Shown here: positions 1-64,000 of the stretch, piece after piece
Layout: every line of letters starts with the position of its first letter
Position numbering within the stretch: the stretch's first letter is position 1
From: an uncultured Armatimonadota bacterium
GTDB taxonomy: Bacteria; Armatimonadota; Fimbriimonadia; Fimbriimonadales; Fimbriimonadaceae
Reading direction: 5' to 3'
Length of the DNA: 64,000 nucleotides
Assembly: GCA_903927025.1 (NCBI GenBank)
Contig: CAIYLG010000021.1
Span: 124,001 to 188,000, forward strand
Notes under the pieces: generated by a model
The model's input: only the letters and a program-made list of their open reading frames with translations
What the model was told of the DNA's origin: nothing
The model's database searches: none
Program-made: the position numbers and the translations under genes

Positions 1-1353
1 TCGCGGCGGATAGGCCGCTCCAATATCAAAGTCGTGAATGGAAAACATCTTCATTTCGGACTGAAACACTCCGTGATGATCTTTTCGCGTTTCACCAAAA
101 CTGTAGATGCGAAACTTGCCCGGTTCGTTCAGGACATGCATCGATTTTCCAGTAAACGGGTCGATCCAGTTCCCCGGAATTTGAGTTATCGACGTCGGCA
201 GGCTGCGGTCATCCCGGCTTCGCGCAAGTGCAGTCAACATCGCCTCCATCGCAAGTGTCTCGGCGTCGGACTTTTCAAGGACCGTACGAGCCTGGCTAAA
301 CACCGGGAAGAGGATCACCTCCAGCATGTAGCTGGCCGACTTCTTATTGGCGAGGTCGTCGTAGACGCTGTCAAGCGCCTTGCCGACGGCTTCCGTTCCC
401 ATTTCATTCTGTTTGGCCCGTGTGGCCACCGCAGTCCATGCCTGAAGGTGCCGCACGAGAAACGCATTCTCGGTCGGGTCCTTAGGTGCTCCCTCTCGGA
501 CCAGCTTCTTCGGGTCGATGGGCTTCACCTGATTGCTCTCGGGATCTTCAAGTCCCTTGAGTCCTCCCAACTCCTTGAGATTCCGGATCGTTGAAATCCC
601 ACAGTACGCTTCCCCACTCAGAGTAAAGGCGAGATCAAGGTGATCGTGCTCCTGAAGGATCGACTTGAGCATCATCAGATCTCTCGGGTTGTGCCTAAGA
701 GGCAGCGCGCATCGTTCGACGCTGCGGATGACGATCGCACGACAGGCAATTTGGATAAGCGCATCGAGCAGCAACGGCTCTTGACCCAAAAAGTTGGAGA
801 TCCGCCATGCCGCTCGAACATCACGCACGCAAGCCGCACGGTCCCCTCGGCGACTTTCGAATAGGGCCCGGTAGCTCAAACACTTCACGAGATCCTTTAA
901 GGCGGATTCATCCGTGAATCGAATTGCGGTCCCTTGATCGTAGTCGTGGCCAAAGTCCGCCTTGGGGCGACTCGATGCCGCCACGGCATCCATAAGCGCA
1001 GACGAATAGCGACGGAACGGGTCTCCCACAACCCCTGACGCCTTCCCAGAGATTTCACGCTGAAGTACGAGGGACTCCTTCTTGAACTTAGCCGAATCAA
1101 ACTTCCGAATAGCAGACCGCAGTAGAGTCGCGGCGTTGTCTTTGGTGGAAACAGGCCGATCGCGGCGAACCTCGGCTGCCGTCCACGGAAGCCCAGTCGC
1201 TCGGTAGGCGCGAATCGCATCCGCAGACTGCCGGTTCGCAAGGGCGATGTCATCATCCACACTTCCCTGAGCGTGGCCGATCAACCCCATCGAAGCGAGG
1301 GCTAGGGCCAAGAGGCAACTGGTTGATCGAATAGGGGGAAGATATTCACGCAT
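1..1353 (-). CDS. Exported protein of unknown function, 3' end outside the window
   Basis: The frame is open from an ATG at 1353 down to base 1, giving about 451 codons with no stop; the C-terminus lies outside the window. The N-terminus (MREYLPPIRSTSCLLALALA...) is a typical signal peptide with a likely cleavage after the Ala-Gln near residue 32, so the protein is exported. Near the visible end is a segment reading WIDPFTGK, followed by IYSFGE and then DHHG. It resembles the 'DPF.GKPL...YS.G.dg.DdGG' tail of many uncharacterised secreted proteins of Planctomycetes and Armatimonadota, a resemblance made from memory. No catalytic motif was recognised and no function is proposed. The forward-strand frames over this stretch are antisense shadows. 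Confidence 0.75.
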   Translation of the reverse strand, partial: MREYLPPIRSTSCLLALALASMGLIGHAQGSVDDDIALANRQSADAIRAYRATGLPWTAAEVRRDRPVSTKDNAATLLRSAIRKFDSAKFKKESLVLQREISGKASGVVGDPFRRYSSALMDAVAASSRPKADFGHDYDQGTAIRFTDESALKDLVKCLSYRALFESRRGDRAACVRDVRAAWRISNFLGQEPLLLDALIQIACRAIVIRSVERCALPLRHNPRDLMMLKSILQEHDHLDLAFTLSGEAYCGISTIRNLKELGGLKGLEDPESNQVKPIDPKKLVREGAPKDPTENAFLVRHLQAWTAVATRAKQNEMGTEAVGKALDSVYDDLANKKSASYMLEVILFPVFSQARTVLEKSDAETLAMEAMLTALARSRDDRSLPTSITQIPGNWIDPFTGKSMHVLNEPGKFRIYSFGETRKDHHGVFQSEMKMFSIHDFDIGAAYPPR

Positions 1354-1434
1354 GGGTCGTCTACAGGTGTCCCATCTTAACGCAATCCCACCATCCTTAC
1401 CAAACGGGTCAAAAGGGAGCAAAATTACTAAGGC

Positions 1435-2400
1435 ATGAAGGCGATCTCTCTATTTATGGACGTGGAAGACCCCGTCAACCCCCTTGCAGATGACGCCGCA
1501 AAGGATTTCGCCGAACTGTTTACCGCCGCCGGAGTCAAGGGATCTTTCTGCCTCACCGGAGAAAAGTGTCGAACCCTCACCGCACGAGGACGGCAAGACG
1601 TCGCAGCCGCGTACCTCCCTCATAGCCTTGGTCTCCACACCAACACTCATTCCTTTCACCCATCCACAATGGAGCTGCTTGCCGACCTTGAGTGGGAAGA
1701 AGGATGCCGGGCCGCGATCCAAGCGGAACGACCCGGGATGGATGCATTTACGAACCTAATCGGACGCCCACCCGAATTCTGGGGAGGAGGAGGCAACACT
1801 TGGTCACCAGAGATCACGGAAGCTCTGAAGCAGATCGGAATCCCGGCCTACTCCTACGCCCTCACAGAATTTGCCGACCATGCCCCGCATCGCTTCAATG
1901 GAGTCGTCGGGCTTCCCCAAGCCCTGAGCATCTCTGAACTAGACTGGCAAGATGACGATCGCGCGGCCCCAGCGGTTGAACGAGTGCTCCGTGAGATTGA
2001 GGAATCGGCACAGCCGTGGCTCGGCATCTTTGTGGGACATCCGACCAAGTTTCGATACAAACACTGGTGGGACATCCCGTATTATGCGGGCCGAACGCCG
2101 CCGACACCTGAATACGGGGAGCCTGTTGCAGACGAAGTCTACGAAGCCGGCAAGCAGAATCTGACAAGCTTTCTCGCTATTGTCTCAAAGCGATACGATG
2201 TCGTCGGTATATCGGAAGCGCTTACTCGCCTCAACCCATTTCGAGAGCCAACCCTGTTGGAGCTAAACGAGTTCAAGGCCAGAACCGCGAAGAATCTGAG
2301 ATCAGCGATTCACTGGCCCATTCACCGACCAGGCCTTAGCCCAGAGCTTATCGTCTCAAAGACGCTGGCATTGGCTGGAACGGCCCAGATTGCCGGTTAG
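1435..2400 (+). CDS. Polysaccharide deacetylase (NodB-like) family protein
   Basis: This 321-residue protein carries the NodB-fold signature of carbohydrate esterase family 4-like deacetylases. Motif 1 is MDVEDP near residues 8-13 (catalytic or metal Asp), and motif 2 is HTNTHS at residues 68-73, which matches the metal-binding H-[ST]-x-x-H-[SP] pattern. A later GHP (about residue 202) may be a further active-site loop. Family members remove N- or O-acetyl groups from chitin, peptidoglycan or exopolysaccharide. No signal peptide is visible, so this copy may be cytoplasmic and act on small or lipid-linked substrates. It ends 4 bp inside the convergent dioxygenase gene. The exact substrate cannot be read from the sequence. 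Confidence 0.75.
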   Translation: MKAISLFMDVEDPVNPLADDAAKDFAELFTAAGVKGSFCLTGEKCRTLTARGRQDVAAAYLPHSLGLHTNTHSFHPSTMELLADLEWEEGCRAAIQAERPGMDAFTNLIGRPPEFWGGGGNTWSPEITEALKQIGIPAYSYALTEFADHAPHRFNGVVGLPQALSISELDWQDDDRAAPAVERVLREIEESAQPWLGIFVGHPTKFRYKHWWDIPYYAGRTPPTPEYGEPVADEVYEAGKQNLTSFLAIVSKRYDVVGISEALTRLNPFREPTLLELNEFKARTAKNLRSAIHWPIHRPGLSPELIVSKTLALAGTAQIAG

Positions 2401-3146
2401 CCGTTCTCGTATCGGTTTCCGGCAATATCCTTTCCGCGTACCAGCCAAATTTTGAACCCAGCATTGCGCGGATCGTCGTGCATCACCTTGTTGCTGGTTG
2501 GGAAGTACCGCATCGTGTACCCGCACCGGCGATAAGGGGAGGTGTTTGCCTTGGCGCCATGGATAATCCTAGAATCGTGCAGGCTGCACTGATTCGGCTC
2601 AAGGGTGAAGGTCACCGCTTTGCTCTCATCGACATCCACAATCTGAGTCGGGAAGATGTTTGCTGCAGTGTCAACCTGCTCATAGGCGCTGAACCCATTG
2701 CTGTGGGTCCCAGGAATCACCGCCATCGCACCGTTCTCGGGGAACGCGCGATCAATTGCCAGCCACACGGTGACGATATCCTCCATCTTGTCCATTCGCC
2801 CTTCCCAGTAGGAGGAATCCTCATGCCATGGGGTCGCCTTTCCCTTCAGCGGAAGCTTGCAGATAAAGTGGCTGCTCCAAAGGCCGATGTTAGGGCCGAT
2901 CAACGGCTCGACCAAGTCGAGAATCTCAGGGCAGGTGAGGAATTCCATGAGCCTGGCATCGCGAAAGTGAATCGTATCCAGCCCATCCTCACCGTACTTG
3001 GCGAGGTCTTCCTCGAAAATCGCAGTCAGTCGAGCAAACTGATCGTCGGTCAGCACCGGCGCATGAAACTGGTAGTAGCCGTTGGCTTCGTAAAAGGCAA
3101 TCGCGTCGTCGGAAAGTCGACCCACCGTGGATCCTCGTTGATTCAT
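2397..3146 (-). CDS. Phytanoyl-CoA dioxygenase (PhyH) family protein
   Basis: A 249-residue Fe(II)/2-oxoglutarate oxygenase of the PhyH family. The iron-binding triad is visible: H108-x-D110 in the segment WHEDSSYW and distal H196 in IIHGAKANTSPYRR, where the following Arg (206/207) would bind 2-oxoglutarate. Such enzymes hydroxylate lipids, small metabolites or natural products; the substrate is unknown here. The start at 3146 (MNQRGST) is preferred over an in-frame ATG 63 bp upstream, because the upstream one would overlap the preceding gene. With the chosen start the gap to that gene is 10 bp, which suggests co-transcription with the small membrane protein upstream. Confidence 0.8.
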   Translation of the reverse strand: MNQRGSTVGRLSDDAIAFYEANGYYQFHAPVLTDDQFARLTAIFEEDLAKYGEDGLDTIHFRDARLMEFLTCPEILDLVEPLIGPNIGLWSSHFICKLPLKGKATPWHEDSSYWEGRMDKMEDIVTVWLAIDRAFPENGAMAVIPGTHSNGFSAYEQVDTAANIFPTQIVDVDESKAVTFTLEPNQCSLHDSRIIHGAKANTSPYRRCGYTMRYFPTSNKVMHDDPRNAGFKIWLVRGKDIAGNRYENG

Positions 3147-3156
3147 CACGCCTAAA

Positions 3157-3666
3157 TCATAGGCGATTCGATTTGGTTTTAGCGCTTCCCCAAACTGGCG
3201 TGGGCCCAACGTTCCCCCACATCCTCAGGGCCACATAAATTCCCATTACAAGGCCCACACCGATTCCAAACCGTCCCACCGCGAGTGCCCCAAGGATTGC
3301 CACTGCCCCCGCGAAGATGAATCCACCCTTGCCCCCTCGAAAAATCAAGAACCCGCTCACAAATTCAAGCGCAGCAAGCAAGACAAATATCGAGCCAAGG
3401 ATGTTGAACAGCGGCTCAAAGAAGAATCCGTCGATGTGACCGTTGTGAGTCAATGGCGATCCACCTGATGAAAATTGTTGCTGCTCCGCAACTACAGCTA
3501 TGTGATTCGCCTGACCTAGCATGCCGCTGATCTTGGCCGCAACTGACGCAACAAGGCCATAAACGAGTCCGACACCGACCGATAGAACTCCCATCACGCG
3601 GTCGGGCCAAAAGACTGGAGGCAATGCTGCTCCCTGTTCAATCGACCGGGGGGTGTCCATATTCAC
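3157..3666 (-). CDS. Small integral membrane protein, unknown function
   Basis: This 169-residue hydrophobic protein has about four predicted membrane segments: roughly residues 24-46, 85-108, 113-132 and 134-150. Glycine-rich stretches such as FRGGKGGFIFAGAVAILG lie between the last helices. No family was recognised and no enzymatic motif is present. It is the first gene of a probable two-gene transcript with the PhyH-type dioxygenase 10 bp downstream, and is divergent from the barrel protein starting at 3767. The loop between helices 1 and 2 (about 40 residues) is polar and probably lies on one side of the membrane. Confidence 0.65.
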   Translation of the reverse strand: MNMDTPRSIEQGAALPPVFWPDRVMGVLSVGVGLVYGLVASVAAKISGMLGQANHIAVVAEQQQFSSGGSPLTHNGHIDGFFFEPLFNILGSIFVLLAALEFVSGFLIFRGGKGGFIFAGAVAILGALAVGRFGIGVGLVMGIYVALRMWGNVGPTPVWGSAKTKSNRL

Positions 3667-3766
3667 AATTATAAGTTAATCCAAGCAGTCCTGCGTGAAG
3701 TCCAGAGCTGAGCATCTCAAACGCCAAACAAGAGTCTATATCGGACACACTCTCAGCAATCGCATC

Positions 3767-5311
3767 ATGAACCGGCCACACCTCTCGATCCTCCTCGCGT
3801 CGGCATCACTGGCAGCCTTAACGGCAGCCGCGTCCGCCCAAACGTCAGCCACGGCGAAAATTGATCATCCAGCCATTGGAAAGAACCTGTTGAAACTCGA
3901 AATCCACGAGATGGATGGCAAGCCTCTGCTCGGAGCCAAAGTAACTCTGTCCGTTGGCATGGCGAATATGGATATGGGAATCGATCACCCAAAGGCCATT
4001 GACATGGGGCACGGGATCTACCAGACCGAAGTCCGGTTCTCCATGGCCGGTCCGTGGACCGTTTCCGCCAAGATCATTTCTGCCGCTGGCACCGAAACCA
4101 CGAAAGCATTTTCATTCACCGTCGGGTCCGAAGCTGAGATGAATTCGGCGATGGCTGGTCGTTTGGGCACCTGGTCAATGTCAAAAGAGGGATCAGGCAC
4201 TAGCTGGCTGCCCGAATCCTCCCCCATGTTCATGAAGATGCTGGAACCTGCCGGCCGCTATGAACTCAGCGTGATGGGCTACATCACTGCCAACTTCACC
4301 AGTTCCGGCGGACTGCGCGGTCAGCAGAAATCCTTTTCCAACTCAATGCCGATGCTGATGGCGACTCGCGGAACTGGAGGCGGAACACTCGGCATGAGCC
4401 TGATGCTCTCCCTCGACCCAATCTTCAACGGACAGTACGGCTATCCAAATCTTTTCCAGACTGGCGAAACGGCATACGGCACCCGCCTAGAAGACGTTCA
4501 GCATCCTCACAACCTCGTTTCTGAACTGACCGCATCGTATAGCCACCCGATCGGTTCGGGCGTCAGCGCCTTCCTCTATGGGGGCCCTATCGGCGAGCCG
4601 GCTCTCGGCGGCCCGACCTTTGCCCACCGACCAAGTGGCAACGAAATCCCTGAAGCCCCTATTACCCACCACTGGTTTGACAGCACGCATATCTCTTCCG
4701 GAGTCGTCACACTCGGCCTCAATACATCTCACTGGCAACTAGAGGGTTCAAGCTTCAATGGCCACGAGCCGGGCGAGAACCGATATTGGCCACAGCCGAT
4801 CGCGTTCAACTCAGCCTCGGGCCGCCTGACGTACAGCCCCAATAAGAATCTGTCGTTCAACACCTCCTACGGTGTTCTCAATCAGCCCGAATCCACAGCT
4901 CCGGGCCAAGACCAGCGCCGGTTTACCGGCTCCGCAATCTTGAGCCTGCCGATGCCCCACGGCGATAACTTCTCCACCACCGCCTACTTCGGAGAGAAAA
5001 CTGAGCTAGGAGTCAAATCGGACGCCTACACCCTCGAAGCCACCTATCTCCACGGTCCCGATTCCATCTTTGCCAGATGGGAGAATGTCAACGAAACCGA
5101 ACTCCCCGACGTCCCTGCCGGCTCCTACCGGGTGAATAAGGTGCTTTTTGGCGACGTGCACAATTTTGCCGCCAAAGGTGGACTTGAGCTAGGTCTAGGC
5201 GGCTACATCGGCCTCTACTCCTTCCCGAGCGAGCTTGTCCCGTTCTACGGAAACCACCCCGTCACCCTAGGCGTCTTCCTCCGCCTAAGGCCGTCAAGGA
5301 TGGATCGCTAG
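3767..5311 (+). CDS. Exported protein: YtkA/FixH-like domain plus predicted outer-membrane barrel
   Basis: From the ATG at 3767 the protein is 514 residues and opens with a good signal peptide (MNRPHLSILLASASLAALTA, cleavage after ASA). An in-frame ATG 72 bp upstream would put 24 polar residues in front and is not favoured. Residues about 30-120 look like a YtkA/FixH-type immunoglobulin-like domain (GKPLLGAKVTLSVGM, then MDMG and GIYQTEVRF). That fold occurs in copper- and cytochrome-oxidase-related proteins. The remainder has alternating aromatic and polar strands typical of an outer-membrane beta-barrel (for example HWQLEGSSFNG and NLSFNTSYGVL). The Met/His-rich stretches fit, but do not prove, metal binding. 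It stands alone, convergent with the dehydrogenase gene. Confidence 0.6.
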   Translation: MNRPHLSILLASASLAALTAAASAQTSATAKIDHPAIGKNLLKLEIHEMDGKPLLGAKVTLSVGMANMDMGIDHPKAIDMGHGIYQTEVRFSMAGPWTVSAKIISAAGTETTKAFSFTVGSEAEMNSAMAGRLGTWSMSKEGSGTSWLPESSPMFMKMLEPAGRYELSVMGYITANFTSSGGLRGQQKSFSNSMPMLMATRGTGGGTLGMSLMLSLDPIFNGQYGYPNLFQTGETAYGTRLEDVQHPHNLVSELTASYSHPIGSGVSAFLYGGPIGEPALGGPTFAHRPSGNEIPEAPITHHWFDSTHISSGVVTLGLNTSHWQLEGSSFNGHEPGENRYWPQPIAFNSASGRLTYSPNKNLSFNTSYGVLNQPESTAPGQDQRRFTGSAILSLPMPHGDNFSTTAYFGEKTELGVKSDAYTLEATYLHGPDSIFARWENVNETELPDVPAGSYRVNKVLFGDVHNFAAKGGLELGLGGYIGLYSFPSELVPFYGNHPVTLGVFLRLRPSRMDR

Positions 5312-5331
5312 CCCTCGCCAAGGATTGCCGG

Positions 5332-6465
5332 TCACGCCCACGGATCTACGACAAGCTTGAACACCGGTTTCCCTCCCTCGGAACGGACGACGTCCTCAAA
5401 CTGCCCCGGAAGCTTGTCCAGGGTGGTCGGAGCCAACCATTCTTTCACCCGTAGCCTGTCCGCTTCCAAAAGTGCCAGCGCGGTTGGGTAGTCCCCCACT
5501 TCGAAGTTGCAGCTGGTCACAATTCGCCGCTCTCCTCCCAGTCTCAGAAAGTTGATGGGGATCGGCTCGTCATGGACGGCAAGATTCACAAGCGTCCCCG
5601 CCTTCCCAAGCATGGAGATTGCCAAATTGAGCGAATCCGGTGAGCCGACGGTATCAAATACCGATCCAAACCCTTCCGGAGCCAAAGCTTCCAGAGACGA
5701 AGACAACTCGGAAGCAGACATCGAGGACGCATCAAGAACCGTCCCCACTCCTTGCCGCATCGCAATCTCGATCGCCAGCGGGGACCGGTCAATCAAAACC
5801 ACGCGACTGGCTCCCTTCGTCAGCGCAACTTGGGCCACGCCATTGCCGGCAGGTCCGGCACCGATGCACAGCGCTGGCCTTCCCTGCTGAATGGCACCTT
5901 GGTCGGCGACGTGGACACAAACCGCCAGGATGTCCATCATTGCCGCTTCTTCAAACGTCACGCTGTCAGGCAGTTTAAAGCAGGAAGCGCCCCATGCGGG
6001 GGCGAACCTTGCATAGGCACCTGGATAAAACTCTCGCTTGCCCCAACCTTGCCCGTGCCCCATGTGCACCGTGTTCTCGCAAAGTCGACTTCGGCCCGCG
6101 CGGCAATCCGAACAGGCCCCACATACCTTTGAGCAGACCGGTGCAACCCGTTTCCCCAGAAGATGACGGTTCGCGTCCGAGAGCACCGCAACAACCGTGC
6201 CTGCGTACTCGTGGCCCAAAACAATATTGGGGGCGTTCGGTACAAAGCGTCCGAGGGTGTGCTGGGCCCATGGGTTCTCACCAACAAAGTAGCGAAAGTC
6301 AGATCCGCACACTCCGCATGCGGCAACCTGGATGAGGACCATATCCGGATCACCATATTCCTCAATTGGCCAAACCGGAATCTCCTGAATCCGCAAGTCG
6401 TGAGGACCGGCGAGGACCCCGGCTGGAGTCGATTCCGGAAGCGTACGAAGCTGGAACGTCGTCAT
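5332..6465 (-). CDS. Zinc-dependent medium-chain alcohol/threonine-type dehydrogenase
   Basis: A 377-residue medium-chain dehydrogenase. The catalytic zinc site (CGVCGSD, then GHEYAG) and the four-cysteine structural zinc lobe (VCGACSDCRAGRSRLC) are both present. The NAD(P) Rossmann segment is ALCIGAGPAGNGVAQVA. The family oxidises polyols, threonine or sugar alcohols; the substrate cannot be fixed from these motifs. The start at 6465 (MTTFQLRT) is preferred to in-frame ATGs at 6489 and 6525, since homologous proteins begin close to the first beta strand. The gene is divergent from ftsZ, and the 180 bp between them must hold both promoters. Confidence 0.8.
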   Translation of the reverse strand: MTTFQLRTLPESTPAGVLAGPHDLRIQEIPVWPIEEYGDPDMVLIQVAACGVCGSDFRYFVGENPWAQHTLGRFVPNAPNIVLGHEYAGTVVAVLSDANRHLLGKRVAPVCSKVCGACSDCRAGRSRLCENTVHMGHGQGWGKREFYPGAYARFAPAWGASCFKLPDSVTFEEAAMMDILAVCVHVADQGAIQQGRPALCIGAGPAGNGVAQVALTKGASRVVLIDRSPLAIEIAMRQGVGTVLDASSMSASELSSSLEALAPEGFGSVFDTVGSPDSLNLAISMLGKAGTLVNLAVHDEPIPINFLRLGGERRIVTSCNFEVGDYPTALALLEADRLRVKEWLAPTTLDKLPGQFEDVVRSEGGKPVFKLVVDPWA

Positions 6466-6647
6466 AGGTAGCTGCAGTGCCACCGCCATTCTATCGAAAA
6501 TGACCCTGAAGTGGGAGTTTTCCACAGGTTCAAAGGAAGCTGATTCCGGATGTGGATAAATTCTTGATGCTTTCCTGAACGTGGGTGCGTCCTGACCATC
6601 AAAGCAGACTCCGACTGGGAGCCTGTCGCCTTGCTTTGGAATTCACC

Positions 6648-7781
6648 ATGCGACCAGAAAACCTATTTGAAAACCAAGCCACGATTAAGGTCCTCGGAGT
6701 CGGCGGTGCCGGATCGAATGCCGTCAACCGAATGATTCAAGAGGGCGTCATGGGCGTCACCTTTGTGACGATGAACACAGATGCTCAGGCGCTGGGTCAG
6801 AGTCGGGCGGATCGAAAAATCCAGCTTGGTGAGACCTTAACCCGCGGACTTGGCGCGGGTGGAAACCCTGAAGTCGGCGAGAAAGCCGCCAAAGAGAGCG
6901 AGGAAACCATTGCCGCTGTTCTTAACGGATGCGACATGGTGTTCATCACCGCCGGCATGGGCGGCGGTACCGGAACCGGTGCGGCACCTGTCATCGCTGA
7001 GATGGCCCGCAAGATGGGCATCCTCACGGTTGGTGTGGTGACAAAGCCATTCCTTTTCGAGGGACCGAAGCGACGCCGACTTGCTGAGGAGGGCGCAGCC
7101 CTTCTGAAAGAGCACGTAGACACGCTCATCACCGTTCCAAACGACCGCCTGCTCGGTTTCGTTGAGAAGAAGACGACGATGCAGATGGCCTTTGCCGCTG
7201 CAGACGATGTGCTTCGCCAAGGCGTTCAGGGCATCTCCGACATCATCCTTCTTCCAGGCATCATCAACGTCGACTTCGCAGACGTGCGAAGTGTGATGAG
7301 CAATGCAGGGGTCGCCCTCATGGGTCTCGGTAAGGGTATTGGCGACCAGCGTGCCAGAATGGCCGCCCAGCATGCGGCAACTTCGCCTCTTCTGGAAACC
7401 AACATTCACGGCGCCAAGCGACTTCTGGTCAACGTGACTGCTGGTCCAGACTTCAGCATCGGAGAAGCTCACGAAGCGATGGAATACATCCTTCAGTTCA
7501 CTGACGCAGAAGATGCCGACATCATCATGGGCCACGTCATGAAGGACACCCCAGACGGAGAAGTCCAGATCACCCTCCTCGCAGCCGGAATGGATGCGGA
7601 GACGCTGACCCAGGGAAAATTGAGGGATGCTGAAGTGTTCGTCCAGGAAACCCCTCGCTCAGTATCTTACGAGCAGCCTGTGATGCCTACCGTCAGCACT
7701 GCAGTGCCTTCTCCCATTCAGCTGGATGAAATCGACATCGACATCCCAACCTTCCTCCGCCGCCAAAAGCTGGGGAACTAA
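6648..7781 (+). CDS. ftsZ: Cell division GTPase FtsZ
   Basis: FtsZ is the tubulin-like GTPase that polymerises into the division ring at mid-cell. The tubulin signature GGGTGTG is at residues 105-111 of the 377-residue protein. The nucleotide-binding N-terminus [13 protein letters not shown] is at about 17-29, and the synergy (T7) loop [11 protein letters not shown] is in place. A C-terminal peptide DIPTFLRRQ ends the protein after a short linker; this is the site that binds FtsA or SepF in other bacteria. The start at 6648 (MRPENLF) fits the family; a start at 6585 would add 21 unrelated residues. The gene is monocistronic, without ftsA or ftsQ beside it, and is followed by a strong terminator. 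Confidence 0.97.
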
Positions 7782-7837
7782 GAGCCTTCCTTCCTCAAGT
7801 CTCGAAGGCGTTCGAGACAACTGGTCCAAACCATAAC

Positions 7838-7866
7838 CCCCGCCCGAAAAGGCGGGGTGTTTTTTT
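7838..7866 (+). terminator. Rho-independent terminator of ftsZ
   Basis: A perfect 7-bp GC stem (CCCCGCC at 7838-7844 with GGCGGGG at 7851-7857) encloses the loop CGAAAA, and is followed by TG and a run of seven T. It lies 57 bp after the ftsZ stop codon and is the clearest intrinsic terminator in the window. Confidence 0.92.
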
Positions 7867-7930
7867 GCGTGATTGACCCGTCCCCAATCTGACCGCCACC
7901 TTCCACCCCCGGTGCACGTACCTACCATTG

Positions 7931-8383
7931 ATGTTCAAAAAGCTAGTCGATCTTTTCACCAACAGTCCACAGGACGTCCAGGTGTGGAAGTGCGATCCGC
8001 TCCTGGTCACAGTCGCTGATGACCAAGTGGTCTACGCCTTGAGGACGGACATCGAGTTCACGCCTGTCGACTCGACGGAGGTAATTGGTAAGGCAATCGC
8101 CCTCACGCCGAACAACGAAGGTTTAAAGCCTGAAATCACCGTAATAAGCAGGATTTACATCGATGCGCCATCCCCTACCCCAGACTTCGGCCGTCGCCAG
8201 GGGATCGTGCTTTCAGGCACCGATCTCACCGGCGAGCCCGTAAGTTGGCACATCAACGGAGCCGCCGACCACTTTCTCACCGAGAGCAAAATCGACCTTG
8301 AGTACGACGAAGAGATATCCAAAGAACTCGAGTCAGAACTCGGTGGCGAACTCAAAAAGACAAACATCTCCACCATCCTCTGA
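7931..8383 (+). CDS. Conserved-looking protein of unknown function
   Basis: A 150-residue acidic, soluble protein with no signal peptide and no recognised motif. It begins MFKKLVDLFTNSPQDV. Its C-terminal third is strongly acidic (DLEYDEEISKELESELGGEL) and probably helical. The ATG at 7931 directly follows a TTG codon that could also initiate. It lies between the ftsZ terminator and a palindrome-bearing gap, so it is probably transcribed alone. Codon choice resembles that of its neighbours, which supports it being a real gene. Confidence 0.6.
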   Translation: MFKKLVDLFTNSPQDVQVWKCDPLLVTVADDQVVYALRTDIEFTPVDSTEVIGKAIALTPNNEGLKPEITVISRIYIDAPSPTPDFGRRQGIVLSGTDLTGEPVSWHINGAADHFLTESKIDLEYDEEISKELESELGGELKKTNISTIL

Positions 8384-8468
8384 GACATTGGCAGAGCACT
8401 CAGCTCACGACTGGAGCGCAGAACTTCACTCTGCCCCACGGCCAGGGCTTCATCCCTGCTCCGAGCCG

Positions 8469-8484
8469 TCCCGACTTGTCGGGA
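8469..8484. repeat. Short perfect palindrome
   Basis: TCCCGAC-TT-GTCGGGA forms a 7-bp stem with a two-base spacer. It lies in the 185-bp gap between a + strand and a - strand gene that converge. No T-run follows, so it is more likely a dispersed palindromic element than a standard terminator. Confidence 0.5.
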
Positions 8485-8507
8485 TCGCTTGAAAAACCTG
8501 CGGGAAC

Positions 8508-8544
8508 CTGCATCAACGGGGTTGAAGCCCCTTTCCAAATGCAG
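8508..8544. repeat. Imperfect hairpin element
   Basis: CTGCAT at 8508-8513 pairs with ATGCAG at 8539-8544, and an inner GGGG (8518-8521) pairs with CCCC (8528-8531) around TTGAAG. With the palindrome at 8469 it makes up most of the convergent gap 8384-8568, which has no gene. The two-level inverted-repeat layout resembles dispersed extragenic palindromes; copies elsewhere in the genome would confirm this. Confidence 0.4.
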
Positions 8545-8568
8545 TCTAAATGCCCGCCCGCCCATCAG

Positions 8569-9420
8569 TTAAGGGCTAAATTCCAAAGTTCCGCGATAAA
8601 CTTCTCGCGCCTCGCCCACAATCGTGATCGGCGAGTTCCAAGATCCCATCGAGACAAAGATCGACCCACCGGGATTGATAACTTCCACGGTGCCACCCTT
8701 CCCTTTCCGCCTCAGATAGTCCGCTGCGGCCGCTGAACTCCCGGTACCACACCCCTGAGTTTCGCCCACCGCGCGCTCCCAGATTCTGATCTGCAGCTTC
8801 ATCGGCTCAACTTCTTTGGTCCAAATGACGCTGGTGCGCTGCGGATAGAGCGGATCCACCTCAATCTTCGAACTGATCGACACAAACCCGTCGTCGTCTG
8901 GAATGACCGTCGTTGGAATCACCACATGGGTGCTCCCAGTCGTAAGGGCGCTGCCAAAGAGGCTCAGCGGCATTCCCGAATCCATTCCGCTCCACACCGT
9001 CTGATTGAATAGCTCGCCGTTCTTGTGAGGCACCTTCTCGGGAGTGTAGTCGGCAATGCCAATCGTGGTGGAGATCTTCTCGTGCTCAACCGAGCAAGGT
9101 ACTTTTCGGTCTAGGTGAAGGATATTGAACTCAAATCCAACCCAGCCTAACTCGTGCACATGGCGAGCGGCGCACCGAATCCCGTTTCCGCAAAAATCCT
9201 CAGACCCATCCGGATTGAACATTCTCAACCGAACATCCTCACCTTCCAACCCAACGGCAAGGATGCCGTCCCCGCCGATCCCAAATCGCCGATCACTGGC
9301 GAAAATGGCAAGCTTCTTGAGTGCACCGTCAACATCCGGTCCCAATGTCGCCACGTCGGAAAGGTGGAACATCGGAAAGTCGTTTCCAATGCTTTCGAGC
9401 TTCCAGAAAGGAATCTTCAT
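8569..9420 (-). CDS. dapF: Diaminopimelate epimerase
   Basis: DapF interconverts LL- and meso-diaminopimelate, the step before lysine and the peptidoglycan cross-linking residue. Both catalytic cysteines are visible in the 283-residue protein: C77 in DFCGNGIRC and C224 in TQGCGTGSSAA. The N-terminal signature FWKLESIGNDF and the FGIGGDG loop are also present. The start at 9420 (MKIPFWK) matches the family; an in-frame ATG at 9477 would run into the stop region of the preceding gene. It lies 32 bp downstream of the 652-residue protein, so the two are probably co-transcribed. A functional DapF implies meso-DAP peptidoglycan. Confidence 0.95.
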   Translation of the reverse strand: MKIPFWKLESIGNDFPMFHLSDVATLGPDVDGALKKLAIFASDRRFGIGGDGILAVGLEGEDVRLRMFNPDGSEDFCGNGIRCAARHVHELGWVGFEFNILHLDRKVPCSVEHEKISTTIGIADYTPEKVPHKNGELFNQTVWSGMDSGMPLSLFGSALTTGSTHVVIPTTVIPDDDGFVSISSKIEVDPLYPQRTSVIWTKEVEPMKLQIRIWERAVGETQGCGTGSSAAAADYLRRKGKGGTVEVINPGGSIFVSMGSWNSPITIVGEAREVYRGTLEFSP

Positions 9421-9452
9421 GCGCTGATCTGTTGTACTTGAAACCGGCTCGT

Positions 9453-11411
9453 TCAGTTCAGCGGCTCCAAATAGCATTCTGCTGTGTCAATCGTCTCACG
9501 GAACCATAGTCCATCCGGACACACCAGCGGGAACCACCACGCACTTGGCCTGAGATTGGCTTTAGCCAGCCCTTTTGAGGTGATCACTGCATTGCGGAAT
9601 AGTCGAAGCCGCTTCAGTTCGGCTTCCAGTTCGATGCTGCGTCGACGCACGTGAATGCGCCGAACTTCGTCGTCAAGAATCAAAGCATTTTGTCGATGGC
9701 GAAGCTCAACCATCCTCGCCCGCAACTCTGTGCCTTGGTGGACGATATCTTCGACAGCGTGTGTCAGCCTCAAACGCTCGGAAAGATCAGCCTCGGTGGG
9801 CTCCTTCTCAAAAATGGTTGATCTGAAGTGCTCACCCTTCGCACGCTCAGCAACTTCCCGGCTGCGTCTCAAGCTGCGCATCTGGGCATAAATTGCAAAC
9901 CGCTCATGACGAATTTGATCGAGCGCCTGCTGAAGCTTGCCCAATCGTTCGTGGAGGCCTTCATACTCATCCGCCAATCGCTTCCACGATCCGCCAAGGG
10001 CAGTGTCAAGGTACTGAATTAGCTCAATCGGACGCCTCAAACTTGCCAACTTGCCCAATAACTGTTCTTGCTCTGCACCGACCTCTTTCCAGCGGGCAGA
10101 AAAGCTTGGCGCGCAAAGCTCCTCAGTCCCAAAGCCCTTTTGAAGTGGTTCTGGCAGTCGGAGCCAAGAGCAGCTCACCTTGAGCGCCCCCCAAATGTCG
10201 TACTTCACGCGAAGGATTGGGTTCATCGCAAGCGCAAATCCACGATCCGCCAGGAGCTGATGAAGCTTGCGGCTGTGCTTCACATAGGAGCTCGCTCCTT
10301 CGTGAAAGACGAAGACAAACTCTCTCGCCAGCATCCCTATGAGGGTCACTGCCTTACCGACCAGGATGCACTCCGGCCCAAACTTCGCCTCAACAATCGC
10401 GGCAAACTCTTCTACCGACGCGAGTGGCTTTTTGAAGCTGAGGAACTGCGGCGTCGCGGTCATGATGACGGCACCGCGTGTTCCAAGCCGAATGGTGCCC
10501 CTCCCTTTGCCAGGGATGATCAGATCAAACGGAATCGCACCGGTACCGAATCGAGACAGTTCGTAAAGGCCAGAAGACCCCTGGATTGCCTGGTTATAAG
10601 CAGAACAAGCCACCGCGCGGGTGGCTTGATTCATATAAAGGTCCAAAAGCTCAAATCGACAAGACCGACAGGTGGATGTGTTGAACTTCAGAAGTTCACT
10701 GGTCGCGGTGGCCTCTAGATCGACGGGGGATCCTGTACAGAACTCGTAGAAGACCGGCAAAAGCTTCTTGTAGTAGTCGGATACAGTCTGCGAACGATCC
10801 TCGCTGAGGTCGCAAACATGTTGTCGAAGTTCGTCGGCAAGTTCAACCGCTTTCTTTCGCCCTTCCCCCGCCAACGCATCCAGCGATGTATCCAGCGCCC
10901 AATCGAATGTGGACTGCAGCTCCCCAAAGAGTTGGCGGAGCTGGACATCCTTAGTGATCGGTGCATGCTCGTCCAGCGAAACAATTCCTTTCCATCCCCA
11001 GGCCTCAGTGGCTTCGTCCAAAATCTTCGGCCGCGCCTTGCTGAGGCGGTCAATGCGAACGCCGCCAGCCAGCAGCATGTCCTTGGTCATTACCGTCTCG
11101 CTTCCAAAGAGGGTCGAGAACTCTGCGGCAGCGCTCCACAACCCTCGGGTAGTGGTGTCGTTGTGGGGGAGGGCTTTAAATTTCCCAGCCTGATGCTTGC
11201 CGCTGGGCAATTTGGCAAAGTAGTCCGTGTCGTGAACACCCGCAACAAATCGGCGGTCAAATCCGAGTCTGCGGCCGGCGGCAACAATGCCTGCCTTCAT
11301 GGGTTCATCCCAAAAAACCGTCTGCCCAAGAGCTAGCAGAGGCGCATTCGGCGCCAGCTCCTGGAGCTCCCGCAGAGCCTTCTCAACACTGGGACTGGAT
11401 ACAACCATCAT
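9453..11411 (-). CDS. Unrecognised 652-residue protein with C-terminal coiled coil
   Basis: This soluble protein has no signal peptide and no family that I recognise. The N-terminal 130 residues look like an alpha/beta domain (LALGQTVFWDEPMK, then RRFVAGVHDTDYF). The middle carries a CRSCRFELL cysteine pair. Residues about 460-610 are a long charged helical coiled coil (LHERLGKLQQALDQIRHERF and similar). The end is aromatic-rich (SAWWFPLVCPDGLWF). The order Rossmann-like start, internal coiled coil and aromatic tail loosely recalls BshC, the bacillithiol cysteine ligase, where a GQ...P..K segment precedes a VAGEDHD motif. This is weak and could be coincidence. It lies upstream of dapF on the same strand. 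Confidence 0.6.
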   Translation of the reverse strand: MMVVSSPSVEKALRELQELAPNAPLLALGQTVFWDEPMKAGIVAAGRRLGFDRRFVAGVHDTDYFAKLPSGKHQAGKFKALPHNDTTTRGLWSAAAEFSTLFGSETVMTKDMLLAGGVRIDRLSKARPKILDEATEAWGWKGIVSLDEHAPITKDVQLRQLFGELQSTFDWALDTSLDALAGEGRKKAVELADELRQHVCDLSEDRSQTVSDYYKKLLPVFYEFCTGSPVDLEATATSELLKFNTSTCRSCRFELLDLYMNQATRAVACSAYNQAIQGSSGLYELSRFGTGAIPFDLIIPGKGRGTIRLGTRGAVIMTATPQFLSFKKPLASVEEFAAIVEAKFGPECILVGKAVTLIGMLAREFVFVFHEGASSYVKHSRKLHQLLADRGFALAMNPILRVKYDIWGALKVSCSWLRLPEPLQKGFGTEELCAPSFSARWKEVGAEQEQLLGKLASLRRPIELIQYLDTALGGSWKRLADEYEGLHERLGKLQQALDQIRHERFAIYAQMRSLRRSREVAERAKGEHFRSTIFEKEPTEADLSERLRLTHAVEDIVHQGTELRARMVELRHRQNALILDDEVRRIHVRRRSIELEAELKRLRLFRNAVITSKGLAKANLRPSAWWFPLVCPDGLWFRETIDTAECYLEPLN

Positions 11412-11455
11412 GCCTCTCGTAGATCCTACGCAATATCGATGCTCGTCGTTGTGTT

Positions 11456-11887
11456 CTACTCAACTGTCTCATACTGCGATGGGTCTCGCGTGAGCCAATC
11501 TTTGATCTCTGGAGGCATGGTGACCGCCTTACGATTCGTGCCGATCAGCACATGCCATGTGTACCCTTTCGTGGCTACTTTTCCCGTCGAGGTGTTGATG
11601 ATCTCGTAATCAAACCGAATGGAGGCACGTCGCATCTCGCTGGACCAAACCTTGACAACGATCACGTCGTCATACAGCACCTCACCCTTGTACTCCACAT
11701 GAGCCTCAACCACCGGGATTTTGTAGCCTTTCTCCTCCATATGCTTGTAAGACCAGCCTCGAGCGCGACACCAGGCACCTCTCGCCTGCTCAAACCAGTA
11801 AAGGTAATTCGCGTAGTAGGCGTGACCCATCTGATCCGTTTCGCCGTAGCGAACGCGTATTCTCTCTTCCGTGACAGCGTGAGCCAT
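11456..11887 (-). CDS. YbgC/FadM-like acyl-CoA thioesterase
   Basis: A 143-residue hot-dog-fold thioesterase of the 4-hydroxybenzoyl-CoA/YbgC class, which hydrolyses acyl-CoA or acyl-carrier thioesters in the cytoplasm. The signature YGETDQMGHAYYANYLYWFE at residues 14-33 holds the catalytic Asp (about residue 18) and the active-site helix. The start at 11887 (MAHAVTEER) puts this motif at the usual distance from the N-terminus; an ATG six codons upstream is also possible. The gene lies 44 bp upstream of the 652-residue protein on the same strand and may lead that transcript. In Proteobacteria ybgC sits with tol-pal; no tol genes are seen here. Confidence 0.85.
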   Translation of the reverse strand: MAHAVTEERIRVRYGETDQMGHAYYANYLYWFEQARGAWCRARGWSYKHMEEKGYKIPVVEAHVEYKGEVLYDDVIVVKVWSSEMRRASIRFDYEIINTSTGKVATKGYTWHVLIGTNRKAVTMPPEIKDWLTRDPSQYETVE

Positions 11888-11967
11888 TCCAGCTTGATAC
11901 CTCACTTAATGCCCAATGCGTCTTTCTCCCAAGATTTGCCGTCAAACTGTTGGAGACACATTCACCC

Positions 11968-12477
11968 GTGACCAACCTCGAAGTCCAACAAGAAGATTCG
12001 ATAAACACGAAGGCCCTCATCGCGCGATTAGGCTGGTACACGGCCTTTTACGCGGTGTCTCTCATCGGCTATATCGGTGGAAGCCAGGGCCTGTGGTTTT
12101 GGTACATCACTCTGCGAAGGCCCGATTGGGGGTTGCCAGGCTGGGGCTTCACGATTGCATGGACGGTCATCTACGGCCTCATGGCGACAGCACTGTGGCC
12201 CATTTGGAAGGCTGATTCAAGTGGGAAGCGAACTGCCGCACTGTGGCTTACTGGCATCGTTCTGATCCTGAGCGCGGCTTGGCCGTGGATCATGTTCGTC
12301 GGCCACCAGATGATCGGATCTTGGGTTGAATCGACGGTTCTTGCGGTAGTCAGCCTTGTCTGTATCTTTGTGTGCTGGGCAAACCGCCCGTCTTCGGGCG
12401 GTCTTATGATCATCCAATTCCTTTGGAGTGCATACCTCACACTCCTTGGCGTTGGTTTGTGGATTCTGAACCGCTGA
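11968..12477 (+). CDS. TspO/MBR family membrane protein
   Basis: A 169-residue protein with about five transmembrane helices and tryptophan-rich TspO signatures: WYITLRRPDWGLPGWGFTIAW (P-x-W...F...W) at about residues 47-67, then VIYGLMATALW. TspO proteins bind porphyrins and related ligands and modulate tetrapyrrole metabolism or stress responses. The GTG at 11968 is chosen as start because a GGAG lies about 12 bp upstream; a TTG at 11950 is the alternative. The C-terminal half is more divergent than in well-studied TspO proteins. The gene is divergent from the thioesterase and convergent with the GH127 gene. Confidence 0.75.
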   Translation: MTNLEVQQEDSINTKALIARLGWYTAFYAVSLIGYIGGSQGLWFWYITLRRPDWGLPGWGFTIAWTVIYGLMATALWPIWKADSSGKRTAALWLTGIVLILSAAWPWIMFVGHQMIGSWVESTVLAVVSLVCIFVCWANRPSSGGLMIIQFLWSAYLTLLGVGLWILNR

Positions 12478-12482
12478 CCCGA

Positions 12483-14837
12483 CTATTCGTCGGCTTCAAC
12501 AATCTTCCATTGTCGCACACCAGCCGACCAGCCATCTTGAAGCTTGATGACTAGACGGAGCGAACTCGTACTAATGGAGTCGAACTTGACTTCGCACCAC
12601 TTATCCTTCGCAACAGGGTAGGCAGACGCCTCAACAGCAACCCACTTGTCCCCGACCTGTCGCTCTAGGCGCCAAGATGCTGGAAGCCGGCATTCGCCGT
12701 AGCCGGTGTCGTCAAACCAGTACAGCTTCACACCGCTGATGGAAACAGGCTTTTTCCATGTGTAGCTGACCCATTCTTCAGTTCCCTTGTGAGGCCACCA
12801 ATGCGTGAGGTTGTTGACTCCTTCACCGGAATTCTTAGGTTCCACACCATCGTTGATTCCGGTCAGGTGGGCGTTGCCGCTCAGGTAGGAGATTCCAACT
12901 TTAGCGTGGACTTCGGGCCCACCAACAGGTGCGGGTGGGGGAACTGTCGGCATCCAAACCGCCATCGCTCCCGCCTTGCGGTTGTCCCAGTCGCAGTAGG
13001 GGATCAGCTTAATTGGCACCGACTTGGATTCAGGTGCATTCTGATACAGCTTTTTGTCCCAGTCCACAGCAGGGATGCGCTCCGCATTGCCTTCTAGCTG
13101 TTCGGTCCCGCCGAAGAGACTGCCGTTCCAAACCGGCTTAAGCTTGGTTTCGCGAGGAAGAACCATCTCATCAATCGGCGAGGCCTGGTCCACTGCCTCG
13201 GCACAGTAGATCATTGGGCCCCGGCGCACCGCCATCCTTCCGACATCTTCCTTTACTAACGGATGAGCCTCGATTCGGGCAACCGGCATCGGCAGGTCAA
13301 GCTCCACCGAATCGCCACGTGCCCACGTTCGGCTCACCACAAAATAGCCCTTCTCAAGCGTCGGCTCCGAAACCTCTTTGCCGTTGACCTTCAACTTGGC
13401 GCCCTCGCACCATCCTGGAATTCGCAGGTGCAGTCCAGCATCCAAAGCGGAATCCACTTCCGGACGAATCGTAATGTGACCCTGCCAAGGATAGTCTCCG
13501 GCAACGTCAAAGCGAACCTTTTTGCCTCCAATCTGGGCATCCACACTTCCCGGCAGATAGAGGTTCACATAAACGTCGCTTCCCTTTTGAGCATACGCAT
13601 AGCCGCCAAGCGTGGCCACCGTGCGAAGCACGTTGGGCGGGCAACAGGCACAGTCAAACCAGGGCACACGATGGTGGTTGCCGGTGCTGGCCAGAGGGTT
13701 CACATAGAAGAATCGCTTGCCGTCCAGCGAAACTCCGGCGAGCATCGCATTGTAGAGCGCATTCTCCACCGCGTCGAAATACTTCCCGTCTGCGTGGAGA
13801 AGACCCATTCGGTAACCCCACATCGCCATAGCCACAGACGCGCACGTTTCTTGGTAGGCGCTCTGGTTCGGGAGGTCGTAGTCAACCGTAAACCCTTCGT
13901 TGGAACCAGAGGGCCCAATGCCTCCGGTCAGGAAGATTCGTTTGTCGATGACGTTGTTCCAAACTCGGCCCAGCATCTTCTCAATGGCAGGGTCAGGATC
14001 TTCCCTCACCACGTCTGTTGCACCCGAGAGCAGGTACGCAGCGCGAACCGCATGACCCTTGATCTCACGATGTTTTGTGATAGGCACATCATCAAGCCAG
14101 TAGGTGCCGTCGTAATCCGCTTCCGGGGTGTCGTGCTCTTTCGCGAAGAAGTGGCTTCCGCGCGTCTTAATCAGCTTCTCCGCAAGGACGAAGTACTTGT
14201 GATCGCCGGTTGCGTGAGACAGCTTAACGAGGGCGAGTTCTAGCTCTGGGTGGCCGCCGTATCCCAATCGACCGCTTTCTGGGCCATACCGGGCGTAAAG
14301 CAGGTCCGCATACTTCACCGCGACGTTCAGCAGATTCCGCTTACCGGTCGCATTGAAGTGGGCCACTGCCGCCTCAAATAGGTGTCCCGCGCAATACAGT
14401 TCATGGTTGTCTCGAAGGTTGGTAAACCGCTGACCCGGTTCTGTCACCTGATAGTAAGTGTCCAGGTAGCCATCCGGTTGCTGTGCCTTAGCGAATAGCT
14501 CGATGATCTTGTCCAGCTTGGCGTCGAGAACTGGGTCGGGGTGCTGAGCCAGGGTATCCGCAGCGCCTTCCACCACCTTGTAGGCGTCAGAGTCTTGGAA
14601 TACGTATCCTTTACGACCCGTCTTTGCCCCATCAATCGCCAACTGAAAGTTGTTGAGGTCACCTGTCGATACCAGCTCATCCAATTCGTGAGGGACCGAA
14701 GCTTTTCGGTTGATCTCCTGACGAAGACTCCAGAATCGATCCTTGATTTGGACCTGCGTAAATGGAATGGCATCGAGCGGCTGGGATTGGGCCGCTGAAA
14801 TAGCGGCGAGGATGGGCAACAGAACGGTGGTAATCAT
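12483..14837 (-). CDS. Secreted glycoside hydrolase family 127 (beta-L-arabinofuranosidase-like)
   Basis: A 784-residue protein with a signal peptide (MITTVLLPILAAISAAQSQ). It matches GH127 (formerly DUF1680), whose members release beta-L-arabinofuranose from plant glycans. The zinc/nucleophile site is visible as QETCASVAM (Glu and Cys) and CACCPPNVLR (paired Cys), equivalent to the Glu/3-Cys centre of HypBA1. An alpha/alpha-barrel comes first, then beta domains. The C-terminal 150 residues (HWWPHKGTEEWVSYTWKK, then VKLYWFDDTGYGEC) look like an added carbohydrate-binding beta-sandwich. It is the last gene of a three-gene operon after GH2 and a secreted protein, with a 19-bp gap, which supports a role in arabinose-containing polysaccharide breakdown. 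Confidence 0.88.
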   Translation of the reverse strand: MITTVLLPILAAISAAQSQPLDAIPFTQVQIKDRFWSLRQEINRKASVPHELDELVSTGDLNNFQLAIDGAKTGRKGYVFQDSDAYKVVEGAADTLAQHPDPVLDAKLDKIIELFAKAQQPDGYLDTYYQVTEPGQRFTNLRDNHELYCAGHLFEAAVAHFNATGKRNLLNVAVKYADLLYARYGPESGRLGYGGHPELELALVKLSHATGDHKYFVLAEKLIKTRGSHFFAKEHDTPEADYDGTYWLDDVPITKHREIKGHAVRAAYLLSGATDVVREDPDPAIEKMLGRVWNNVIDKRIFLTGGIGPSGSNEGFTVDYDLPNQSAYQETCASVAMAMWGYRMGLLHADGKYFDAVENALYNAMLAGVSLDGKRFFYVNPLASTGNHHRVPWFDCACCPPNVLRTVATLGGYAYAQKGSDVYVNLYLPGSVDAQIGGKKVRFDVAGDYPWQGHITIRPEVDSALDAGLHLRIPGWCEGAKLKVNGKEVSEPTLEKGYFVVSRTWARGDSVELDLPMPVARIEAHPLVKEDVGRMAVRRGPMIYCAEAVDQASPIDEMVLPRETKLKPVWNGSLFGGTEQLEGNAERIPAVDWDKKLYQNAPESKSVPIKLIPYCDWDNRKAGAMAVWMPTVPPPAPVGGPEVHAKVGISYLSGNAHLTGINDGVEPKNSGEGVNNLTHWWPHKGTEEWVSYTWKKPVSISGVKLYWFDDTGYGECRLPASWRLERQVGDKWVAVEASAYPVAKDKWCEVKFDSISTSSLRLVIKLQDGWSAGVRQWKIVEADE

Positions 14838-14856
14838 TCGGATTTACTCGGTGAAC

Positions 14857-15792
14857 CTAGGCTTTTTTGGATGTCGATTTCGTCTTCTGCGGAATGGTGA
14901 AATAGCTTTCTTTCATCTTGCCATCCTTAACCCGTCCCCACGAGGCGCTCCAGTTGATCTTGATAGGAGGGCGACCTGGCAGCTGTCCGGTTGTAAAAAT
15001 CGTGACAGGCAACATCATAGAGGCGTCCACGGTGACCTGAATGTCAGGTACGGGAACGCTTCCCCCGTTGTTCTTTCGCACCATAAGCCGGTACTGGTGA
15101 ACGATATGCCCCTGAAAAGGAAAATGCTTTTCCTCGACTCTTGCCGTGACGCCACTGTTGGGTGCCTGGGCTGCCGCAACCAGCGCCGCAAATGGCTTTA
15201 CACCGGGCCGTAGCGCATAGAACAGCTGAAAAGGAAAATCGGTTGCCCAGCTGAGCGGCGTGGTTCTCGGGTTAAACGGATACTTGGCCGTTGTCGACTG
15301 GGCGATGACGCCCTTCCCGCCTTCCCAAAGCGCAGTGGTGCCGCCATTGCAGACCAGTTCTCGCTTGACCAGCATCGGCTCGCCGGGACCCGTTTTTGGC
15401 TTCATCACGAGCATATAGGGGTACTGAAGCCGAAATTTGTCTGGACCTGAAATGAAAACCTGGTCGTCGCTGGTGCCGCGTCCATCCCCCGAATAAGCGA
15501 CTTTGATGATACAAATAGAGCTCTTCTGCCAGGAGATCGCCCTATCCGTTTCTTCGGCCAAAGCAGCAGGGGACTTTGCACACTTCTGCCATCCCTCAGA
15601 CGCAGACGGGATCAGAAGCGCCCCAGGCAACTGGTGCGGCTTCTGCCGCTGGCCAAGGGGTGCAGAGGCACAAGCCACAGTCAAACCACAGAGGATCACC
15701 GATCCCGCTGCTCCGAGTCGAACCCGCAATTTCACAGGCAACAGTTTACTTGTCCATTGATGCACTAAAACCTTCGACGTTGCGAGCGGCAT
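14857..15792 (-). CDS. Exported or lipid-anchored protein, possibly LolA-like
   Basis: A 311-residue protein lying between GH2 and GH127 in one operon (gaps 17 and 19 bp). Its N-terminus has a hydrophobic export segment (GSVILCGLTVACASAP); the Cys could be lipidated, but the preceding residues are a poor lipobox. A GTG at 15735 would give a more usual signal length and is an alternative start. The mature part resembles the LolA/DUF2092-like fold of proteins that report lipid- or glycan-bound reduction ('SGPDKFRLQYPYMLVM'), but no motif is decisive. The basic C-terminus (KTKSTSKKA) is unusual. A role linked to the glycosidases is inferred from position only. Confidence 0.6.
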   Translation of the reverse strand: MPLATSKVLVHQWTSKLLPVKLRVRLGAAGSVILCGLTVACASAPLGQRQKPHQLPGALLIPSASEGWQKCAKSPAALAEETDRAISWQKSSICIIKVAYSGDGRGTSDDQVFISGPDKFRLQYPYMLVMKPKTGPGEPMLVKRELVCNGGTTALWEGGKGVIAQSTTAKYPFNPRTTPLSWATDFPFQLFYALRPGVKPFAALVAAAQAPNSGVTARVEEKHFPFQGHIVHQYRLMVRKNNGGSVPVPDIQVTVDASMMLPVTIFTTGQLPGRPPIKINWSASWGRVKDGKMKESYFTIPQKTKSTSKKA

Positions 15793-15809
15793 TGTTGTGC
15801 GTCAAATTC

Positions 15810-18629
15810 TCAATTGACCTTAGATATAGACGCACCGATTTTCACCCCCTTGAGCCCCTGAGTGACTCTTATCAGCGCGGAGGCGACTCCCATTTCAGTC
15901 TTGCAGTTTGCCTCCCCAGCGAGGAAAGCGGAACCGGACACTGTGAAGTGAACAGTTTGATCATGGTCCGGGCAGATGTGGCCGGCGGCGTCGATCAATG
16001 CCGCCCTCACAAACACAAGGTCGTTTGCCTGCGGCTTTACGCCGAGGTCGTCGGTCCAAACCCGAAGTCCTACCGGTTTGCCAGCGGTATAGATCGCATC
16101 ACTTACAGAGCCCGACTTCGCCATGAGAACACCAGGTGCAAAAGGCACATCTCTGAAAATGACTGGTGGGTGCTTCAGATTTGCCGTGTTCGAGCCGTCA
16201 AAAGGCTTTGCCGCGTCATATGCAGACGCTTTGCCTCGCTCCGGATGGGCAGTGCCAATCAACTTGCCGTTCACGTAAAGGTTCACAAAATCACTGTTGG
16301 TGAAGACGAGAACATCACGCTTCTTTGTGCCCGGCTGCCAATCCGCAGCGATCTTCAATACCGGAATTTTTGACTCCTGGCTGGCAAAGAACCAGAAGCT
16401 TGGCTTGGGCCGCCGAAAGATATCGGCAAGGCCACAGGCGGATATCCGATAGCTCCACGGAACGTTCGAATCGAACATCTCCCATGTTCCCTCTCCCAGC
16501 GTCCACGGATACTGAACCCGAAATTTGTTCAGCGACCAAACATGGTTCCAGGCCTCTTGAAGCAGCTTAGGCAAACCTGCCCCAATGCGCACCCTGCTGG
16601 AACTGGTGTCGCCTCCAAACTCATAGTCGCCGTACTCCCTGATGTATCCCGGTCGATCTGGGGCTGCGTCCTGGGGTCGAGAGAGGTCATCCTTCCACTG
16701 GTTGTAGGCCACATCCCAAGTTGCGCCATGGGCGGCGTCTCCGCTGGTGAGGATGTCGCAGTCCCAGCCTTCGGACTTCGCCGTTTCCCTCCAGCGTTTC
16801 GCCTCAGCAGCGGGAGGATATGTTTCGTTGAGGCTCGCTTCCCAGAAAGCCACGCAGGGGTGATTGCGATCTCGCCGAATAAGCTCGCGAATGTCCTGAT
16901 CAACCCGAGCGTTGAAGCGAGGGTCGCTGTTGAGAAATTGCCATCCTGGAATACAGGGAATCACCATCAACCCTAATCGGTCGCACGCGTCCAAGAACTC
17001 GGGCGACTGAGGGTAGTGGGACAAGCGAACGATGTTGTGTCCAGCTTGCCGAATCAGCATCGCGTCGCGAACGTGTGCAGCGTCAGACAGTGCAGGTCCA
17101 ACCCAGGGGTAATCCTGGTGACGATTGGTTCCAACGAGGTGGATCGACTTACCGTTGATCACAAACCCTTTTGAGCGAGACACCTTGATCGTGCGAATTC
17201 CTACCGTCGTTGTGCAGCTGTCGACGAGGCGTTTGTGAAAAAAGACCGACGTTTGAAGCCTATATAGATTTGGAGCATCGGGTGACCAAAGAGATGGATG
17301 CCGCACCGTCATCCAGATGGAGGCGTTGCGTGCGGTGCCAGCCCAAAGCATTTCTTTCGTTTGGGCGCTTGCCACCGTTCGACCCGAACGATCGACCAAG
17401 TCCTGCACAACGGTGACGTACGCGGTAACCGCCAAGTCGTTCTTCAGGTGAGTCTTTATTCTGAGTTCCGCTCGCTCAGGTGTGGCCACGTCGGTGACCA
17501 CATAGACGCCTCCACCGCGAGGAGCGTTGGCCAGGATCGGGTCTGTCACGTGCAGTGGCGAGGTGATCTCCAGCTTTGCGTTTCGGTACATACCGTTGCC
17601 GTACATGAAGTCCAGGTCTGCCTGTGGCTTTCCGGGGGGGATCAGCGGGTTGTCCCGATTGTCGACTCGCACCAGCAGCGTGTTTTCATCCCGCATCCAA
17701 GGGGTCACGTCTACGGTCAACGGAAGATAACCTCCTCGGCGCGAGGCAATGTACTGTCCGTTGAACCAAAGGTCCGAACTCTGCATCGCACCCTGAATCT
17801 CAAGCCGGAACCGTTTTCCGCCTGTACCGCTGGGCCGCACCAGCTTCCGCCGGTAGTAGGCCACCCCCTGCCAAATCTCACCTTTGGTGATACTTCGAAT
17901 CGATGCTGAGTGTGGCAGAACCGCCGATTCCCACATCTGGGGAGTCAGCGCCCTCAATTCAGCCGAAGAGATCTTGCTCAGAGCCGCCTGGCTGAGATCA
18001 AATCGATCACTACCAGCCGAAACCGACGCTATGTTGTACTGACTGCTCCAATCCGTGTCGTTCTTGGGGCCAGACCGTTTGATCAGGCCAATTTCTGCGA
18101 GCGACAAGAAGGGTTCCGGCTTCTGTCCCGATTGAAAAACAAGCTTCAGGTATCGGGCGGATATCTCATGAAATCGACGCTCGCAAAGGCTCGATGAGTT
18201 CGGCACCGCATCCGTCACCACCGGCTCTCCCCACAAGGAACGATTGTTGGAAAGGTAAAGCTCAAACTGCTTGGGCCTTCCATTCTGGGGAGAGGTTTGT
18301 CGGGGAAGAATCCTGATTCCCTCCGTCTTCACGGTCGACCCAAGATCGATCACGATCTGGTGCGGGTATCCAGGTTGATGGGCACTCCACTCCGTATGCC
18401 AAATCGTTTTCGGATCCCCGTCAAACACGTTGGAGGCCCGACCGTCCTCCTTGTCCTGCTCCTGGCTGGAGACGCTTAGAACACGCCAGGAACTCGTCGA
18501 AATCGCATCTGGTCCCGTCCAAATCGACGGAGCAGTTGGCACTCTTGCAAACTCCCATCCTCGGTCCAGATCCACGATCTGCCTCGGAGACGTGAGGACC
18601 AAACTGCTGAGCGCCAGAGCAAGAAACAC
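15810..18629 (-). CDS. Glycoside hydrolase family 2 with F5/8 type C domain (beta-galactosidase-like)
   Basis: About 939 residues. Domain order: short export signal (VFLALALSSLVL), an F5/8 type C (discoidin) sugar-binding module (ASNVFDGDPKTIWHTEW), the GH2 jelly roll and Ig domains, a TIM barrel (TNRHQDYPW...NIVRLSHYP), and a C-terminal DUF4982-like module. The likely acid/base Glu is in SLNETYPP and the likely nucleophile Glu in REYGDYEFGG. The enzyme would act outside the cytoplasm on beta-galactosides or related glycans. The GTG at 18629 is preferred to an ATG at 18713: the upstream start leaves only 19 bp to the divergent gene and adds 28 residues with no signal-peptide character. It heads the GH2-secreted protein-GH127 operon. 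Confidence 0.85.
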   Translation of the reverse strand: MFLALALSSLVLTSPRQIVDLDRGWEFARVPTAPSIWTGPDAISTSSWRVLSVSSQEQDKEDGRASNVFDGDPKTIWHTEWSAHQPGYPHQIVIDLGSTVKTEGIRILPRQTSPQNGRPKQFELYLSNNRSLWGEPVVTDAVPNSSSLCERRFHEISARYLKLVFQSGQKPEPFLSLAEIGLIKRSGPKNDTDWSSQYNIASVSAGSDRFDLSQAALSKISSAELRALTPQMWESAVLPHSASIRSITKGEIWQGVAYYRRKLVRPSGTGGKRFRLEIQGAMQSSDLWFNGQYIASRRGGYLPLTVDVTPWMRDENTLLVRVDNRDNPLIPPGKPQADLDFMYGNGMYRNAKLEITSPLHVTDPILANAPRGGGVYVVTDVATPERAELRIKTHLKNDLAVTAYVTVVQDLVDRSGRTVASAQTKEMLWAGTARNASIWMTVRHPSLWSPDAPNLYRLQTSVFFHKRLVDSCTTTVGIRTIKVSRSKGFVINGKSIHLVGTNRHQDYPWVGPALSDAAHVRDAMLIRQAGHNIVRLSHYPQSPEFLDACDRLGLMVIPCIPGWQFLNSDPRFNARVDQDIRELIRRDRNHPCVAFWEASLNETYPPAAEAKRWRETAKSEGWDCDILTSGDAAHGATWDVAYNQWKDDLSRPQDAAPDRPGYIREYGDYEFGGDTSSSRVRIGAGLPKLLQEAWNHVWSLNKFRVQYPWTLGEGTWEMFDSNVPWSYRISACGLADIFRRPKPSFWFFASQESKIPVLKIAADWQPGTKKRDVLVFTNSDFVNLYVNGKLIGTAHPERGKASAYDAAKPFDGSNTANLKHPPVIFRDVPFAPGVLMAKSGSVSDAIYTAGKPVGLRVWTDDLGVKPQANDLVFVRAALIDAAGHICPDHDQTVHFTVSGSAFLAGEANCKTEMGVASALIRVTQGLKGVKIGASISKVN

Positions 18630-18732
18630 GCCCCCATTATGAGGATCTTCACTAAACCCAGACAGAAACTTGCCTGACCAGCGGAACCTCGTATTCACGG
18701 TTTGGCCGATCAAACAGTCAACGCGTTAGAAT

Positions 18733-19785
18733 ATGCCCATGTGTCCAATCGTGCCCTCGCACCAAACGCTTAGGAAGGCGACTCGAACCGTAACCGCAGG
18801 AGGATGGAAGAATTCCCTGTTGGCCGCTTTTTTGGTGGGCTGTGTGGGGTGCAGCGGCGGCGCTCCTACCGAAAACAGTTCGGTCGTCGCGGGAGCGAAA
18901 GCCGGGAAGCGGTTTAAAGTGGGAGTCTCCATCCCCGCCGCGGACCACGGTTGGACTGCTGGTCTCAGCTACTGGGCCCATGAGGCCGCGAAGCTCTATC
19001 CCGACATCGACTGGACCATTCAGGATGCCAAGGAGCCTGGCGACCAGATCAGCGCGCTGGAAAACATGCAGACCCAGGGTGTCGATGCCCTGATCATCGT
19101 TCCGACCGAGAGCGCACCCATCACACCCGTCGCCGAAAAGCTCCACGCCGCTGGCATCCTCATCATCGATGTCAGCGCCGGGTTCACGAAGCCGGCCTCC
19201 GACGTTTTCATTGAGGGAGACAACAAGGCATTCGGCCGCGAATCCGCCGAGTTCATTGTGAAGAAACTGGGTGGCAAAGGAAAAATCGTCGTACTAGAGG
19301 GCGTCCCCTGTACCGTCAACACTGACCGAGTCAACGCAGCGAAAGAAGTATTCAAGGTGAACCCGGGCATTCAGATCGTGGCCGAAGACAGCGGTATGTG
19401 GAATCGCGAGAAGGCGGAGAAGGTCATGCAGAACATGCTCGTGGCCAACCCACAAATCGACGCCGTCTGGGCCGCCGATGACGACATGGCACTTGGCGTC
19501 GAATCTGCCCTCAAAGCCGCCGGCAGAGACAAGAACATCTGGATCTTAGGCGGAGGCGGTATGAAGGATATCGTCAAGCGGGTCATGGACAAAGAGCCAC
19601 TCTTCCCCGCCGACATCACCTACCCGCCCTCCATCATCGGTGTCGGAATCCAAACCGCCGCCGGCATGCTTCATGCAGGCAAAGAAAACGCCAAGAAATT
19701 CATGCCCCACCACATGGTGATCGATCTAGACCAAGTAACCCCTGAAAACGCAAAGAGCTTCTACTTTCCCGACTCGATCTACTAA
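18733..19785 (+). CDS. Sugar-binding lipoprotein of ribose/xylose ABC type (Peripla_BP_4)
   Basis: A 350-residue periplasmic binding protein of the RbsB/XylF class. The signal peptide ends in LVGCVGCSG, giving a plausible lipidated Cys. The type I binding fold is evident from FKVGVSIPAADHGWTAGL, the hinge motif VDALIIVPTESAPITPV and IDAVWAADDDMALGV. Such proteins deliver monosaccharides to an ABC permease or to a chemoreceptor. No matching RbsA- or RbsC-type gene exists in the window, so the partner must lie elsewhere. It is divergent from the GH2/GH127 operon, which suggests shared induction by the sugars those enzymes release. Confidence 0.88.
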   Translation: MPMCPIVPSHQTLRKATRTVTAGGWKNSLLAAFLVGCVGCSGGAPTENSSVVAGAKAGKRFKVGVSIPAADHGWTAGLSYWAHEAAKLYPDIDWTIQDAKEPGDQISALENMQTQGVDALIIVPTESAPITPVAEKLHAAGILIIDVSAGFTKPASDVFIEGDNKAFGRESAEFIVKKLGGKGKIVVLEGVPCTVNTDRVNAAKEVFKVNPGIQIVAEDSGMWNREKAEKVMQNMLVANPQIDAVWAADDDMALGVESALKAAGRDKNIWILGGGGMKDIVKRVMDKEPLFPADITYPPSIIGVGIQTAAGMLHAGKENAKKFMPHHMVIDLDQVTPENAKSFYFPDSIY

Positions 19786-19794
19786 AGCCTTGTG

Positions 19795-19812
19795 CCGCGC
19801 CTAGCGGCGCGG
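19795..19812. terminator. Hairpin between converging genes
   Basis: CCGCGCC and GGCGCGG form a 7-bp GC stem with the loop TAGC. The left arm begins 10 bp after the sugar-binding protein stop, and the hairpin includes the stop codon of the convergent SGNH gene. No strong T-run follows on either strand, so termination is plausible but not certain. Confidence 0.45.
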
Positions 19813-20601
19813 GTTCATTTCATCCTGCACCTTCTTTTGCACCGACTCCTGGTCGCGCGCGCTGATTCCCAATCCGCCCAAAATGGTGTGGGCCATCACT
19901 TTGTTGCCCTCTGCGTTCATATGAACGCCATCGCCGGTTAGGAGATCGTCGCTTCCGCCCGTGACTTTTCGATAGTCGGAAATGAGCGTGCGGAATGGCT
20001 TTTGGAAATCGACAAAGGTGCAGCCATGCTCATGGGCGAGATCTCGGAGACAGGCGTTGTACTTCTCCGCCTTTCGGTTCTCCGGACTCTTTAGGTTCTC
20101 GTAGATCACCGTGGTGGAAAGCACCACCACCTTGGCACCAATCGCTTGAGCACGGGTGATCATCTGATCGACATTGCTGCGGTAGTCCTCGAGCTTGATT
20201 CCGCGCGGTCCGTCGCCTTTCGGGTGGCCATCGTAAAATCCGTGCCAAACATCGTTGACTCCAACGCTGATCGTGACGAGATCCGGTTTCTTGTCGAGAA
20301 CGTCTCGCTGATATCGGGCAACCATATCATTGGACTTGTGACCCGAGATCCCGGCGTTGACGGTCTCAATATTCTCCGTTGGATACAGGTCCTTGAGATA
20401 ATGGCGAACCAGCCATACGTAGCCGCCGGGGCCTTCCCCAAACTGCGTAATGCTGTCTCCCAAGCACACCACTCGATGGACGCCATGCAGAAGCGGTGGC
20501 ACCACCGGCGCTGGTGAGGCGACCTGGTACGAAGACGCGAAAGCATTGAAGAAAAGCGCCCCCGCGAGTGCGGAGACGCCTAATTTGTGCGCAGTTGCCA
20601 T
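19801..20601 (-). CDS. Secreted SGNH/GDSL-type esterase
   Basis: A 266-residue SGNH hydrolase with a signal peptide (KLGVSALAGALFFNAFASS). The four conserved blocks are visible: block I VVCLGDSITQF (catalytic Ser), block II GISGHKSND (Gly), block III ISVGVNDVW (Asn) and block V DGVHMNAEG (Asp-x-x-His). The family deacetylates rhamnogalacturonan and xylan, or hydrolyses lipids. Its place beside the GH2/GH127 and sugar-binding genes suggests carbohydrate esterase activity, which is an inference. It lies on the strand opposite the binding protein and converges with it. Confidence 0.85.
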   Translation of the reverse strand: MATAHKLGVSALAGALFFNAFASSYQVASPAPVVPPLLHGVHRVVCLGDSITQFGEGPGGYVWLVRHYLKDLYPTENIETVNAGISGHKSNDMVARYQRDVLDKKPDLVTISVGVNDVWHGFYDGHPKGDGPRGIKLEDYRSNVDQMITRAQAIGAKVVVLSTTVIYENLKSPENRKAEKYNACLRDLAHEHGCTFVDFQKPFRTLISDYRKVTGGSDDLLTGDGVHMNAEGNKVMAHTILGGLGISARDQESVQKKVQDEMNPRR

Positions 20602-20611
20602 TAGCCTGGTT

Positions 20612-20878
20612 TTACACCACAGGAGGCGGTTCTGTTCGCGTAATCACGATCGTAAAGTCAGCGGCAAAGGTGGCGATGGCGGCCACCGCAGCGAGCATGG
20701 GTGCTAAAACCAACCCAATCACGCCAATCCCTACGGGAAACTCCACCAACGTATGCCCTTCAGCATTCTTGATGACGATGTGGTTGACGTTGCCTTCGTG
20801 AATCAGTTTTTCGATCTCCACTTTGAGCTTTTCGCCCGTGATCTTGATCTCTTCCGTAACATTGTGTGCGTCAGACAT
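20612..20878 (-). CDS. DUF4342 family small membrane protein
   Basis: This 88-residue protein matches DUF4342: an N-terminal helix (EEIKITGEKLKVEIEKLIHEG), the signature NVNHIVIKNAEGHTLVEFP, then one hydrophobic segment (about residues 48-78, rich in Ala, Val and Ile). The function of the family is unknown; it is often found near regulators. It lies 10 bp upstream of the SGNH esterase start on the same strand and may be co-transcribed with it, and it follows kdpE by 74 bp. Confidence 0.8.
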   Translation of the reverse strand: MSDAHNVTEEIKITGEKLKVEIEKLIHEGNVNHIVIKNAEGHTLVEFPVGIGVIGLVLAPMLAAVAAIATFAADFTIVITRTEPPPVV

Positions 20879-20952
20879 ATTTTGAAATCTCTCCCTTAAA
20901 GCCTTGCGCTTCTACGACGGGAAACTCGCCCCAATCGTTTCATGTTCGGGAC

Positions 20953-21648
20953 CTAATCGGCCAAGAGTCGATAGCCAACCCCAGGCTCAGTCGTGATGTG
21001 GCGGGGCCGGGCAGGATCAGCTTCAAGCTTGTGTCTGAGTTGGCCCATATAAACGCGCAAGTAGTGGGTCTCGTCTGCATAGGCTGGCCCCCACACTTCA
21101 GAGAGAAGCTGCTTGTGGGTCAGCACCATTCCTGAGTGGCGCACTAGCATGGTGAGGAGCTTGAACTCAATAGGGGTCAAGTGAACCTCCTTGCCGTCGA
21201 CGGCCACCCGTCGCATCGACAGATCTACCTTGAGGCCACCCGATTCAAACGTTGGGTCCGCATTGGGCCCTTTTGTCTGGTTCATATGGCGAAGGGTCAC
21301 GCGAATCCTTGCCTGGAGTTCTCCCACCCCAAACGGCTTTGTCAAATAGTCGTCAGCCCCCGCATCCAGCGCTTCGATTTTGTCCTTTTCTCGTCCGCGA
21401 GCGGACAGGACGATGATTGGCACGCGAGTCCATTCTCGCAGCTGTTTGGTCACGTCGATACCGTCAACGTCAGGCAGTCCAAGATCCAGCAAGACGACGT
21501 CAGGGTTCTCCTTGGCGACCAGCCGCATACCCTCCGACGCGGTTTCGGCTTCAAGCAGTTCGACCTCCGCCGGGTCAAAGCACGCCTTCAGGAATCGGCG
21601 CATCTGCAGCTCATCGTCAATCACAACGATCTTCTGGCGATCAATCAA
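20953..21648 (-). CDS. kdpE: Response regulator KdpE
   Basis: A 231-residue OmpR/PhoB-type regulator. The receiver domain has the acidic pocket (VIDDELQ), the phosphorylated Asp in VVLLDLGLPDVDG (about residue 54) and the conserved Lys in DYLTKPF. The winged-helix output domain has LTPIEFKLLTMLVRHSG and the recognition region LSEVWGPAYADETHYLRVYM. KdpE normally activates the kdpFABC potassium pump operon at low K+ or high osmolarity. Its start overlaps the kdpD stop by 8 bp, so the two are translationally coupled. No kdpA, kdpB or kdpC gene is in the window. Confidence 0.92.
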   Translation of the reverse strand: MIDRQKIVVIDDELQMRRFLKACFDPAEVELLEAETASEGMRLVAKENPDVVLLDLGLPDVDGIDVTKQLREWTRVPIIVLSARGREKDKIEALDAGADDYLTKPFGVGELQARIRVTLRHMNQTKGPNADPTFESGGLKVDLSMRRVAVDGKEVHLTPIEFKLLTMLVRHSGMVLTHKQLLSEVWGPAYADETHYLRVYMGQLRHKLEADPARPRHITTEPGVGYRLLAD

Positions 21649-24331
21649 GGGGAACCTCCGGCGCGTCTTGACTCTTGGGAATAACCATCATAAATGTAAC
21701 TCCTCCCTCAGTCCGGTTCATTGCCCGGATACTGCCGCCGTGCGCCTCAAGGATAGCGCGGCATATGGTAAGACCCAATCCAAACCCCTGTGTTTGATTG
21801 GCGTTCGGTCGATAAAACTTGTCAAAGATTCTCTCTTCGTCTCCTGCCTGAAGACTCGGCCCGCTGTTGGCGATCTCAACAACCACGGATTGCGGAAGAA
21901 CCTTGGCGGAAATGAAGATTTTCGTTTTGGGAGGCGTGTGTCGCGAGGCATTCTCGAGCAGATTCACAAATGCCTGCTCCAAGAGCACGCCATCTACCAG
22001 CACCAGCGGTAGGTTCGCAGGTAGCTGAGTAATCACTTCATGATCGTGCAGCATCTTCTCCGTGCGCAGGACCGAAGACCCAATAAGCTCTTCTAGAGAC
22101 TGCCAGCCCCGAGTGAGATCCACCGCCCCCGATTCCAAGCGAGTCATGTCAAGTAGATTGCGAACCTGGCGGCCAAGTCGCTCGGATTCAATTGCAATCG
22201 CATTTGCGAGTGCAATATCCCGAGTAGCGGTCAGACTGCTGCTGCCTCGAAGTTGCTCTGCCGAGCCTGAAATCACCGCGAGCGGTGTGCGCAGATCATG
22301 AGAAACCGAACTGAGAAGGCTATTCCGCAAACGTTCCCTCTCAACCTGCAGCAATGCTTCATGCGAGTCTTTGGCCAGATTGGTTCGCTCAATCGCAACC
22401 GCAAGCTGGTTGGCAAAGGTTTCGAGGAAGTTGATCTGGGAAGGATCTCGAACTGCATTCCCTTCCCATCTAACCGCCAGCACTCCCACGCAACCGTTCT
22501 CTGCATTGAGGGGAACGTAAGTGCCCTCCGAACCTGGAAGTGTATCGGTTCCCTTTCCGGCCATCTTGCCGTGATCCAAGACCCAGAGCGCCACGGCATG
22601 CTCATTTGGACGAAGCTCAAACTTGCATTCCGACTCTGGCCCAGAAAACAGCTTGCCGGTCGCCCTGCTCTTAATGAGAACACCTGCATCGCAGCCAAAG
22701 ACTTCACGCACCTTCTCAACCGTAAATTTGCCGATCTCTGTCCGGCTCCGTGTAGCGGACAGTTTTTTGCTGAGGTTGTACAGGGCCGAGGTACGCCGCT
22801 CTCGAAGGGAGGCGGAAACAGTCTGCTCCCGAAGGCGAGCAGTCAGGGTGCTCGTCAAAATCGCGACCAGCAACATCACGCCAAAGGTTAAGAGGTACTG
22901 CCCATCGTAAAACGTAAGGCTGTGCCGAGGCTCGACAAAGAAAAAGTCAAAGCACAACACGCCTAGGATGGCAGCGAGACCGGCCGATAATCGGCTGTGT
23001 CGGCTGGACACATAGGTGACGCCGAGGAGGTACACCATGACCAGGTTGATTCGCTCAACGTGCTTAATAACGTCAAAAAGAAGGGTGTTGAGCAGCGTGG
23101 CTAGCGTCGTCAACCCTACCGCCATTCCGTACCCCTTCCAGTCGTGCTCTTCCTCCCGTTTCACTAGGATTTTCTGGGGAGTGCCCGCCGTATCTTGTCC
23201 GGTAATGACATGGACGTCGATATCGCCGCTGGACCGAACCAGCGTATCGACCACCGATCCGAATACAATCTCTCGCCACCGCTTGCGAACGGGTTTGCCA
23301 ACCACGATCGTGGTCACATTTCGCGACTGGGCGAAGTGGACGACTTCCGCCACGATATCCTGGCCGCTCAGCGTCACAGTCTCGGCACCGAGGTGCTCTG
23401 CGAGGCGAAGGCCCTCAATCGACCGCATCCGATCCTCTTCCGAGAGTCCTGCCTGCCTCGGACTTTCCACGCTGACTGCAATAAGCTCTGCATGGAGAGC
23501 TCCTGCCATCCGTGCCGCTGCCCGAACCACTCGAGGGCCCATTTTGTTCGGTGCTACACAGACCAGAATCCGATCCTTGGTGTGCCAGGGTTCTGAAGAG
23601 CCCTCTGCGGCTCGGTAGGTTCGCACCTGCCGGTCAACACGTTCCGCGGTATGGCGCAGGGCAAGCTCCCGCAGGGCGGAGAGGTTGCTCTTTTTGAAGA
23701 AGCTGCTCAGCGCCTGATTGACTTTGTCCGCAACATAAACCTTGCCTTCGTGGAGCCGTTGGATGAGTTCTTGGGGCGGAATGTCGACGACTTCAATCTC
23801 GTCCGCCTCGTTCAGAAGGGAATCAGGGACCGTTTCCGAGACGACCACCCCGGTGATCTGCGCAACAACATCGTTCAGGCTTTCAACGTGCTGAATGTTT
23901 ACCGTCGTATAGACGTCAATGCCTTCCTGAAGCAGTTCCGCAACGGCTTGCCATCGCTTCTTGTGCCTTGACCCGGGAACGTTTGTGTGGGCAAGCTCAT
24001 CGACGAGGATCAGCTTTGGCTTTCTCTCAAGTGCCGCGTCGAGATCAAACTCCGAGAGGGTTACGCCTTTGTAGTCAAAAGCCTTGAGAGGCAACCTTTC
24101 AAGGCCGTCGGCCATTGCCTCGGTCTCTGCGCGTCCATGGGGCTCCAGATATCCGATGACAACATCGACGCACCGCTTTTTGGCTTCCTGGCCATCATTC
24201 AGCATTGCGTAGGTCTTTCCGACGCCTGCCGCCATGCCAAGGTAGATTTTCAGGCGTCCCCGGCCCCCCGGACGCTCCTCCTCTTCCTTCATCTGCGCCA
24301 AAATGGCGTCAGGATTCGGTCTTTCCTGCAT
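21641..24331 (-). CDS. kdpD: Osmosensitive K+ sensor histidine kinase KdpD
   Basis: The 896-residue protein has the full KdpD layout: an N-terminal KdpD domain with a Walker A-like loop (GMAAGVGKTYAM, about 32-43), a universal-stress-like domain (about 250-370), four clustered transmembrane helices (DUF4118, about 400-495), a GAF domain, HisKA with phospho-His in SVSHDLRTPLAV (about 678), and the ATPase domain with N box LLENASRHTP and G box GFGLGLTIC. It senses potassium or turgor and phosphorylates KdpE. It reads divergently from the phosphoesterase gene, with 89 bp between start codons. The pump genes are absent nearby. Confidence 0.95.
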   Translation of the reverse strand: MQERPNPDAILAQMKEEEERPGGRGRLKIYLGMAAGVGKTYAMLNDGQEAKKRCVDVVIGYLEPHGRAETEAMADGLERLPLKAFDYKGVTLSEFDLDAALERKPKLILVDELAHTNVPGSRHKKRWQAVAELLQEGIDVYTTVNIQHVESLNDVVAQITGVVVSETVPDSLLNEADEIEVVDIPPQELIQRLHEGKVYVADKVNQALSSFFKKSNLSALRELALRHTAERVDRQVRTYRAAEGSSEPWHTKDRILVCVAPNKMGPRVVRAAARMAGALHAELIAVSVESPRQAGLSEEDRMRSIEGLRLAEHLGAETVTLSGQDIVAEVVHFAQSRNVTTIVVGKPVRKRWREIVFGSVVDTLVRSSGDIDVHVITGQDTAGTPQKILVKREEEHDWKGYGMAVGLTTLATLLNTLLFDVIKHVERINLVMVYLLGVTYVSSRHSRLSAGLAAILGVLCFDFFFVEPRHSLTFYDGQYLLTFGVMLLVAILTSTLTARLREQTVSASLRERRTSALYNLSKKLSATRSRTEIGKFTVEKVREVFGCDAGVLIKSRATGKLFSGPESECKFELRPNEHAVALWVLDHGKMAGKGTDTLPGSEGTYVPLNAENGCVGVLAVRWEGNAVRDPSQINFLETFANQLAVAIERTNLAKDSHEALLQVERERLRNSLLSSVSHDLRTPLAVISGSAEQLRGSSSLTATRDIALANAIAIESERLGRQVRNLLDMTRLESGAVDLTRGWQSLEELIGSSVLRTEKMLHDHEVITQLPANLPLVLVDGVLLEQAFVNLLENASRHTPPKTKIFISAKVLPQSVVVEIANSGPSLQAGDEERIFDKFYRPNANQTQGFGLGLTICRAILEAHGGSIRAMNRTEGGVTFMMVIPKSQDAPEVPLD

Positions 24332-24420
24332 GTTTACGTTCCGACAACAGTTTGGCGCTACGATGGAATCGGCACATCAAGGGCCGCATCAAGAATACGT
24401 CAAGAAACCCTAACACCTAC

Positions 24421-26871
24421 ATGAAGATACTCCTCCCGCTCCTGTGTGTCTCATCCGTCGCCGTTGGCGGCTTGGTCGCCTTTCGTCATGCTCAAAGCAT
24501 CAAGGTAGGCAATCACGGAGATGGATCCTCCGTCGTCGCGACGGGTCAGATCCTGACTCCGTCCGGGGAAACAACGGTATTCAACAGCCGACCAGTCGAT
24601 CTTGCGATCTCTCCAGACGGCAAATTTGCCTACCTGAAGGACAACATCGGCGTCACCATCATCGATTGCTCAACAATGAAGATGCTGCACCAGGTGAAGG
24701 TTGCGGGCGGCGATTCGTTCTACGGCATCATCCTCAGCGAAGATGGGAAGACGCTATGCACGACAAGTGCGACAAACGCGCTCGTCGTTTTCGACGTTGA
24801 CGGAGCCGAGATCACAGAGCGAAAGCGCATCTCTCTTCCAGCGGCACGCGTCGGAGGAGCCCCGAACCCGTGTGGCCTCGTTTTCCAGGATCCAGCCCAT
24901 GTCTTCGTCTGCCTCAACCGAGACAATTCAGTCGCGAGGGTCAATTTAGAATCCCAAGAAATTGAGAAGTGGGATACCGATGTTGCCCCATTTTCTGTTG
25001 CCCTCGATCCAAGAACACAGCGACTCTACGTATCCTGCTGGTCCCGGCAGGCAAATAAGGGAGAGCCACAGGCGGCCTCCTCCGGTACGAACATTCCCGT
25101 CGATAGCCGAGGCGTCGGTCTGGGTGGACGCCTTTCTGTCGTCTCGCTGCGCTCGGGTCAATTGGTGGACAGCCTTCCGATTGGACATCACGCGGCTGAA
25201 GTCGATATCGAGGGTCAGTCCATATACGTGCCCTGCTCAGGCAGCGACACGTTGGAAAAGTTCTCGCTGGACGGTGGTGCTCGGCAGACTATTGCCCTGT
25301 TTGGGAAGGATCCTGTAGGCTCCGCACCGGCATCATTGGCGCTGGCGCCCGATGGCAATACCGCCTATATCGCCTGCAGCGGTCGCAACAGCGTTCTCGT
25401 TTATGATCTCCAGCATCGCAAGTCACTGGGCGAATACCCGACGGCGTGGTACCCGACGACGGTTCGGCTCCTCAAGGGCAAGCTGTACGTGGCATGCACC
25501 AAGGGAATCGGAGAGCGGGCTCTCGAGAAGAACCCGGCTTCCCATAACTCTTGGGACCTAACCGGAGCGCTTTGCGTGATTCCTACCAGCCTTCCACCAA
25601 CCGCGGTTCGCACCACCGCTACGTTGCCACCACGTGCCGGACGAAAGCCGACACCGATGCCCGAACGGCTTGGCGAACCCAGTCTCATCAAGCATGTGGT
25701 GTACGTTATCCGCGAAAACCGGACTTACGATCAATTGTTCGGCGACATGAAGGAGGGGGATGGCGATCCATCGCTCTGCAACTTTGGCGAGCAGGTCACC
25801 CCGAACGCGCACGCCCTTGCTCGCCAATATGCGCTCCTAGACAACTATTACTGCAATGGCATCTGCAGCGCAGACGGCCACTCGTGGGCGACTGAGGCGA
25901 ACACAACCGCCAACCTAGAGCGAAGCGTCTCCGGCTGGCCTAGAAGCTATCCGTTTGGCGACGATGCCCTCAACACAAGTTCGACCGGCTTCATTTGGGA
26001 CGAAGTCCTCGCTTCCGGCAAGAGCTTTCTCAACTTTGGCGAGTTTGACTACGCCGCCACTGCCAACAAGGAAACCTACTTCGACTGCCTCCGCCAACAC
26101 GAATCCGGTGCCACTGGCATCAAGTTCAAACAGAACATTGGCGTCGCACGGATGAGGCAGTACGCATACCCTGGCTACCCGGGTTGGGACCTATCCATCC
26201 CCGATGTCTGCCGTGCCGACATCTTTATCAAAGCACTCAAGAAGATGGAGATGGATGGCAAGATGCCGGACTTCACGATTCTGTATCTCTGCTGCGACCA
26301 CACGGGCGGCCCCGTCACTGGGCGTGCTCAAGTTGCCGACAACGACCTCGCCACAGGGATGTGCATCGACGCGCTCACCAAGAGCAAATTCTGGAAGGAC
26401 ACTTGCGTGTTTGTCGAAGAAGACGACCCCCAGGCGGGTTGGGACCATGTGGATGGCCACCGAAGCCCATGCTTAGTCGTGTCTCCGTACACACGAGGCT
26501 TGGGACGCATCAGCAGCTTCTACAACCAAACGTCCGTTATCCGCTCAATCGAACAGATCTTTGGATTGAAGTCAAAGAGCTACTTCGCCTCCATCTCACC
26601 GATCATGAGTCAGTGCTTCACCGGCAAATTCGATCTCACCCCGTTCACGCACGTCCCCAACCAAATCCCGCTGGACGAAACGGGCAAGAAGAGCTACGGC
26701 CTCAGCTTCAACCTGACCAAACCCGACTTGGTGGACGACAAGGCTTTCAATCGAGCCATCTGGGCAGAATCCATGTCCGGCAAGCCCTATCCGCTCGACT
26801 ACGAAGGCGCTCACGGTAAAGGTCTCTCCGCCCGGCGACTGAAGCTCGAGGAGCGGATGGGTAAAGACTAA
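24421..26871 (+). CDS. Secreted YncE-like beta-propeller / phosphoesterase protein
   Basis: From the ATG at 24421 the protein has 816 residues, starting with a signal peptide (MKILLPLLCVSSVAVGGLVAF). An in-frame upstream start at 24205 would overlap kdpD and adds arginine-rich sequence without homology. Residues about 50-400 form a seven-bladed YVTN/YncE-type propeller (repeats such as LAISPDGKFAYL and LALAPDGNTAYIA). Residues about 430-760 are a phosphoesterase (phospholipase C/acid phosphatase class) domain beginning HVVYVIRENRTYDQLFG. It also has VFVEEDDPQAGWDHVDGHRS, the metal-ligand-bearing region of that family. It is likely a periplasmic or surface phosphatase with unknown substrate. 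It converges with the MFS gene. Confidence 0.85.
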   Translation: MKILLPLLCVSSVAVGGLVAFRHAQSIKVGNHGDGSSVVATGQILTPSGETTVFNSRPVDLAISPDGKFAYLKDNIGVTIIDCSTMKMLHQVKVAGGDSFYGIILSEDGKTLCTTSATNALVVFDVDGAEITERKRISLPAARVGGAPNPCGLVFQDPAHVFVCLNRDNSVARVNLESQEIEKWDTDVAPFSVALDPRTQRLYVSCWSRQANKGEPQAASSGTNIPVDSRGVGLGGRLSVVSLRSGQLVDSLPIGHHAAEVDIEGQSIYVPCSGSDTLEKFSLDGGARQTIALFGKDPVGSAPASLALAPDGNTAYIACSGRNSVLVYDLQHRKSLGEYPTAWYPTTVRLLKGKLYVACTKGIGERALEKNPASHNSWDLTGALCVIPTSLPPTAVRTTATLPPRAGRKPTPMPERLGEPSLIKHVVYVIRENRTYDQLFGDMKEGDGDPSLCNFGEQVTPNAHALARQYALLDNYYCNGICSADGHSWATEANTTANLERSVSGWPRSYPFGDDALNTSSTGFIWDEVLASGKSFLNFGEFDYAATANKETYFDCLRQHESGATGIKFKQNIGVARMRQYAYPGYPGWDLSIPDVCRADIFIKALKKMEMDGKMPDFTILYLCCDHTGGPVTGRAQVADNDLATGMCIDALTKSKFWKDTCVFVEEDDPQAGWDHVDGHRSPCLVVSPYTRGLGRISSFYNQTSVIRSIEQIFGLKSKSYFASISPIMSQCFTGKFDLTPFTHVPNQIPLDETGKKSYGLSFNLTKPDLVDDKAFNRAIWAESMSGKPYPLDYEGAHGKGLSARRLKLEERMGKD

Positions 26872-26906
26872 AGGAGTACGGGCTTCAGCACGCCTGCCCC
26901 CTTAGC

Positions 26907-28535
26907 TTAGTGCGCATCGATCGCGACGGTCATCTTCTTCGCCTTGCGAAGCATAAAGATGCCGGGGGCAGTCACAACGAAGATCACCAAGATCATCATG
27001 TAGGCGTCGTTGTAGCTGTTCGTCAATGCTTGAGTGTTGACGGTGTGATTCAGAGCCGCGTAAGCGGCCTGCTTAGCAGCCTCAGGACTAAACCCCTTCG
27101 CGTGAAACGCCGCTGCCAATCCGCTCAAGCGAGACTCCATAACCGGGTTGCCGGAGTATAGGTAGGTGACGAGACTGGCGCGATGCGCGTCCGTACGACC
27201 AACCAGGTAGGTACCCAAGATTGCGATCCCGAAAGAGCCGCCAAGCTGACGGGCAAGGTTGATCAGACCAGACGCCTGCTGAGCCTCATGGGGCTGAATG
27301 CTGGCATACGCCACCTGGTTGATGGGGGCAAAAAGGAAACCCAGTCCGAAGCCGCGAACCAGGAGCGCGATACGCGTATCGTCTTCTCCGCTCACTGTGG
27401 TGAGATGCCCCAGCTTCCACATCGAAAGCATAAAGACTCCCACACCAAACATGATCAACAAACGCGCATCCACGAGGGCCTTCTTTCCGTTAAGAAGACG
27501 GCCACACAGCAAAGCGCTACACGCAGTCGCAAGACCGCCAGGCAGAAGCGCGAGACCGGTCTTGGTTGGAGAGAGCCCCAAAATGGTTTGCGCAAACAGC
27601 GGAAATAGGTAGGTGCCGCCGTACAGTCCAAAACCTAAAGCGACAAACAGTGCAATCGCCGAAGCCAGTGCCTTGTTCTTCAGAATTCGGAAATCGACAA
27701 CTGGGTGCGTATTTTTGGGCGAAAGCTCCCACCACATCAAAGCGGTCAGACAAACTCCGGAGAAGATGGCGAGCTTAAGAATCGTGGGATCGTTGAACCA
27801 GTCGTTGCTTTGCCCTTCTTCCAACACGTATTGAAGCGACCCAAGCCCGCCAGCGAGCAGACCGATCCCCCACCAGTCAATACTGCCGCTTCGGTTCGCT
27901 TGGACCGAGTCCTGAAGGAATGTCGTTACTAAAAAGAACGAGGCGATTCCGATCGGTATATTGATGAAGAAACACCAATTCCAAGTGTAATTGTCGGTGA
28001 TCCAACCGCCCAGAGTAGGGCCTAAAGTTGGCGCAACAATGACGCCCATCAAGAAGATCGCTTGGACGATTCCCTGTTGTTCAGTCGGAAAAATCTGCCG
28101 AAGCGTCGCCTGCGCCGTGGACAGCAGCGCCGCGCCTCCTGCACCTTGGACAATCCGCCAGAACACCAATTCCAGCAGCGTGTGAGACGTTCCGCAAAAG
28201 AACGACGCAACCATAAACAAGATGATTGAGAAACCGAGATAGCGCTTCCTGCCAAACCGAGCGGCGAGGAATGCAGTCATCGGAAGCACGACTACGTTGG
28301 ACAGGATGTAGCCCGTAGAGACCCATCCAATTTCTTGATTAGTAGCACCCAGATTGCCAGCCATCTGCGGAAGCGCCACGTTGACAATCGTGGTATCCAG
28401 CACCTCCATGATGGCGGCTGTGATCAATCCTAGAAGGATCCACCACCGATATTGGCTAACGCCGCTTGCTGCTGCCGCCGCCATATTCGCGGCTGCAGTG
28501 GAAGGTGATACGCTTGGATTCGAAACCTTTGCCAA
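26907..28535 (-). CDS. DHA2-family drug efflux MFS transporter (EmrB/QacA type)
   Basis: This 542-residue protein has about 14 transmembrane helices. The DHA2 motifs are visible: LDTTIVNVALPQMAG in helix 1, the antiporter motif region LGPTLGGWITDNYTWNWCFF and the helix 2-3 loop ARFGRKRYL. Such proteins export drugs or small amphiphiles by proton antiport. An unusually long Ala-rich cytoplasmic tail precedes helix 1 (STAAANMAAAAASGV). It follows the 191-residue exported protein by 41 bp on the same strand; there is no EmrA-type adaptor or TolC gene beside it, so a tripartite pump is not indicated by context. Confidence 0.9.
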   Translation of the reverse strand: MAKVSNPSVSPSTAAANMAAAAASGVSQYRWWILLGLITAAIMEVLDTTIVNVALPQMAGNLGATNQEIGWVSTGYILSNVVVLPMTAFLAARFGRKRYLGFSIILFMVASFFCGTSHTLLELVFWRIVQGAGGAALLSTAQATLRQIFPTEQQGIVQAIFLMGVIVAPTLGPTLGGWITDNYTWNWCFFINIPIGIASFFLVTTFLQDSVQANRSGSIDWWGIGLLAGGLGSLQYVLEEGQSNDWFNDPTILKLAIFSGVCLTALMWWELSPKNTHPVVDFRILKNKALASAIALFVALGFGLYGGTYLFPLFAQTILGLSPTKTGLALLPGGLATACSALLCGRLLNGKKALVDARLLIMFGVGVFMLSMWKLGHLTTVSGEDDTRIALLVRGFGLGFLFAPINQVAYASIQPHEAQQASGLINLARQLGGSFGIAILGTYLVGRTDAHRASLVTYLYSGNPVMESRLSGLAAAFHAKGFSPEAAKQAAYAALNHTVNTQALTNSYNDAYMMILVIFVVTAPGIFMLRKAKKMTVAIDAH

Positions 28536-28576
28536 ATATGAATGCTCCGAAAGAGTCCTAAGCGCTCAGCAAGAAC

Positions 28577-29152
28577 TTAGTTTCCCTGCTGAGATCCTCG
28601 AACCTGGTCGAGGAGATTCTGACGATCGTCAGGGCTCATTGTGTACCAAAGCGCCGCCAACTCTTCCCGCTGGCGACGATTCATTGAACTCATCATCAGA
28701 CGCAAAACCTCTCGATCCGAAATCTGCATATCGTTCGAAACTTGCTCCTGTTGTTGCTGGTCCATCAGACTCGCAACATCACCGGAAATGTCATCCTGGC
28801 TCGCTAGGTTGCTCGCATCCGCATTCGGGTCTGGTTGCGGCGTAGATGCTGGTGCGGCAGGTGGCGCAGATGGGCTCGGGTCCATCGGAAGCGGGACGGG
28901 ACGATCTATATTCGCGTCACTTCCCACGAGGATCGGCTGGTCATCCGTTCCTATCGACATGTTCATTTCAGGCGGAACTGTCGAGTCGGGAATGCCATGT
29001 TTGCGCGCTGGCTGTTTTGACTCTACTCGCGCCACTTCAGTTGGAGCGGCCACGACGACAACGGGTGCCTTCGACGATTGAGCGCGGACAAATACCACGA
29101 CTCCCACCATCGCTACACAAAAAAGACCAAACGTTCGGTTGCTGATTTCCAT
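28577..29152 (-). CDS. Membrane-anchored proline-rich protein, unknown function
   Basis: A 191-residue protein with one N-terminal membrane segment (FGLFCVAMVGVVVFVRA). It continues with a long low-complexity linker rich in Pro, Ala and Ser (PLPMDPSPSAPPAAPASTP), then a charged helical C-terminus (DREVLRLMMSSMNRRQREEL...MSPDDRQNLL). The C-terminal segment looks like a small helical-hairpin interaction module. No family is recognised. It leads the MFS efflux gene by 41 bp, so the two may be co-expressed; an accessory role is only inferred from that. Confidence 0.6.
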   Translation of the reverse strand: MEISNRTFGLFCVAMVGVVVFVRAQSSKAPVVVVAAPTEVARVESKQPARKHGIPDSTVPPEMNMSIGTDDQPILVGSDANIDRPVPLPMDPSPSAPPAAPASTPQPDPNADASNLASQDDISGDVASLMDQQQQEQVSNDMQISDREVLRLMMSSMNRRQREELAALWYTMSPDDRQNLLDQVRGSQQGN

Positions 29153-29246
29153 CGCTCGTCCTCACGTAAGAATACGTCAGATGCGCTACAGAAATGTCCA
29201 GGGTTCAAAAACACACACCTCAAGACGCGTACAGTAGAATTCTCGA

Positions 29247-31553
29247 ATGCTGGTCGGCCTCTCCGCGCTGCTTCTATCAACCCTAACCCATGGCGCCACG
29301 ACGTTAGCAAGGTACGCGCCGACACCGGATGAACTTCGCGAAGCGTATGCCCGTGCAGACAAATTGCGTGACTTTGCGATTGGGAATGCGTTCAATCTGA
29401 AAATCCAGCCTCATTGGCAGGAGGGAGACGCTAAGTTCTGGTACCGCGCCGATGGCCATGGTGGATCGAAGCAGTTCCTCGAGGTTGAAACAGCTCGGGG
29501 CCATCGCTATCCCGCGTTTGACCACGCCAAACTTGCCGCCGCCCTCGGGACGGCCGCAAACGCAACTGTGGCTGCTGATCGGCTACCGTTTAATGAGTTC
29601 CAGTTCTCTCCCGACCAAAAGCAGCTCTCCTTCGAGGCGTTTGGGAAAGCGTGGAGATGCGATCTCACCCAGTATTCGGTCGAAGTTTCCGGAAAAGCTA
29701 AGCCAAGCGAACCCGTAGCCGAGACATTGTCAGAAGAGGACAAGTTCCTCTCCCCGGACAGTGAATCTCCACGCTACTCAAGCGAGTCGTCCATCCAGCG
29801 GCGTCGGCGTGCATCTTCTGATCAGACATCCCCGGATGGAAAATTTGAAGCCTTTATCGAATCAGGAAACATTCACCTGAGGGCAAAAGACGGCACCCGC
29901 GACATATTCGCAAGCAAAGAAGGAATTCCTGGGAATGCATACACCTCTGTGATCTGGGCACCCGACTCAAAGCACCTCGTCGGAATCAGGCTTGCTCTGG
30001 GAGATCGCAAAGAGGTTTACCTTGTCGAATCCTCTCCCAAAGCCGGTGGCCGCGCTGTGCTGAAGCACCGAGTCTATGACCAGCCGGGCGACAAGCTGGA
30101 TACCTTTGACTTTTGGGTTCTCGACCCAGAAAAGCTCACGGAGACCAGGGTTGACATGGAGCCTGTCGATACCGGTGATCAGCCGGATATCCGCTGGAAG
30201 CGCGACCCAAAATTCTTCACCTACGAAAAAACGGATCGCGGGCATGGTCGATTTCGCATCATCGAAGCCGACACGACGACGGGGACCACCCGTAGTCTGG
30301 TTGACCATGTCGCCAAGACGTTCATCGATATCACCAGCGACTGGGACTACTACTGCACTCAAACAGATGAAATCCTCTGGCGCAGCGAGAAGGACGGATG
30401 GGGTCATCTCTACCTCGTTGACGGCAAAGCTGGAGTGATTGAGAATCAGATCACGAAAGGCAACTGGGTGGTCCGCGGTGTCGACAAAGTCGACGAAAAG
30501 GCCCGCCAAGTATGGTTCCATGCAAGTGGACGCAATCCAGGCCAAGACCCTTATCTGCTTCAGTACTACCGAATCAACTTCGACGGCTCCGGACTTACCC
30601 AACTCACAGAAGGAAACGGAAACCACTCCCTTGCGATCTCGCCAACCGGCAAGTTCGCGATTGATACTTACTCTCGAGTGGACGAGGAACCGACTTTCGA
30701 ACTCCGCAGAACCAGCGACGGACGACTTGTCTCAAGATTCGACCGAGCCGATATCAGCCTGCTCAAGTCCAGTAGCTGGAAGTTCCCTCAGGTCTTCGTG
30801 GCGAAGGCGCGCGATGCCAAAACCGACATCTGGGGAGTGGTGTATCGTCCCTCTAACTTTGATCCGGCCAAGAAGTATCCGGTGATTGAGAATATCTACG
30901 CCGGCCCGCAAGACTCCTTTGTCCCCAAAACATTTGCCCCTACCAACCGAATGCAGCAGCTCGCTGAACTGGGTTTCATAGTGGTGCAGATTGACGGCAT
31001 GGGCACCCGAAACCGCTCGAAGGCTTTCCACGACGTCTGCTGGAAGAACCTTGCCGATGCAGGTTTCCCTGACCGCATCCTGTGGATGAAGGCGCTTGCA
31101 GCAAAGGACCCCTCGCTAGACTTGAATCGCGTTGGAATTTACGGAACCTCCGCTGGGGGGCAAAACTCAACCGGAGCGCTCCTATTTCACCCTGAGTTCT
31201 ACAAGGTTGCCGTCTCCTGCGCAGGTTGCCACGACAACCGCATGGACAAGGTCTGGTGGAACGAACAGTGGATGAGCTATCCAATGGGGCCGTGGTATGC
31301 CGAGCAGTCCAACATCACCAACGCTGGAAAACTCAAAGGCAAATTGCTTCTCATGGTCGGTGAACTCGACACCAACGTTCCACCCGAAACCACCCTCCGC
31401 CTTGTCGATGCCCTCATCAAGTCGAACAAAGAGTTCCAAATGCTGGTCCTCCCCGGCTTCGACCACACCGACGGCGGCCCGTACGGAGAGCGAAAGCGAA
31501 GAGACTTCTTCGTCCACAACCTCCTAGGAGTCGAGCCGCCGGAACGGAACTAG
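29247..31553 (+). CDS. Secreted S9-family prolyl oligopeptidase (DPP IV-like)
   Basis: A 768-residue serine peptidase with a signal peptide (MLVGLSALLLSTLTHG). The N-terminal half is a DPP IV-type beta-propeller; the C-terminal third is the alpha/beta-hydrolase domain. The catalytic triad is visible: Ser about 635 in GTSAGGQ, Asp about 707 in GELDTNV and His about 739 in FDHTDGG. The canonical Trp and Tyr of GWSYGG are replaced by Thr and Ala (GTSAGG), which could alter specificity. The enzyme should cleave dipeptides or oligopeptides outside the cytoplasm. It is divergent from the exported small protein, with 94 bp between them. Confidence 0.88.
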   Translation: MLVGLSALLLSTLTHGATTLARYAPTPDELREAYARADKLRDFAIGNAFNLKIQPHWQEGDAKFWYRADGHGGSKQFLEVETARGHRYPAFDHAKLAAALGTAANATVAADRLPFNEFQFSPDQKQLSFEAFGKAWRCDLTQYSVEVSGKAKPSEPVAETLSEEDKFLSPDSESPRYSSESSIQRRRRASSDQTSPDGKFEAFIESGNIHLRAKDGTRDIFASKEGIPGNAYTSVIWAPDSKHLVGIRLALGDRKEVYLVESSPKAGGRAVLKHRVYDQPGDKLDTFDFWVLDPEKLTETRVDMEPVDTGDQPDIRWKRDPKFFTYEKTDRGHGRFRIIEADTTTGTTRSLVDHVAKTFIDITSDWDYYCTQTDEILWRSEKDGWGHLYLVDGKAGVIENQITKGNWVVRGVDKVDEKARQVWFHASGRNPGQDPYLLQYYRINFDGSGLTQLTEGNGNHSLAISPTGKFAIDTYSRVDEEPTFELRRTSDGRLVSRFDRADISLLKSSSWKFPQVFVAKARDAKTDIWGVVYRPSNFDPAKKYPVIENIYAGPQDSFVPKTFAPTNRMQQLAELGFIVVQIDGMGTRNRSKAFHDVCWKNLADAGFPDRILWMKALAAKDPSLDLNRVGIYGTSAGGQNSTGALLFHPEFYKVAVSCAGCHDNRMDKVWWNEQWMSYPMGPWYAEQSNITNAGKLKGKLLLMVGELDTNVPPETTLRLVDALIKSNKEFQMLVLPGFDHTDGGPYGERKRRDFFVHNLLGVEPPERN

Positions 31554-31697
31554 CTGGTAACTGGCGATCAAGACTCCGACGAAAATCGTCGCCAATATCC
31601 CGCTAAACGTCAAAAAAATCCGCGGACCGCAGCGCGTCTCCCCTCCCCACGCGAAGCGGCAAAGCCCAGTAGATCCCAAGAATTTAGGACTCTCCAC
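31524..31697 (-). CDS. Possible small membrane protein (57 residues)
   Basis: A GTG at 31697, six bases after a GGTGAG, opens a frame of 57 codons ending at 31524. It has one clear hydrophobic helix (FLTFSGILATIFVGVLIASY) preceded by two Cys and a basic stretch, and ends VPFRRLDS. The frame is closed upstream by a TGA three codons before the GTG, so it is not the tail of a longer gene. It overlaps the end of the S9 peptidase gene by 30 bp in the opposite direction. Without homologues it could be chance; the rest of this 227-bp gap shows nothing. Confidence 0.35.
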   Translation of the reverse strand: MESPKFLGSTGLCRFAWGGETRCGPRIFLTFSGILATIFVGVLIASYQLVPFRRLDS

Positions 31698-31780
31698 GTT
31701 AACTCACCAACACGACTCCCGAAACGGATCGTGATGATGGTTCGGAATAATGGCTCCGGACACAATCCCCGAGTCGCCTC

Positions 31781-33085
31781 TTACTCTTCGTGTAACTGAA
31801 GCGTCTTCTCGTCGCTGTCGTACTCAAGCAGACCCGCGTACCGGCCCCAGTTGAGGGCGGTTTCAAACTGGTTTCGGGCTTCCTCGTCGCTGTAGTTCTC
31901 ATCAAGAATGTCCAGGATGAAGTCTTCATGCACCGGCTTACCCTTTGTGGAGAGCAGGACTTCATGCATGGTGCGAACCATCGGCGCAAACTTGAGCGCC
32001 TGTTCGCGGAAGATAGCCCGCGCCTGCTCGACTTCGGCGTCGGCAAAGGTACGGCCGATTTCGGTGAGGGTCACGTCTCCCTCTTTAACGGTCGCAAACC
32101 CGAGCAGAACTGCGGCATCAAGAATCGGAAGCAGGTCGTCCGCCTCGATGCGAAGACGATCCGAAATAACGGCAACGTCTTCGGGTCCACCGTACTCCTC
32201 CACAAGCTCCAGCAGGCCGCTGATGGCACCGGGGCGGGCATGGGGCAGTGCGGTGGTATCGACAAGAGATCCGCGATCCTGGACCACTTGGGTGATCTGG
32301 GTGTCCGGATTCGTCATGATCGTGTAGATGTGGTCTGCCATCGCGCGGAAGTCGCTTGAATTGCGCTCTCTCGGACGACTCAGCGTTACTTGAATCTCAC
32401 CCCGGATGCGGCCAGGGTTGGAAGACATGACCACAACCCGGTCTGCCAGCATAATCGCCTCTTCGATGTTGTGCGTAACCAAGACCACACTTTTCGCTGG
32501 GAAGTTTCCTGCCTCCCAAAGGTCCGCGATTTCGCCACGCAGGTTCTCAGCAGTCAAAACGTCCAGGGCGCTGAACGGCTCATCCAGCATGAGCACCATC
32601 GGCTCAACCACAAATGCGCGGGCAAAGCCCACTCTTTGCTGCATTCCCCCCGAGAGTTCCCTAGGGTAGGCCCGTTCGAACCCTTCCAGTCCGACCAAAC
32701 GAAGAGCCTCGGTGGCGCGTCGGTGCACTTCGTCCGGACCCAGGTGCTTGGCTTCCAGTCCAATCTCCACGTTCTCGCGCACGTTCAGCCATGGCAGAAG
32801 CGCGAAGCTCTGAAATACCATCGAAACGTCCGCATTCGGACCATCCACCCGCACTCCGTTGCTGGTCACGGTTCCTCGCGTTGGCTTGCTCAACCCTGCA
32901 ATGCTTCGAAGGAGCGTGCTTTTGCCGCTGCCGCTGCGACCGAGAAGCGCGACGATCTCACCTGGAACCACTGTAAGGTTGATATCCTCCAGAACAGTGA
33001 AGGAGCCACCCGATTCGGGCTTTGGATAAACCTTTCCTACACCTTCGATGAGAAGCAGGGGCGATACGTTTGGAGTAGTTGCCAT
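31781..33085 (-). CDS. NitT/TauT-type ABC ATPase with AAA-associated C-terminal domain
   Basis: A 434-residue protein. Residues about 1-260 are an ABC ATPase of the NrtD/SsuB class: Walker A GRSGSGKSTLL, signature LSGGMQQRVGFA, Walker B VLMLDEPFSAL and the H-loop VTHNIEEA. Residues about 300-434 form the AAA-associated C-terminal domain (PF09821 type) with a helical regulator-like look. The pair with the permease 13 bp upstream is a known arrangement for nitrate/sulfonate/bicarbonate-type systems of unknown substrate. The ATG at 33085 is chosen because the longer frame (from 33169) overlaps the permease stop. No substrate-binding gene is adjacent. Confidence 0.88.
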   Translation of the reverse strand: MATTPNVSPLLLIEGVGKVYPKPESGGSFTVLEDINLTVVPGEIVALLGRSGSGKSTLLRSIAGLSKPTRGTVTSNGVRVDGPNADVSMVFQSFALLPWLNVRENVEIGLEAKHLGPDEVHRRATEALRLVGLEGFERAYPRELSGGMQQRVGFARAFVVEPMVLMLDEPFSALDVLTAENLRGEIADLWEAGNFPAKSVVLVTHNIEEAIMLADRVVVMSSNPGRIRGEIQVTLSRPRERNSSDFRAMADHIYTIMTNPDTQITQVVQDRGSLVDTTALPHARPGAISGLLELVEEYGGPEDVAVISDRLRIEADDLLPILDAAVLLGFATVKEGDVTLTEIGRTFADAEVEQARAIFREQALKFAPMVRTMHEVLLSTKGKPVHEDFILDILDENYSDEEARNQFETALNWGRYAGLLEYDSDEKTLQLHEE

Positions 33086-33098
33086 AGAAATCAGTTGG

Positions 33099-34841
33099 CT
33101 ACCCGAGTCGGTAGCGGGTCTCGGCCAGAGCGTAGAGGCGTCGCCAGAAGAGACGATTACTGGCAACAACGAAGATACACATCATCGATACACCTAAAAC
33201 GATTCGGGGAGCGTCGCCCACCTTGGTCGCATTGGCAATATAGGCCCCAACCCCGTCTGCCTTGAGAGTCTTGTTTCCCCACGATACGACTTCCGAGACG
33301 ATGCTGGCGTTCCAGGCACCGCCCGATGCAGTGATCGCGCCAGTGACCCAAGCCGGAAAAATCGCGGGAAGAATCAGCTTCTTCCAGAGTTGCCAGCCCG
33401 TCAGCTGCATGTTTGCCGCCATCTCGCGCAGATCATTCGGCACCGACATCGCGCCTGCAATGGTGTTGAAAAGAACGTACCATTGAGCGCCGAGGATCAT
33501 CAGAATGATCGAACCCGCGTTCAGAGTAAGACCGGTTTTGATAAAGATGATGGCCGCGGCTGGAAACAGGAAGTTTGCAGGAAACGAGGCAAAAATCAGG
33601 ACGAGGGGCTGGGCGACCTGAGCTAGTTTGGGATTGAAACCGATCGCGACTCCTACCGGCGTCCAGACCAGAGAAGCGAAGACGATCAGACAGAGCACCC
33701 GGAGAAAGGTGAGGATGCTAAGGCCAAATACAGACGCAACTTCCTGCGCTGGGACCTCTTTGCTGACGACGTGAACCCCAATCGCGATTGCGGACATCAC
33801 CACCATTCCAATGGCAATTCCGAACAGCACGTCGACATTGAATCTTGCCTTTCGCTTGCGAAAAGGAAGCTGAAACGCTCGAGTTCTCGGCAAGCGAAGA
33901 CGAATGCGAGGCAATCGATGCTGGAGTCGCCGCCAAAATCGGCTAAGGATACGGGGAAGCTTGGAGGAGCGGAGGAGATCCAGAACCCAAGAGCTCGCCT
34001 GTGTGGACGCCGTGCTCTTGTCCATCCGGAACTTCTCAGCCCATGCGACCACCGGCCGCCAAAATAGCTGGTCAATCAAAACGATGAGCAAAATCATCGT
34101 TACGATGGCAAAGGACAGCGCCTTGAGATCTTTCTCCTCGACCGCCTTGGCAACGTAGGAGCCCAGGCCTGGCAACGTGTAGGACTTGTTGTTGACGGTG
34201 ATCGCTTCGGTAACGGCGACAAAGAACCAGCCTCCACCAAAGCTCATCATGCCGTTCCACACCAGCCCCAGCATGGAAACGGGCACTTCCACAGAGATGA
34301 ACCTTCGCCACTTGGAGAACTGAAAAACGGTGGCGGCCTCATCCAATTCTTTGGGCAGCGTAATCAGCGAGTGGTAGAACGAGAAGGTCATGTTCCAGAC
34401 CTGCCCCGTAAAGATCGCGAACAGGCTGGCCATCTCAAGCCCGAGGAGGCTTCCCGGGAACATTGCGATAAAGCCAGTGACCGTTACCGAAAGAAATCCG
34501 AGAACCGGGACTGACTGAAGAATGTCCAGGAGCGGAATCATCACCCGTTCCGCACGTCGACTCTTCGCGCAGACATAGCCATACGCAAAGGTGAACAGCA
34601 CCGAGAAGATCAGACCGATGAACATGCGCAGCGTGGAGCGCGCCGCGTAGTACGGCAGGTTCGCCGGGTCCAGGCTCACCTTGGGCTGCATCACCGGTGG
34701 CTTGAACGCCACAAAGAATCCGGACCCTACTCTTGCGATGCCATAAAGCAACACGAACAGGCCAGCAAGAATAACAATGTCTGCAAGCCCCAGCGGACTG
34801 CGCGGAAGGGCATACTTGGGCGGAAAAGCGCGACGAATCAA
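33099..34841 (-). CDS. Double-length NitT/TauT-type ABC permease
   Basis: At 580 residues this is two BPD_transp_1 permease modules in tandem. The first spans about 15-290; the second about 335-575. Each carries an EAA-like loop, for example ELDEAATVFQFSKWRRFISVEVP in the first. A charged linker lies between them (RLRLPRTRAFQLPFRKRKAR). A single protein would therefore supply both halves of the membrane channel. The ATPase begins 13 bp downstream. The substrate is unknown. The 183-bp region in front of the gene (34842-35024) must hold its promoter and that of the divergent small protein; it shows no recognised riboswitch. Confidence 0.88.
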   Translation of the reverse strand: MIRRAFPPKYALPRSPLGLADIVILAGLFVLLYGIARVGSGFFVAFKPPVMQPKVSLDPANLPYYAARSTLRMFIGLIFSVLFTFAYGYVCAKSRRAERVMIPLLDILQSVPVLGFLSVTVTGFIAMFPGSLLGLEMASLFAIFTGQVWNMTFSFYHSLITLPKELDEAATVFQFSKWRRFISVEVPVSMLGLVWNGMMSFGGGWFFVAVTEAITVNNKSYTLPGLGSYVAKAVEEKDLKALSFAIVTMILLIVLIDQLFWRPVVAWAEKFRMDKSTASTQASSWVLDLLRSSKLPRILSRFWRRLQHRLPRIRLRLPRTRAFQLPFRKRKARFNVDVLFGIAIGMVVMSAIAIGVHVVSKEVPAQEVASVFGLSILTFLRVLCLIVFASLVWTPVGVAIGFNPKLAQVAQPLVLIFASFPANFLFPAAAIIFIKTGLTLNAGSIILMILGAQWYVLFNTIAGAMSVPNDLREMAANMQLTGWQLWKKLILPAIFPAWVTGAITASGGAWNASIVSEVVSWGNKTLKADGVGAYIANATKVGDAPRIVLGVSMMCIFVVASNRLFWRRLYALAETRYRLG

Positions 34842-35024
34842 GTGAATTCCCCTCCTTGAGATTGCTGAAGCGGAACTTGTCCCCAGCCATCGGTTTGTAC
34901 CCCGAAAAGCGGCTCCTCCGTTTCAATCCTGTTTGAAACCTGAACGCTTAACATTTATCGGCGCTTCACACTTACGTGCGACACCGCTCCTAACCGGGCT
35001 GCGGTAGCGTCTAATGCGTAGGCT

Positions 35025-35375
35025 ATGGCACAAAGTTCACCCAACTATCGTGGAATCCTGTACTCAGGCGCGTTCTTTGTGTTCTCTCTGTTGATCTTCC
35101 TGAGTGCTTGGTCCGGACGCGCCGCAAGCGTCAGGGCAATCGAGAAGAAGCAGGGAATCCTGATGGCAACTGAAGGATTTCGAACGATTCACAAAGACTC
35201 CGAGGTCCCCCTCAATCCCACCCACCTCACATGGACGGAGATGGACGAGGGTAAATACGTCGTTGAGGCAGATGGAACAAGAGTCCTCAGCACCGGCAAG
35301 GTCCCTAAGCGCTGGAGCGTCACACTGCACCACGAAGGCGACTCCTGGCAGATTGTAGACACCAACTGGAAATAG
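35025..35375 (+). CDS. Small membrane-anchored protein, unknown function
   Basis: A 116-residue protein with one N-terminal transmembrane segment (YSGAFFVFSLLIFLSAWSG), followed by a globular domain of about 80 residues with alternating strands (HLTWTEMDEGKYVVEADG, then KRWSVTLHHEGDSWQI). It looks like a secreted or periplasm-facing beta-rich domain. No family is recognised. It lies 16 bp upstream of the large GT-C/TPR membrane protein on the same strand and probably shares its transcript. Confidence 0.65.
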   Translation: MAQSSPNYRGILYSGAFFVFSLLIFLSAWSGRAASVRAIEKKQGILMATEGFRTIHKDSEVPLNPTHLTWTEMDEGKYVVEADGTRVLSTGKVPKRWSVTLHHEGDSWQIVDTNWK

Positions 35376-35391
35376 TCTTCTAACCTTGACC

Positions 35392-37275
35392 ATGGCTGAA
35401 ACCGCTAGTCGAACCTCTTCTGCCGAATCAAAACTATTGACCCCATGGCGGTGGGGGCAAGCTCTCGTCTTCCTCCTTGCTGTCGCGCTCTACTTCCCTG
35501 CCCTCAAGGGCAAGCTCATTTGGGATGACGAGCCTTTGGTTACCGGCGGATCTTTCGGCACTCACGATCTCCTTGCCGCGTTCACCAAGCCTTTCGGCAA
35601 CTTCTACCGTCCGTTCACTTCGGCATCATTTGCCATCGAGAATTCGCTGTGGCACGGTAATCCGTTCTTCTATCACCAGACGAATCTGCTTCTGCACGCC
35701 ATCACCTCGGTGTTGGTCGCCTACCTGGCGCTTCTGCTCACCAAGAAGCCGCTGGCGGGCATTCTCTCTGGGGTCTTCTTCGCGGCGCAGTCGATGCAGG
35801 TTGGTGGCACGGCCTGGATCGGCGGTCGGACAGACGTCCTCGGCGCATTCTTCCTGACCTGTTTCCTTATTAGCCTCTTGCTCCACTACCAGACCTCGAA
35901 AGTGGGTTGGTTGGTCTGCAGCGCCTTCATGTTCTTCTTTGCGGCGCTCTCCAAGGAGCAATCTGTGGCGATGGCTCCAGCTGTTCCGCTCTCCGCCTTT
36001 GTTTTTGGAAAGCGGAACTGGAAGGATTGCGGAAGAGTGACTCTTCCCTTCGCCCTCTTGGGTCTTGTCTACATGGCAATGTGGAAGCTCGGTGGCCCAC
36101 CGCTGAGAAGTGTCCATGATCCAGTCGGAGACATGGTCCTACGCTTCTTAAAGACGGCAGCTCATTACGGCACAGCTTTCCTGTTCCCCAACGAGCCCTC
36201 CCTGGTCACGTTCACCCTTGAGCGGTATCAAGGATTCCTCTGGGTCGCAATTGGCATCCTCATCGTCATGGCTTCGGGTCTTGGAATCCGCGGCCTCTGG
36301 AAGTCAAACCGCGAGCTGGCATTCATCGCCATCTGCGCTCTCCTGGTTTACATCCCCGTATCCAACATCCCCACGGTTCCCTCGCTTGTCGCTGGTCCCT
36401 ATCGATGTACCGTCGCCGGCATTGGGATCGCCTGTCTGTTTGGATGCGCCGCAGCTTGGAGCTGGTCCTCCAAGAGGTATGTCCTCACCGGACTTCTCGG
36501 TGCCAACCTGCTTGTTGGCACCTTTGTTACGGCGTGGGGCGTTCAGCAGTGGCTGACGCCAGACGGATTCTTTAAGACTGTCACCGAGTACGACAAGCAC
36601 TTCATGGTCGGTGTGGAGTTCGAGGCTCACTACCTTGACAACCAAGGGAAATCCGCCGAAGCGGCGGAACTGGTCAACACGAATTTAACCTGGCTGTTTG
36701 ATTCTCCCCAGTGGCCACAGCTGCTAGAACAGCAGAAGGCATCCGCGATTACACCCGATGTGCGCAAGCGGCTTCGAACGAATACCGGATTCATCAACAT
36801 CGGCTCGCTCGGCAACTTTATCGCGACCTATGGTTTCTCGCTGGCCAAAACAGGCCGCGGACCTGAGGCCGCCGTAGTGATAAAGGACGCCCTGTACTTC
36901 TCTCCCAAAGACACCTGGATCAACTTGCTGTACGGGCGCTTAGTGGTGCGACAAGACCGCGCCGAGGCGATCCGACACTGGGAAACTGTCATGCAGATCA
37001 ACCCGGACTACGACGAGTGTGCCGTCGTCCTCGCCCACCAACGGATTCTCGACAAAAACTTCCCCGATGCGATCCGGCTCCTCGAAAAGGCGATGCGATC
37101 CCAAGCCGACAATGGATTCGCCTGGCTCGACCTCGCTGACGCCTATATGAACACCGGCCGCAAGGCAGATGCCCTCACAACCCTGCTAAAAGCAGAATCC
37201 GCCCCTCGCCCTGCCCGCCCCGACTTCGTCGCCAAGCTAAGGGCAAAAATGGGCGCTCCTGCTCCTCCACGCTGA
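35392..37275 (+). CDS. GT-C-like polytopic membrane protein with C-terminal TPR repeats
   Basis: From the ATG at 35392 the protein has 627 residues. About ten hydrophobic helices occupy residues 15-400, with an early loop bearing two Asp (LIWDDEPLVTGG) and a motif NPFFYHQTNLLLHA that resembles the PMT/TMTC-like GT-C glycosyltransferases of TPR membrane proteins. The C-terminal 200 residues contain TPR-like helical repeats (for example RAEAIRHWETVMQINPDYDE and DAIRLLEKAMRSQADNGFAW). A lipid-linked sugar transferase or glycan-assembly role is possible but unproven. It shares a transcript with the small membrane protein and converges with the large repeat protein. Confidence 0.75.
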   Translation: MAETASRTSSAESKLLTPWRWGQALVFLLAVALYFPALKGKLIWDDEPLVTGGSFGTHDLLAAFTKPFGNFYRPFTSASFAIENSLWHGNPFFYHQTNLLLHAITSVLVAYLALLLTKKPLAGILSGVFFAAQSMQVGGTAWIGGRTDVLGAFFLTCFLISLLLHYQTSKVGWLVCSAFMFFFAALSKEQSVAMAPAVPLSAFVFGKRNWKDCGRVTLPFALLGLVYMAMWKLGGPPLRSVHDPVGDMVLRFLKTAAHYGTAFLFPNEPSLVTFTLERYQGFLWVAIGILIVMASGLGIRGLWKSNRELAFIAICALLVYIPVSNIPTVPSLVAGPYRCTVAGIGIACLFGCAAAWSWSSKRYVLTGLLGANLLVGTFVTAWGVQQWLTPDGFFKTVTEYDKHFMVGVEFEAHYLDNQGKSAEAAELVNTNLTWLFDSPQWPQLLEQQKASAITPDVRKRLRTNTGFINIGSLGNFIATYGFSLAKTGRGPEAAVVIKDALYFSPKDTWINLLYGRLVVRQDRAEAIRHWETVMQINPDYDECAVVLAHQRILDKNFPDAIRLLEKAMRSQADNGFAWLDLADAYMNTGRKADALTTLLKAESAPRPARPDFVAKLRAKMGAPAPPR

Positions 37276-37282
37276 ACCGAAC

Positions 37283-37309
37283 CCGCACCCCTCCCGGGAG
37301 TGCGGAATT
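37283..37309. terminator. Hairpin between converging genes
   Basis: CCGCA (37283-37287) pairs with TGCGG (37301-37305); inside lies the perfect palindrome CTCCCGGGAG. An AATTT follows on the + strand. It sits between the ends of two converging genes and is a plausible bidirectional terminator, though its T-run is short. Confidence 0.45.
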
Positions 37310-37338
37310 TATAACGCATACTGCCTGGAGCCCAAGCC

Positions 37339-40300
37339 TCACGGCGTCACCGTAAGGCCAGAAGTCTTGCTCACTCCCCCTCCGGCAGCGGTTAGCGTCA
37401 CCTGCGTTGAAGAAGAAACTGCCTTGTGGGACACCGTAAACGTGACCTTCGTTTGTCCCGCAGCAATCTTCACTGTGGCTGGCATGGATGCCGCACCGGT
37501 GTTTGAACTCGATAAAGTGATAACAGTTCCAGCAGATGGAGCGGGCCCACTCAATATAACCGTGCCGGTAACCACCTTTGTCGACTTGCCCTGCACCGTC
37601 GTTGGACTCACACTGAACGACGCAAGGGTCGCTGGATTCACTGTAGCCGTGGCCTGCTTACTCGAAGTGCCATAAGTAGCGGTAACCACTCCATTCGTCA
37701 GGGATGCAACCGCCGTCGTCTTGAGCGTGAAGTTCGCGCCTGCATTCCCGACGAGCACGGTCACGCTTCCCGTAGTGACCACTACCTTGCTGTTCGAGGC
37801 GAGCTTCACAACGACCCCGCCACTCGCACCTGGCTGAGCATTCAAAGTAACGGTGCCGGAGATACTTGTGCCTCCGATCACAGTAGTTGGGTTCAGTGTG
37901 AGCCCCGTCACTTGAAATGGAACTACAGAAAGCGTTGCTGACTGCGAGACGCCAGCATAGGTGGCCGTGATCGTCACCGTCTTCGAAGCAGTGACCAATT
38001 TGTGGGTAACCGGGAAGATGACGCTCTGAGCGCCTGCAACAATCTTCACGGACGTGGGTACCGTCGCCACCGCAGGATTGGAACTCTTAAGTGCAACCAC
38101 CACACCTGTTCCCGTTGCCGCCCCGTTGAGAGCGACCTGGGCGCTGACTGTCGTCTTCGAGCCACCCACCACCGAGGAAGGCAGCACATCGATGCTGGAC
38201 AACATGATCGGCTGAATCGTCAGCGTGGTACTGAGGCTCGCCGTTCCAACTTTCGCTGTAATCGTGGCCGTCGTCGTTGCAGAGACCACGTTGGTTGCTA
38301 CGTTAAAGGTCGCCGCGGTTGCTCCGGCCGAAATCGTCACTGAAGACGGAACAGTGGCATTCGTGCTGCCAGACGACAGGGCGACAGCAAGGCCGCTCGC
38401 CGGGGCTGGTCCAGAAATGGCGACTGTACCGGTGGCGGATTTGCCCCCCACAACCGTTGTCGGCAATAGAGAAATGCTGGCGAGGGCAGGAGCCAACACA
38501 GCAAGGCTCGTCTGCCTTGTTGTTCCGGATAGACTCGCGCTAACAGTCGCCGTTGTTGTAGAGGAAACGCCCGAGGTCGTTACCGTAAAGGTAGCCGAGG
38601 TTGCGCCCGCAGCAATACTCGCTGAGGCGGGCACCGACACCCCGGTTCCCGTCGCGGACAGTGCAACCACGACTCCGCCAGATGGGGCCACCCGAGTTAA
38701 GGCGACGGTTCCCGTCGAAGACGTCCCACCCGTCACCGAACTTGGCGAAACGCTCAATGAAGAAAGCAGCGGCGTTTGAATCGTCAGGCTCGTCGAGAGC
38801 ATCGAGGTGCCCAACGTAGCCGTCAGCGTGGCTGTTGCCGTTGCGGACACAGTTGAAGTCGAGACAGTGAATGTCGTGCTGGTGGCGCCCGCGGCAATCG
38901 TAACGCTCGACGGCACCGTCGCTGAAACGGAGTTGGACGTGAGACCCACTGACGCACCGCCAGCCGGGGCGGATCCGTTCAGCGTCAGTGATCCAGTTGT
39001 GTTCGAACCTCCCACTACCGTGGATGGCGAAACGCTAAAAGAAGTCAAGGTTGCCGGGTTGACGGTGATGGTGGCCGACTTTTGAACGGCCCCGATCGTC
39101 GCCGTGATCAGCGCCTGCGTCGAGGTTCCCACTGCGTTGGTGCCCACGGTAAAGGATGCAGTGCTGCTTCCTGCTGGCACGGTTACAGTAGTGGGAAGGG
39201 TTGCGGCACTGCTGCTGGAAGTAAGGCCAACGATCGTTCCGCCGTTACCGGCCTTGCCGGTCAGTGTCACGAGGCCCGTCGAGCTAGATCCGCCAATGAC
39301 CGTTGTCGGATTGAGGGTAACGCTGGAAAGAGTCGACGGAGTAATCGTCAGTGAGGCTGTCGTCGAGTTCGCACCAAGCGTTGCCGTGAGGGTTGCTGTA
39401 GTTGGCGCATTCACAGGTGACGTCGTGATTGTAAAGCTAGCCGTCGAAGCGCCGCTGGCGACGGTCACTGATGCTGGAACTACTGCGCTGGTGTTTCCAG
39501 ACTGAAGGGATACAACGAGCCCAGTGGAACCCGTGGGCCAGCTTAGGGTTACCATTCCCGTGGAGGACGTTCCTCCCGTGACCGAAGTCGGTGACACAGT
39601 TAGCGTGGCAAGCGTCGGTGGAGTGATGGTCAGTGTCGCAGTCTGCTTTACGGAACCCACGGTGGCAGTGACCACGGCAGATGTCGTTGTGGAGACGGCC
39701 GAAGTCGAAACCGTAAATGTCGCCGTCTTTTGCCCTGATGGCACCACAACATTTGCAGGCACCATCGCTGCCGAATTGCTAGAACTCAAGGTCACCGTTG
39801 TTCCGCTTGAAGGAGCATCTCCAGTTAGAGTCACTGTCCCAGTCGAGGTGGTGCCGCCAGAAACGGAAGTTGGGGAAAGGGACAGGTTCGCCAAATCCGG
39901 TGGCGTAATCGTCAAATTGGCAGAAGCGGATGCTGATCCAGATCCAGCGGTAATAACAGCGACTGTTGTGCTTGAAACCGGATTGGTCGAAGCGTTGAAC
40001 GTTGCCGTGGTGGCTCCAGCAGCGACCGTGACAGTCCCTGGAACAGTCGCACTGGCAGTGCTGGATGAGAGCGGCACAGAAAATCCGCCTGCGGGCGCGG
40101 CAGATCCAATCGTGACCGTCCCCGTTGAGGAGAGTCCACCAAGCACCGATGTGGGCGACAGCGACACAGAGGAAATCGTGATTCCATTGACCGTAAGCAC
40201 CTGGGTCAGTCCGACACCACTGTAGGTTGCGGTGAATGTTGAAGTGTTCTGGCCACTCAATCCTGAATAGGTCGAGATCGTAAAGGTCGCCGATGTTGCA

Positions 40301-43137
40301 CCGGATGGAACGGTAACAGAAGCCGGGGCAGTTGCCACGCTCGTGTTAGATGAATTTAGGGCCACGGTAACGCCGCCGGTGCCTGGAGCAGCGGAAAGAG
40401 TGACGGTGCCTGTGGACGAATCCCCCCCTGTGACAGAAGAAGGCGAGACTGTGAACTTGGTCAACTTGATCCCAGCACTCGAAGTGAGCTTCATACGCCA
40501 CATTCCCCTGCCATAGGTGCCGGCCACAATGTAGCCAGTCGTCGCATTGACAGCAAGATCGTCAACGATGACCGCAGGAAGGCCATAGATCGTTCCCGCA
40601 TTTGACCAAGTAGACCCGGAGTCATTGCTCATGAAGACTCCGACGTCTGTGCCCACCCACCAGGTGGATGCAGGATTATTGATGTCACGGACAACCACGT
40701 TGAGAGAGACATCTGGCAGGCCAGTGACGCCAATTCCGCTCACATTCGTGAAGGTTGGAGACGCCGCCTGCGTGTTGCTGCACCGCCACAGATGGGAATT
40801 GCCGTTCCCGGTGCTGGAGAAGCCGATGATGATATCGTTTTCGTCTGCAGGATTCACACTGATACTCGTGAGAGCGGCCACAGGTAGCGGCGACCCAGTG
40901 TTGAGCTGGGTCCAAGTTGAACCTTGAGTGGTCGACATCCACAGGGCGCCGTCCGCTGCACCGGTGTAGATTCTGTTCCCATCAGTTGGCGAGAATGCAA
41001 TGGCAGAAATCTGGGCCCCAGAGTTGCTGTTGTTGAGTTCTTGCCCACCAAGATGACTGGTCCAAGTCTGAGTCGTCTCGTTCCACTCCCACAGAAAGTT
41101 CGTACCGACGAACATCAGGTTCTGGTTTGTCGGACACAGCGCCATGGCAGCCACAAAGGCAGCCTGATCCTTGCTTTCGAGTGTCGGCGAAATATTCTGC
41201 TCGGTGGCCCATCCGTCGGCAGTCCGATACACCCATAGATACTCAGAAGTGGTGTATTGGATTTTCGGGTTGGTCTGATTGATAGCACAGCCTCCCCCGT
41301 CCCCCCCGCCGACGTTCATCCAGTTTGTGATGTCACCAGTGCTCAGTGGCGTCGAATTATCTTGGGTACCTCCCATCAGATAATCCGCCAACGTGGGGTG
41401 GAGCGCAATCTTGTAGAACATCGTGTTGCCCAGGTTCTGGTTTAACGATGCCACTGAGTTCTTGTCGGACGCAGGGTCATAGGTGACCGTGTAGGCACCA
41501 CCGTCATTGCCGAAAATGGCAAGGTTGGGATTCGTTGGACAAACCGCCAGCGCGTGTTGGTCGTTGTGGGAAATGGCATACGACTCGTAGGTTGGGCCGC
41601 CTACCGATACCCATGTGTTGCCACCGTCGGTAGATTCGGTGAGGTCAATCTCACCAAGATAGAGCACGTCCACAGTAACGCCACCCTTCGTCCGGCTTCC
41701 GCATTCAAGGTGATAGTCGTAGTAGCCCTGAGAGAAATTGTAGTTCGGGTAGATATCGTTGCCAGTGGGCAAATTTGCGCTGACGTCATTCCAGGTAGCC
41801 CCTTTATCGGAGCTCGCGTAGAGAGTTTGAGTATCGGACCCCAAGATGTAGACGTTGTTTGGATTGGTGGGCGACGTCGCGATGGCGATTGGCCATCGGA
41901 AGAGCCCGTCTGGAACCACAGGGCTCGCCTGCGGTTTCCAAGTCGCACCATGGTCATCAGACACGAATAGGCGAGTTGTCGGGTTGGTGTATGTCGTCGT
42001 TGCGGTCCCTCCAGCAACGGCATACAAACGTGTAGTCCCTGCACTTACTGCGCTCGCGGCCAGAGTCGGCCAAACGATGAGCGCTCCGCTTATTCCAAGC
42101 TTGGTCCATGAATTGCCCGCATCGGTCGATCGATAGAGCGCACCATCCGTGTTGATGTCCCCAGTCCCAGCGATAAGGATATTTGAGTTTGTTGGGTCTA
42201 TCAACAGACTCGCGACACCAACTTTGCCCATGGCAGCCATAGCAATTTCGGACCAGGTGGTTCCTCCATCGGTCGTCTTCAAAATCCCATAGCCGCCAGC
42301 GATATAGCCGTGATAATCCCCTTTAGCGACGTAGATGGTTTTAGGGTTGTTTGGGTCGATGACGATGCGGTTGACGGCCAGCTGCGTCCAAGTGCTGGAG
42401 AGCCATGTCCAGGTTTTGCCAGAGTCGGTGCTCTTCCACAAGCCACCCTGAGCGCCCGAAGCATATATGGTTGAGGAGGTGGTCGGGTCAAAGGCCACCG
42501 CGCTCACACGGCCATTGATAGCCCCTAACCCGTAGTACGTCTCGTACGGGGCCGAAAGGTTGGTTGGTCCTACGAACGACCACTGCGGAGTCGTCATCGG
42601 GCGAGATCCGCCCGGCCCGCCACCAATCCGAGCCTTAGGCATCTGAGAGGCGTGCCGTCTGCCTACTTCAAATGAATCCCAGTTCACCTTGTCGTATGGA
42701 AAGGCGCGTTGGCCAATGAAATACCGGTAGGCCTTCAGGTAATCCAGTTTGTCTTTGGGATGCACCTTGGTCCGCTCTTGCCCCCTTCCTTCCGCCTCAT
42801 CTTCAGAGAGGTGAGCAATCTTCCTGTCGAGCGACTTCACAGACTGGATGTCAAAAGGCTCTTCTTCAGGTTCGAGTGCATGGACCCCGGGGACTCTCTC
42901 AAGTTGAGTCTTCGCCTTTTCAGGATCGACGCCCGGGTTGAGGCGGACCAAGTAGGTTGTCGTTCCCTTCCTCCGAGAATCCACAAGGCCAATCGGTCGG
43001 ACCGCCGCCGCGAGGCGCTCGACCGGCACGCGAGAGTCCATCTTGATGAAGATTTCGGCACCAGTTTTTGGCGGATTTGAACCAGAAGAGATAAGCAGGG
43101 CTAGGGCAGACAGAAGTACCGACAACATTTTCACCAA
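37339..43137 (-). CDS. Large secreted protein: Asp-box propeller plus 11 Ig-like repeats
   Basis: A 1932-residue protein beginning with a signal peptide (MVKMLSVLLSALALLISSGS; a start at 43128 is equally possible). Residues about 25-110 resemble a subtilase-type prodomain or inhibitor domain (IFIKMDSRVPVERLAAAV...VPGVHALEPEEEP), but no peptidase follows. Residues about 180-880 hold at least seven Asp-box repeats (S/T-x-D-x-G-x-T-W, such as KSTDSGKTW and ESTDGGNTW), indicating a sialidase/Vps10-like double propeller. From about residue 885 to the end come 11 tandem Ig-like repeats of 90-95 residues, each starting near L-x-x-x-V-x-P-x-x-V-x-G-G and ending ATLTITP. It is probably cell-surface or exopolymer-binding; function unknown. 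Confidence 0.85.
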   Translation of the reverse strand: MVKMLSVLLSALALLISSGSNPPKTGAEIFIKMDSRVPVERLAAAVRPIGLVDSRRKGTTTYLVRLNPGVDPEKAKTQLERVPGVHALEPEEEPFDIQSVKSLDRKIAHLSEDEAEGRGQERTKVHPKDKLDYLKAYRYFIGQRAFPYDKVNWDSFEVGRRHASQMPKARIGGGPGGSRPMTTPQWSFVGPTNLSAPYETYYGLGAINGRVSAVAFDPTTSSTIYASGAQGGLWKSTDSGKTWTWLSSTWTQLAVNRIVIDPNNPKTIYVAKGDYHGYIAGGYGILKTTDGGTTWSEIAMAAMGKVGVASLLIDPTNSNILIAGTGDINTDGALYRSTDAGNSWTKLGISGALIVWPTLAASAVSAGTTRLYAVAGGTATTTYTNPTTRLFVSDDHGATWKPQASPVVPDGLFRWPIAIATSPTNPNNVYILGSDTQTLYASSDKGATWNDVSANLPTGNDIYPNYNFSQGYYDYHLECGSRTKGGVTVDVLYLGEIDLTESTDGGNTWVSVGGPTYESYAISHNDQHALAVCPTNPNLAIFGNDGGAYTVTYDPASDKNSVASLNQNLGNTMFYKIALHPTLADYLMGGTQDNSTPLSTGDITNWMNVGGGDGGGCAINQTNPKIQYTTSEYLWVYRTADGWATEQNISPTLESKDQAAFVAAMALCPTNQNLMFVGTNFLWEWNETTQTWTSHLGGQELNNSNSGAQISAIAFSPTDGNRIYTGAADGALWMSTTQGSTWTQLNTGSPLPVAALTSISVNPADENDIIIGFSSTGNGNSHLWRCSNTQAASPTFTNVSGIGVTGLPDVSLNVVVRDINNPASTWWVGTDVGVFMSNDSGSTWSNAGTIYGLPAVIVDDLAVNATTGYIVAGTYGRGMWRMKLTSSAGIKLTKFTVSPSSVTGGDSSTGTVTLSAAPGTGGVTVALNSSNTSVATAPASVTVPSGATSATFTISTYSGLSGQNTSTFTATYSGVGLTQVLTVNGITISSVSLSPTSVLGGLSSTGTVTIGSAAPAGGFSVPLSSSTASATVPGTVTVAAGATTATFNASTNPVSSTTVAVITAGSGSASASANLTITPPDLANLSLSPTSVSGGTTSTGTVTLTGDAPSSGTTVTLSSSNSAAMVPANVVVPSGQKTATFTVSTSAVSTTTSAVVTATVGSVKQTATLTITPPTLATLTVSPTSVTGGTSSTGMVTLSWPTGSTGLVVSLQSGNTSAVVPASVTVASGASTASFTITTSPVNAPTTATLTATLGANSTTASLTITPSTLSSVTLNPTTVIGGSSSTGLVTLTGKAGNGGTIVGLTSSSSAATLPTTVTVPAGSSTASFTVGTNAVGTSTQALITATIGAVQKSATITVNPATLTSFSVSPSTVVGGSNTTGSLTLNGSAPAGGASVGLTSNSVSATVPSSVTIAAGATSTTFTVSTSTVSATATATLTATLGTSMLSTSLTIQTPLLSSLSVSPSSVTGGTSSTGTVALTRVAPSGGVVVALSATGTGVSVPASASIAAGATSATFTVTTSGVSSTTTATVSASLSGTTRQTSLAVLAPALASISLLPTTVVGGKSATGTVAISGPAPASGLAVALSSGSTNATVPSSVTISAGATAATFNVATNVVSATTTATITAKVGTASLSTTLTIQPIMLSSIDVLPSSVVGGSKTTVSAQVALNGAATGTGVVVALKSSNPAVATVPTSVKIVAGAQSVIFPVTHKLVTASKTVTITATYAGVSQSATLSVVPFQVTGLTLNPTTVIGGTSISGTVTLNAQPGASGGVVVKLASNSKVVVTTGSVTVLVGNAGANFTLKTTAVASLTNGVVTATYGTSSKQATATVNPATLASFSVSPTTVQGKSTKVVTGTVILSGPAPSAGTVITLSSSNTGAASMPATVKIAAGQTKVTFTVSHKAVSSSTQVTLTAAGGGVSKTSGLTVTP
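37342..40466 (-). repeat. Tandem Ig-like repeat array (11 units) within the large secreted protein
   Basis: Eleven consecutive units of 90-96 codons (270-290 bp) encode beta-sandwich modules. Shared features are a V-x-G-G-x-S-S-T-G-x-V-T-L opening, a central ATVPASVTVPAGATSATF-like segment and a strand rich in Thr/Ala/Val near the end. Units differ at many positions, so the DNA repeats are old rather than recently expanded. Units 9-11 are the most divergent and slightly longer. Confidence 0.85.
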
Positions 43138-43198
43138 AGAAAGCCATCGACATTATACGAAGACTTTGTTGACTCGACCCATCTCAATCTGGCCGAGT

Positions 43199-43657
43199 TC
43201 ATATCTCGTTCAAATCTGCGAAGAACTTGATTCTGGGCAGCCAAATAGCCCCAAAGAGAGTAGCCACAATCGCGATCAGACAGCCAATGCGAGCGATCCC
43301 AATTTGGCGAAGGATAGGTGGGAGCGTTGTGGCGGCGGAAGGATGGAGCCGCAGATACTCCACGTCAACTTTCGGCAATCCAGAGGGTGTCGTTCCCTTC
43401 ATGATCGCGTTAGAGTCGGCCACGATCAGGAGCGTCGGTTCACCCACCTCCGCCGTAATCGGCCCCAGAGGGTTGTGCTGGGTTGGGTCGATCCTGACGA
43501 TTTGAACCTTGGTAGCGCGAGACTGAAATCCCTGCTCTACGATCAAAGTCAGTAGGAACCCGCCCAAAGCAAGGATGCAGACGACGATAAGCGTCGCCCG
43601 CATCCATTTCAGGGTCTGCCCTAGACTCGGACCTTCACGAAGTTCGTCAATCGGCAA
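43199..43657 (-). CDS. Membrane protein with two transmembrane segments, unknown function
   Basis: A 152-residue protein with a hydrophobic helix near residues 19-41 (LIVVCILALGGFLLTLIV) and another near the C-terminus (GIARIGCLIAIVATLFGAIWLP). A globular loop of about 75 residues lies between them and probably faces the periplasm. No family is recognised. Its frame overlaps the end of the aminotransferase gene by 37 bp; a start at 43603 would remove the overlap but would cut into the first helix border. Co-transcription with the aminotransferase is likely. Confidence 0.6.
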   Translation of the reverse strand: MPIDELREGPSLGQTLKWMRATLIVVCILALGGFLLTLIVEQGFQSRATKVQIVRIDPTQHNPLGPITAEVGEPTLLIVADSNAIMKGTTPSGLPKVDVEYLRLHPSAATTLPPILRQIGIARIGCLIAIVATLFGAIWLPRIKFFADLNEI

Positions 43658-44796
43658 ACAGCTTCCTCAAGGTCCTCATCCGGAATTGCGTAGCAGCATC
43701 GAATATGCGATGCACCGGTTCGGGTGTCACCGGACCAACTTGTGAACGCGGTTCCAGGCACAACCAGCACCTTTTCTGCTTTCAGCAGCTCTTCCGTAAA
43801 TTCTTCCGAATCCAACCCTGTGTTCACAATGCTTGGAAATGCGAAGAAAGATCCTTTAGGCGCCGCGCACTCGAGGCCCGCCTCATTCAGTTTGGCGACG
43901 AAGTAGTCGCGTTTCTTTTCCATCGCCGCGACCATGGTCTGCACGTGCGCTTCCCCGTTCACCAGCGCCGCTTCACAGGCGATCTGGCTAATCGTTGGCG
44001 CACACAGCATGGTGTACTGATGAATCTTCATCATCGATTCAATGACCGCAGGAGGGGCGCACGCAAACCCGATTCGCCAGCCAGTCATGGCATAGCCCTT
44101 GCTGAATCCGCCCAACAAAATCGTTCGCTCCCACGCCCCAGGGATTGAAGACAAGCAAGTGTGCTCTACTCCGTAGACCAATCGGTCATAGATTTCGTCC
44201 GAGAGAATCCAGAGGTCAAACTCCTCTGCAATTTTGACGATCTCCTCAAAGACCTCGCGGGAAGGGGTCGCACCCGTTGGGTTGCACGGATAGCCTAGGA
44301 TGATCGCCTTCGTCTTGCTGGTGACAGCCGCCCGAATCTGGTCTGGATCTGGCTCGAAATTGTTTGCCGCCGTCGAGGAAAGTGCCACCGGCTTTCCACC
44401 CGCGAAGGTGACCGTCGGCCCGTAGGACACATAGGTCGGCTCGACGAAAATCACTTCGTCCCCCTGCTCAAGGATGGACCGAAGGGCGATGTCGATCGCT
44501 TCCGAAACACCCGTTGTGACGAGGATCTCGTTATCTGGCGTGTAGGAAACGCCATACCGAGCGCTCAAGTTCTTGGCAATTGCCTGTCGGAAGGAAATCC
44601 TCCCAAAGTTGGAAGTGTAGGCATCGTTGTCGCCTTGAATCGCGGCAACTGCAGCCGCCTTTGCCGAAGGAGGGCAAGGATAGCGGGGCTCACCAACACC
44701 GAGTGACAAAACGCCCTCGATCTGGGCCGCCAAATCAAAGAACCGACGAATCCCCGAGGCGGTCACCCCGGTTACAGTACGTGCCAGAGGCTTCAC
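43621..44796 (-). CDS. Class I/II pyridoxal-phosphate aminotransferase
   Basis: A 391-residue fold-type I aminotransferase. The substrate and cofactor motifs are visible: LGVGEPRYPCP near the start, YTSNFGRISFRQAIA, YPCNPTGATPS with the conserved Asn, DEIYDRLVYG and the Lys-binding SFSKGYAMTGWRIGF-like segment (here GGFSKGYAMTGWR), plus a C-terminal Arg for the substrate carboxylate (ASHIRCCYA). It resembles AspC/PatA-type enzymes for aromatic amino acids or aspartate; the exact substrate is unclear. It overlaps the small membrane protein and has a hairpin-rich 291-bp leader on its 5' side. Confidence 0.9.
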   Translation of the reverse strand: MKPLARTVTGVTASGIRRFFDLAAQIEGVLSLGVGEPRYPCPPSAKAAAVAAIQGDNDAYTSNFGRISFRQAIAKNLSARYGVSYTPDNEILVTTGVSEAIDIALRSILEQGDEVIFVEPTYVSYGPTVTFAGGKPVALSSTAANNFEPDPDQIRAAVTSKTKAIILGYPCNPTGATPSREVFEEIVKIAEEFDLWILSDEIYDRLVYGVEHTCLSSIPGAWERTILLGGFSKGYAMTGWRIGFACAPPAVIESMMKIHQYTMLCAPTISQIACEAALVNGEAHVQTMVAAMEKKRDYFVAKLNEAGLECAAPKGSFFAFPSIVNTGLDSEEFTEELLKAEKVLVVPGTAFTSWSGDTRTGASHIRCCYAIPDEDLEEAVCRLTNFVKVRV

Positions 44797-45087
44797 CTCT
44801 CCATTATGAACGCAACCGCTCAGCCCGCGGGGTCGAGTTTTATCCCGTCAGGATTGACCCAATCGACCGCCTCAACTCCGAAATACCTCGGAGAGGTTGT
44901 GAAAACTAGCCACGCCGTCAGCCGCGCGAGCGGCTTACCCGTGGATTAGGAAAGGTCGAACCAAAAGTCCAAGGATCGCAGAGCGGTCCCCCACAAAGTG
45001 GCAAAACCGACCCGCAAGGCACTTCAGCCATCATAGGCGTACCGATCCGTGCAAGTCCAGATGCGCCATGGTCGGTAAGTCGCCGCA
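44797..45087 (-). other. Hairpin-rich leader upstream of the aminotransferase
   Basis: This 291-bp stretch has no gene. It contains at least three inverted-repeat structures. CCACG (44910-44914) pairs with CGTGG (44940-44944) and encloses AGCCGC-GCGA-GCGGCT (44920-44935), a GNRA-capped stem. CTCCGA (44876-44881) pairs with TCGGAG (44888-44893), just inside a CCTC/GAGG pair. GGTCG/CGACC flank 44955-45012 with a smaller CCAC-AAA-GTGG hairpin. The density of stable stems suggests a structured RNA or leader, probably read with the aminotransferase on the - strand. No known riboswitch, T-box, 6S, SRP, RNase P or tmRNA consensus was recognised. Confidence 0.4.
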
Positions 45088-45570
45088 TCAGGTTGAGGAT
45101 CTTGGGTTGGTCAGGGTCTTATGAAAATAGAAGACGGTATTTCCCGGGGGGCAGTTTTCGAGCTTGCCGTAAAGGTCATATCCGATCGCATAGTAAAACT
45201 CTGGAGCTTGATAATCGCTAGTTGCTAGCCGCGCATACAGGCAGCCACGCGCTTGGGCCTCCTCCTCTGCTTTCTGCATCAACGTCTTGCCTAGACCCAC
45301 CCGCCTGTGACCTTCCTCCACCCAGAGCACTAGCACTTCAAGCCATTCGCGAATCGCATGAGTACGCCCAATGATTCCGCCAATGAGATTCCCGGACTCA
45401 TCAGAGACAAAGATATGCAGAGGAGACGCTACGAACAATCCATCATGGTTCTGAGACCACTGCGCACAAAGACTCTGGTTCGAGGAACTCAGGCGTTGCT
45501 CAATCTGAGCCTCTCTCGACGAATCGATGACGCTTTCGAAAATCCACGAAATCGGATAATTTTGCTGCAT
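45088..45570 (-). CDS. GNAT-family N-acetyltransferase
   Basis: A 160-residue GNAT acetyltransferase. The acetyl-CoA-binding signature RVGLGKTLMQKAEEEAQARG is at about residues 92-111, after a beta-strand (WLEVLVLWVEEGHR). The C-terminal YYAIGYDLYGKLENCPPG matches the fold's last strands. The acceptor (antibiotic, protein or polyamine) cannot be told. It lies 291 bp upstream of the aminotransferase on the same strand. Confidence 0.8.
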   Translation of the reverse strand: MQQNYPISWIFESVIDSSREAQIEQRLSSSNQSLCAQWSQNHDGLFVASPLHIFVSDESGNLIGGIIGRTHAIREWLEVLVLWVEEGHRRVGLGKTLMQKAEEEAQARGCLYARLATSDYQAPEFYYAIGYDLYGKLENCPPGNTVFYFHKTLTNPRSST

Positions 45571-45588
45571 TACTTCACTGAATGATGA

Positions 45589-45606
45589 TCGGACTTCTAA
45601 GTCCGA
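45589..45606. repeat. Perfect 8-bp inverted repeat
   Basis: TCGGACTT-CT-AAGTCCGA is a perfect palindrome with a two-base loop, just upstream of the GNAT gene start. It could be an operator or hairpin. The rest of the 195-bp gap 45571-45765 shows only degenerate runs (for example TAGTAGCC and GAGTAGC) and no gene. Confidence 0.45.
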
Positions 45607-45765
45607 GGGCCCCGAACTGACTCGGAAATAAAATCGACGGCTCCACTTATTAGGGGCACCGAATTCGCATTTCGCGAAAGAAAACGGTTGCTAGTAGCCA
45701 GAAGCGAGTAGCGCCCTTTGAAATTCAAGAGGCAACACGGGCCAGGTCCAGATACGTCAGAGCAC

Positions 45766-46476
45766 TCACAGGTCCGCCAACCCGCCGAGCCCCTTCTCCC
45801 TGAGCCTCGCCACGATCACTTCCAATCGATCCACTAGCTGTGGCGTGACAGCCCCAGCTTCTTTGATGGTGCGCTCCATCCAGTCAATGGTTTCCAAGGT
45901 CGTTTTGTACGACAGTTGAAATCGTCTCCGGGCCATCACTTGGGAAGCCGCGGCAGCCGCTAGAGTGCCACTCACCAGCACCACGGCACCTTGCCACATC
46001 GGGACGTGGAGGTACCCAACAACTTCCTTCGCCAAAGGAGGGGTTACTGGGCAGAAAGCGGACACGTAGAAGAGATATCGGCTTTCCTGTCGACTTTGAA
46101 GCAGCTTCACGACGCTCTTCAAGAGGTCGAGTAGCGCTTCTAGCTGTCCCGGCAAGAACTGTCCGACTGGCCGAAGCTTCGTGAGAGAATGGAGCGGGCT
46201 CCAACCGTCCGCAGTCCGAGCTCTAGAGCGACCTAGGACCTGTTGCAATAGCACATAGGATCCGAACAACACGCCAAAGCTCGACCAATTTGCCAAGTGG
46301 GTCCGGCCAAGTTCCTGGGCGATTTCGACGGGTATGAAGCCAACGAGCGTCAGAAAGCTCACCAGCGAGATCTCGAACACGAACTGCTTGTCTCTCGTCA
46401 GTACCTGGAAGATCGACACTTTTGGTCGCGAAGGTACGCCTGGCAATTTTTCCGCTTCAGTGATCCCTTCAACCAT
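45766..46476 (-). CDS. Membrane protein of unknown function
   Basis: A 236-residue protein with hydrophobic segments near residues 35-55 (EISLVSFLTLVGFIPVEIA), 66-81 and 155-175 (GAVVLVSGTLAAAAASQV). The polar middle (PGQLEALLDLLKSVVKLLQ) and the C-terminus (TIKEAGAVTPQLVDRLEVIVARLREKGLG) look helical and possibly coiled. No family is recognised. It is the last of a run of four small genes on this strand (47779-45766). Confidence 0.6.
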   Translation of the reverse strand: MVEGITEAEKLPGVPSRPKVSIFQVLTRDKQFVFEISLVSFLTLVGFIPVEIAQELGRTHLANWSSFGVLFGSYVLLQQVLGRSRARTADGWSPLHSLTKLRPVGQFLPGQLEALLDLLKSVVKLLQSRQESRYLFYVSAFCPVTPPLAKEVVGYLHVPMWQGAVVLVSGTLAAAAASQVMARRRFQLSYKTTLETIDWMERTIKEAGAVTPQLVDRLEVIVARLREKGLGGLADL

Positions 46477-46512
46477 GGTTCTTCTAACTCGGAAACCGAG
46501 ATCTTAAACCCC

Positions 46513-46764
46513 TCACCCCCTTGAATTCTCAGCGATTCGGGCGCGCAGCTTTTCCTTGAGCGCTAACAATTCTTCTTCGTCCCTCGGATTGTTTCTGTCG
46601 TAGATCCACATCAAGATGAACGTTGGGAAAATCATACAGGCATAAAGGCCAATGGCGGCAAAGGCCATCGGTTTTGAAACCCAGCCGAGCAGGTGTCCCA
46701 ACATGCCGGCAAAAAAAATCGCTGATGCGACCAGAATGATTGGCTTCCCAACTCTCCGGTTCAT
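46513..46764 (-). CDS. Small two-helix membrane protein
   Basis: An 83-residue protein with two transmembrane segments (IILVASAIFFAGMLGHLLGWV and FAAIGLYACMIFPTFILMWIY) and a charged C-terminal helix (PRDEEELLALKEKLRARIAE). No family is recognised. It lies 36 bp upstream of the larger membrane protein, and is probably co-transcribed with it and with the gene at 46792. Confidence 0.65.
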   Translation of the reverse strand: MNRRVGKPIILVASAIFFAGMLGHLLGWVSKPMAFAAIGLYACMIFPTFILMWIYDRNNPRDEEELLALKEKLRARIAENSRG

Positions 46765-46791
46765 ATTGAATGGATCCTGGTCCGGGTCACG

Positions 46792-47226
46792 CTAATTCAT
46801 CCCCAGGACATCGCGCCGACACTGCAGCCAAGAAGTATCGGCTTCCACGTGGACCACCTGAAGCGCCGCCTCCAATTCGCGAATGATCCAAGCCTCTTTC
46901 TGCACTGGACCCCACTCTGCTGGGAAAGCGTAAGGCATGACGTCGCTCGGCGACTTCGCTCTGGCAGAATAGTCATACGTCCGAATCAAATCGTGTCCAG
47001 TTATATCTAAATCCTGTTGAAGCATCGCAAGCCTGACCTGCATGATCAGGGTTGTGTACCGGACTTCCGATTTCACGATCTGAGCAACATCGCTATCCGC
47101 CGTCCCCAGCGAAAGCCCAATGCCCTTCATCACCCAAGCTCGCCTCAATTGACGCCAATTTTGCACCGAAAAGAACCCGCGCAGAAATCGGACCGATATC
47201 AGGGCTCTAAGTATCTGAAAAGTCAT
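46792..47226 (-). CDS. Protein of unknown function
   Basis: A 144-residue, mainly helical protein with a moderately hydrophobic, Arg-rich N-terminus (LRALISVRFLRGFFSVQNW). It carries a conserved-looking segment DLDITGHDLIRTYDYSARA and a C-terminal helix (VQKEAWIIRELEAALQVVHVEAD). There are no recognised motifs. Its position 27 bp upstream of the small membrane protein supports one transcript. Confidence 0.55.
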   Translation of the reverse strand: MTFQILRALISVRFLRGFFSVQNWRQLRRAWVMKGIGLSLGTADSDVAQIVKSEVRYTTLIMQVRLAMLQQDLDITGHDLIRTYDYSARAKSPSDVMPYAFPAEWGPVQKEAWIIRELEAALQVVHVEADTSWLQCRRDVLGMN

Positions 47227-47308
47227 AGCAAGGACCTTATTGTAATACAGCCTCCGTAATATTGAGGATGCATCGATCCGCTGAGTGCGGGATGCTGGGA
47301 TGAGGCCG

Positions 47309-47779
47309 CTACTTGGCCGAAGCCCAGAGGCCGTCGCGAAACCGCCTCGCCTCCGCCTCTGCCGCGATCAGCAGCGAACCGTACTTACCCTTACGGCCTT
47401 CCTCATTGACGTGCGCCCATCCGTCTCTTAAGAGTTCGAATTGGAGAAGTTTGCCCTGTGTCCACACATACTGCACGTACGAGGCGTTTCGCCTAAGACA
47501 CTTCTTGGGGTCTTCATCCTCGAAATATACGTCCGGTGCCCGACCCAACAGCACCTCCAGATCCTGACGGGCTCCACTGTAGCCCCTTTGGCTCGCGTTG
47601 GGAACATCAATGCCATACAGCCGCACCCAGCGCGACTGCTCTCTGAACATGACAGGGCGAATCTTCATTTCATTGGATCCGCGAAGCTCCGTTTCTCGCC
47701 AGGCAAAGCCTAGGTCCGGCTGCTTGGGCGGCTTTACAAGGTCAAGGCAAACGATTGCTGTCAGGGCTATCCAAACCAT
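47309..47779 (-). CDS. SNase-fold protein with altered active site
   Basis: A 156-residue thermonuclease-like protein. Strand motifs of the OB fold are present: VRLYGIDVP (corresponding to the Arg35 loop in Staphylococcus nuclease) and LRRNASYVQYVW (Arg87 loop). The catalytic Glu43, normally in TPE, is replaced by Asn in VPNASQRGY. Loss of this residue would be expected to strongly reduce phosphodiesterase activity, so this copy may bind nucleic acid without cutting it. The N-terminus (MVWIALTAIVCLDLVK) looks like a signal or membrane anchor, implying location outside the cytoplasm. It lies head-to-head with the cyclophilin gene. Confidence 0.7.
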   Translation of the reverse strand: MVWIALTAIVCLDLVKPPKQPDLGFAWRETELRGSNEMKIRPVMFREQSRWVRLYGIDVPNASQRGYSGARQDLEVLLGRAPDVYFEDEDPKKCLRRNASYVQYVWTQGKLLQFELLRDGWAHVNEEGRKGKYGSLLIAAEAEARRFRDGLWASAK

Positions 47780-47872
47780 ATGGGCGTCTCACAAGATTAC
47801 CGGTCCTACCCTCCGACCTCGCAACCGCTGCAGATTGGCATCCAAAGTGCCAAGACCGGTACGCTATCCAGC

Positions 47873-48388
47873 ATGGCAACTCCTACTGTCGGCGACGAAA
47901 TCGCCGTCATGCAAACGAATTACGGCAAAATCGTCATCCAGTTCTTCCCGGACAAGGCTCCAAAGCACGTCGAGAACTTCAAGAAGCTGGCTCGAGAAGG
48001 CTTTTACGACGGCACAAAGTTCCACCGCGTGATCCCCGGATTCATGATCCAGGGCGGAGATCCCAATTCCAAATCGGATGATAGAAGCATCCACGGAACC
48101 GGCGGCCCTGGCCACCGTATCCCTCAGGAGTTCAACGACACCCCTCACGATCGCGGAATCCTCAGCGCGGCACGGTCATCCGATCCAAATTCCGCAGGCT
48201 CGCAGTTCTTCCTGATGGTGGCCCGATCCCCACACCTGGATCGTCAGTACTCCGTGTACGGCGAAATCATCGAAGGTCTCGACGTGGTGGACAAGATCGT
48301 CGCCCTTCCTCGTGACCACCGAGATAATCCGCTTCCGGCCAACCCTGCGATCATCGAATCGGTGACGATCGAGACTTTTGGGAACTGA
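47873..48388 (+). CDS. Cyclophilin-type peptidyl-prolyl isomerase (cytoplasmic form)
   Basis: A 171-residue cyclophilin, which isomerises X-Pro bonds during protein folding. The family core is clear: FHRVIPGFMIQGGDP, then NSAGSQFFLMV. Active-site residues corresponding to CypA Arg55, Phe60 and Gln63 (F-H-R, F, Q) are in place. The ATG at 47873 is preferred over an in-frame start at 47780, since the added 31 residues lack any signal-peptide character. No export signal is visible, so it should act in the cytoplasm. An exported paralogue follows 39 bp downstream. Confidence 0.88.
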   Translation: MATPTVGDEIAVMQTNYGKIVIQFFPDKAPKHVENFKKLAREGFYDGTKFHRVIPGFMIQGGDPNSKSDDRSIHGTGGPGHRIPQEFNDTPHDRGILSAARSSDPNSAGSQFFLMVARSPHLDRQYSVYGEIIEGLDVVDKIVALPRDHRDNPLPANPAIIESVTIETFGN

Positions 48389-48427
48389 CGCCACGATCCA
48401 TACGCTATTAAACTCACTGAGAAACCT

Positions 48428-49036
48428 ATGAAACTCGCAAAGCTGGGCCTCGGCCTTCTCACCCTCTTTACCCTTGCGTCCCTTTCGCTCGGGCAGTCTC
48501 TCAAAACCGGTGCTCCGGGCGCAACTGCTCCCAAGAAGGGAGAAAAGGTTGCTGTCCTCGAAACCAATCTGGGCCGCATCGTCCTCAAGTTCTTTCCGAA
48601 GCTCGCTCCCGGTCACGTCAAGAACTTTGAGAAGCTTGCTGCCAAGGGCTTTTACGATCAGACCACCTTCCACCGAGTCATCCCCGGGTTCATGATCCAG
48701 GGCGGCGACCCCAACACCAAGCCTGGCGCAACCGGAATGCCTGGAACGGGCGGACCTGGCTACTCGATCACCGCTGAGTTCAGCACCACGCACCACTCGC
48801 GCGGCATTCTCAGCATGGCCCGAAGCCAGGACCCCAACTCTGCAGGTAGCCAGTTCTTCATCTGCGTCGCCGATGCCCCCTCCCTCGACAACCAGTACAC
48901 CGTCTTCGGTCAGGTCGTTCAGGGTATGGATGTCGTCGACAAAATCGTCAACCTCCCTCGCGACCAGCGCGACATGCCAACGCCGAAGCCGGCTGTTATG
49001 AAGTCGGTCAAGATCAAAACTTGGCCGCTTAAGTAG
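48428..49036 (+). CDS. Exported cyclophilin-type peptidyl-prolyl isomerase
   Basis: A 202-residue cyclophilin preceded by a signal peptide (MKLAKLGLGLLTLFTLASLSLG, cleavage likely after LGQ). The catalytic core matches its upstream neighbour: FHRVIPGFMIQGGDP and NSAGSQFFICVA. It would assist folding of proteins in the periplasm. The two isomerases form a tandem duplicate, one kept inside and one sent out of the cytoplasm. Confidence 0.9.
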   Translation: MKLAKLGLGLLTLFTLASLSLGQSLKTGAPGATAPKKGEKVAVLETNLGRIVLKFFPKLAPGHVKNFEKLAAKGFYDQTTFHRVIPGFMIQGGDPNTKPGATGMPGTGGPGYSITAEFSTTHHSRGILSMARSQDPNSAGSQFFICVADAPSLDNQYTVFGQVVQGMDVVDKIVNLPRDQRDMPTPKPAVMKSVKIKTWPLK

Positions 49037-49114
49037 GGAAGGCATCCCGTATCCACGCTCCATTGGGCCGCTCAATTCCGAAGCCCAAATGGAGCGCTGG
49101 CTTCAGTGCGAGGC

Positions 49115-49804
49115 TTACGCCTCTGGCGCGTACTTGCTTGGATGCACGTCCAGGCTGAAGAATTCCAGCACATCGTCCAGCCGGTCCGACTCGGCGGTGC
49201 AGGCGGTCACCAAGTTCAATTGCTTCTGTTTCGCGTCTGCGATCGCGTTGTTGCGCTGCAGAATTTCCGCCTGAAGGGCGGCTATCTCCGCTTCAGCTTT
49301 CGAAACGTACTGCGTTGCCTGTTCCGCATAGCTCTTGGCATACGCCGTTAGCGCGGCTAACTTGCGAGATGCGTCCGCGACGATGGCGTCGGGGGTGACG
49401 CCAGTCGCCTTGGCCATCGCATTGATCGTGACCTTAACCGTTGCGCGCTTCGCCTCAAGAGGAAGCTCCGCAGGCAAAGTCGCCAAAAGCTCAAGCACCT
49501 GCTCGGCTGAAAATGGCGAGTTTGGAAGGTTGGCCAAACTGTAAATTGCCGTGAAGTCGACGTTCCCTTGCCCATCCACAGGTTGGAAATTCGAAGTCGT
49601 TGCCGCGGCCGGCTTGATCTCATCAAGGTTGGGACCAGGCGCATCCCGGACAATCTGCTCCACCGTCTTAGCAGGCTGAACTGTCTCCTCAGGTCTTGAC
49701 TTTGGAGCGTCCATTACATTCCACGGCTTGACTTCTTTAGGCTCTGCGTCCGGGAGTTCCACGAACAATCCAGCGGCTCTTCTAAGGGTCTCTTCTATTC
49801 TCAT
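49115..49804 (-). CDS. Coiled-coil protein, last gene of the OmpA-fused ABC operon
   Basis: A 229-residue soluble protein without signal peptide. A disordered N-terminal third (EPKEVKPWNVMDAPKSRPEE) is followed by a helical domain (VLELLATLPAELPLEAKRA, then VKVTINAMAKATGV). A long Ala/Gln-rich coiled coil (about residues 140-200: YAKSYAEQATQYVSKAEAEI) follows and a short tail ends the protein. No family is recognised. It is 51 bp downstream of the 307-residue membrane coiled-coil protein in the five-gene run from 54356. The two partners could form an oligomeric scaffold on the cytoplasmic face of the transporter; this is inferred from position and helical content only. Confidence 0.65.
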   Translation of the reverse strand: MRIEETLRRAAGLFVELPDAEPKEVKPWNVMDAPKSRPEETVQPAKTVEQIVRDAPGPNLDEIKPAAATTSNFQPVDGQGNVDFTAIYSLANLPNSPFSAEQVLELLATLPAELPLEAKRATVKVTINAMAKATGVTPDAIVADASRKLAALTAYAKSYAEQATQYVSKAEAEIAALQAEILQRNNAIADAKQKQLNLVTACTAESDRLDDVLEFFSLDVHPSKYAPEA

Positions 49805-49855
49805 ATTCGATTCCTTTCAACGGCCCCTAACCTGAAGTCGCCGCGACTCATTATT

Positions 49856-50779
49856 CTAGCGCTGCCCGGGAAGGTCGTACAGCTTCGAGGCACCTGCGGC
49901 GACTGGCATCTGGTCGAACGGGGAGACATCCTGCAGCGTTTCTGTCAGGTTGTCAGACTGGTTGACGACGTCCTCGATATCGGCAAGTACCTGCTCTGGA
50001 GACCGCGCTCGGATTTCATCGTTGATGAGCCCAAACGTGTCTTCCATCAAATGGAGCTGGTGATTCAGGTTCGTCAGAATCTCACCAATCTGCCCCACAT
50101 ACTGCCTTCGACGGGTGAGGATGTCCTTCCTCTTGTCCAAAACCGCGCGATTATGCAGGTTCTCATCCTTCTTCAAGAGGTCGTCGATGCCAGTCACTTC
50201 ATCCGCATATCGCTGCTGAATAATGGACACCGTTGAGAGAATCCACTCCTCGTCATTCTCCCCAGTTGGGTCAACCCGTCGAACAACCCGGCGCAAAGGC
50301 TGGCTGATCGCTGGGGGCGAAACAAGGGTTCCCGGATCGGTCTCATCCAACACTGACTTGAGGTAGGTTTGAAACTGCACCTGCTTGCTGGCGAACAGCA
50401 GGAATTTCTCCATCAGGTAATCCAGCTTTCGGAGAACTTCCCGAAACCACTTCATTCCATCGACTGTCTGGCTACCGATCTGATTTCGTGTGGTTTCAAG
50501 CCGAGCGAATCGGGCCATCACCGAACTAGGCAGGGTCGGTCCGACTTCTCGCACCAGCTTCTCCCGTCTTGCGATGACCTCTTGGTCATACCGAGTTGCT
50601 AGGCGATCCATGTACCATTTGGAGTCGGGTGTAAACAGCAGATAGACCGTTTCTGCAACCAAACCAATTAGGAGCGGAACCGGCGTTAGAAGAGCAGCCG
50701 AAGCCGCAAAGAGTCCCGCCAAGCCAATGACGTTGTAGCTCTCTGAGAATGCTTGCTTGAATCGACTGGAACCTGGCAT
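49856..50779 (-). CDS. Membrane-associated coiled-coil protein in the OmpA-fused ABC operon
   Basis: A 307-residue protein with one or two hydrophobic N-terminal segments (NVIGLAGLFAASAALLTPVPLLI and LVAETVYLL), then a long charged, mostly helical cytoplasmic region (about residues 60-260). It includes FARLETTRNQIGSQ and LTRRRQYVGQIGEILTNLNHQLHLMEDTFGLI, which look coiled-coil. No catalytic motif is present. It lies 45 bp downstream of the ATPase gene and 51 bp upstream of the 229-residue coiled-coil gene. The arrangement ABC transporter + membrane coiled coil + soluble coiled coil is unusual. Confidence 0.7.
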   Translation of the reverse strand: MPGSSRFKQAFSESYNVIGLAGLFAASAALLTPVPLLIGLVAETVYLLFTPDSKWYMDRLATRYDQEVIARREKLVREVGPTLPSSVMARFARLETTRNQIGSQTVDGMKWFREVLRKLDYLMEKFLLFASKQVQFQTYLKSVLDETDPGTLVSPPAISQPLRRVVRRVDPTGENDEEWILSTVSIIQQRYADEVTGIDDLLKKDENLHNRAVLDKRKDILTRRRQYVGQIGEILTNLNHQLHLMEDTFGLINDEIRARSPEQVLADIEDVVNQSDNLTETLQDVSPFDQMPVAAGASKLYDLPGQR

Positions 50780-50824
50780 ACCTGCTACCGACGCTGACCC
50801 TCGTGAATCTACCCAGAAACGAGT

Positions 50825-51652
50825 TCAGAGACTCGGGAAAATATCTCGAATCTCCTTCAAAAGGGCAAGGAATTCAGGGGTGGAGGTCAGATTGTTGTGC
50901 CAGGCCAAGCCCCGATCAATAAGGTTGTACGTCGCCCGAACTCTCGCACCAGGGATGATTTGTCCATCCGGAGTTCTGTCTCGGCCAAGTAGCCAAATCG
51001 TATCGCAGACCTCAATCGCCGCAGCCACATCGTGGGTCACGAGGATAAATGTCTTCAAATCGTCAGACCCGGCAACTTCGGTGATAAAGTCGCTTACCTT
51101 GGAGACTGCGACCAAATCAAGCCCAGAAAAGGGCTCGTCCATCAGCAGAAAATGCTCGCTGCACATGAACTGCTGGCCGATGGCAATGCGCTGCCTCTGA
51201 CCACCAGAGAGTTGGACCGGATACTTTTTGCCGCAATCCTCCATGTCGAAGCGCTTGAGAAGCTCCAATGCCTTAGTCTCCGCCTCTGACCTCGACATTC
51301 CGGCCTGACGTCCCCCAACAACAAGGTTGCCCATCACTGTTCGGTGAGCAAACAGCGGATAGTGCTGAGCAACAACGCCCACCGACCCCCTTTTGATCTG
51401 CACCCCATCCCCAATCCGTACTTCGCCTGAATCGGGCTTCATGAGACCGGCAAGGATGCGGAACAGAGTTGTCTTTCCGACGCCGGATGGGCCGAGTAGC
51501 CCCACAACCTGGCCCTGCTTCTGGTTCGGCCGCATGATATTGCGTATCTCGGCGTTAACATCCTTGAGGACAGGTACGCCTTCGTAGCTCATGCACACGC
51601 CATCGATGGTCAGCAGCGTATCTCCGAGGGTGTATTCCTCAGGGGTCTGCAT
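50825..51652 (-). CDS. ABC ATPase of the OmpA-fused system (NrtD/SsuB class)
   Basis: A 275-residue ATPase. Walker A is GPSGVGKTTLF (about residues 55-65), the signature LSGGQRQRIAI, Walker B FLLMDEPFSGLD and the switch His in VTHDVAAAIEVCD. It would power substrate transfer across the inner membrane. Its ATG overlaps the permease stop by one base (TAATG), so the two are translationally coupled. Sequence class suggests small anions or amines (nitrate, sulfonate, taurine type) rather than sugars, but the substrate is not known. Confidence 0.93.
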   Translation of the reverse strand: MQTPEEYTLGDTLLTIDGVCMSYEGVPVLKDVNAEIRNIMRPNQKQGQVVGLLGPSGVGKTTLFRILAGLMKPDSGEVRIGDGVQIKRGSVGVVAQHYPLFAHRTVMGNLVVGGRQAGMSRSEAETKALELLKRFDMEDCGKKYPVQLSGGQRQRIAIGQQFMCSEHFLLMDEPFSGLDLVAVSKVSDFITEVAGSDDLKTFILVTHDVAAAIEVCDTIWLLGRDRTPDGQIIPGARVRATYNLIDRGLAWHNNLTSTPEFLALLKEIRDIFPSL

Positions 51653-52542
51653 TACCGCCTCTCCAGCGTCAGGTCAGCGTAGGGGCAACACGCTCGCCTC
51701 AGCAATCCAATCATCGCGTCTTGGCTGAGCCCGACGATCAAAATGACGATCTGAATCGCAAAAACTTCTGGCAGGTGAAAATATTTATCCTGCGCGATTA
51801 GGGCGGTTCCCACGCCCCCTTCAGACTTTACAATTCCCTCAACCATCGCCAGCATCATCCATCCCATTGCCGCGTTTTGGCGAAGAACCTCGAAGGCCTT
51901 GTCTGCGGTGCCGAGGATGACCACCTCGTAAACAACCCTCCATTCGCTCATGCGCAAAGTGCGCGCATGGTCAAATTCCGACTTAGGGATATTGGCGATC
52001 ACCGATGCCATAGAGGTGACAAAGAAGACAGTGATACCAAAAACCAGCATTGCTGTCTTTAGAGGATGTCCGCCACCCAGCATGATCGTGAAGACTGTGG
52101 AGAAGCCGATCATGCTCAGAAATCTGCCCTTGGACAAAGCAACGACAATCGGGCGAAATACCGGCAGCACCGTAAGATACGCCAACACCAAAGAGATGAG
52201 AGCGGACCATCCCAGTGCCTGAACGTTGAGTCCGAAGCTAGTGATCAGATCCTGACCGAGACCATCCTTCATCCAAAGCTTGCCCAGAGCAGTCCAGACT
52301 TCACCTGGCTGAGGCAACACCTTGAAGGGCGATTTGAACCAAACGGCGAGAGCGATCAGTGCCTCCACCAGGATGATCATCCGCATCGTGGATGCGGAGA
52401 CCACCCGGTTGGGCAGAAAGATCGCGTAGGGGTCCTTCCGTTGCTTCTTACGGTCAGTGAGGTCGCCAAACTTCAGCGCCTCGCTGCCATGGGCTCCGGC
52501 CACCACTCTTCTTGCGGGGGCCGGAGGCTTTGATTCGTCCAT
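51652..52542 (-). CDS. ABC permease of the OmpA-fused system
   Basis: A 296-residue BPD_transp_1 permease with about six transmembrane helices. The EAA-type coupling loop includes IPKSEFDHARTLRMSEWRVVYE and contacts the ATPase. It has a 45-residue hydrophilic N-terminus (PAPARRVVAGAHGSEALKFG) that is longer than in ordinary NitT/TauT permeases. It starts 2 bp after the binding-protein stop and overlaps the ATPase start, an arrangement of tight coupling. Confidence 0.9.
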   Translation of the reverse strand: MDESKPPAPARRVVAGAHGSEALKFGDLTDRKKQRKDPYAIFLPNRVVSASTMRMIILVEALIALAVWFKSPFKVLPQPGEVWTALGKLWMKDGLGQDLITSFGLNVQALGWSALISLVLAYLTVLPVFRPIVVALSKGRFLSMIGFSTVFTIMLGGGHPLKTAMLVFGITVFFVTSMASVIANIPKSEFDHARTLRMSEWRVVYEVVILGTADKAFEVLRQNAAMGWMMLAMVEGIVKSEGGVGTALIAQDKYFHLPEVFAIQIVILIVGLSQDAMIGLLRRACCPYADLTLERR

Positions 52543-52544
52543 GG

Positions 52545-54356
52545 CTACTTGATACTCTGAATGATCACCTCAACGCGACGATTTTGGGCTCTGCCCGCAT
52601 TCGTTGTGTTGGGTGCCAAAGGCTCTTCCTGGCCGCGAGCCACGATCTTGATTCGACCAGATGGGAAGTTCAGCGGGAACGCCTTCTCCAGCCAACTCTT
52701 CACCGCAAATGCGCGCGCTTCTGAGAGGGACATATTGGACGATGGATTGCCCACATTATCTGTGTGGCCCCGAATCTCAACCGTTGTGTTGCTTGCGACA
52801 AGGAGGTCCTGTCGAAGCTTTTCTAGGTCATGCTGAGCCGCCGGCGAGAAGGTGGCCCGACCGGTATCGAATGGAATGTGCCATTCCTTCTTGCTGAGTG
52901 CAATGCCCGGTGCCTGAGTGGGGTTGACCGTCGGCTTGGGTGTCGACGTATCCAAGTTCTTACTCTGTAGATCCTTGTAGTAAGAGGTATCCAGCGCCAG
53001 ATCCAGTGAGTCGATGCTCGGTACCAGGTTGGGATACTGTTGCACCACGAGGTTTCCAAACAGGCTGTAGGTGGCTCCGAAAAGGTTTGCACCACCCTTC
53101 GCTAGGCCGAAGCTTACAAAGCTGTCAGAAAGGTTGCTGGCCATCGAGCCGCCGAGGCCGATAGGCACGCCGGTCTTGTCCTGTTCCTGAGCGCCCTTGT
53201 AGTACTTCTCCCAGTAGGAGGCATCTGAATCTTTCTCGTGATACAGCTTGGCGCTGACCTGAGACGCCAGATGCAGTGCGGCATCGCTGCTCTTGACCGC
53301 ATCGCCACCCTCAGCGATCGCAAGCAACATGCCGTCCACCGTGCTGCGGTTTGACTTCATCCACTTATCGATGCCGATGAGGACGCATGGCATCTGGGAG
53401 GCATATTCCTTCGTAGAAACGATGGGCACCAGCCCGCCCTTTTGCTTGGCGACGTTCACGTCGCCGGGAGTCCAGGTTACGCAGGCGTTGACGGTGACAA
53501 CTTGGTTTTCACCAGTTTTCTTTCCATTTCGCACGACTGGCCTAGTCTCGGAATAGCCAGTGATGTACTTCTTAGCCGCGTCGAGATAGTCGTCTGCATT
53601 CACCCAGTTGAGGGCATCAGGATCGAATGTCTTCTCGTTGGGGTTCGACTTGAGGCCATTGTCGCCAAGCCACTTCTGAGCGATGTTCCAGTCGCCATCC
53701 CGGATAACGCCAGCAACAAGTCCGCCTCGGCTTGCGACGGGTTCTAGCTTCCAGGCCGCCGGGCCCATGAATTTGTCTTCACCACGCGAATACCCAATCG
53801 AACCGACAACCTTTGCTCGGTATTCGGGGCCGAGCTTCTTCAAGTTGTCGTTGAGTCCCTTCAGGAACGTCGCGCTTCCATCTCCCATGATCGCCACAAA
53901 GTGGACGCCTTTGGATGGGTTTGGATTGCCCTGGCTCAGCTCGGTTGCGAAAGCCACGAGCTGATCGGCGAGCTTGCCGTTGTCATCTTGGCGCTCCCAC
54001 TTAAGGTTCACGCCGTTCTCGCACATGAGGCTGTTAGCAGTGCTCTGGGCACCGCCGGTTGCGAACATGAGACCCATCTGGGCGTTCCAGGCGTAGCCCA
54101 GCATCCGAACTTCTGGCTTGTCCGTGCAGCCGCCGCCGGTATCCATGCCAGGCATCGAGACGGTCTTCCCTGTTCCACCCGCATCGTTGATGTCCGGAAG
54201 CACGATTTTGCCGACAGTAACGCTGTTCAGCGGATCGGAACTTCCCGGAGCAAGGCTTGAGAATGCCTGCGGTCCTTTCCATATGCGATAGCCACCCATC
54301 GCAATTCCAATAACAAGCAGGATAACAACGATCTTTCCAGACGCTTTTAGACGCAT
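52545..54356 (-). CDS. Membrane-anchored NitT/TauT-type binding protein fused to an OmpA domain
   Basis: A 603-residue protein in three parts. (1) An N-terminal transmembrane anchor (IVVILLVIGIAMGGYRIW). (2) A substrate-binding fold with an NMT1/PstS-like appearance (about residues 50-440), including GYAWNAQMGLMFATGG and VTVNACVTWTPGDVN. (3) After a Pro/Thr linker (about 460-485), an OmpA/MotB peptidoglycan-binding domain with the hallmarks EIRGHTDNVG, LSEARAFAVKSWL and ARGQEEPLAPN...GRAQNRRVEV. The start at 54356 is chosen from the GGGAGGAG ribosome-binding site upstream; an in-frame TTG six codons earlier overlaps that site. The fusion would tether the binding protein to both inner membrane and cell wall. 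Confidence 0.9.
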   Translation of the reverse strand: MRLKASGKIVVILLVIGIAMGGYRIWKGPQAFSSLAPGSSDPLNSVTVGKIVLPDINDAGGTGKTVSMPGMDTGGGCTDKPEVRMLGYAWNAQMGLMFATGGAQSTANSLMCENGVNLKWERQDDNGKLADQLVAFATELSQGNPNPSKGVHFVAIMGDGSATFLKGLNDNLKKLGPEYRAKVVGSIGYSRGEDKFMGPAAWKLEPVASRGGLVAGVIRDGDWNIAQKWLGDNGLKSNPNEKTFDPDALNWVNADDYLDAAKKYITGYSETRPVVRNGKKTGENQVVTVNACVTWTPGDVNVAKQKGGLVPIVSTKEYASQMPCVLIGIDKWMKSNRSTVDGMLLAIAEGGDAVKSSDAALHLASQVSAKLYHEKDSDASYWEKYYKGAQEQDKTGVPIGLGGSMASNLSDSFVSFGLAKGGANLFGATYSLFGNLVVQQYPNLVPSIDSLDLALDTSYYKDLQSKNLDTSTPKPTVNPTQAPGIALSKKEWHIPFDTGRATFSPAAQHDLEKLRQDLLVASNTTVEIRGHTDNVGNPSSNMSLSEARAFAVKSWLEKAFPLNFPSGRIKIVARGQEEPLAPNTTNAGRAQNRRVEVIIQSIK

Positions 54357-54687
54357 CTCAAAAACTCCTCCCAAACCTTGGCGAAACGAGAACCCTTAAC
54401 AGCATAGATGAACGACGCACCAAGTAGGTGCAAATTGCTCGCTGAGAATGCGGGTGATAAATGGGATTCACACAGTTCCGAGAGTAATTTTCTCGGCAGA
54501 ATCGGCCACAGAATGACAACCAAATGGTTTGACTCATAAAAGTGAGAGTGCGGACGCCCTCACACCGGTAAATTACTCGACTCAAACTTTCAAGGTTGCG
54601 ACCGAACGCAAAGGGCGTATAAATAATTGATAAAGAGGCCGGTACCTCCTAGCGCCGATTCACTTAACCATTTAAGGTGTCTTCAGC
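54357..54687. promoter_or_regulatory. Divergent control region
   Basis: This 331-bp gap separates the start of the OmpA-fused ABC operon (- strand) from the lone receiver gene (+ strand). It should carry both promoters. It contains CCGAGA (54478-54483) paired with TCTCGG (54491-54496), and GTGAG/CTCAC arms near 54542-54563, either of which might be operator or leader hairpins. An AT-rich stretch (about 54610-54640) precedes the receiver gene. No coding potential is seen. Confidence 0.4.
54365..54372 (-). promoter_or_regulatory. Ribosome-binding site deciding the start of the OmpA-fused binding protein
   Basis: GGGAGGAG on the minus strand lies 8 bases upstream of the ATG at 54356, with a T-rich spacer. 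It favours this ATG over an in-frame TTG that falls within the Shine-Dalgarno sequence itself. Confidence 0.7.
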
Positions 54688-55104
54688 ATGGCAAGCAGCT
54701 TTCGAATCCTGTTGGTAGAGGATAACGCAGATGATGAGCACCTCACCCTGCGTGCGCTTCGCAACTTAGGTGACGAGGTGGAACTAGAAGTTGCCCGCGA
54801 CGGCCAACTCGCCCTGGACCGAATCCTAAATCCAAGTGCGCCTCTGATCAACCTCATTTTGCTAGACCTCCACTTGCCTAAGGTGAGCGGCATCGAAGTC
54901 CTCAACGCAGTTCGGTCGGACGCAGCCACCTCCGAAATCCCTGTGGTCGTGCTCACCTCATTCGAAGAACCCGACGACATTAAGGCGAGCTATCAACGGC
55001 ATGCAAACAGCTACATCAAAAAGCCTGTCTCCCGAGAGGAGTTTGCCAGCGTGGTTCAGAAACTTGGCATCTACTGGCATGACATCAACGTCAAGCCGGG
55101 CTAG
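54688..55104 (+). CDS. Single-domain response regulator (Rcp1-like receiver)
   Basis: A 138-residue stand-alone receiver. The acidic pair is in LLVEDNADDEH, the phosphorylated Asp in LILLDLHLPKVSG (about residue 61), the switch Thr/Ser in VVLTSF and the Lys in YIKKPVS. There is no DNA-binding domain. The N-terminal EDNADDEHLTLRALR and the LHLPKVSGIEVL loop match the Rcp1 family that pairs with phytochrome-like kinases in cyanobacteria and others. No histidine kinase is adjacent. It is divergent from the OmpA-fused ABC operon and ends 61 bp before lepA. Confidence 0.9.
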   Translation: MASSFRILLVEDNADDEHLTLRALRNLGDEVELEVARDGQLALDRILNPSAPLINLILLDLHLPKVSGIEVLNAVRSDAATSEIPVVVLTSFEEPDDIKASYQRHANSYIKKPVSREEFASVVQKLGIYWHDINVKPG

Positions 55105-55165
55105 ATCCCTTCGCTCATACCTGGGAACCTAGCCTGCAGAAAGGTAGAATGTGCGTTCCCCGCCT

Positions 55166-56962
55166 ATGGATCAATCCCACATCCGAAACTTCTGCATCAT
55201 TGCGCATATCGATCATGGCAAGAGCACGCTTGCTGATCGACTGATCGAGCGCTGTGGTGCCATTCGTGGGACGGCTCAAGAGCAAATGCTCGACTCGATG
55301 GACATTGAGCGTGAGCGCGGTATCACGATTAAAATGGCCGCAGTCCGCCTCAACTACAAGGCGAAGAACGGTGAGACTTACCAGCTCAACCTCATTGATA
55401 CGCCGGGACACGTCGACTTCACCTATGAAGTATCGCGTGCGCTCGCCGCATGCGAAGGCGCGATTCTCGTGGTGGATGCCAGCCAGGGTGTCGAAGCTCA
55501 AACCATCGCAAACGCAAGCATGGCGATGAACCAGAACCTGGAAATCATCCCCGTCATCAACAAAATCGACCTTCCCCATGCCGACATTGAGCGCGCAAAG
55601 GAAGAGATCGAAATGGCGGTTGCGATCGATACAACCGATGCGATTCCCTGCTCCGCTAAATCCGGAATCGGCATCGAAGAGATTCTCGAAGCAATTGTGC
55701 TCCGGGTGCCATCTCCAGTCGGCGACCCCAACGCGCCGCTGAGAGCCCTCATCTACGACTCCCACTTTGATGCGTACCAAGGCGCGGTTGCCTACCTCCG
55801 CGTGAAGGACGGCAGCGTCAAGAAGGGCGACAAGATCATGATGATGGCGACCGGGTCAAAGTTTGACATCGACTCGACCGGCCACTTCAACCCTGCCCTC
55901 GAAGTCGATTTTGGTCTCATGACTGGCGAGGTTGGTTTCCTTACCGCTTCCATGAAGAGCATCGGCGACGCCCGCGTTGGCGACACAGTGACCCTTGCCA
56001 ACAACCCGGCCACCGTCGCCCTTCCCGGCTACCGAAAGGCGCTCAGCATGGTTTTCTGCGGCCTCTATCCGACCGATGGAGACCAATACCAAGATTTGCG
56101 CGACGCCATCGACAAGCTGCGATTGAATGACGCCTCCCTCGACTTCGAACCAGAGACTTCCGCCGCTCTAGGCTTTGGGTTCCGTTGCGGCTTCTTGGGA
56201 CTTCTCCACATGGAGATCGCTCGAGAGAGACTTGAGCGTGAGTTCGGCCTAGACCTTATCCTTACCGCACCGTCGGTGGACTATAAGATCACCTACAAGA
56301 ACGGCGAGCAGGCGCACATATCCAACCCGACTGAGTTCCCTCAGCCCCACGAGTTGGAACTAATCGAGGAACCAATCGTGAATGCCACGATCATGGTCCC
56401 GGTCGAATATGTCGGCGCAGTCATGAACCTCTGCCAGGAGCGACGAGGCGTCTACAAGAAGACGGACTATCCAACTCCCCAGCGCGTCATCCTTTACTAC
56501 ACGCTTCCTCTGGGTGAAATCCTTCTCGACTTCTTTGACAAGCTCAAGTCCCACACACGTGGCTACGCTTCGCTGGACTATGAACTAGCCGGCTATCAGG
56601 CATCTGACCTCGTCAAGGTGGACGTCCTCCTCAACGGCGACATTGTGGACGCCCTCAGCTTCATCGTTCACCGTGAGTTCTCCTACTACCGAGGAAAGGG
56701 AATTGTCGAGCAGCTGAGAAAGGTCGTTCCGCGCCAGCAGTACGAAGTCCGTGTGCAGGCCGCTCTCGGAGCCAAGGTCATCGCTGCCGACTCGATCAAG
56801 CCGTTCCGAAAGAACGTTATTGCCAAATGCTACGGAGGAGACATCTCGCGAAAGCGAAAGCTCCTAGAGAAGCAGAAGGAAGGCAAGAAGCGAATGAAGC
56901 AGATTGGCAGCATCGAACTGCCGCAGGAAGCGTTCCTCAGCGTTCTTAAAGTCGCGGATTAG
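55166..56962 (+). CDS. lepA: Elongation factor 4 (LepA), translational GTPase
   Basis: LepA is the ribosome-bound GTPase that back-translocates stalled ribosomes or promotes ribosome assembly. G-domain motifs are [12 protein letters not shown] (G1), DTPGHVDF (G3) and NKIDLPHAD (G4). The LepA-specific C-terminus ends with [20 protein letters not shown]. Length from the ATG at 55166 (MDQSHIRNF) is 598 residues, the family norm; a GTG at 55151 would add five. Housekeeping gene; the DUF2252 gene starts 8 bp after it. Confidence 0.97.
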
Positions 56963-56969
56963 GAAGACT

Positions 56970-58046
56970 ATGCAGGGGATTAGAGATGCGACCCGAAGCT
57001 ACGAACAATGGCTCGGAGACCAAATCACGATCAACCCTGCCGACCTCAAGTTCAAGCACGAGGAGATGCGAACGTCTCCTTTCTCTTTTCTGCGCGCGAC
57101 ATTCTATCGCTGGGTGCAGCTCTTTCCGATCGCCGTTCCCAACGCGGCGTCTGCGCCAAAGCTTCTGGCAATCGGTGACCTGCACGTTGAGAACTTCGGC
57201 ACCTGGAGAGACGCTGAGGGCAGACTCGTTTGGGGTGTCAATGACTTTGACGAGGCCACTGAACTTCCATTCTCAATGGATCTGGTTAGGCTAGCGACAA
57301 GCATCGAACTCGCCCGCGAATCCAACCACCTTCGGATTGACCTCGAAGGGGCATGCGAAGCCTTGATCGAAGGGTACTTGGATTCGATCAAATCTGAAGG
57401 CGAGCCCTTCGTTCTTGAGGAGAAGCACACCGGTCTCCGTCGTCTTGCTTCTGGAGAGCTTCGAAACCCTCAGCCCTATTGGGAAAAGATACAAGGGTTG
57501 CCCGAGATTGATCCCGACGTCAGCAAGGATGCAAAACGCATCGTGCGCGACAGCCTCCCATCCGACAAAATGGAGCATAAGCTCAAGGCTCGACGGGCAG
57601 GTCTAGGAAGTTTGGGCAGAATCAGAGTGGTCGCCGTTGGAACATGGCAAGGCGCGCTCGTCGCACGCGAAGTGAAAGAGCTGTGCTCATCAGCCGCAGC
57701 CTGGGCAGACCCTACTGCATCTGACCGTGTCAGATATGACGAAATCCGAAAGGCAGCGGTGCGATGTCACGACCCGTTTGTCCACCAAGAAGGACAGTGG
57801 ATCGTGAGGAGGCTCGGGCCAGATTGCTCGCGAATTGAACTTGGGCAGCTCCCCGCAGAGCGAGACGAAGTACGCTTAATTCACGCCATGGGAGTTGAAA
57901 CCGCAAACGTCCACTTGGGATCGGAATCGGAAATCAAACACGTCCGAAAGTGGCTGGAAGAGCAGCCAAAGAAGTGGCTGAAGAAGGCATCTGCCGAAAT
58001 GGCTGAACGAATTCAGGCAGACTTTGAGTCATACAGCGGTGACTAG
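56970..58046 (+). CDS. DUF2252 family protein (kinase-like fold)
   Basis: A 358-residue protein of the DUF2252 family. It shows the family motifs GDLHVENFGTW (about residues 68-78) and VNDFDEATELPF (about 91-102), which are arranged like the catalytic loop (HxDxxxxN) and the metal-binding DF[DE] of aminoglycoside-phosphotransferase-type kinases. The phosphate acceptor is unknown. The ATG at 56970 is selected because earlier in-frame codons lie within lepA. The gap to lepA is 7 bp, so the two are probably one transcript. Confidence 0.8.
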   Translation: MQGIRDATRSYEQWLGDQITINPADLKFKHEEMRTSPFSFLRATFYRWVQLFPIAVPNAASAPKLLAIGDLHVENFGTWRDAEGRLVWGVNDFDEATELPFSMDLVRLATSIELARESNHLRIDLEGACEALIEGYLDSIKSEGEPFVLEEKHTGLRRLASGELRNPQPYWEKIQGLPEIDPDVSKDAKRIVRDSLPSDKMEHKLKARRAGLGSLGRIRVVAVGTWQGALVAREVKELCSSAAAWADPTASDRVRYDEIRKAAVRCHDPFVHQEGQWIVRRLGPDCSRIELGQLPAERDEVRLIHAMGVETANVHLGSESEIKHVRKWLEEQPKKWLKKASAEMAERIQADFESYSGD

Positions 58047-58256
58047 GCGGACCCGCCAGCAGATAATGCCGTTCGCTGCGAAATTCGCTTCCCTGGCTCT
58101 ATGCCCCCACAATTGTGCGTACAGACAAGCAGTTCCAGCCTGTTCGCCAGTAAACTCCCCGACACAAAGGGTGAGGGTCTCCCAAGGCCCACCGCTGAGA
58201 ATACGTATCCTTAGTTCATTTTTTGATTGGAAACAGTGTAGGATGTTCTCGACGCA

Positions 58257-60692
58257 ATGAAGAGTCCCCGATTTGGTTTCTTGCTGGCCTGTGCGCTGGC
58301 CACTATGGCAGGCTTTGCTCCTGCCCAACAGAAGAAGCGAGACCTCGTAGTTTGGGGCATCAGTTTCGGCCCTGACACCAAGGGACAGGAGGCGGTCGTC
58401 CGGGAGTTTTCCCGCCGTCATCCCGACGTAAACGTCCGCATTCTCAGCATGGGCGCGGGCAACATGAACCCGCAGAAGCTGCTGACCAGCATCGTAGGAA
58501 ACGTTGCCCCAGACGTGATCAACCAGGATCGCTTCTCGGTTTCAGACTGGGCGAGCCGCAACGCCTTCACTCCCCTCGATGACTTCATCGCGAAGGATGC
58601 AGGCAAAGATCCCCTTTGTCCGAGACCGGATCAGTACTACAAAGCGGTTTGGGCAGAAGCCAATTATCAGGGTCATCTCTACGGTGTCCCAACCGGCGCG
58701 GACAACCGCATCCTCTACTACAACAAGAAGATCTTCCGAGACAACGCTGATGCGCTGAGAGCGGCCGGTCTCGATCCTGAGCGGCCGCCAAGAACCTGGA
58801 GCGAGCTCCTCAAGTACGGCAAAATCCTCACCCCGCCCCTACAGAATGGGCAGTTTGTGCGAACCGGATTCATGCCGAACTTCGGCAACTCCTGGCTCTA
58901 CATGTACGCCTTTCAAAACAACGCCAGCTTCATCTCAGAAGATGGTCGCAAGTGCACGATGAATACGCCCGAGGCCGCTCAGGCGCTCAAGTTCATTGTG
59001 GACGGCTACGATCAGATCGGCGGCTACGAAAAAGCCAAAGAATTCGAATCAGGATTTTTGACAAACGAAAACGATGCGTTCGTGTTGGGCAAAGTCGCCA
59101 TGAAGATCGACGGCGACTGGATCCTGAATACGCTTTCGCGATACGGTCCCTCCCTCGAAATTGGGGTCGCCCCTCCTCCCGTTCCTGATGACCGCTACTA
59201 CCATCGCGGCCGATTCAAGGACGAGAAGGACACATACATCACCTGGCTGGGAGGCTACTGTCTCGCCATTCCTCGTGGTGCACGGAACCCATCAGACGCA
59301 TGGAACTTCATCAAGTTCTTCACGAGCACCGAAGGCAGAATCATTGCGGATTCGGCTCAGAAGAACTGGGAACAGCTTCGAGGACGCGCTTTCATCCCAC
59401 GTCAGGAAGGCAGCCGAGAGGCGAACGAGGCAATCTACCAGCAGTTCAAACCCGCTGACCCTAAATTTGCCGTCGCCCTTCGACAGCACATGGACCTGAT
59501 GAATTTCGGTCGCATTCGGCCCGTCACGTTTGTTGGACAGACGCTGTGGTCCAACCACGTGAAGGCGATGGAGACCGCCTGCTATCACAAGGCCAGCCCA
59601 GAAGAGGCCCTCCAGCAGGCGCAACAGGTCGTCCAGCGGGACTTGGATGCCTACTTCGACCGAGAGACTCACCCTATCATTAATCTTGCGATCCCACTTT
59701 GGATTGGGATCATCCTCGGAATCATCGGACTCGTTGTCCTGCTTGTGATGTTCCTCCGGCTCAAGATGGGTCGCCTTGAGCGACAAGAAGCTTGGTGGGC
59801 CTACCTATTTGTTTCACCATGGGCTATCGGGTTCTTGGTTCTCACCTTGGGGCCAATGCTCGCTTCCCTCTTCTTCAGCTTCACCCAATACGACGTGCTC
59901 AACGAGGCGCGATGGGTCGGACTCAAGAACTACCGAGACATTGGAGGTGCCGACTGGATCAACACCGCAAAGTCGCTCGCCAACGCAGCCTACTTGGCCG
60001 CGCTGACGGTGCCGTCGACGCTTGCAGTCGGACTTGCCATCGCCCTATTGCTCAACCAGGCGGCACGCGGAATGAGGTTCTATCGAACGTTCTTCTACAT
60101 GCCCGCCATCGTTCCTGGCGTCGCAAGTGCAGTTCTCTGGCTCTGGGTTCTCACTCCTGACCCCAACAAGGGACTTTTGAACGCAGGCTGGCAGCAGACG
60201 ATTACTCCTTGGCTGGGGCTATCCCCTCCTGGCTGGACTCAGAGTGCAGACTGGTCCAAGAGCGCTCTCGTTGTCATGAGCATGTGGGGCGCTGGCAGCG
60301 GAATGATCCTTTGGCTCGCCGGCCTAAAGGGTGTCTCCACAACCCTCTACGAAGCGGCAAGTATCGATGGCGCCAACCCGCGTCAGACGTTCTGGTCGAT
60401 CACTTTCCCCCAGCTAAGCCCAATCATCTTCTTTAACGCGGTTATGGGCTTCATCGGGGCGATGCAGGAGTTCGATCGAATCTACATCATGAAGCCATCG
60501 GCGGATGGACCGGTCGGCCCAGACGACTCCATGTTGACCCCGGTCTATAGCCTGTTCAACAACGGCTTCGCCTACTTCAAGATGGGATACGCCTCATCGC
60601 TGGCCTGGATGATCTTCAGCATCATCCTGATCCTAACCTACACCCAATTCAAGCTCTCCCCAAGATGGGTCCATTACGAGACGGACAAATGA
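58257..60692 (+). CDS. Sugar ABC transporter: binding protein fused to MalF-type permease
   Basis: An 811-residue single polypeptide. It begins with a signal sequence (LLACALATMAGFAPAQ), then a MalE/SBP_bac_1-type binding domain (about 30-440: LVVWGISFG, AWNFIKFFTS), a Pro-rich junction, an additional transmembrane helix (about 475-500: IPLWIGIILGIIGLVVLLVMF) and a six-helix MalF-type permease (about 515-800) with an EAA loop (EAASIDGANPRQTFWSITFPQLSP). The binding domain would be held on the periplasmic face and stay attached to its channel. No ATPase gene is present in the window. The MalG-type permease follows 52 bp downstream. Confidence 0.92.
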   Translation: MKSPRFGFLLACALATMAGFAPAQQKKRDLVVWGISFGPDTKGQEAVVREFSRRHPDVNVRILSMGAGNMNPQKLLTSIVGNVAPDVINQDRFSVSDWASRNAFTPLDDFIAKDAGKDPLCPRPDQYYKAVWAEANYQGHLYGVPTGADNRILYYNKKIFRDNADALRAAGLDPERPPRTWSELLKYGKILTPPLQNGQFVRTGFMPNFGNSWLYMYAFQNNASFISEDGRKCTMNTPEAAQALKFIVDGYDQIGGYEKAKEFESGFLTNENDAFVLGKVAMKIDGDWILNTLSRYGPSLEIGVAPPPVPDDRYYHRGRFKDEKDTYITWLGGYCLAIPRGARNPSDAWNFIKFFTSTEGRIIADSAQKNWEQLRGRAFIPRQEGSREANEAIYQQFKPADPKFAVALRQHMDLMNFGRIRPVTFVGQTLWSNHVKAMETACYHKASPEEALQQAQQVVQRDLDAYFDRETHPIINLAIPLWIGIILGIIGLVVLLVMFLRLKMGRLERQEAWWAYLFVSPWAIGFLVLTLGPMLASLFFSFTQYDVLNEARWVGLKNYRDIGGADWINTAKSLANAAYLAALTVPSTLAVGLAIALLLNQAARGMRFYRTFFYMPAIVPGVASAVLWLWVLTPDPNKGLLNAGWQQTITPWLGLSPPGWTQSADWSKSALVVMSMWGAGSGMILWLAGLKGVSTTLYEAASIDGANPRQTFWSITFPQLSPIIFFNAVMGFIGAMQEFDRIYIMKPSADGPVGPDDSMLTPVYSLFNNGFAYFKMGYASSLAWMIFSIILILTYTQFKLSPRWVHYETDK

Positions 60693-60748
60693 GGATGAAT
60701 TCAATGAACCAAGACCTTGAACTCACCTTGGGAGTGATCGGAAAATGA
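60689..60748 (+). CDS. Mini-ORF of 19 codons linking the two permease genes
   Basis: The ATG at 60689 overlaps the preceding stop as ATGA, and the TGA at 60746-60748 overlaps the next start codon in the same manner. The peptide would be MRMNSMNQDLELTLGVIGK. A GGGAG inside it (60731-60735) is well placed as a ribosome-binding site for the downstream ATG. It may act as a translational-coupling element or be a chance result of start and stop context. No stable product is claimed. Confidence 0.35.
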   Translation: MRMNSMNQDLELTLGVIGK

Positions 60749-62490
60749 CATCCTCCAACTTCCTCTTTGCCTTCGGAACCCTGCTCACGTGGATCGGTTG
60801 GTTCTCTGCCGCCGGAACCGTATGGACTCTGTTCCAAATGGCGATCAATCGCACGGGAATCGACCCGCGCCGGACCATGCGGAGCCTGACTTCGTCCGGC
60901 TTGACCGCCGCGCTCTGCTTCATCGCCCTCGCCGTCTTACCTATGCACGCCTCGACCAAGGCCTCAGCAGGATTCCGACTCCCGCTGGTCTGGTTTGTGA
61001 TGCCGTACTCGGGATGGCTCGGCTGTGCAAGCCTTGCAATGGCCGCATACCGCCTCTTCCAGGGCATTCTTTCCATTTCGTCCACGGAGAGAATAGAGAG
61101 GATTAAGGCGGCCGGTTGCTGGGCCCTTGCACTCATCGCCTTCGTATTCCTGTACCGCCGCGATCCTGCCAATAAAATCGAGATCATCACCGGTGGCCTG
61201 TGGCTCACCACCCAAACCACCGTTGCGGTTCTTCTCCTGGCAATCGCCGGTATTGCCGCGATGGTGCTCGCGGGCCGATCCACCACCACCAAAGGCTACG
61301 CAAGAACGATCGTAACGCAGTCCGCGCTCCTAGCCGGCTCCATCGTATTTGGCCTCCCATTCGCCTTCCTCGTAATTACCAGCTTCAAGGAAGACCGGGA
61401 TATGTCTTCGCCGAACGGGATCGTATGGGTGCCAAGGGTACAGGACACTGTTCCCTACTTCGACAAGAAGAGCCCGCTCTACAAGGCAAACTTCCAAAAC
61501 GAAACGGTTGAAGGAACCATCGCCAAGAAGAATTCAGATGGCACCGTCAAGATGGACATTATCCGTCCGATGGCGATCCGTGGCACCAGCTTTGATGTCC
61601 CGATGGCCAGCCTCAAGGAAATCCCCAAAGAGATCCCTGTGGTGTCTGGCAAGGCAGATGGCGTCTCCTTTGAAGGAAAGGTCATCGAAGAGATGGACGA
61701 TGGCCATCGTCGCGTTGAATTCTTACAGCCTGCCTCGCTGGCAGGTCGGCAGCAAGTGTTTGCCCCTGCAGACGTAGAACCCGTTCGTCATATTGGACTG
61801 CGCTGGGCCAACTACTCTGAGGCGATCAGCTTCCTGCCGCCGGAAACGGCCAACGGGCTTGTGTATCTCAAGAACACTCTGATCTTGGTTGTGATGTCGG
61901 TTCTCGGCACGATTCTCAGTTCGGCAGTGGTCGCCTACGCTTTCTCGCGGCTTCGCTTCCCCGGCCGAGATGTCATGTTCACCGTGCTTCTCAGCACGAT
62001 GATGCTGCCGGCGGCCGTCACTCTGATGCCGCAGTTCCTCATCTTCCGATCGCTGAACTGGATCGACACGCTTTATCCGCTTTGGGTGCCAGCGTTCTTC
62101 GCCAGTGCATTCAACGTGTTCCTTCTCCGGCAGTTCTTCAAGGGCATTCCGATGGAGCTAGAGGATGCGGCCAAGATCGACGGCTGTACGTACCTAAAGA
62201 CCTTCTGGTCGGTCATGTTGCCCCAGATCAAGCCGGCTCTGGCCGTCATTGCGGTCTGGACGTTCATGGGCGCCTGGAACAACTTCATGGGCCCGCTGAT
62301 CTACATCAACTCCCCAGAGAACATGCCGCTTAGCTACGCGCTCCAGCTCTTCCAGGGAGACAGAGGCGGAGAACCCGGTCTGTTGATGGCGTTCGCCACT
62401 CTCTGCATGATGCCGGTTCTCGCCGTATTCTTCTTTGCCCAGCGCTACTTCATCGAGGGTGTCACCCTCAGCGGACTCGGCGGCAGATAA
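60745..62490 (+). CDS. MalG-type ABC permease with N-terminal extension and inserted soluble domain
   Basis: A 581-residue permease, about twice the usual size for MalG. The first 200 residues add five hydrophobic helices (for example FAFGTLLTWIGWFSAAGTVW and VAVLLLAIAGIAAMVLA). A canonical first permease helix follows (ALLAGSIVFGLPFAFLVI, about 190-215). The next 130 residues form a soluble insert rich in beta strands (EGTIAKKNSDGTVKMDIIRP and SFEGKVIEEMDDGHRRVEFL) that sits between permease helices 1 and 2. Then come the remaining helices and an EAA loop (EDAAKIDGCTYLKTFWSVMLPQ). It pairs with the MalEF fusion. Confidence 0.88.
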   Translation: MTSSNFLFAFGTLLTWIGWFSAAGTVWTLFQMAINRTGIDPRRTMRSLTSSGLTAALCFIALAVLPMHASTKASAGFRLPLVWFVMPYSGWLGCASLAMAAYRLFQGILSISSTERIERIKAAGCWALALIAFVFLYRRDPANKIEIITGGLWLTTQTTVAVLLLAIAGIAAMVLAGRSTTTKGYARTIVTQSALLAGSIVFGLPFAFLVITSFKEDRDMSSPNGIVWVPRVQDTVPYFDKKSPLYKANFQNETVEGTIAKKNSDGTVKMDIIRPMAIRGTSFDVPMASLKEIPKEIPVVSGKADGVSFEGKVIEEMDDGHRRVEFLQPASLAGRQQVFAPADVEPVRHIGLRWANYSEAISFLPPETANGLVYLKNTLILVVMSVLGTILSSAVVAYAFSRLRFPGRDVMFTVLLSTMMLPAAVTLMPQFLIFRSLNWIDTLYPLWVPAFFASAFNVFLLRQFFKGIPMELEDAAKIDGCTYLKTFWSVMLPQIKPALAVIAVWTFMGAWNNFMGPLIYINSPENMPLSYALQLFQGDRGGEPGLLMAFATLCMMPVLAVFFFAQRYFIEGVTLSGLGGR

Positions 62491-62497
62491 CGTGTTT

Positions 62498-63142
62498 CTA
62501 TTCGGCAGTGAGCCACTGCCGAATAGAATCTAGCTTTCGAGCACTGAATCCCGGCACGGACAGCAGATCATCTACACTGCGGAACGTTCCGTGCTCGGAG
62601 CGAAAATCCACAATCTTCTGGGCCATCTGAACCCCTATCCCAGGAAGCTGATTGAGTTCACTGGTCCCGGCGGAGTTGATGTCAATGACCGAAGTAGGTG
62701 TCTTCCCTTTCTTAGACCGTCCGTCAGTGGGAACTCCCGACGCGCCAGCTCCACCCGCCACGCGCCTTGGAACGTAGACCTGCGAGCCGTCGGTTGCCTT
62801 CGCCGCGAGATTGACGGCATCCATGTTTGCCTCTTCCGTCGGGCCACCCGCGGCGGCAACTGCGTCATAAACTCGGGAACCGGCGGGCAGACTTACCAAG
62901 CCCGGTCGAACAACGGCTCCGGCGACGTGAACAATCAGTTCGCGCGATGAGGATCGAACGGTGGGGGAAGAACTATCCTTGGTCCCGTGATCGAAGCTCA
63001 CCGGCGGCTGGCGAGTCTCATGGAGGTCAATAGCGGCAGGCCGCCTCAGACGCTGTCCCAACACAAATCCAATTCCGGCCAGCATCACCAAGATGACGCC
63101 AGCGTATCCAGCCCGCTCCTTAGGGGAAAGGTGTGCCCACAT
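62498..63142 (-). CDS. ComEA-like DNA-binding protein (SLBB plus helix-hairpin-helix)
   Basis: A 214-residue protein with one N-terminal transmembrane helix (YAGVILVMLAGIGFVLGQ). A Ser-rich linker leads to a SLBB domain (ELIVHVAGAVVRPGLVSLP, about 68-130), and then tandem helix-hairpin-helix motifs (ININSAGTSELNQLPGIG-like: here DINSAGTSELNQLPGIGV, followed by SVPGFSARKLDSI). ComEA binds double-stranded DNA at the membrane during natural transformation. Typical partner comEC is not seen in this window. It lies 8 bp downstream of the Ppx/GppA gene. Confidence 0.88.
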   Translation of the reverse strand: MWAHLSPKERAGYAGVILVMLAGIGFVLGQRLRRPAAIDLHETRQPPVSFDHGTKDSSSPTVRSSSRELIVHVAGAVVRPGLVSLPAGSRVYDAVAAAGGPTEEANMDAVNLAAKATDGSQVYVPRRVAGGAGASGVPTDGRSKKGKTPTSVIDINSAGTSELNQLPGIGVQMAQKIVDFRSEHGTFRSVDDLLSVPGFSARKLDSIRQWLTAE

Positions 63143-63150
63143 GCAGGCCC

Positions 63151-64000
63151 TTAGTTTAGCGGGCCTGCAATGTTGCCGTTGAGTCCATTCTCAAGAAGCG
63201 CGTGCCGCCAACCTCGAACACTGACGACGCATCCCGGACTCCCGATAGCGTTGAGGAACCTCTCGACGATAAGTGCCCCGATGTGCAGCGTCTTTTCTCG
63301 CCCTGGCTCCATGCCAACGATGGCACCACGCTCGGCATCCGTCATCGGCATCATCCAGCCAACTGCCTTGCTCACCTCTTCAAAATCAAGATATTCTCCG
63401 TGCACTTTTTCGGGCTCCCAAGAAGTCATCTTCTCCCGGATACTCACCAAATTTGTACCGGTCGCTCCGAGGACAATGGCAATTCCAGCTTTCCCCGGCA
63501 GGTAGCACATCCCGATTAGGTCGTCGAGATAGGCGGAGGCCTGCAGAACCGCCAAACTGTTCTGCGACTCACCCGGAAGCAGCGTCCCCCTCAGACCAAG
63601 GGTCCCCACCGGATAGCTTTTACGATACTGAACCACCCACCCGGTCGCGCTCCGCACAGCCGTCGCAATTTCCGTACTCTGCCCGCCTGGGTCAATGATC
63701 GTGATTCTTTCGTTGCAAGAGAACGTTGGGTCGCTGGCTACCGAATCAAAACCAAGCTGTGCCTCGTTTTCACCCGACAGTACAAACACAGGTGTTTGCT
63801 GAGCTTCGGCCTTCGCCAGAAAGTCCGCCTGGTTCGCAGCAATCCGAACTGCCATCGTCGCCGCTGCCTGGATTGATTCCACGCCAAGGTCTGCGGCTTC
63901 CTGGAACATGGACTTTAGGGCCGCCAGTGAAGCAGTGACGCCACGCTCCCCCAGAAGCCCAGTCTCCTTGGTTCCCTCACCGAGGGAGGTGACCGCTGTT
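63151..64000 (-). CDS. Ppx/GppA exopolyphosphatase, 5' end outside the window
   Basis: The C-terminal 283 codons of a Ppx/GppA phosphatase are visible; the frame runs open to base 64000, so the N-terminus is beyond the window. The visible start reads TAVTSLGEGTKETG, matching the 'R-L-G-x-G-x-x-x-[ST]-G' segment of this family. The phosphate-binding segment ITIIDPGGQSTEIA is present, with Pro replacing the usual Ile/Gly (D-[IL]-G-G-G-S). The family degrades polyphosphate or pppGpp. An internal ATG at 63909 is not the true start. Confidence 0.85.
   Translation of the reverse strand, partial: TAVTSLGEGTKETGLLGERGVTASLAALKSMFQEAADLGVESIQAAATMAVRIAANQADFLAKAEAQQTPVFVLSGENEAQLGFDSVASDPTFSCNERITIIDPGGQSTEIATAVRSATGWVVQYRKSYPVGTLGLRGTLLPGESQNSLAVLQASAYLDDLIGMCYLPGKAGIAIVLGATGTNLVSIREKMTSWEPEKVHGEYLDFEEVSKAVGWMMPMTDAERGAIVGMEPGREKTLHIGALIVERFLNAIGSPGCVVSVRGWRHALLENGLNGNIAGPLN

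Follow-up and report, generated by a model that had tools for sequence, protein, structure and literature searches.

A wall-anchored ABC importer-type operon with helical partner proteins and its counterparts in huge phages

The closest described relatives of the system reported here are bacterial operons that combine PspA/Snf7, AAA+, ABC and PBPB/OmpA genes. These operons were sketched from gene neighborhoods, with OGG56892.1 as an example, and a link between an ABC importer and PspA-based membrane maintenance was proposed for them (Ravi et al. 2024, mSystems, PMC11237479). The operon passage of that paper mentions neither the G5 family described below nor phage-borne modules, and a search of its main text for phage and virus terms found none. 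The bacterial form was previously known from this gene-neighborhood sketch alone. The window analyzed here, a 64,000-nucleotide stretch of DNA from an uncultured Armatimonadota bacterium, carries an operon that shares the ABC ATPase, the permease and the PBP-OmpA protein with this class (Table 1). All of the genes of the class, PspA and AAA+ included, are found in Acidobacteriota relatives, whereas neither PspA nor AAA+ is adjacent to the window operon: the single PspA found in the source genome stands alone near pheS, away from the operon.

The five genes of the operon, g1 to g5, are co-directional on the minus strand (54356 to 49115), in the position and orientation originally proposed, and are spaced by exactly 2, −1, 45 and 51 bp. 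The g1 reading frame starts with ATG, 8 nt downstream of a GAGGAG sequence. The same five genes occur in identical order in 11 of 11 same-genus genomes that carry the g1 binding protein (SBP). Relative to the nearest relative, dN of the window genes is 0.13–0.22, with synonymous sites saturated for four of the five. Because the order is kept in all 11 same-genus carriers and dN falls in this range, the five reading frames are taken as genuine genes, and the operon stands as first described, with its gaps.

Table 1 Features of the operon in the window
Feature	Coordinates	Strand	Length, evidence
g1, SBP/OmpA: membrane-anchored NMT1-type binding protein, C-terminal OmpA domain	52545..54356	-	603 aa
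g1, N-terminal transmembrane anchor, residues about 7-25	54282..54338	-	sequence; positive N-terminus, no lipobox
g1, NMT1-type solute-binding domain (by homology), residues about 60-470	52947..54179	-	hhalign to NMT1-matching phage SBPs
g1, OmpA/Pal-type peptidoglycan-binding domain, residues 496-593	52578..52871	-	PF00691; GHTDN and LSxxRA present
g2, type I importer permease, NitT/TauT-like	51652..52542	-	296 aa; PF00528, ntrB/SaoP and gp243 matches
g3, ABC ATPase	50825..51652	-	275 aa; PF00005 E 1e-27; sequence motifs
g4 (G4a), N-terminal membrane hairpin and cytoplasmic multi-helix domain	49856..50779	-	307 aa; AF2 model
g4 (G4a), hydrophobic helical hairpin, residues 14-49	50633..50740	-	sequence; model helices 14-30 and 34-49
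g5 (G5), soluble: linker, small helical domain, one 80-residue helix	49115..49804	-	229 aa; AF2 model
g5 (G5), long coiled-coil helix, residues 138-217	49154..49393	-	AF2 model

In the binding protein, the OmpA domain of the original prediction is borne out: PF00691 matches g1 directly (E 7e-19), and the GHTDN and LSxxRA motifs align with those of solved peptidoglycan-binding OmpA domains in the PDB, with the D and R positions preserved. In OmpA/Pal domains, this D and R are residues of the diaminopimelate pocket. Nearly every full-length relative has the SBP and OmpA domains fused into one protein; among 108 such relatives, a hydrophobic segment lies within the first 75 aa in 93, the OmpA D/R motif is present in 92, and a lipobox-like motif is seen in 1. 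The predicted NMT1-like fold is supported indirectly. When the window family was searched, its binding domain gave no direct Pfam match and no PDB sequence match, and the profile A5 retrieved only OmpA-domain chains from the PDB and nothing for the binding domain. Phage relatives of the SBP match NMT1/NMT1_2 above the cut-off, and the window family aligns with these phage SBPs over 382 columns (hhalign, 99.4%, E 3e-21), which suggests, by homology through the phage relatives, that the window domain is of the NMT1 type. This domain is 59% identical to a Myxococcota copy and to a phage copy, compared with 46–48% for the ATPase. Conservation of the binding domain that equals or exceeds that of the ATPase between phyla points to a ligand.

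The permease assignment rests on several matches: PF00528 covers residues 121–282 of g2 (E 1e-4, 22.4 bits, below the 26.4 cut-off), the ntrB and SaoP models match, and the phage G homolog gp243 scores 83 bits. The EAA coupling loop is intact in the permease, as are the Walker and LSGGQ motifs in the ATPase, where GPSGVGKTT, LSGGQ, LLMDEPF and THD can be read. With these motifs intact and a binding domain conserved at least as well as the ATPase, the proposal that a force- or turgor-sensing role is no less plausible than import finds no support. Nor does the long N-terminal extension of the permease set the system apart, because its length varies widely among relatives and it cannot be aligned; in the permease of one relative (L022), TM1 starts near the N-terminus.

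The two remaining proteins had both been described as coiled-coil proteins. This description holds for G5, in which the AF2 model (pLDDT 86) places one 80-residue helix, but not for G4a, which is modeled (pLDDT 83) as a membrane hairpin with a multi-helix domain. The G5 family has no Pfam match and its fold has no PDB match. Bacterial and phage G5 align with each other (hhalign 97.5%, E 7e-12), and by this profile comparison the family is common to bacteria and huge phages. For G4a, none of the 41 members of the family alignment matches PF04012 at E<=0.05, no Pfam Snf7 match is found, and hhalign gives 4.5% against PspA and 12.5% against the phage protein G4b, so that homology of G4a to either is unsupported. 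In a Foldseek search with G4a, the best match is an F-BAR protein (E 0.11) and none is below 0.001. VIA-align returns just generic helical bundles; Asgard ESCRT-IIIB (Z 8.6 over 95 residues) is one of them, along with many that are unrelated. A Snf7-like TM coiled-coil protein is part of the operon class of Ravi et al., and these searches do not confirm G4a as its counterpart.

Related gene sets are present in Armatimonadota, Abditibacteriota, Acidobacteriota, Myxococcota, Bacteroidota, CPR bacteria and huge phages; the five-part set occurs in at least six bacterial phyla and in the largest known phages. Among bacterial carriers, Minicystis rosea is in culture. Across 91 Armatimonadota genomes, the SBP co-occurs with G5 (8 of 9 SBP genomes, Fisher p 5e-8) and with G4a (8 of 9, p 3e-7), and G4a co-occurs with G5 (p 9e-11); in the ninth SBP genome, a contig end cuts off both G4a and G5. 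In agreement with the original prediction, this co-occurrence and the near-universal SBP-OmpA fusion favor the view of the five genes as one system. In Acidobacteriota, the operon reads G5-PspA-SBP/OmpA-permease-ATPase-G4a-AAA+, and in Abditibacterium, it contains a second anchored SBP, PspA and AAA+. G4a and G5 are also seen in other contexts, accompanied by a second anchored SBP or by PspA, and some G5 paralogs are orphans; a search of plasmids for G5 gave no match. At most of the Bacteroidota loci found, SBP, permease and ATPase are alone nearby, with G4 and G5 undetected; adjacency of the coiled-coil partners is therefore not universal, and the transporter may be able to do without them.

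In phages, the rule is the order G5-(PspA-like)-SBP/OmpA-permease-ATPase. All five genes are so ordered in 12 of 16 IMG/VR matches from one scan, a count that includes one near-identical pair, and the set is also found in Lak, 735-kb and 462-kb phages. Cultured Bacillus phage G, a laboratory phage grown on Priestia megaterium, has the complete set as gp243-gp250, in a different gene order and with two SBP/OmpA genes in tandem. The place of G4a is taken by a PspA-like protein, G4b, which aligns with PspA over 183 columns (hhalign 93%); the Pfam E-values of 3e-4 to 9e-3, seen in three members, are below the cut-off. For gp247 of phage G, the match to the operon-PspA profile extends over 219 positions (58.7 bits), but Pfam PF04012 matches at just E 0.36. 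The genes of the phage G, Lak, 735-kb and 462-kb clusters are annotated as separate gp numbers or left unannotated. No published account of the phage version was found in the searchable literature: the huge-phage literature searched makes no mention of OmpA, an ABC transporter or the gene cluster. One huge-phage paper notes that terD of Jug phages has a pspA-like gene next to it.

The observed gene set, order, co-occurrence, domain identities, topology motifs and phage versions are the starting point for a proposed mechanism, to which we give about an even chance: a wall-anchored ABC importer physically joined to a PspA/ESCRT-III-type scaffold on the inner face, linking ligand uptake to membrane maintenance. 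The five gene products would form one envelope-spanning assembly. With the N-terminal helix of the SBP in the inner membrane and its C-terminal OmpA domain gripping peptidoglycan, the ligand-binding domain, anchored at both ends, would sit in the space between membrane and wall, next to its own permease and ATPase. The ABC part would act as a type I importer, probably for one small conserved ligand. G4a, through its membrane hairpin and helices, and G5, through its long coiled coil, may form an inner-face scaffold around the transporter. This scaffold would most likely serve PspA/ESCRT-III-type membrane maintenance, because relatives fill or extend its place with PspA, a PspA-like TM protein and an AAA+ ATPase. 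Ligand uptake could thereby be coupled to stabilizing or remodeling of the membrane at wall-anchored sites. Two observations speak for the envelope role suggested earlier, force or turgor sensing aside: the operons of Acidobacteriota and Abditibacteriota also contain PspA and AAA+, and phages have a PspA-like protein in place of G4a.

Such a scaffold is dispensed with in a simpler reading, which is considered rather unlikely: an ordinary NitT/TauT-type nutrient importer whose SBP is merely wall-anchored, with G4a and G5 as loose accessory or regulatory proteins, no membrane maintenance, and auxiliary uptake as the phage function. Neither the coiled-coil genes nor PspA and AAA+ are needed by a plain importer, yet several phyla and unrelated huge phages keep the former together with the transporter, and the latter lie in the same operons; the canonical importer motifs, the Bacteroidota loci and the occurrence of G5 paralogs and G4a without ABC genes would fit this reading. 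More doubtful is a sensor of ligand or wall state, in which the SBP-ABC unit signals through its ATPase to the coiled-coil/PspA layer and reports wall damage or wall-to-membrane distance. ABC units of the FtsEX-EnvC and BceAB type do serve in signaling, and both an SBP anchored at two ends and the association with PspA envelope-stress proteins are compatible with this role; however, permease and ATPase both belong to the importer class, the EAA coupling loop is present, and the operon conserves no sensor domain, dedicated regulator or hydrolase.

Terminase is present on 14 of the 21 distinct records tested, which confirms phage identity for those 14. The IMG/VR contig L034 (479 kb) was rejected as a phage copy and is probably bacterial, because it nests in Armatimonadota and has no terminase match. 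The CPR-labeled loci were considered as mis-binned phage; the genomes lack terminase, and the loci were kept as bacterial. An unrooted tree places the phage copies in three or more deep groups, with CPR copies branching among them, and gathers most of the bacterial copies into a single crown clade (SH-aLRT 87%). That the module is primarily a phage function, in upkeep of the large infected cell's envelope or phage exclusion at the membrane, with domesticated bacterial copies, is improbable: the deep phage groups, the bacterial crown clade, the terminase-bearing records and the tandem SBP/OmpA genes of phage G accord with it, but the tree has no outgroup, its key branch is weak, CPR copies lie among phages, and operons fixed across several phyla are unlike recent phage genes. 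Returning to the importer joined to a scaffold, a bolder form is possible but tentative: a hitherto unrecognized envelope machine common to bacteria and the largest phages, in which a PspA/ESCRT-III-like scaffold would be driven or gated by the wall-gripping ABC unit, which separate huge-phage lineages (G, Lak, the 735-kb phage and others) would use on the infected-cell envelope, and which may have existed in phages for longer than in some of its bacterial hosts.

The conserved unit connects the cell wall with an ABC transporter and with membrane proteins of the PspA type, and includes a family, G5, outside Pfam. Many huge phages carry the unit, which suggests that phages of the largest size come equipped with envelope machinery of their own, within a part of their gene content that has been unexplained; with the full set in cultured phage G, the question is testable in a simple laboratory system. 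Compared with NitT/TauT importers of the taurine, nitrate and thiamine-precursor type, the window system shares an NMT1-type SBP (by homology), a type I permease and the ATPase class. In contrast to their free or lipidated SBPs, the window SBP is TM-anchored and OmpA-fused; the system adds coiled-coil partners, and its binding domain is unusually well conserved compared with the ATPase. PspA/IM30, of the ESCRT-III superfamily, is represented by PspA within the Acidobacteriota operon and by PspA-like gp247 of phage G and phage G4b, whereas the window operon has no PspA and its G4a no sequence link to PspA. As in the window, the phage G, Lak, 735-kb and 462-kb clusters hold permease, ATPase, G5 and NMT1-OmpA proteins together, here with a PspA-like protein; unlike in the window, G5 and the PspA-like gene precede the SBP, which in phage G is encoded by two SBP/OmpA genes.

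Sequence checks established that the five-gene operon encoding the binding protein (SBP/OmpA), a permease, an ATPase, a membrane-hairpin protein (G4a) and a coiled-coil protein (G5) is genuine, with coordinates and intergenic gaps as originally predicted. The first gene begins at an ATG preceded by GAGGAG; a TTG start, which gives a longer open reading frame, is less likely. In SBP/OmpA, a positive N-terminus is followed by a membrane helix, a binding domain of ~410 residues and an OmpA domain. The latter agrees with the original prediction (PF00691, E 7e-19), retains the GHTDN and LSxxRA motifs seen in peptidoglycan-binding domains of known structure, and is the sole OmpA domain detected in the 5.25-Mb Armatimonadota assembly. 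The proposed NMT1-like fold is recovered through phage homologues but not in the window domain itself, for which Pfam and PDB searches returned no match: homologues from a 735-kb phage, Lak phages and phage G match NMT1/NMT1_2 above cut-off, and the window family aligns with them over 382 columns, anchor included (hhalign 99.4%, E 3e-21). Importer-class signatures are present in the permease and ATPase. G4a is predicted to comprise a membrane hairpin and a helical domain (pLDDT 83), and G5 a small domain and a single 80-residue helix (pLDDT 86); fold searches with these models gave a convincing match for neither.

Upstream, genes for a single-domain response regulator and a LepA-like GTPase are divergent from the operon, and size- and strand-matched genes occupy their place in the closest relatives (L043, L045). 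Two neighbouring cyclophilin-like genes, one with a signal-like start, convergently face the operon's end. The single PspA found in this genome stands by itself, with a pheS-like gene nearby.

Locations of the operon, neighbouring genes and related features (L, compared loci; G000, the window's genome)
Feature	Location	Strand	Remark
Five-gene operon	window 54356-49115	-	ATG at 54356
Response regulator	window 54688-55104	+	
LepA-like GTPase	window 55151-56962	+	
Two cyclophilin-like genes	window 47780-49036	+	202 aa each; PF00160 search covered 48428-49036
PspA	G000:C62:18293-18934		
Second anchored binding protein (SBP_bac_11)	L050:6367-7560; L142; L144; L146		
Orphan G5 paralogues	L150:6194-6847; L151:6678-7454		
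Ppx/GppA-like protein	L102:6673-7704		Xanthocytophaga flavus
gp243	L153 (phage G)		permease
gp245	L153		ATPase
gp246	L153		G5, E 2e-18
gp247	L153		PspA-like, 58.7 bits vs bacterial operon-PspA profile
gp249, gp250	L153 8803-12008		tandem NMT1 + OmpA binding proteins, both domains above Pfam cut-off

Within the genus, the binding protein is found in 12 of 19 genomes (the window's own included), the gene order is identical in all 11 relatives that have it, and G4a presence coincides exactly with SBP presence among the genomes tested. A strong SBP match is present in nine of 91 Armatimonadota genomes; G5 accompanies it in eight of these and a strong G4a likewise in eight, and in the ninth a contig end falls within G4a. 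The predicted association of SBP, G4a and G5 is thus borne out phylum-wide, with Fisher p values of 3e-7 or lower (SBP-G5, 5e-8; SBP-G4a, 3e-7; G4a-G5, 9e-11). Where G4a occurs without a strict SBP match, a divergent SBP-permease-ATPase set often adjoins it, and in other genomes the partner of G4a or G5 is PspA or a second anchored binding protein. Because of this co-occurrence and these alternative pairings, the five-gene set is a true system of partly exchangeable parts. The second anchored binding protein at times accompanies G4a or G5 without ABC genes. In two Armatimonadota genomes belonging to the same family, orphan G5 paralogues lie beside housekeeping genes (methionyl-tRNA formyltransferase-like).

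A single scan of 84,980 species genomes located relatives in Armatimonadota, Abditibacteriota, Acidobacteriota, Myxococcota, Bacteroidota and CPR groups. The Acidobacteriota order is G5-PspA-SBP/OmpA-permease-ATPase-G4a-AAA+, and the Abditibacterium operon has an extra, second anchored SBP. Most Bacteroidota loci have the three ABC genes alone nearby; Xanthocytophaga adds G5 and G4b, the PspA-like transmembrane protein that takes G4a's place in phage modules. In X. flavus, G4b and the binding protein are separated by a membrane-anchored Ppx/GppA-like (actin-fold) protein. In importers of this kind, conservation is usually lowest in the binding protein. Here, the binding domain is at least as conserved across phyla as the ATPase (identity of binding domain v ATPase: Myxococcota, 59 v 46%; Bacteroidota, 54 v 49%; a phage copy, 59 v 48%). 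This unusual conservation, compared within these modules alone, suggests one fixed ligand.

The module is also carried by huge phages. Using tblastn, it was located in LR756500 (462 kb), LR756501 (735 kb) and Lak phages, in the order G5, transmembrane coiled-coil protein, SBP/OmpA, permease, ATPase. All five genes are in order on 12 of 16 IMG/VR contigs retrieved with a Lak-type SBP. Of 21 distinct viral records checked for terminase genes, 14 have them, including those of the 735-kb, 462-kb and Lak phages. G4b is PspA-like (hhalign 93%, 183 columns), with three members weakly matching PF04012. The G4b family also has weak CorA matches; a 'magnesium transporter' (K03284, CorA) is among the core genes named in the Lak papers, and the Lak G4b genes (L016, L017) may be what was so annotated. 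As in Acidobacteriota operons, an AAA+ ATPase gene adjoins the module on three phage contigs (L133, L137, L139). One contig classified as viral (IMGVR_UViG_3300044957_000763, 479 kb) nests inside Armatimonadota, has no terminase match and is probably bacterial. The cultured Bacillus phage G has every component of the module, with the binding-protein gene duplicated; its annotation lists an ABC-like permease, an ABC transporter and two OmpA/MotB proteins, but never as one system. Phage G infects a Bacillus, and such hosts have a meso-DAP wall, which is consistent with the OmpA domain in the module.

In the unrooted permease+ATPase tree, most bacterial copies form one clade (87% SH-aLRT support) and the starred branches require at least three groups of phage copies; the direction of transfer between phage and bacterium cannot be told from it. 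For force or turgor sensing, which the original prediction ranked level with import, there is no specific support. In the most likely reading, to which we give an even chance, an importer anchored to the wall is coupled to a scaffold of the PspA/ESCRT-III type; the module's proteins would form a complex, import a ligand and act on the membrane. A passage of Ravi et al. 2024 (PMC11237479) describes operons that combine PspA, transmembrane Snf7 homologues and AAA+ with an ABC ATPase, a permease and a PBPB-OmpA protein; the authors suggest that such operons link solute transport with membrane remodelling. A search of the paper's main text for terms on phages and viruses found none, and the huge-phage literature searched does not report the module. 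The bacterial kind of module has been sketched previously; new relative to the literature searched are its phage version, the form without PspA and the G5 family.
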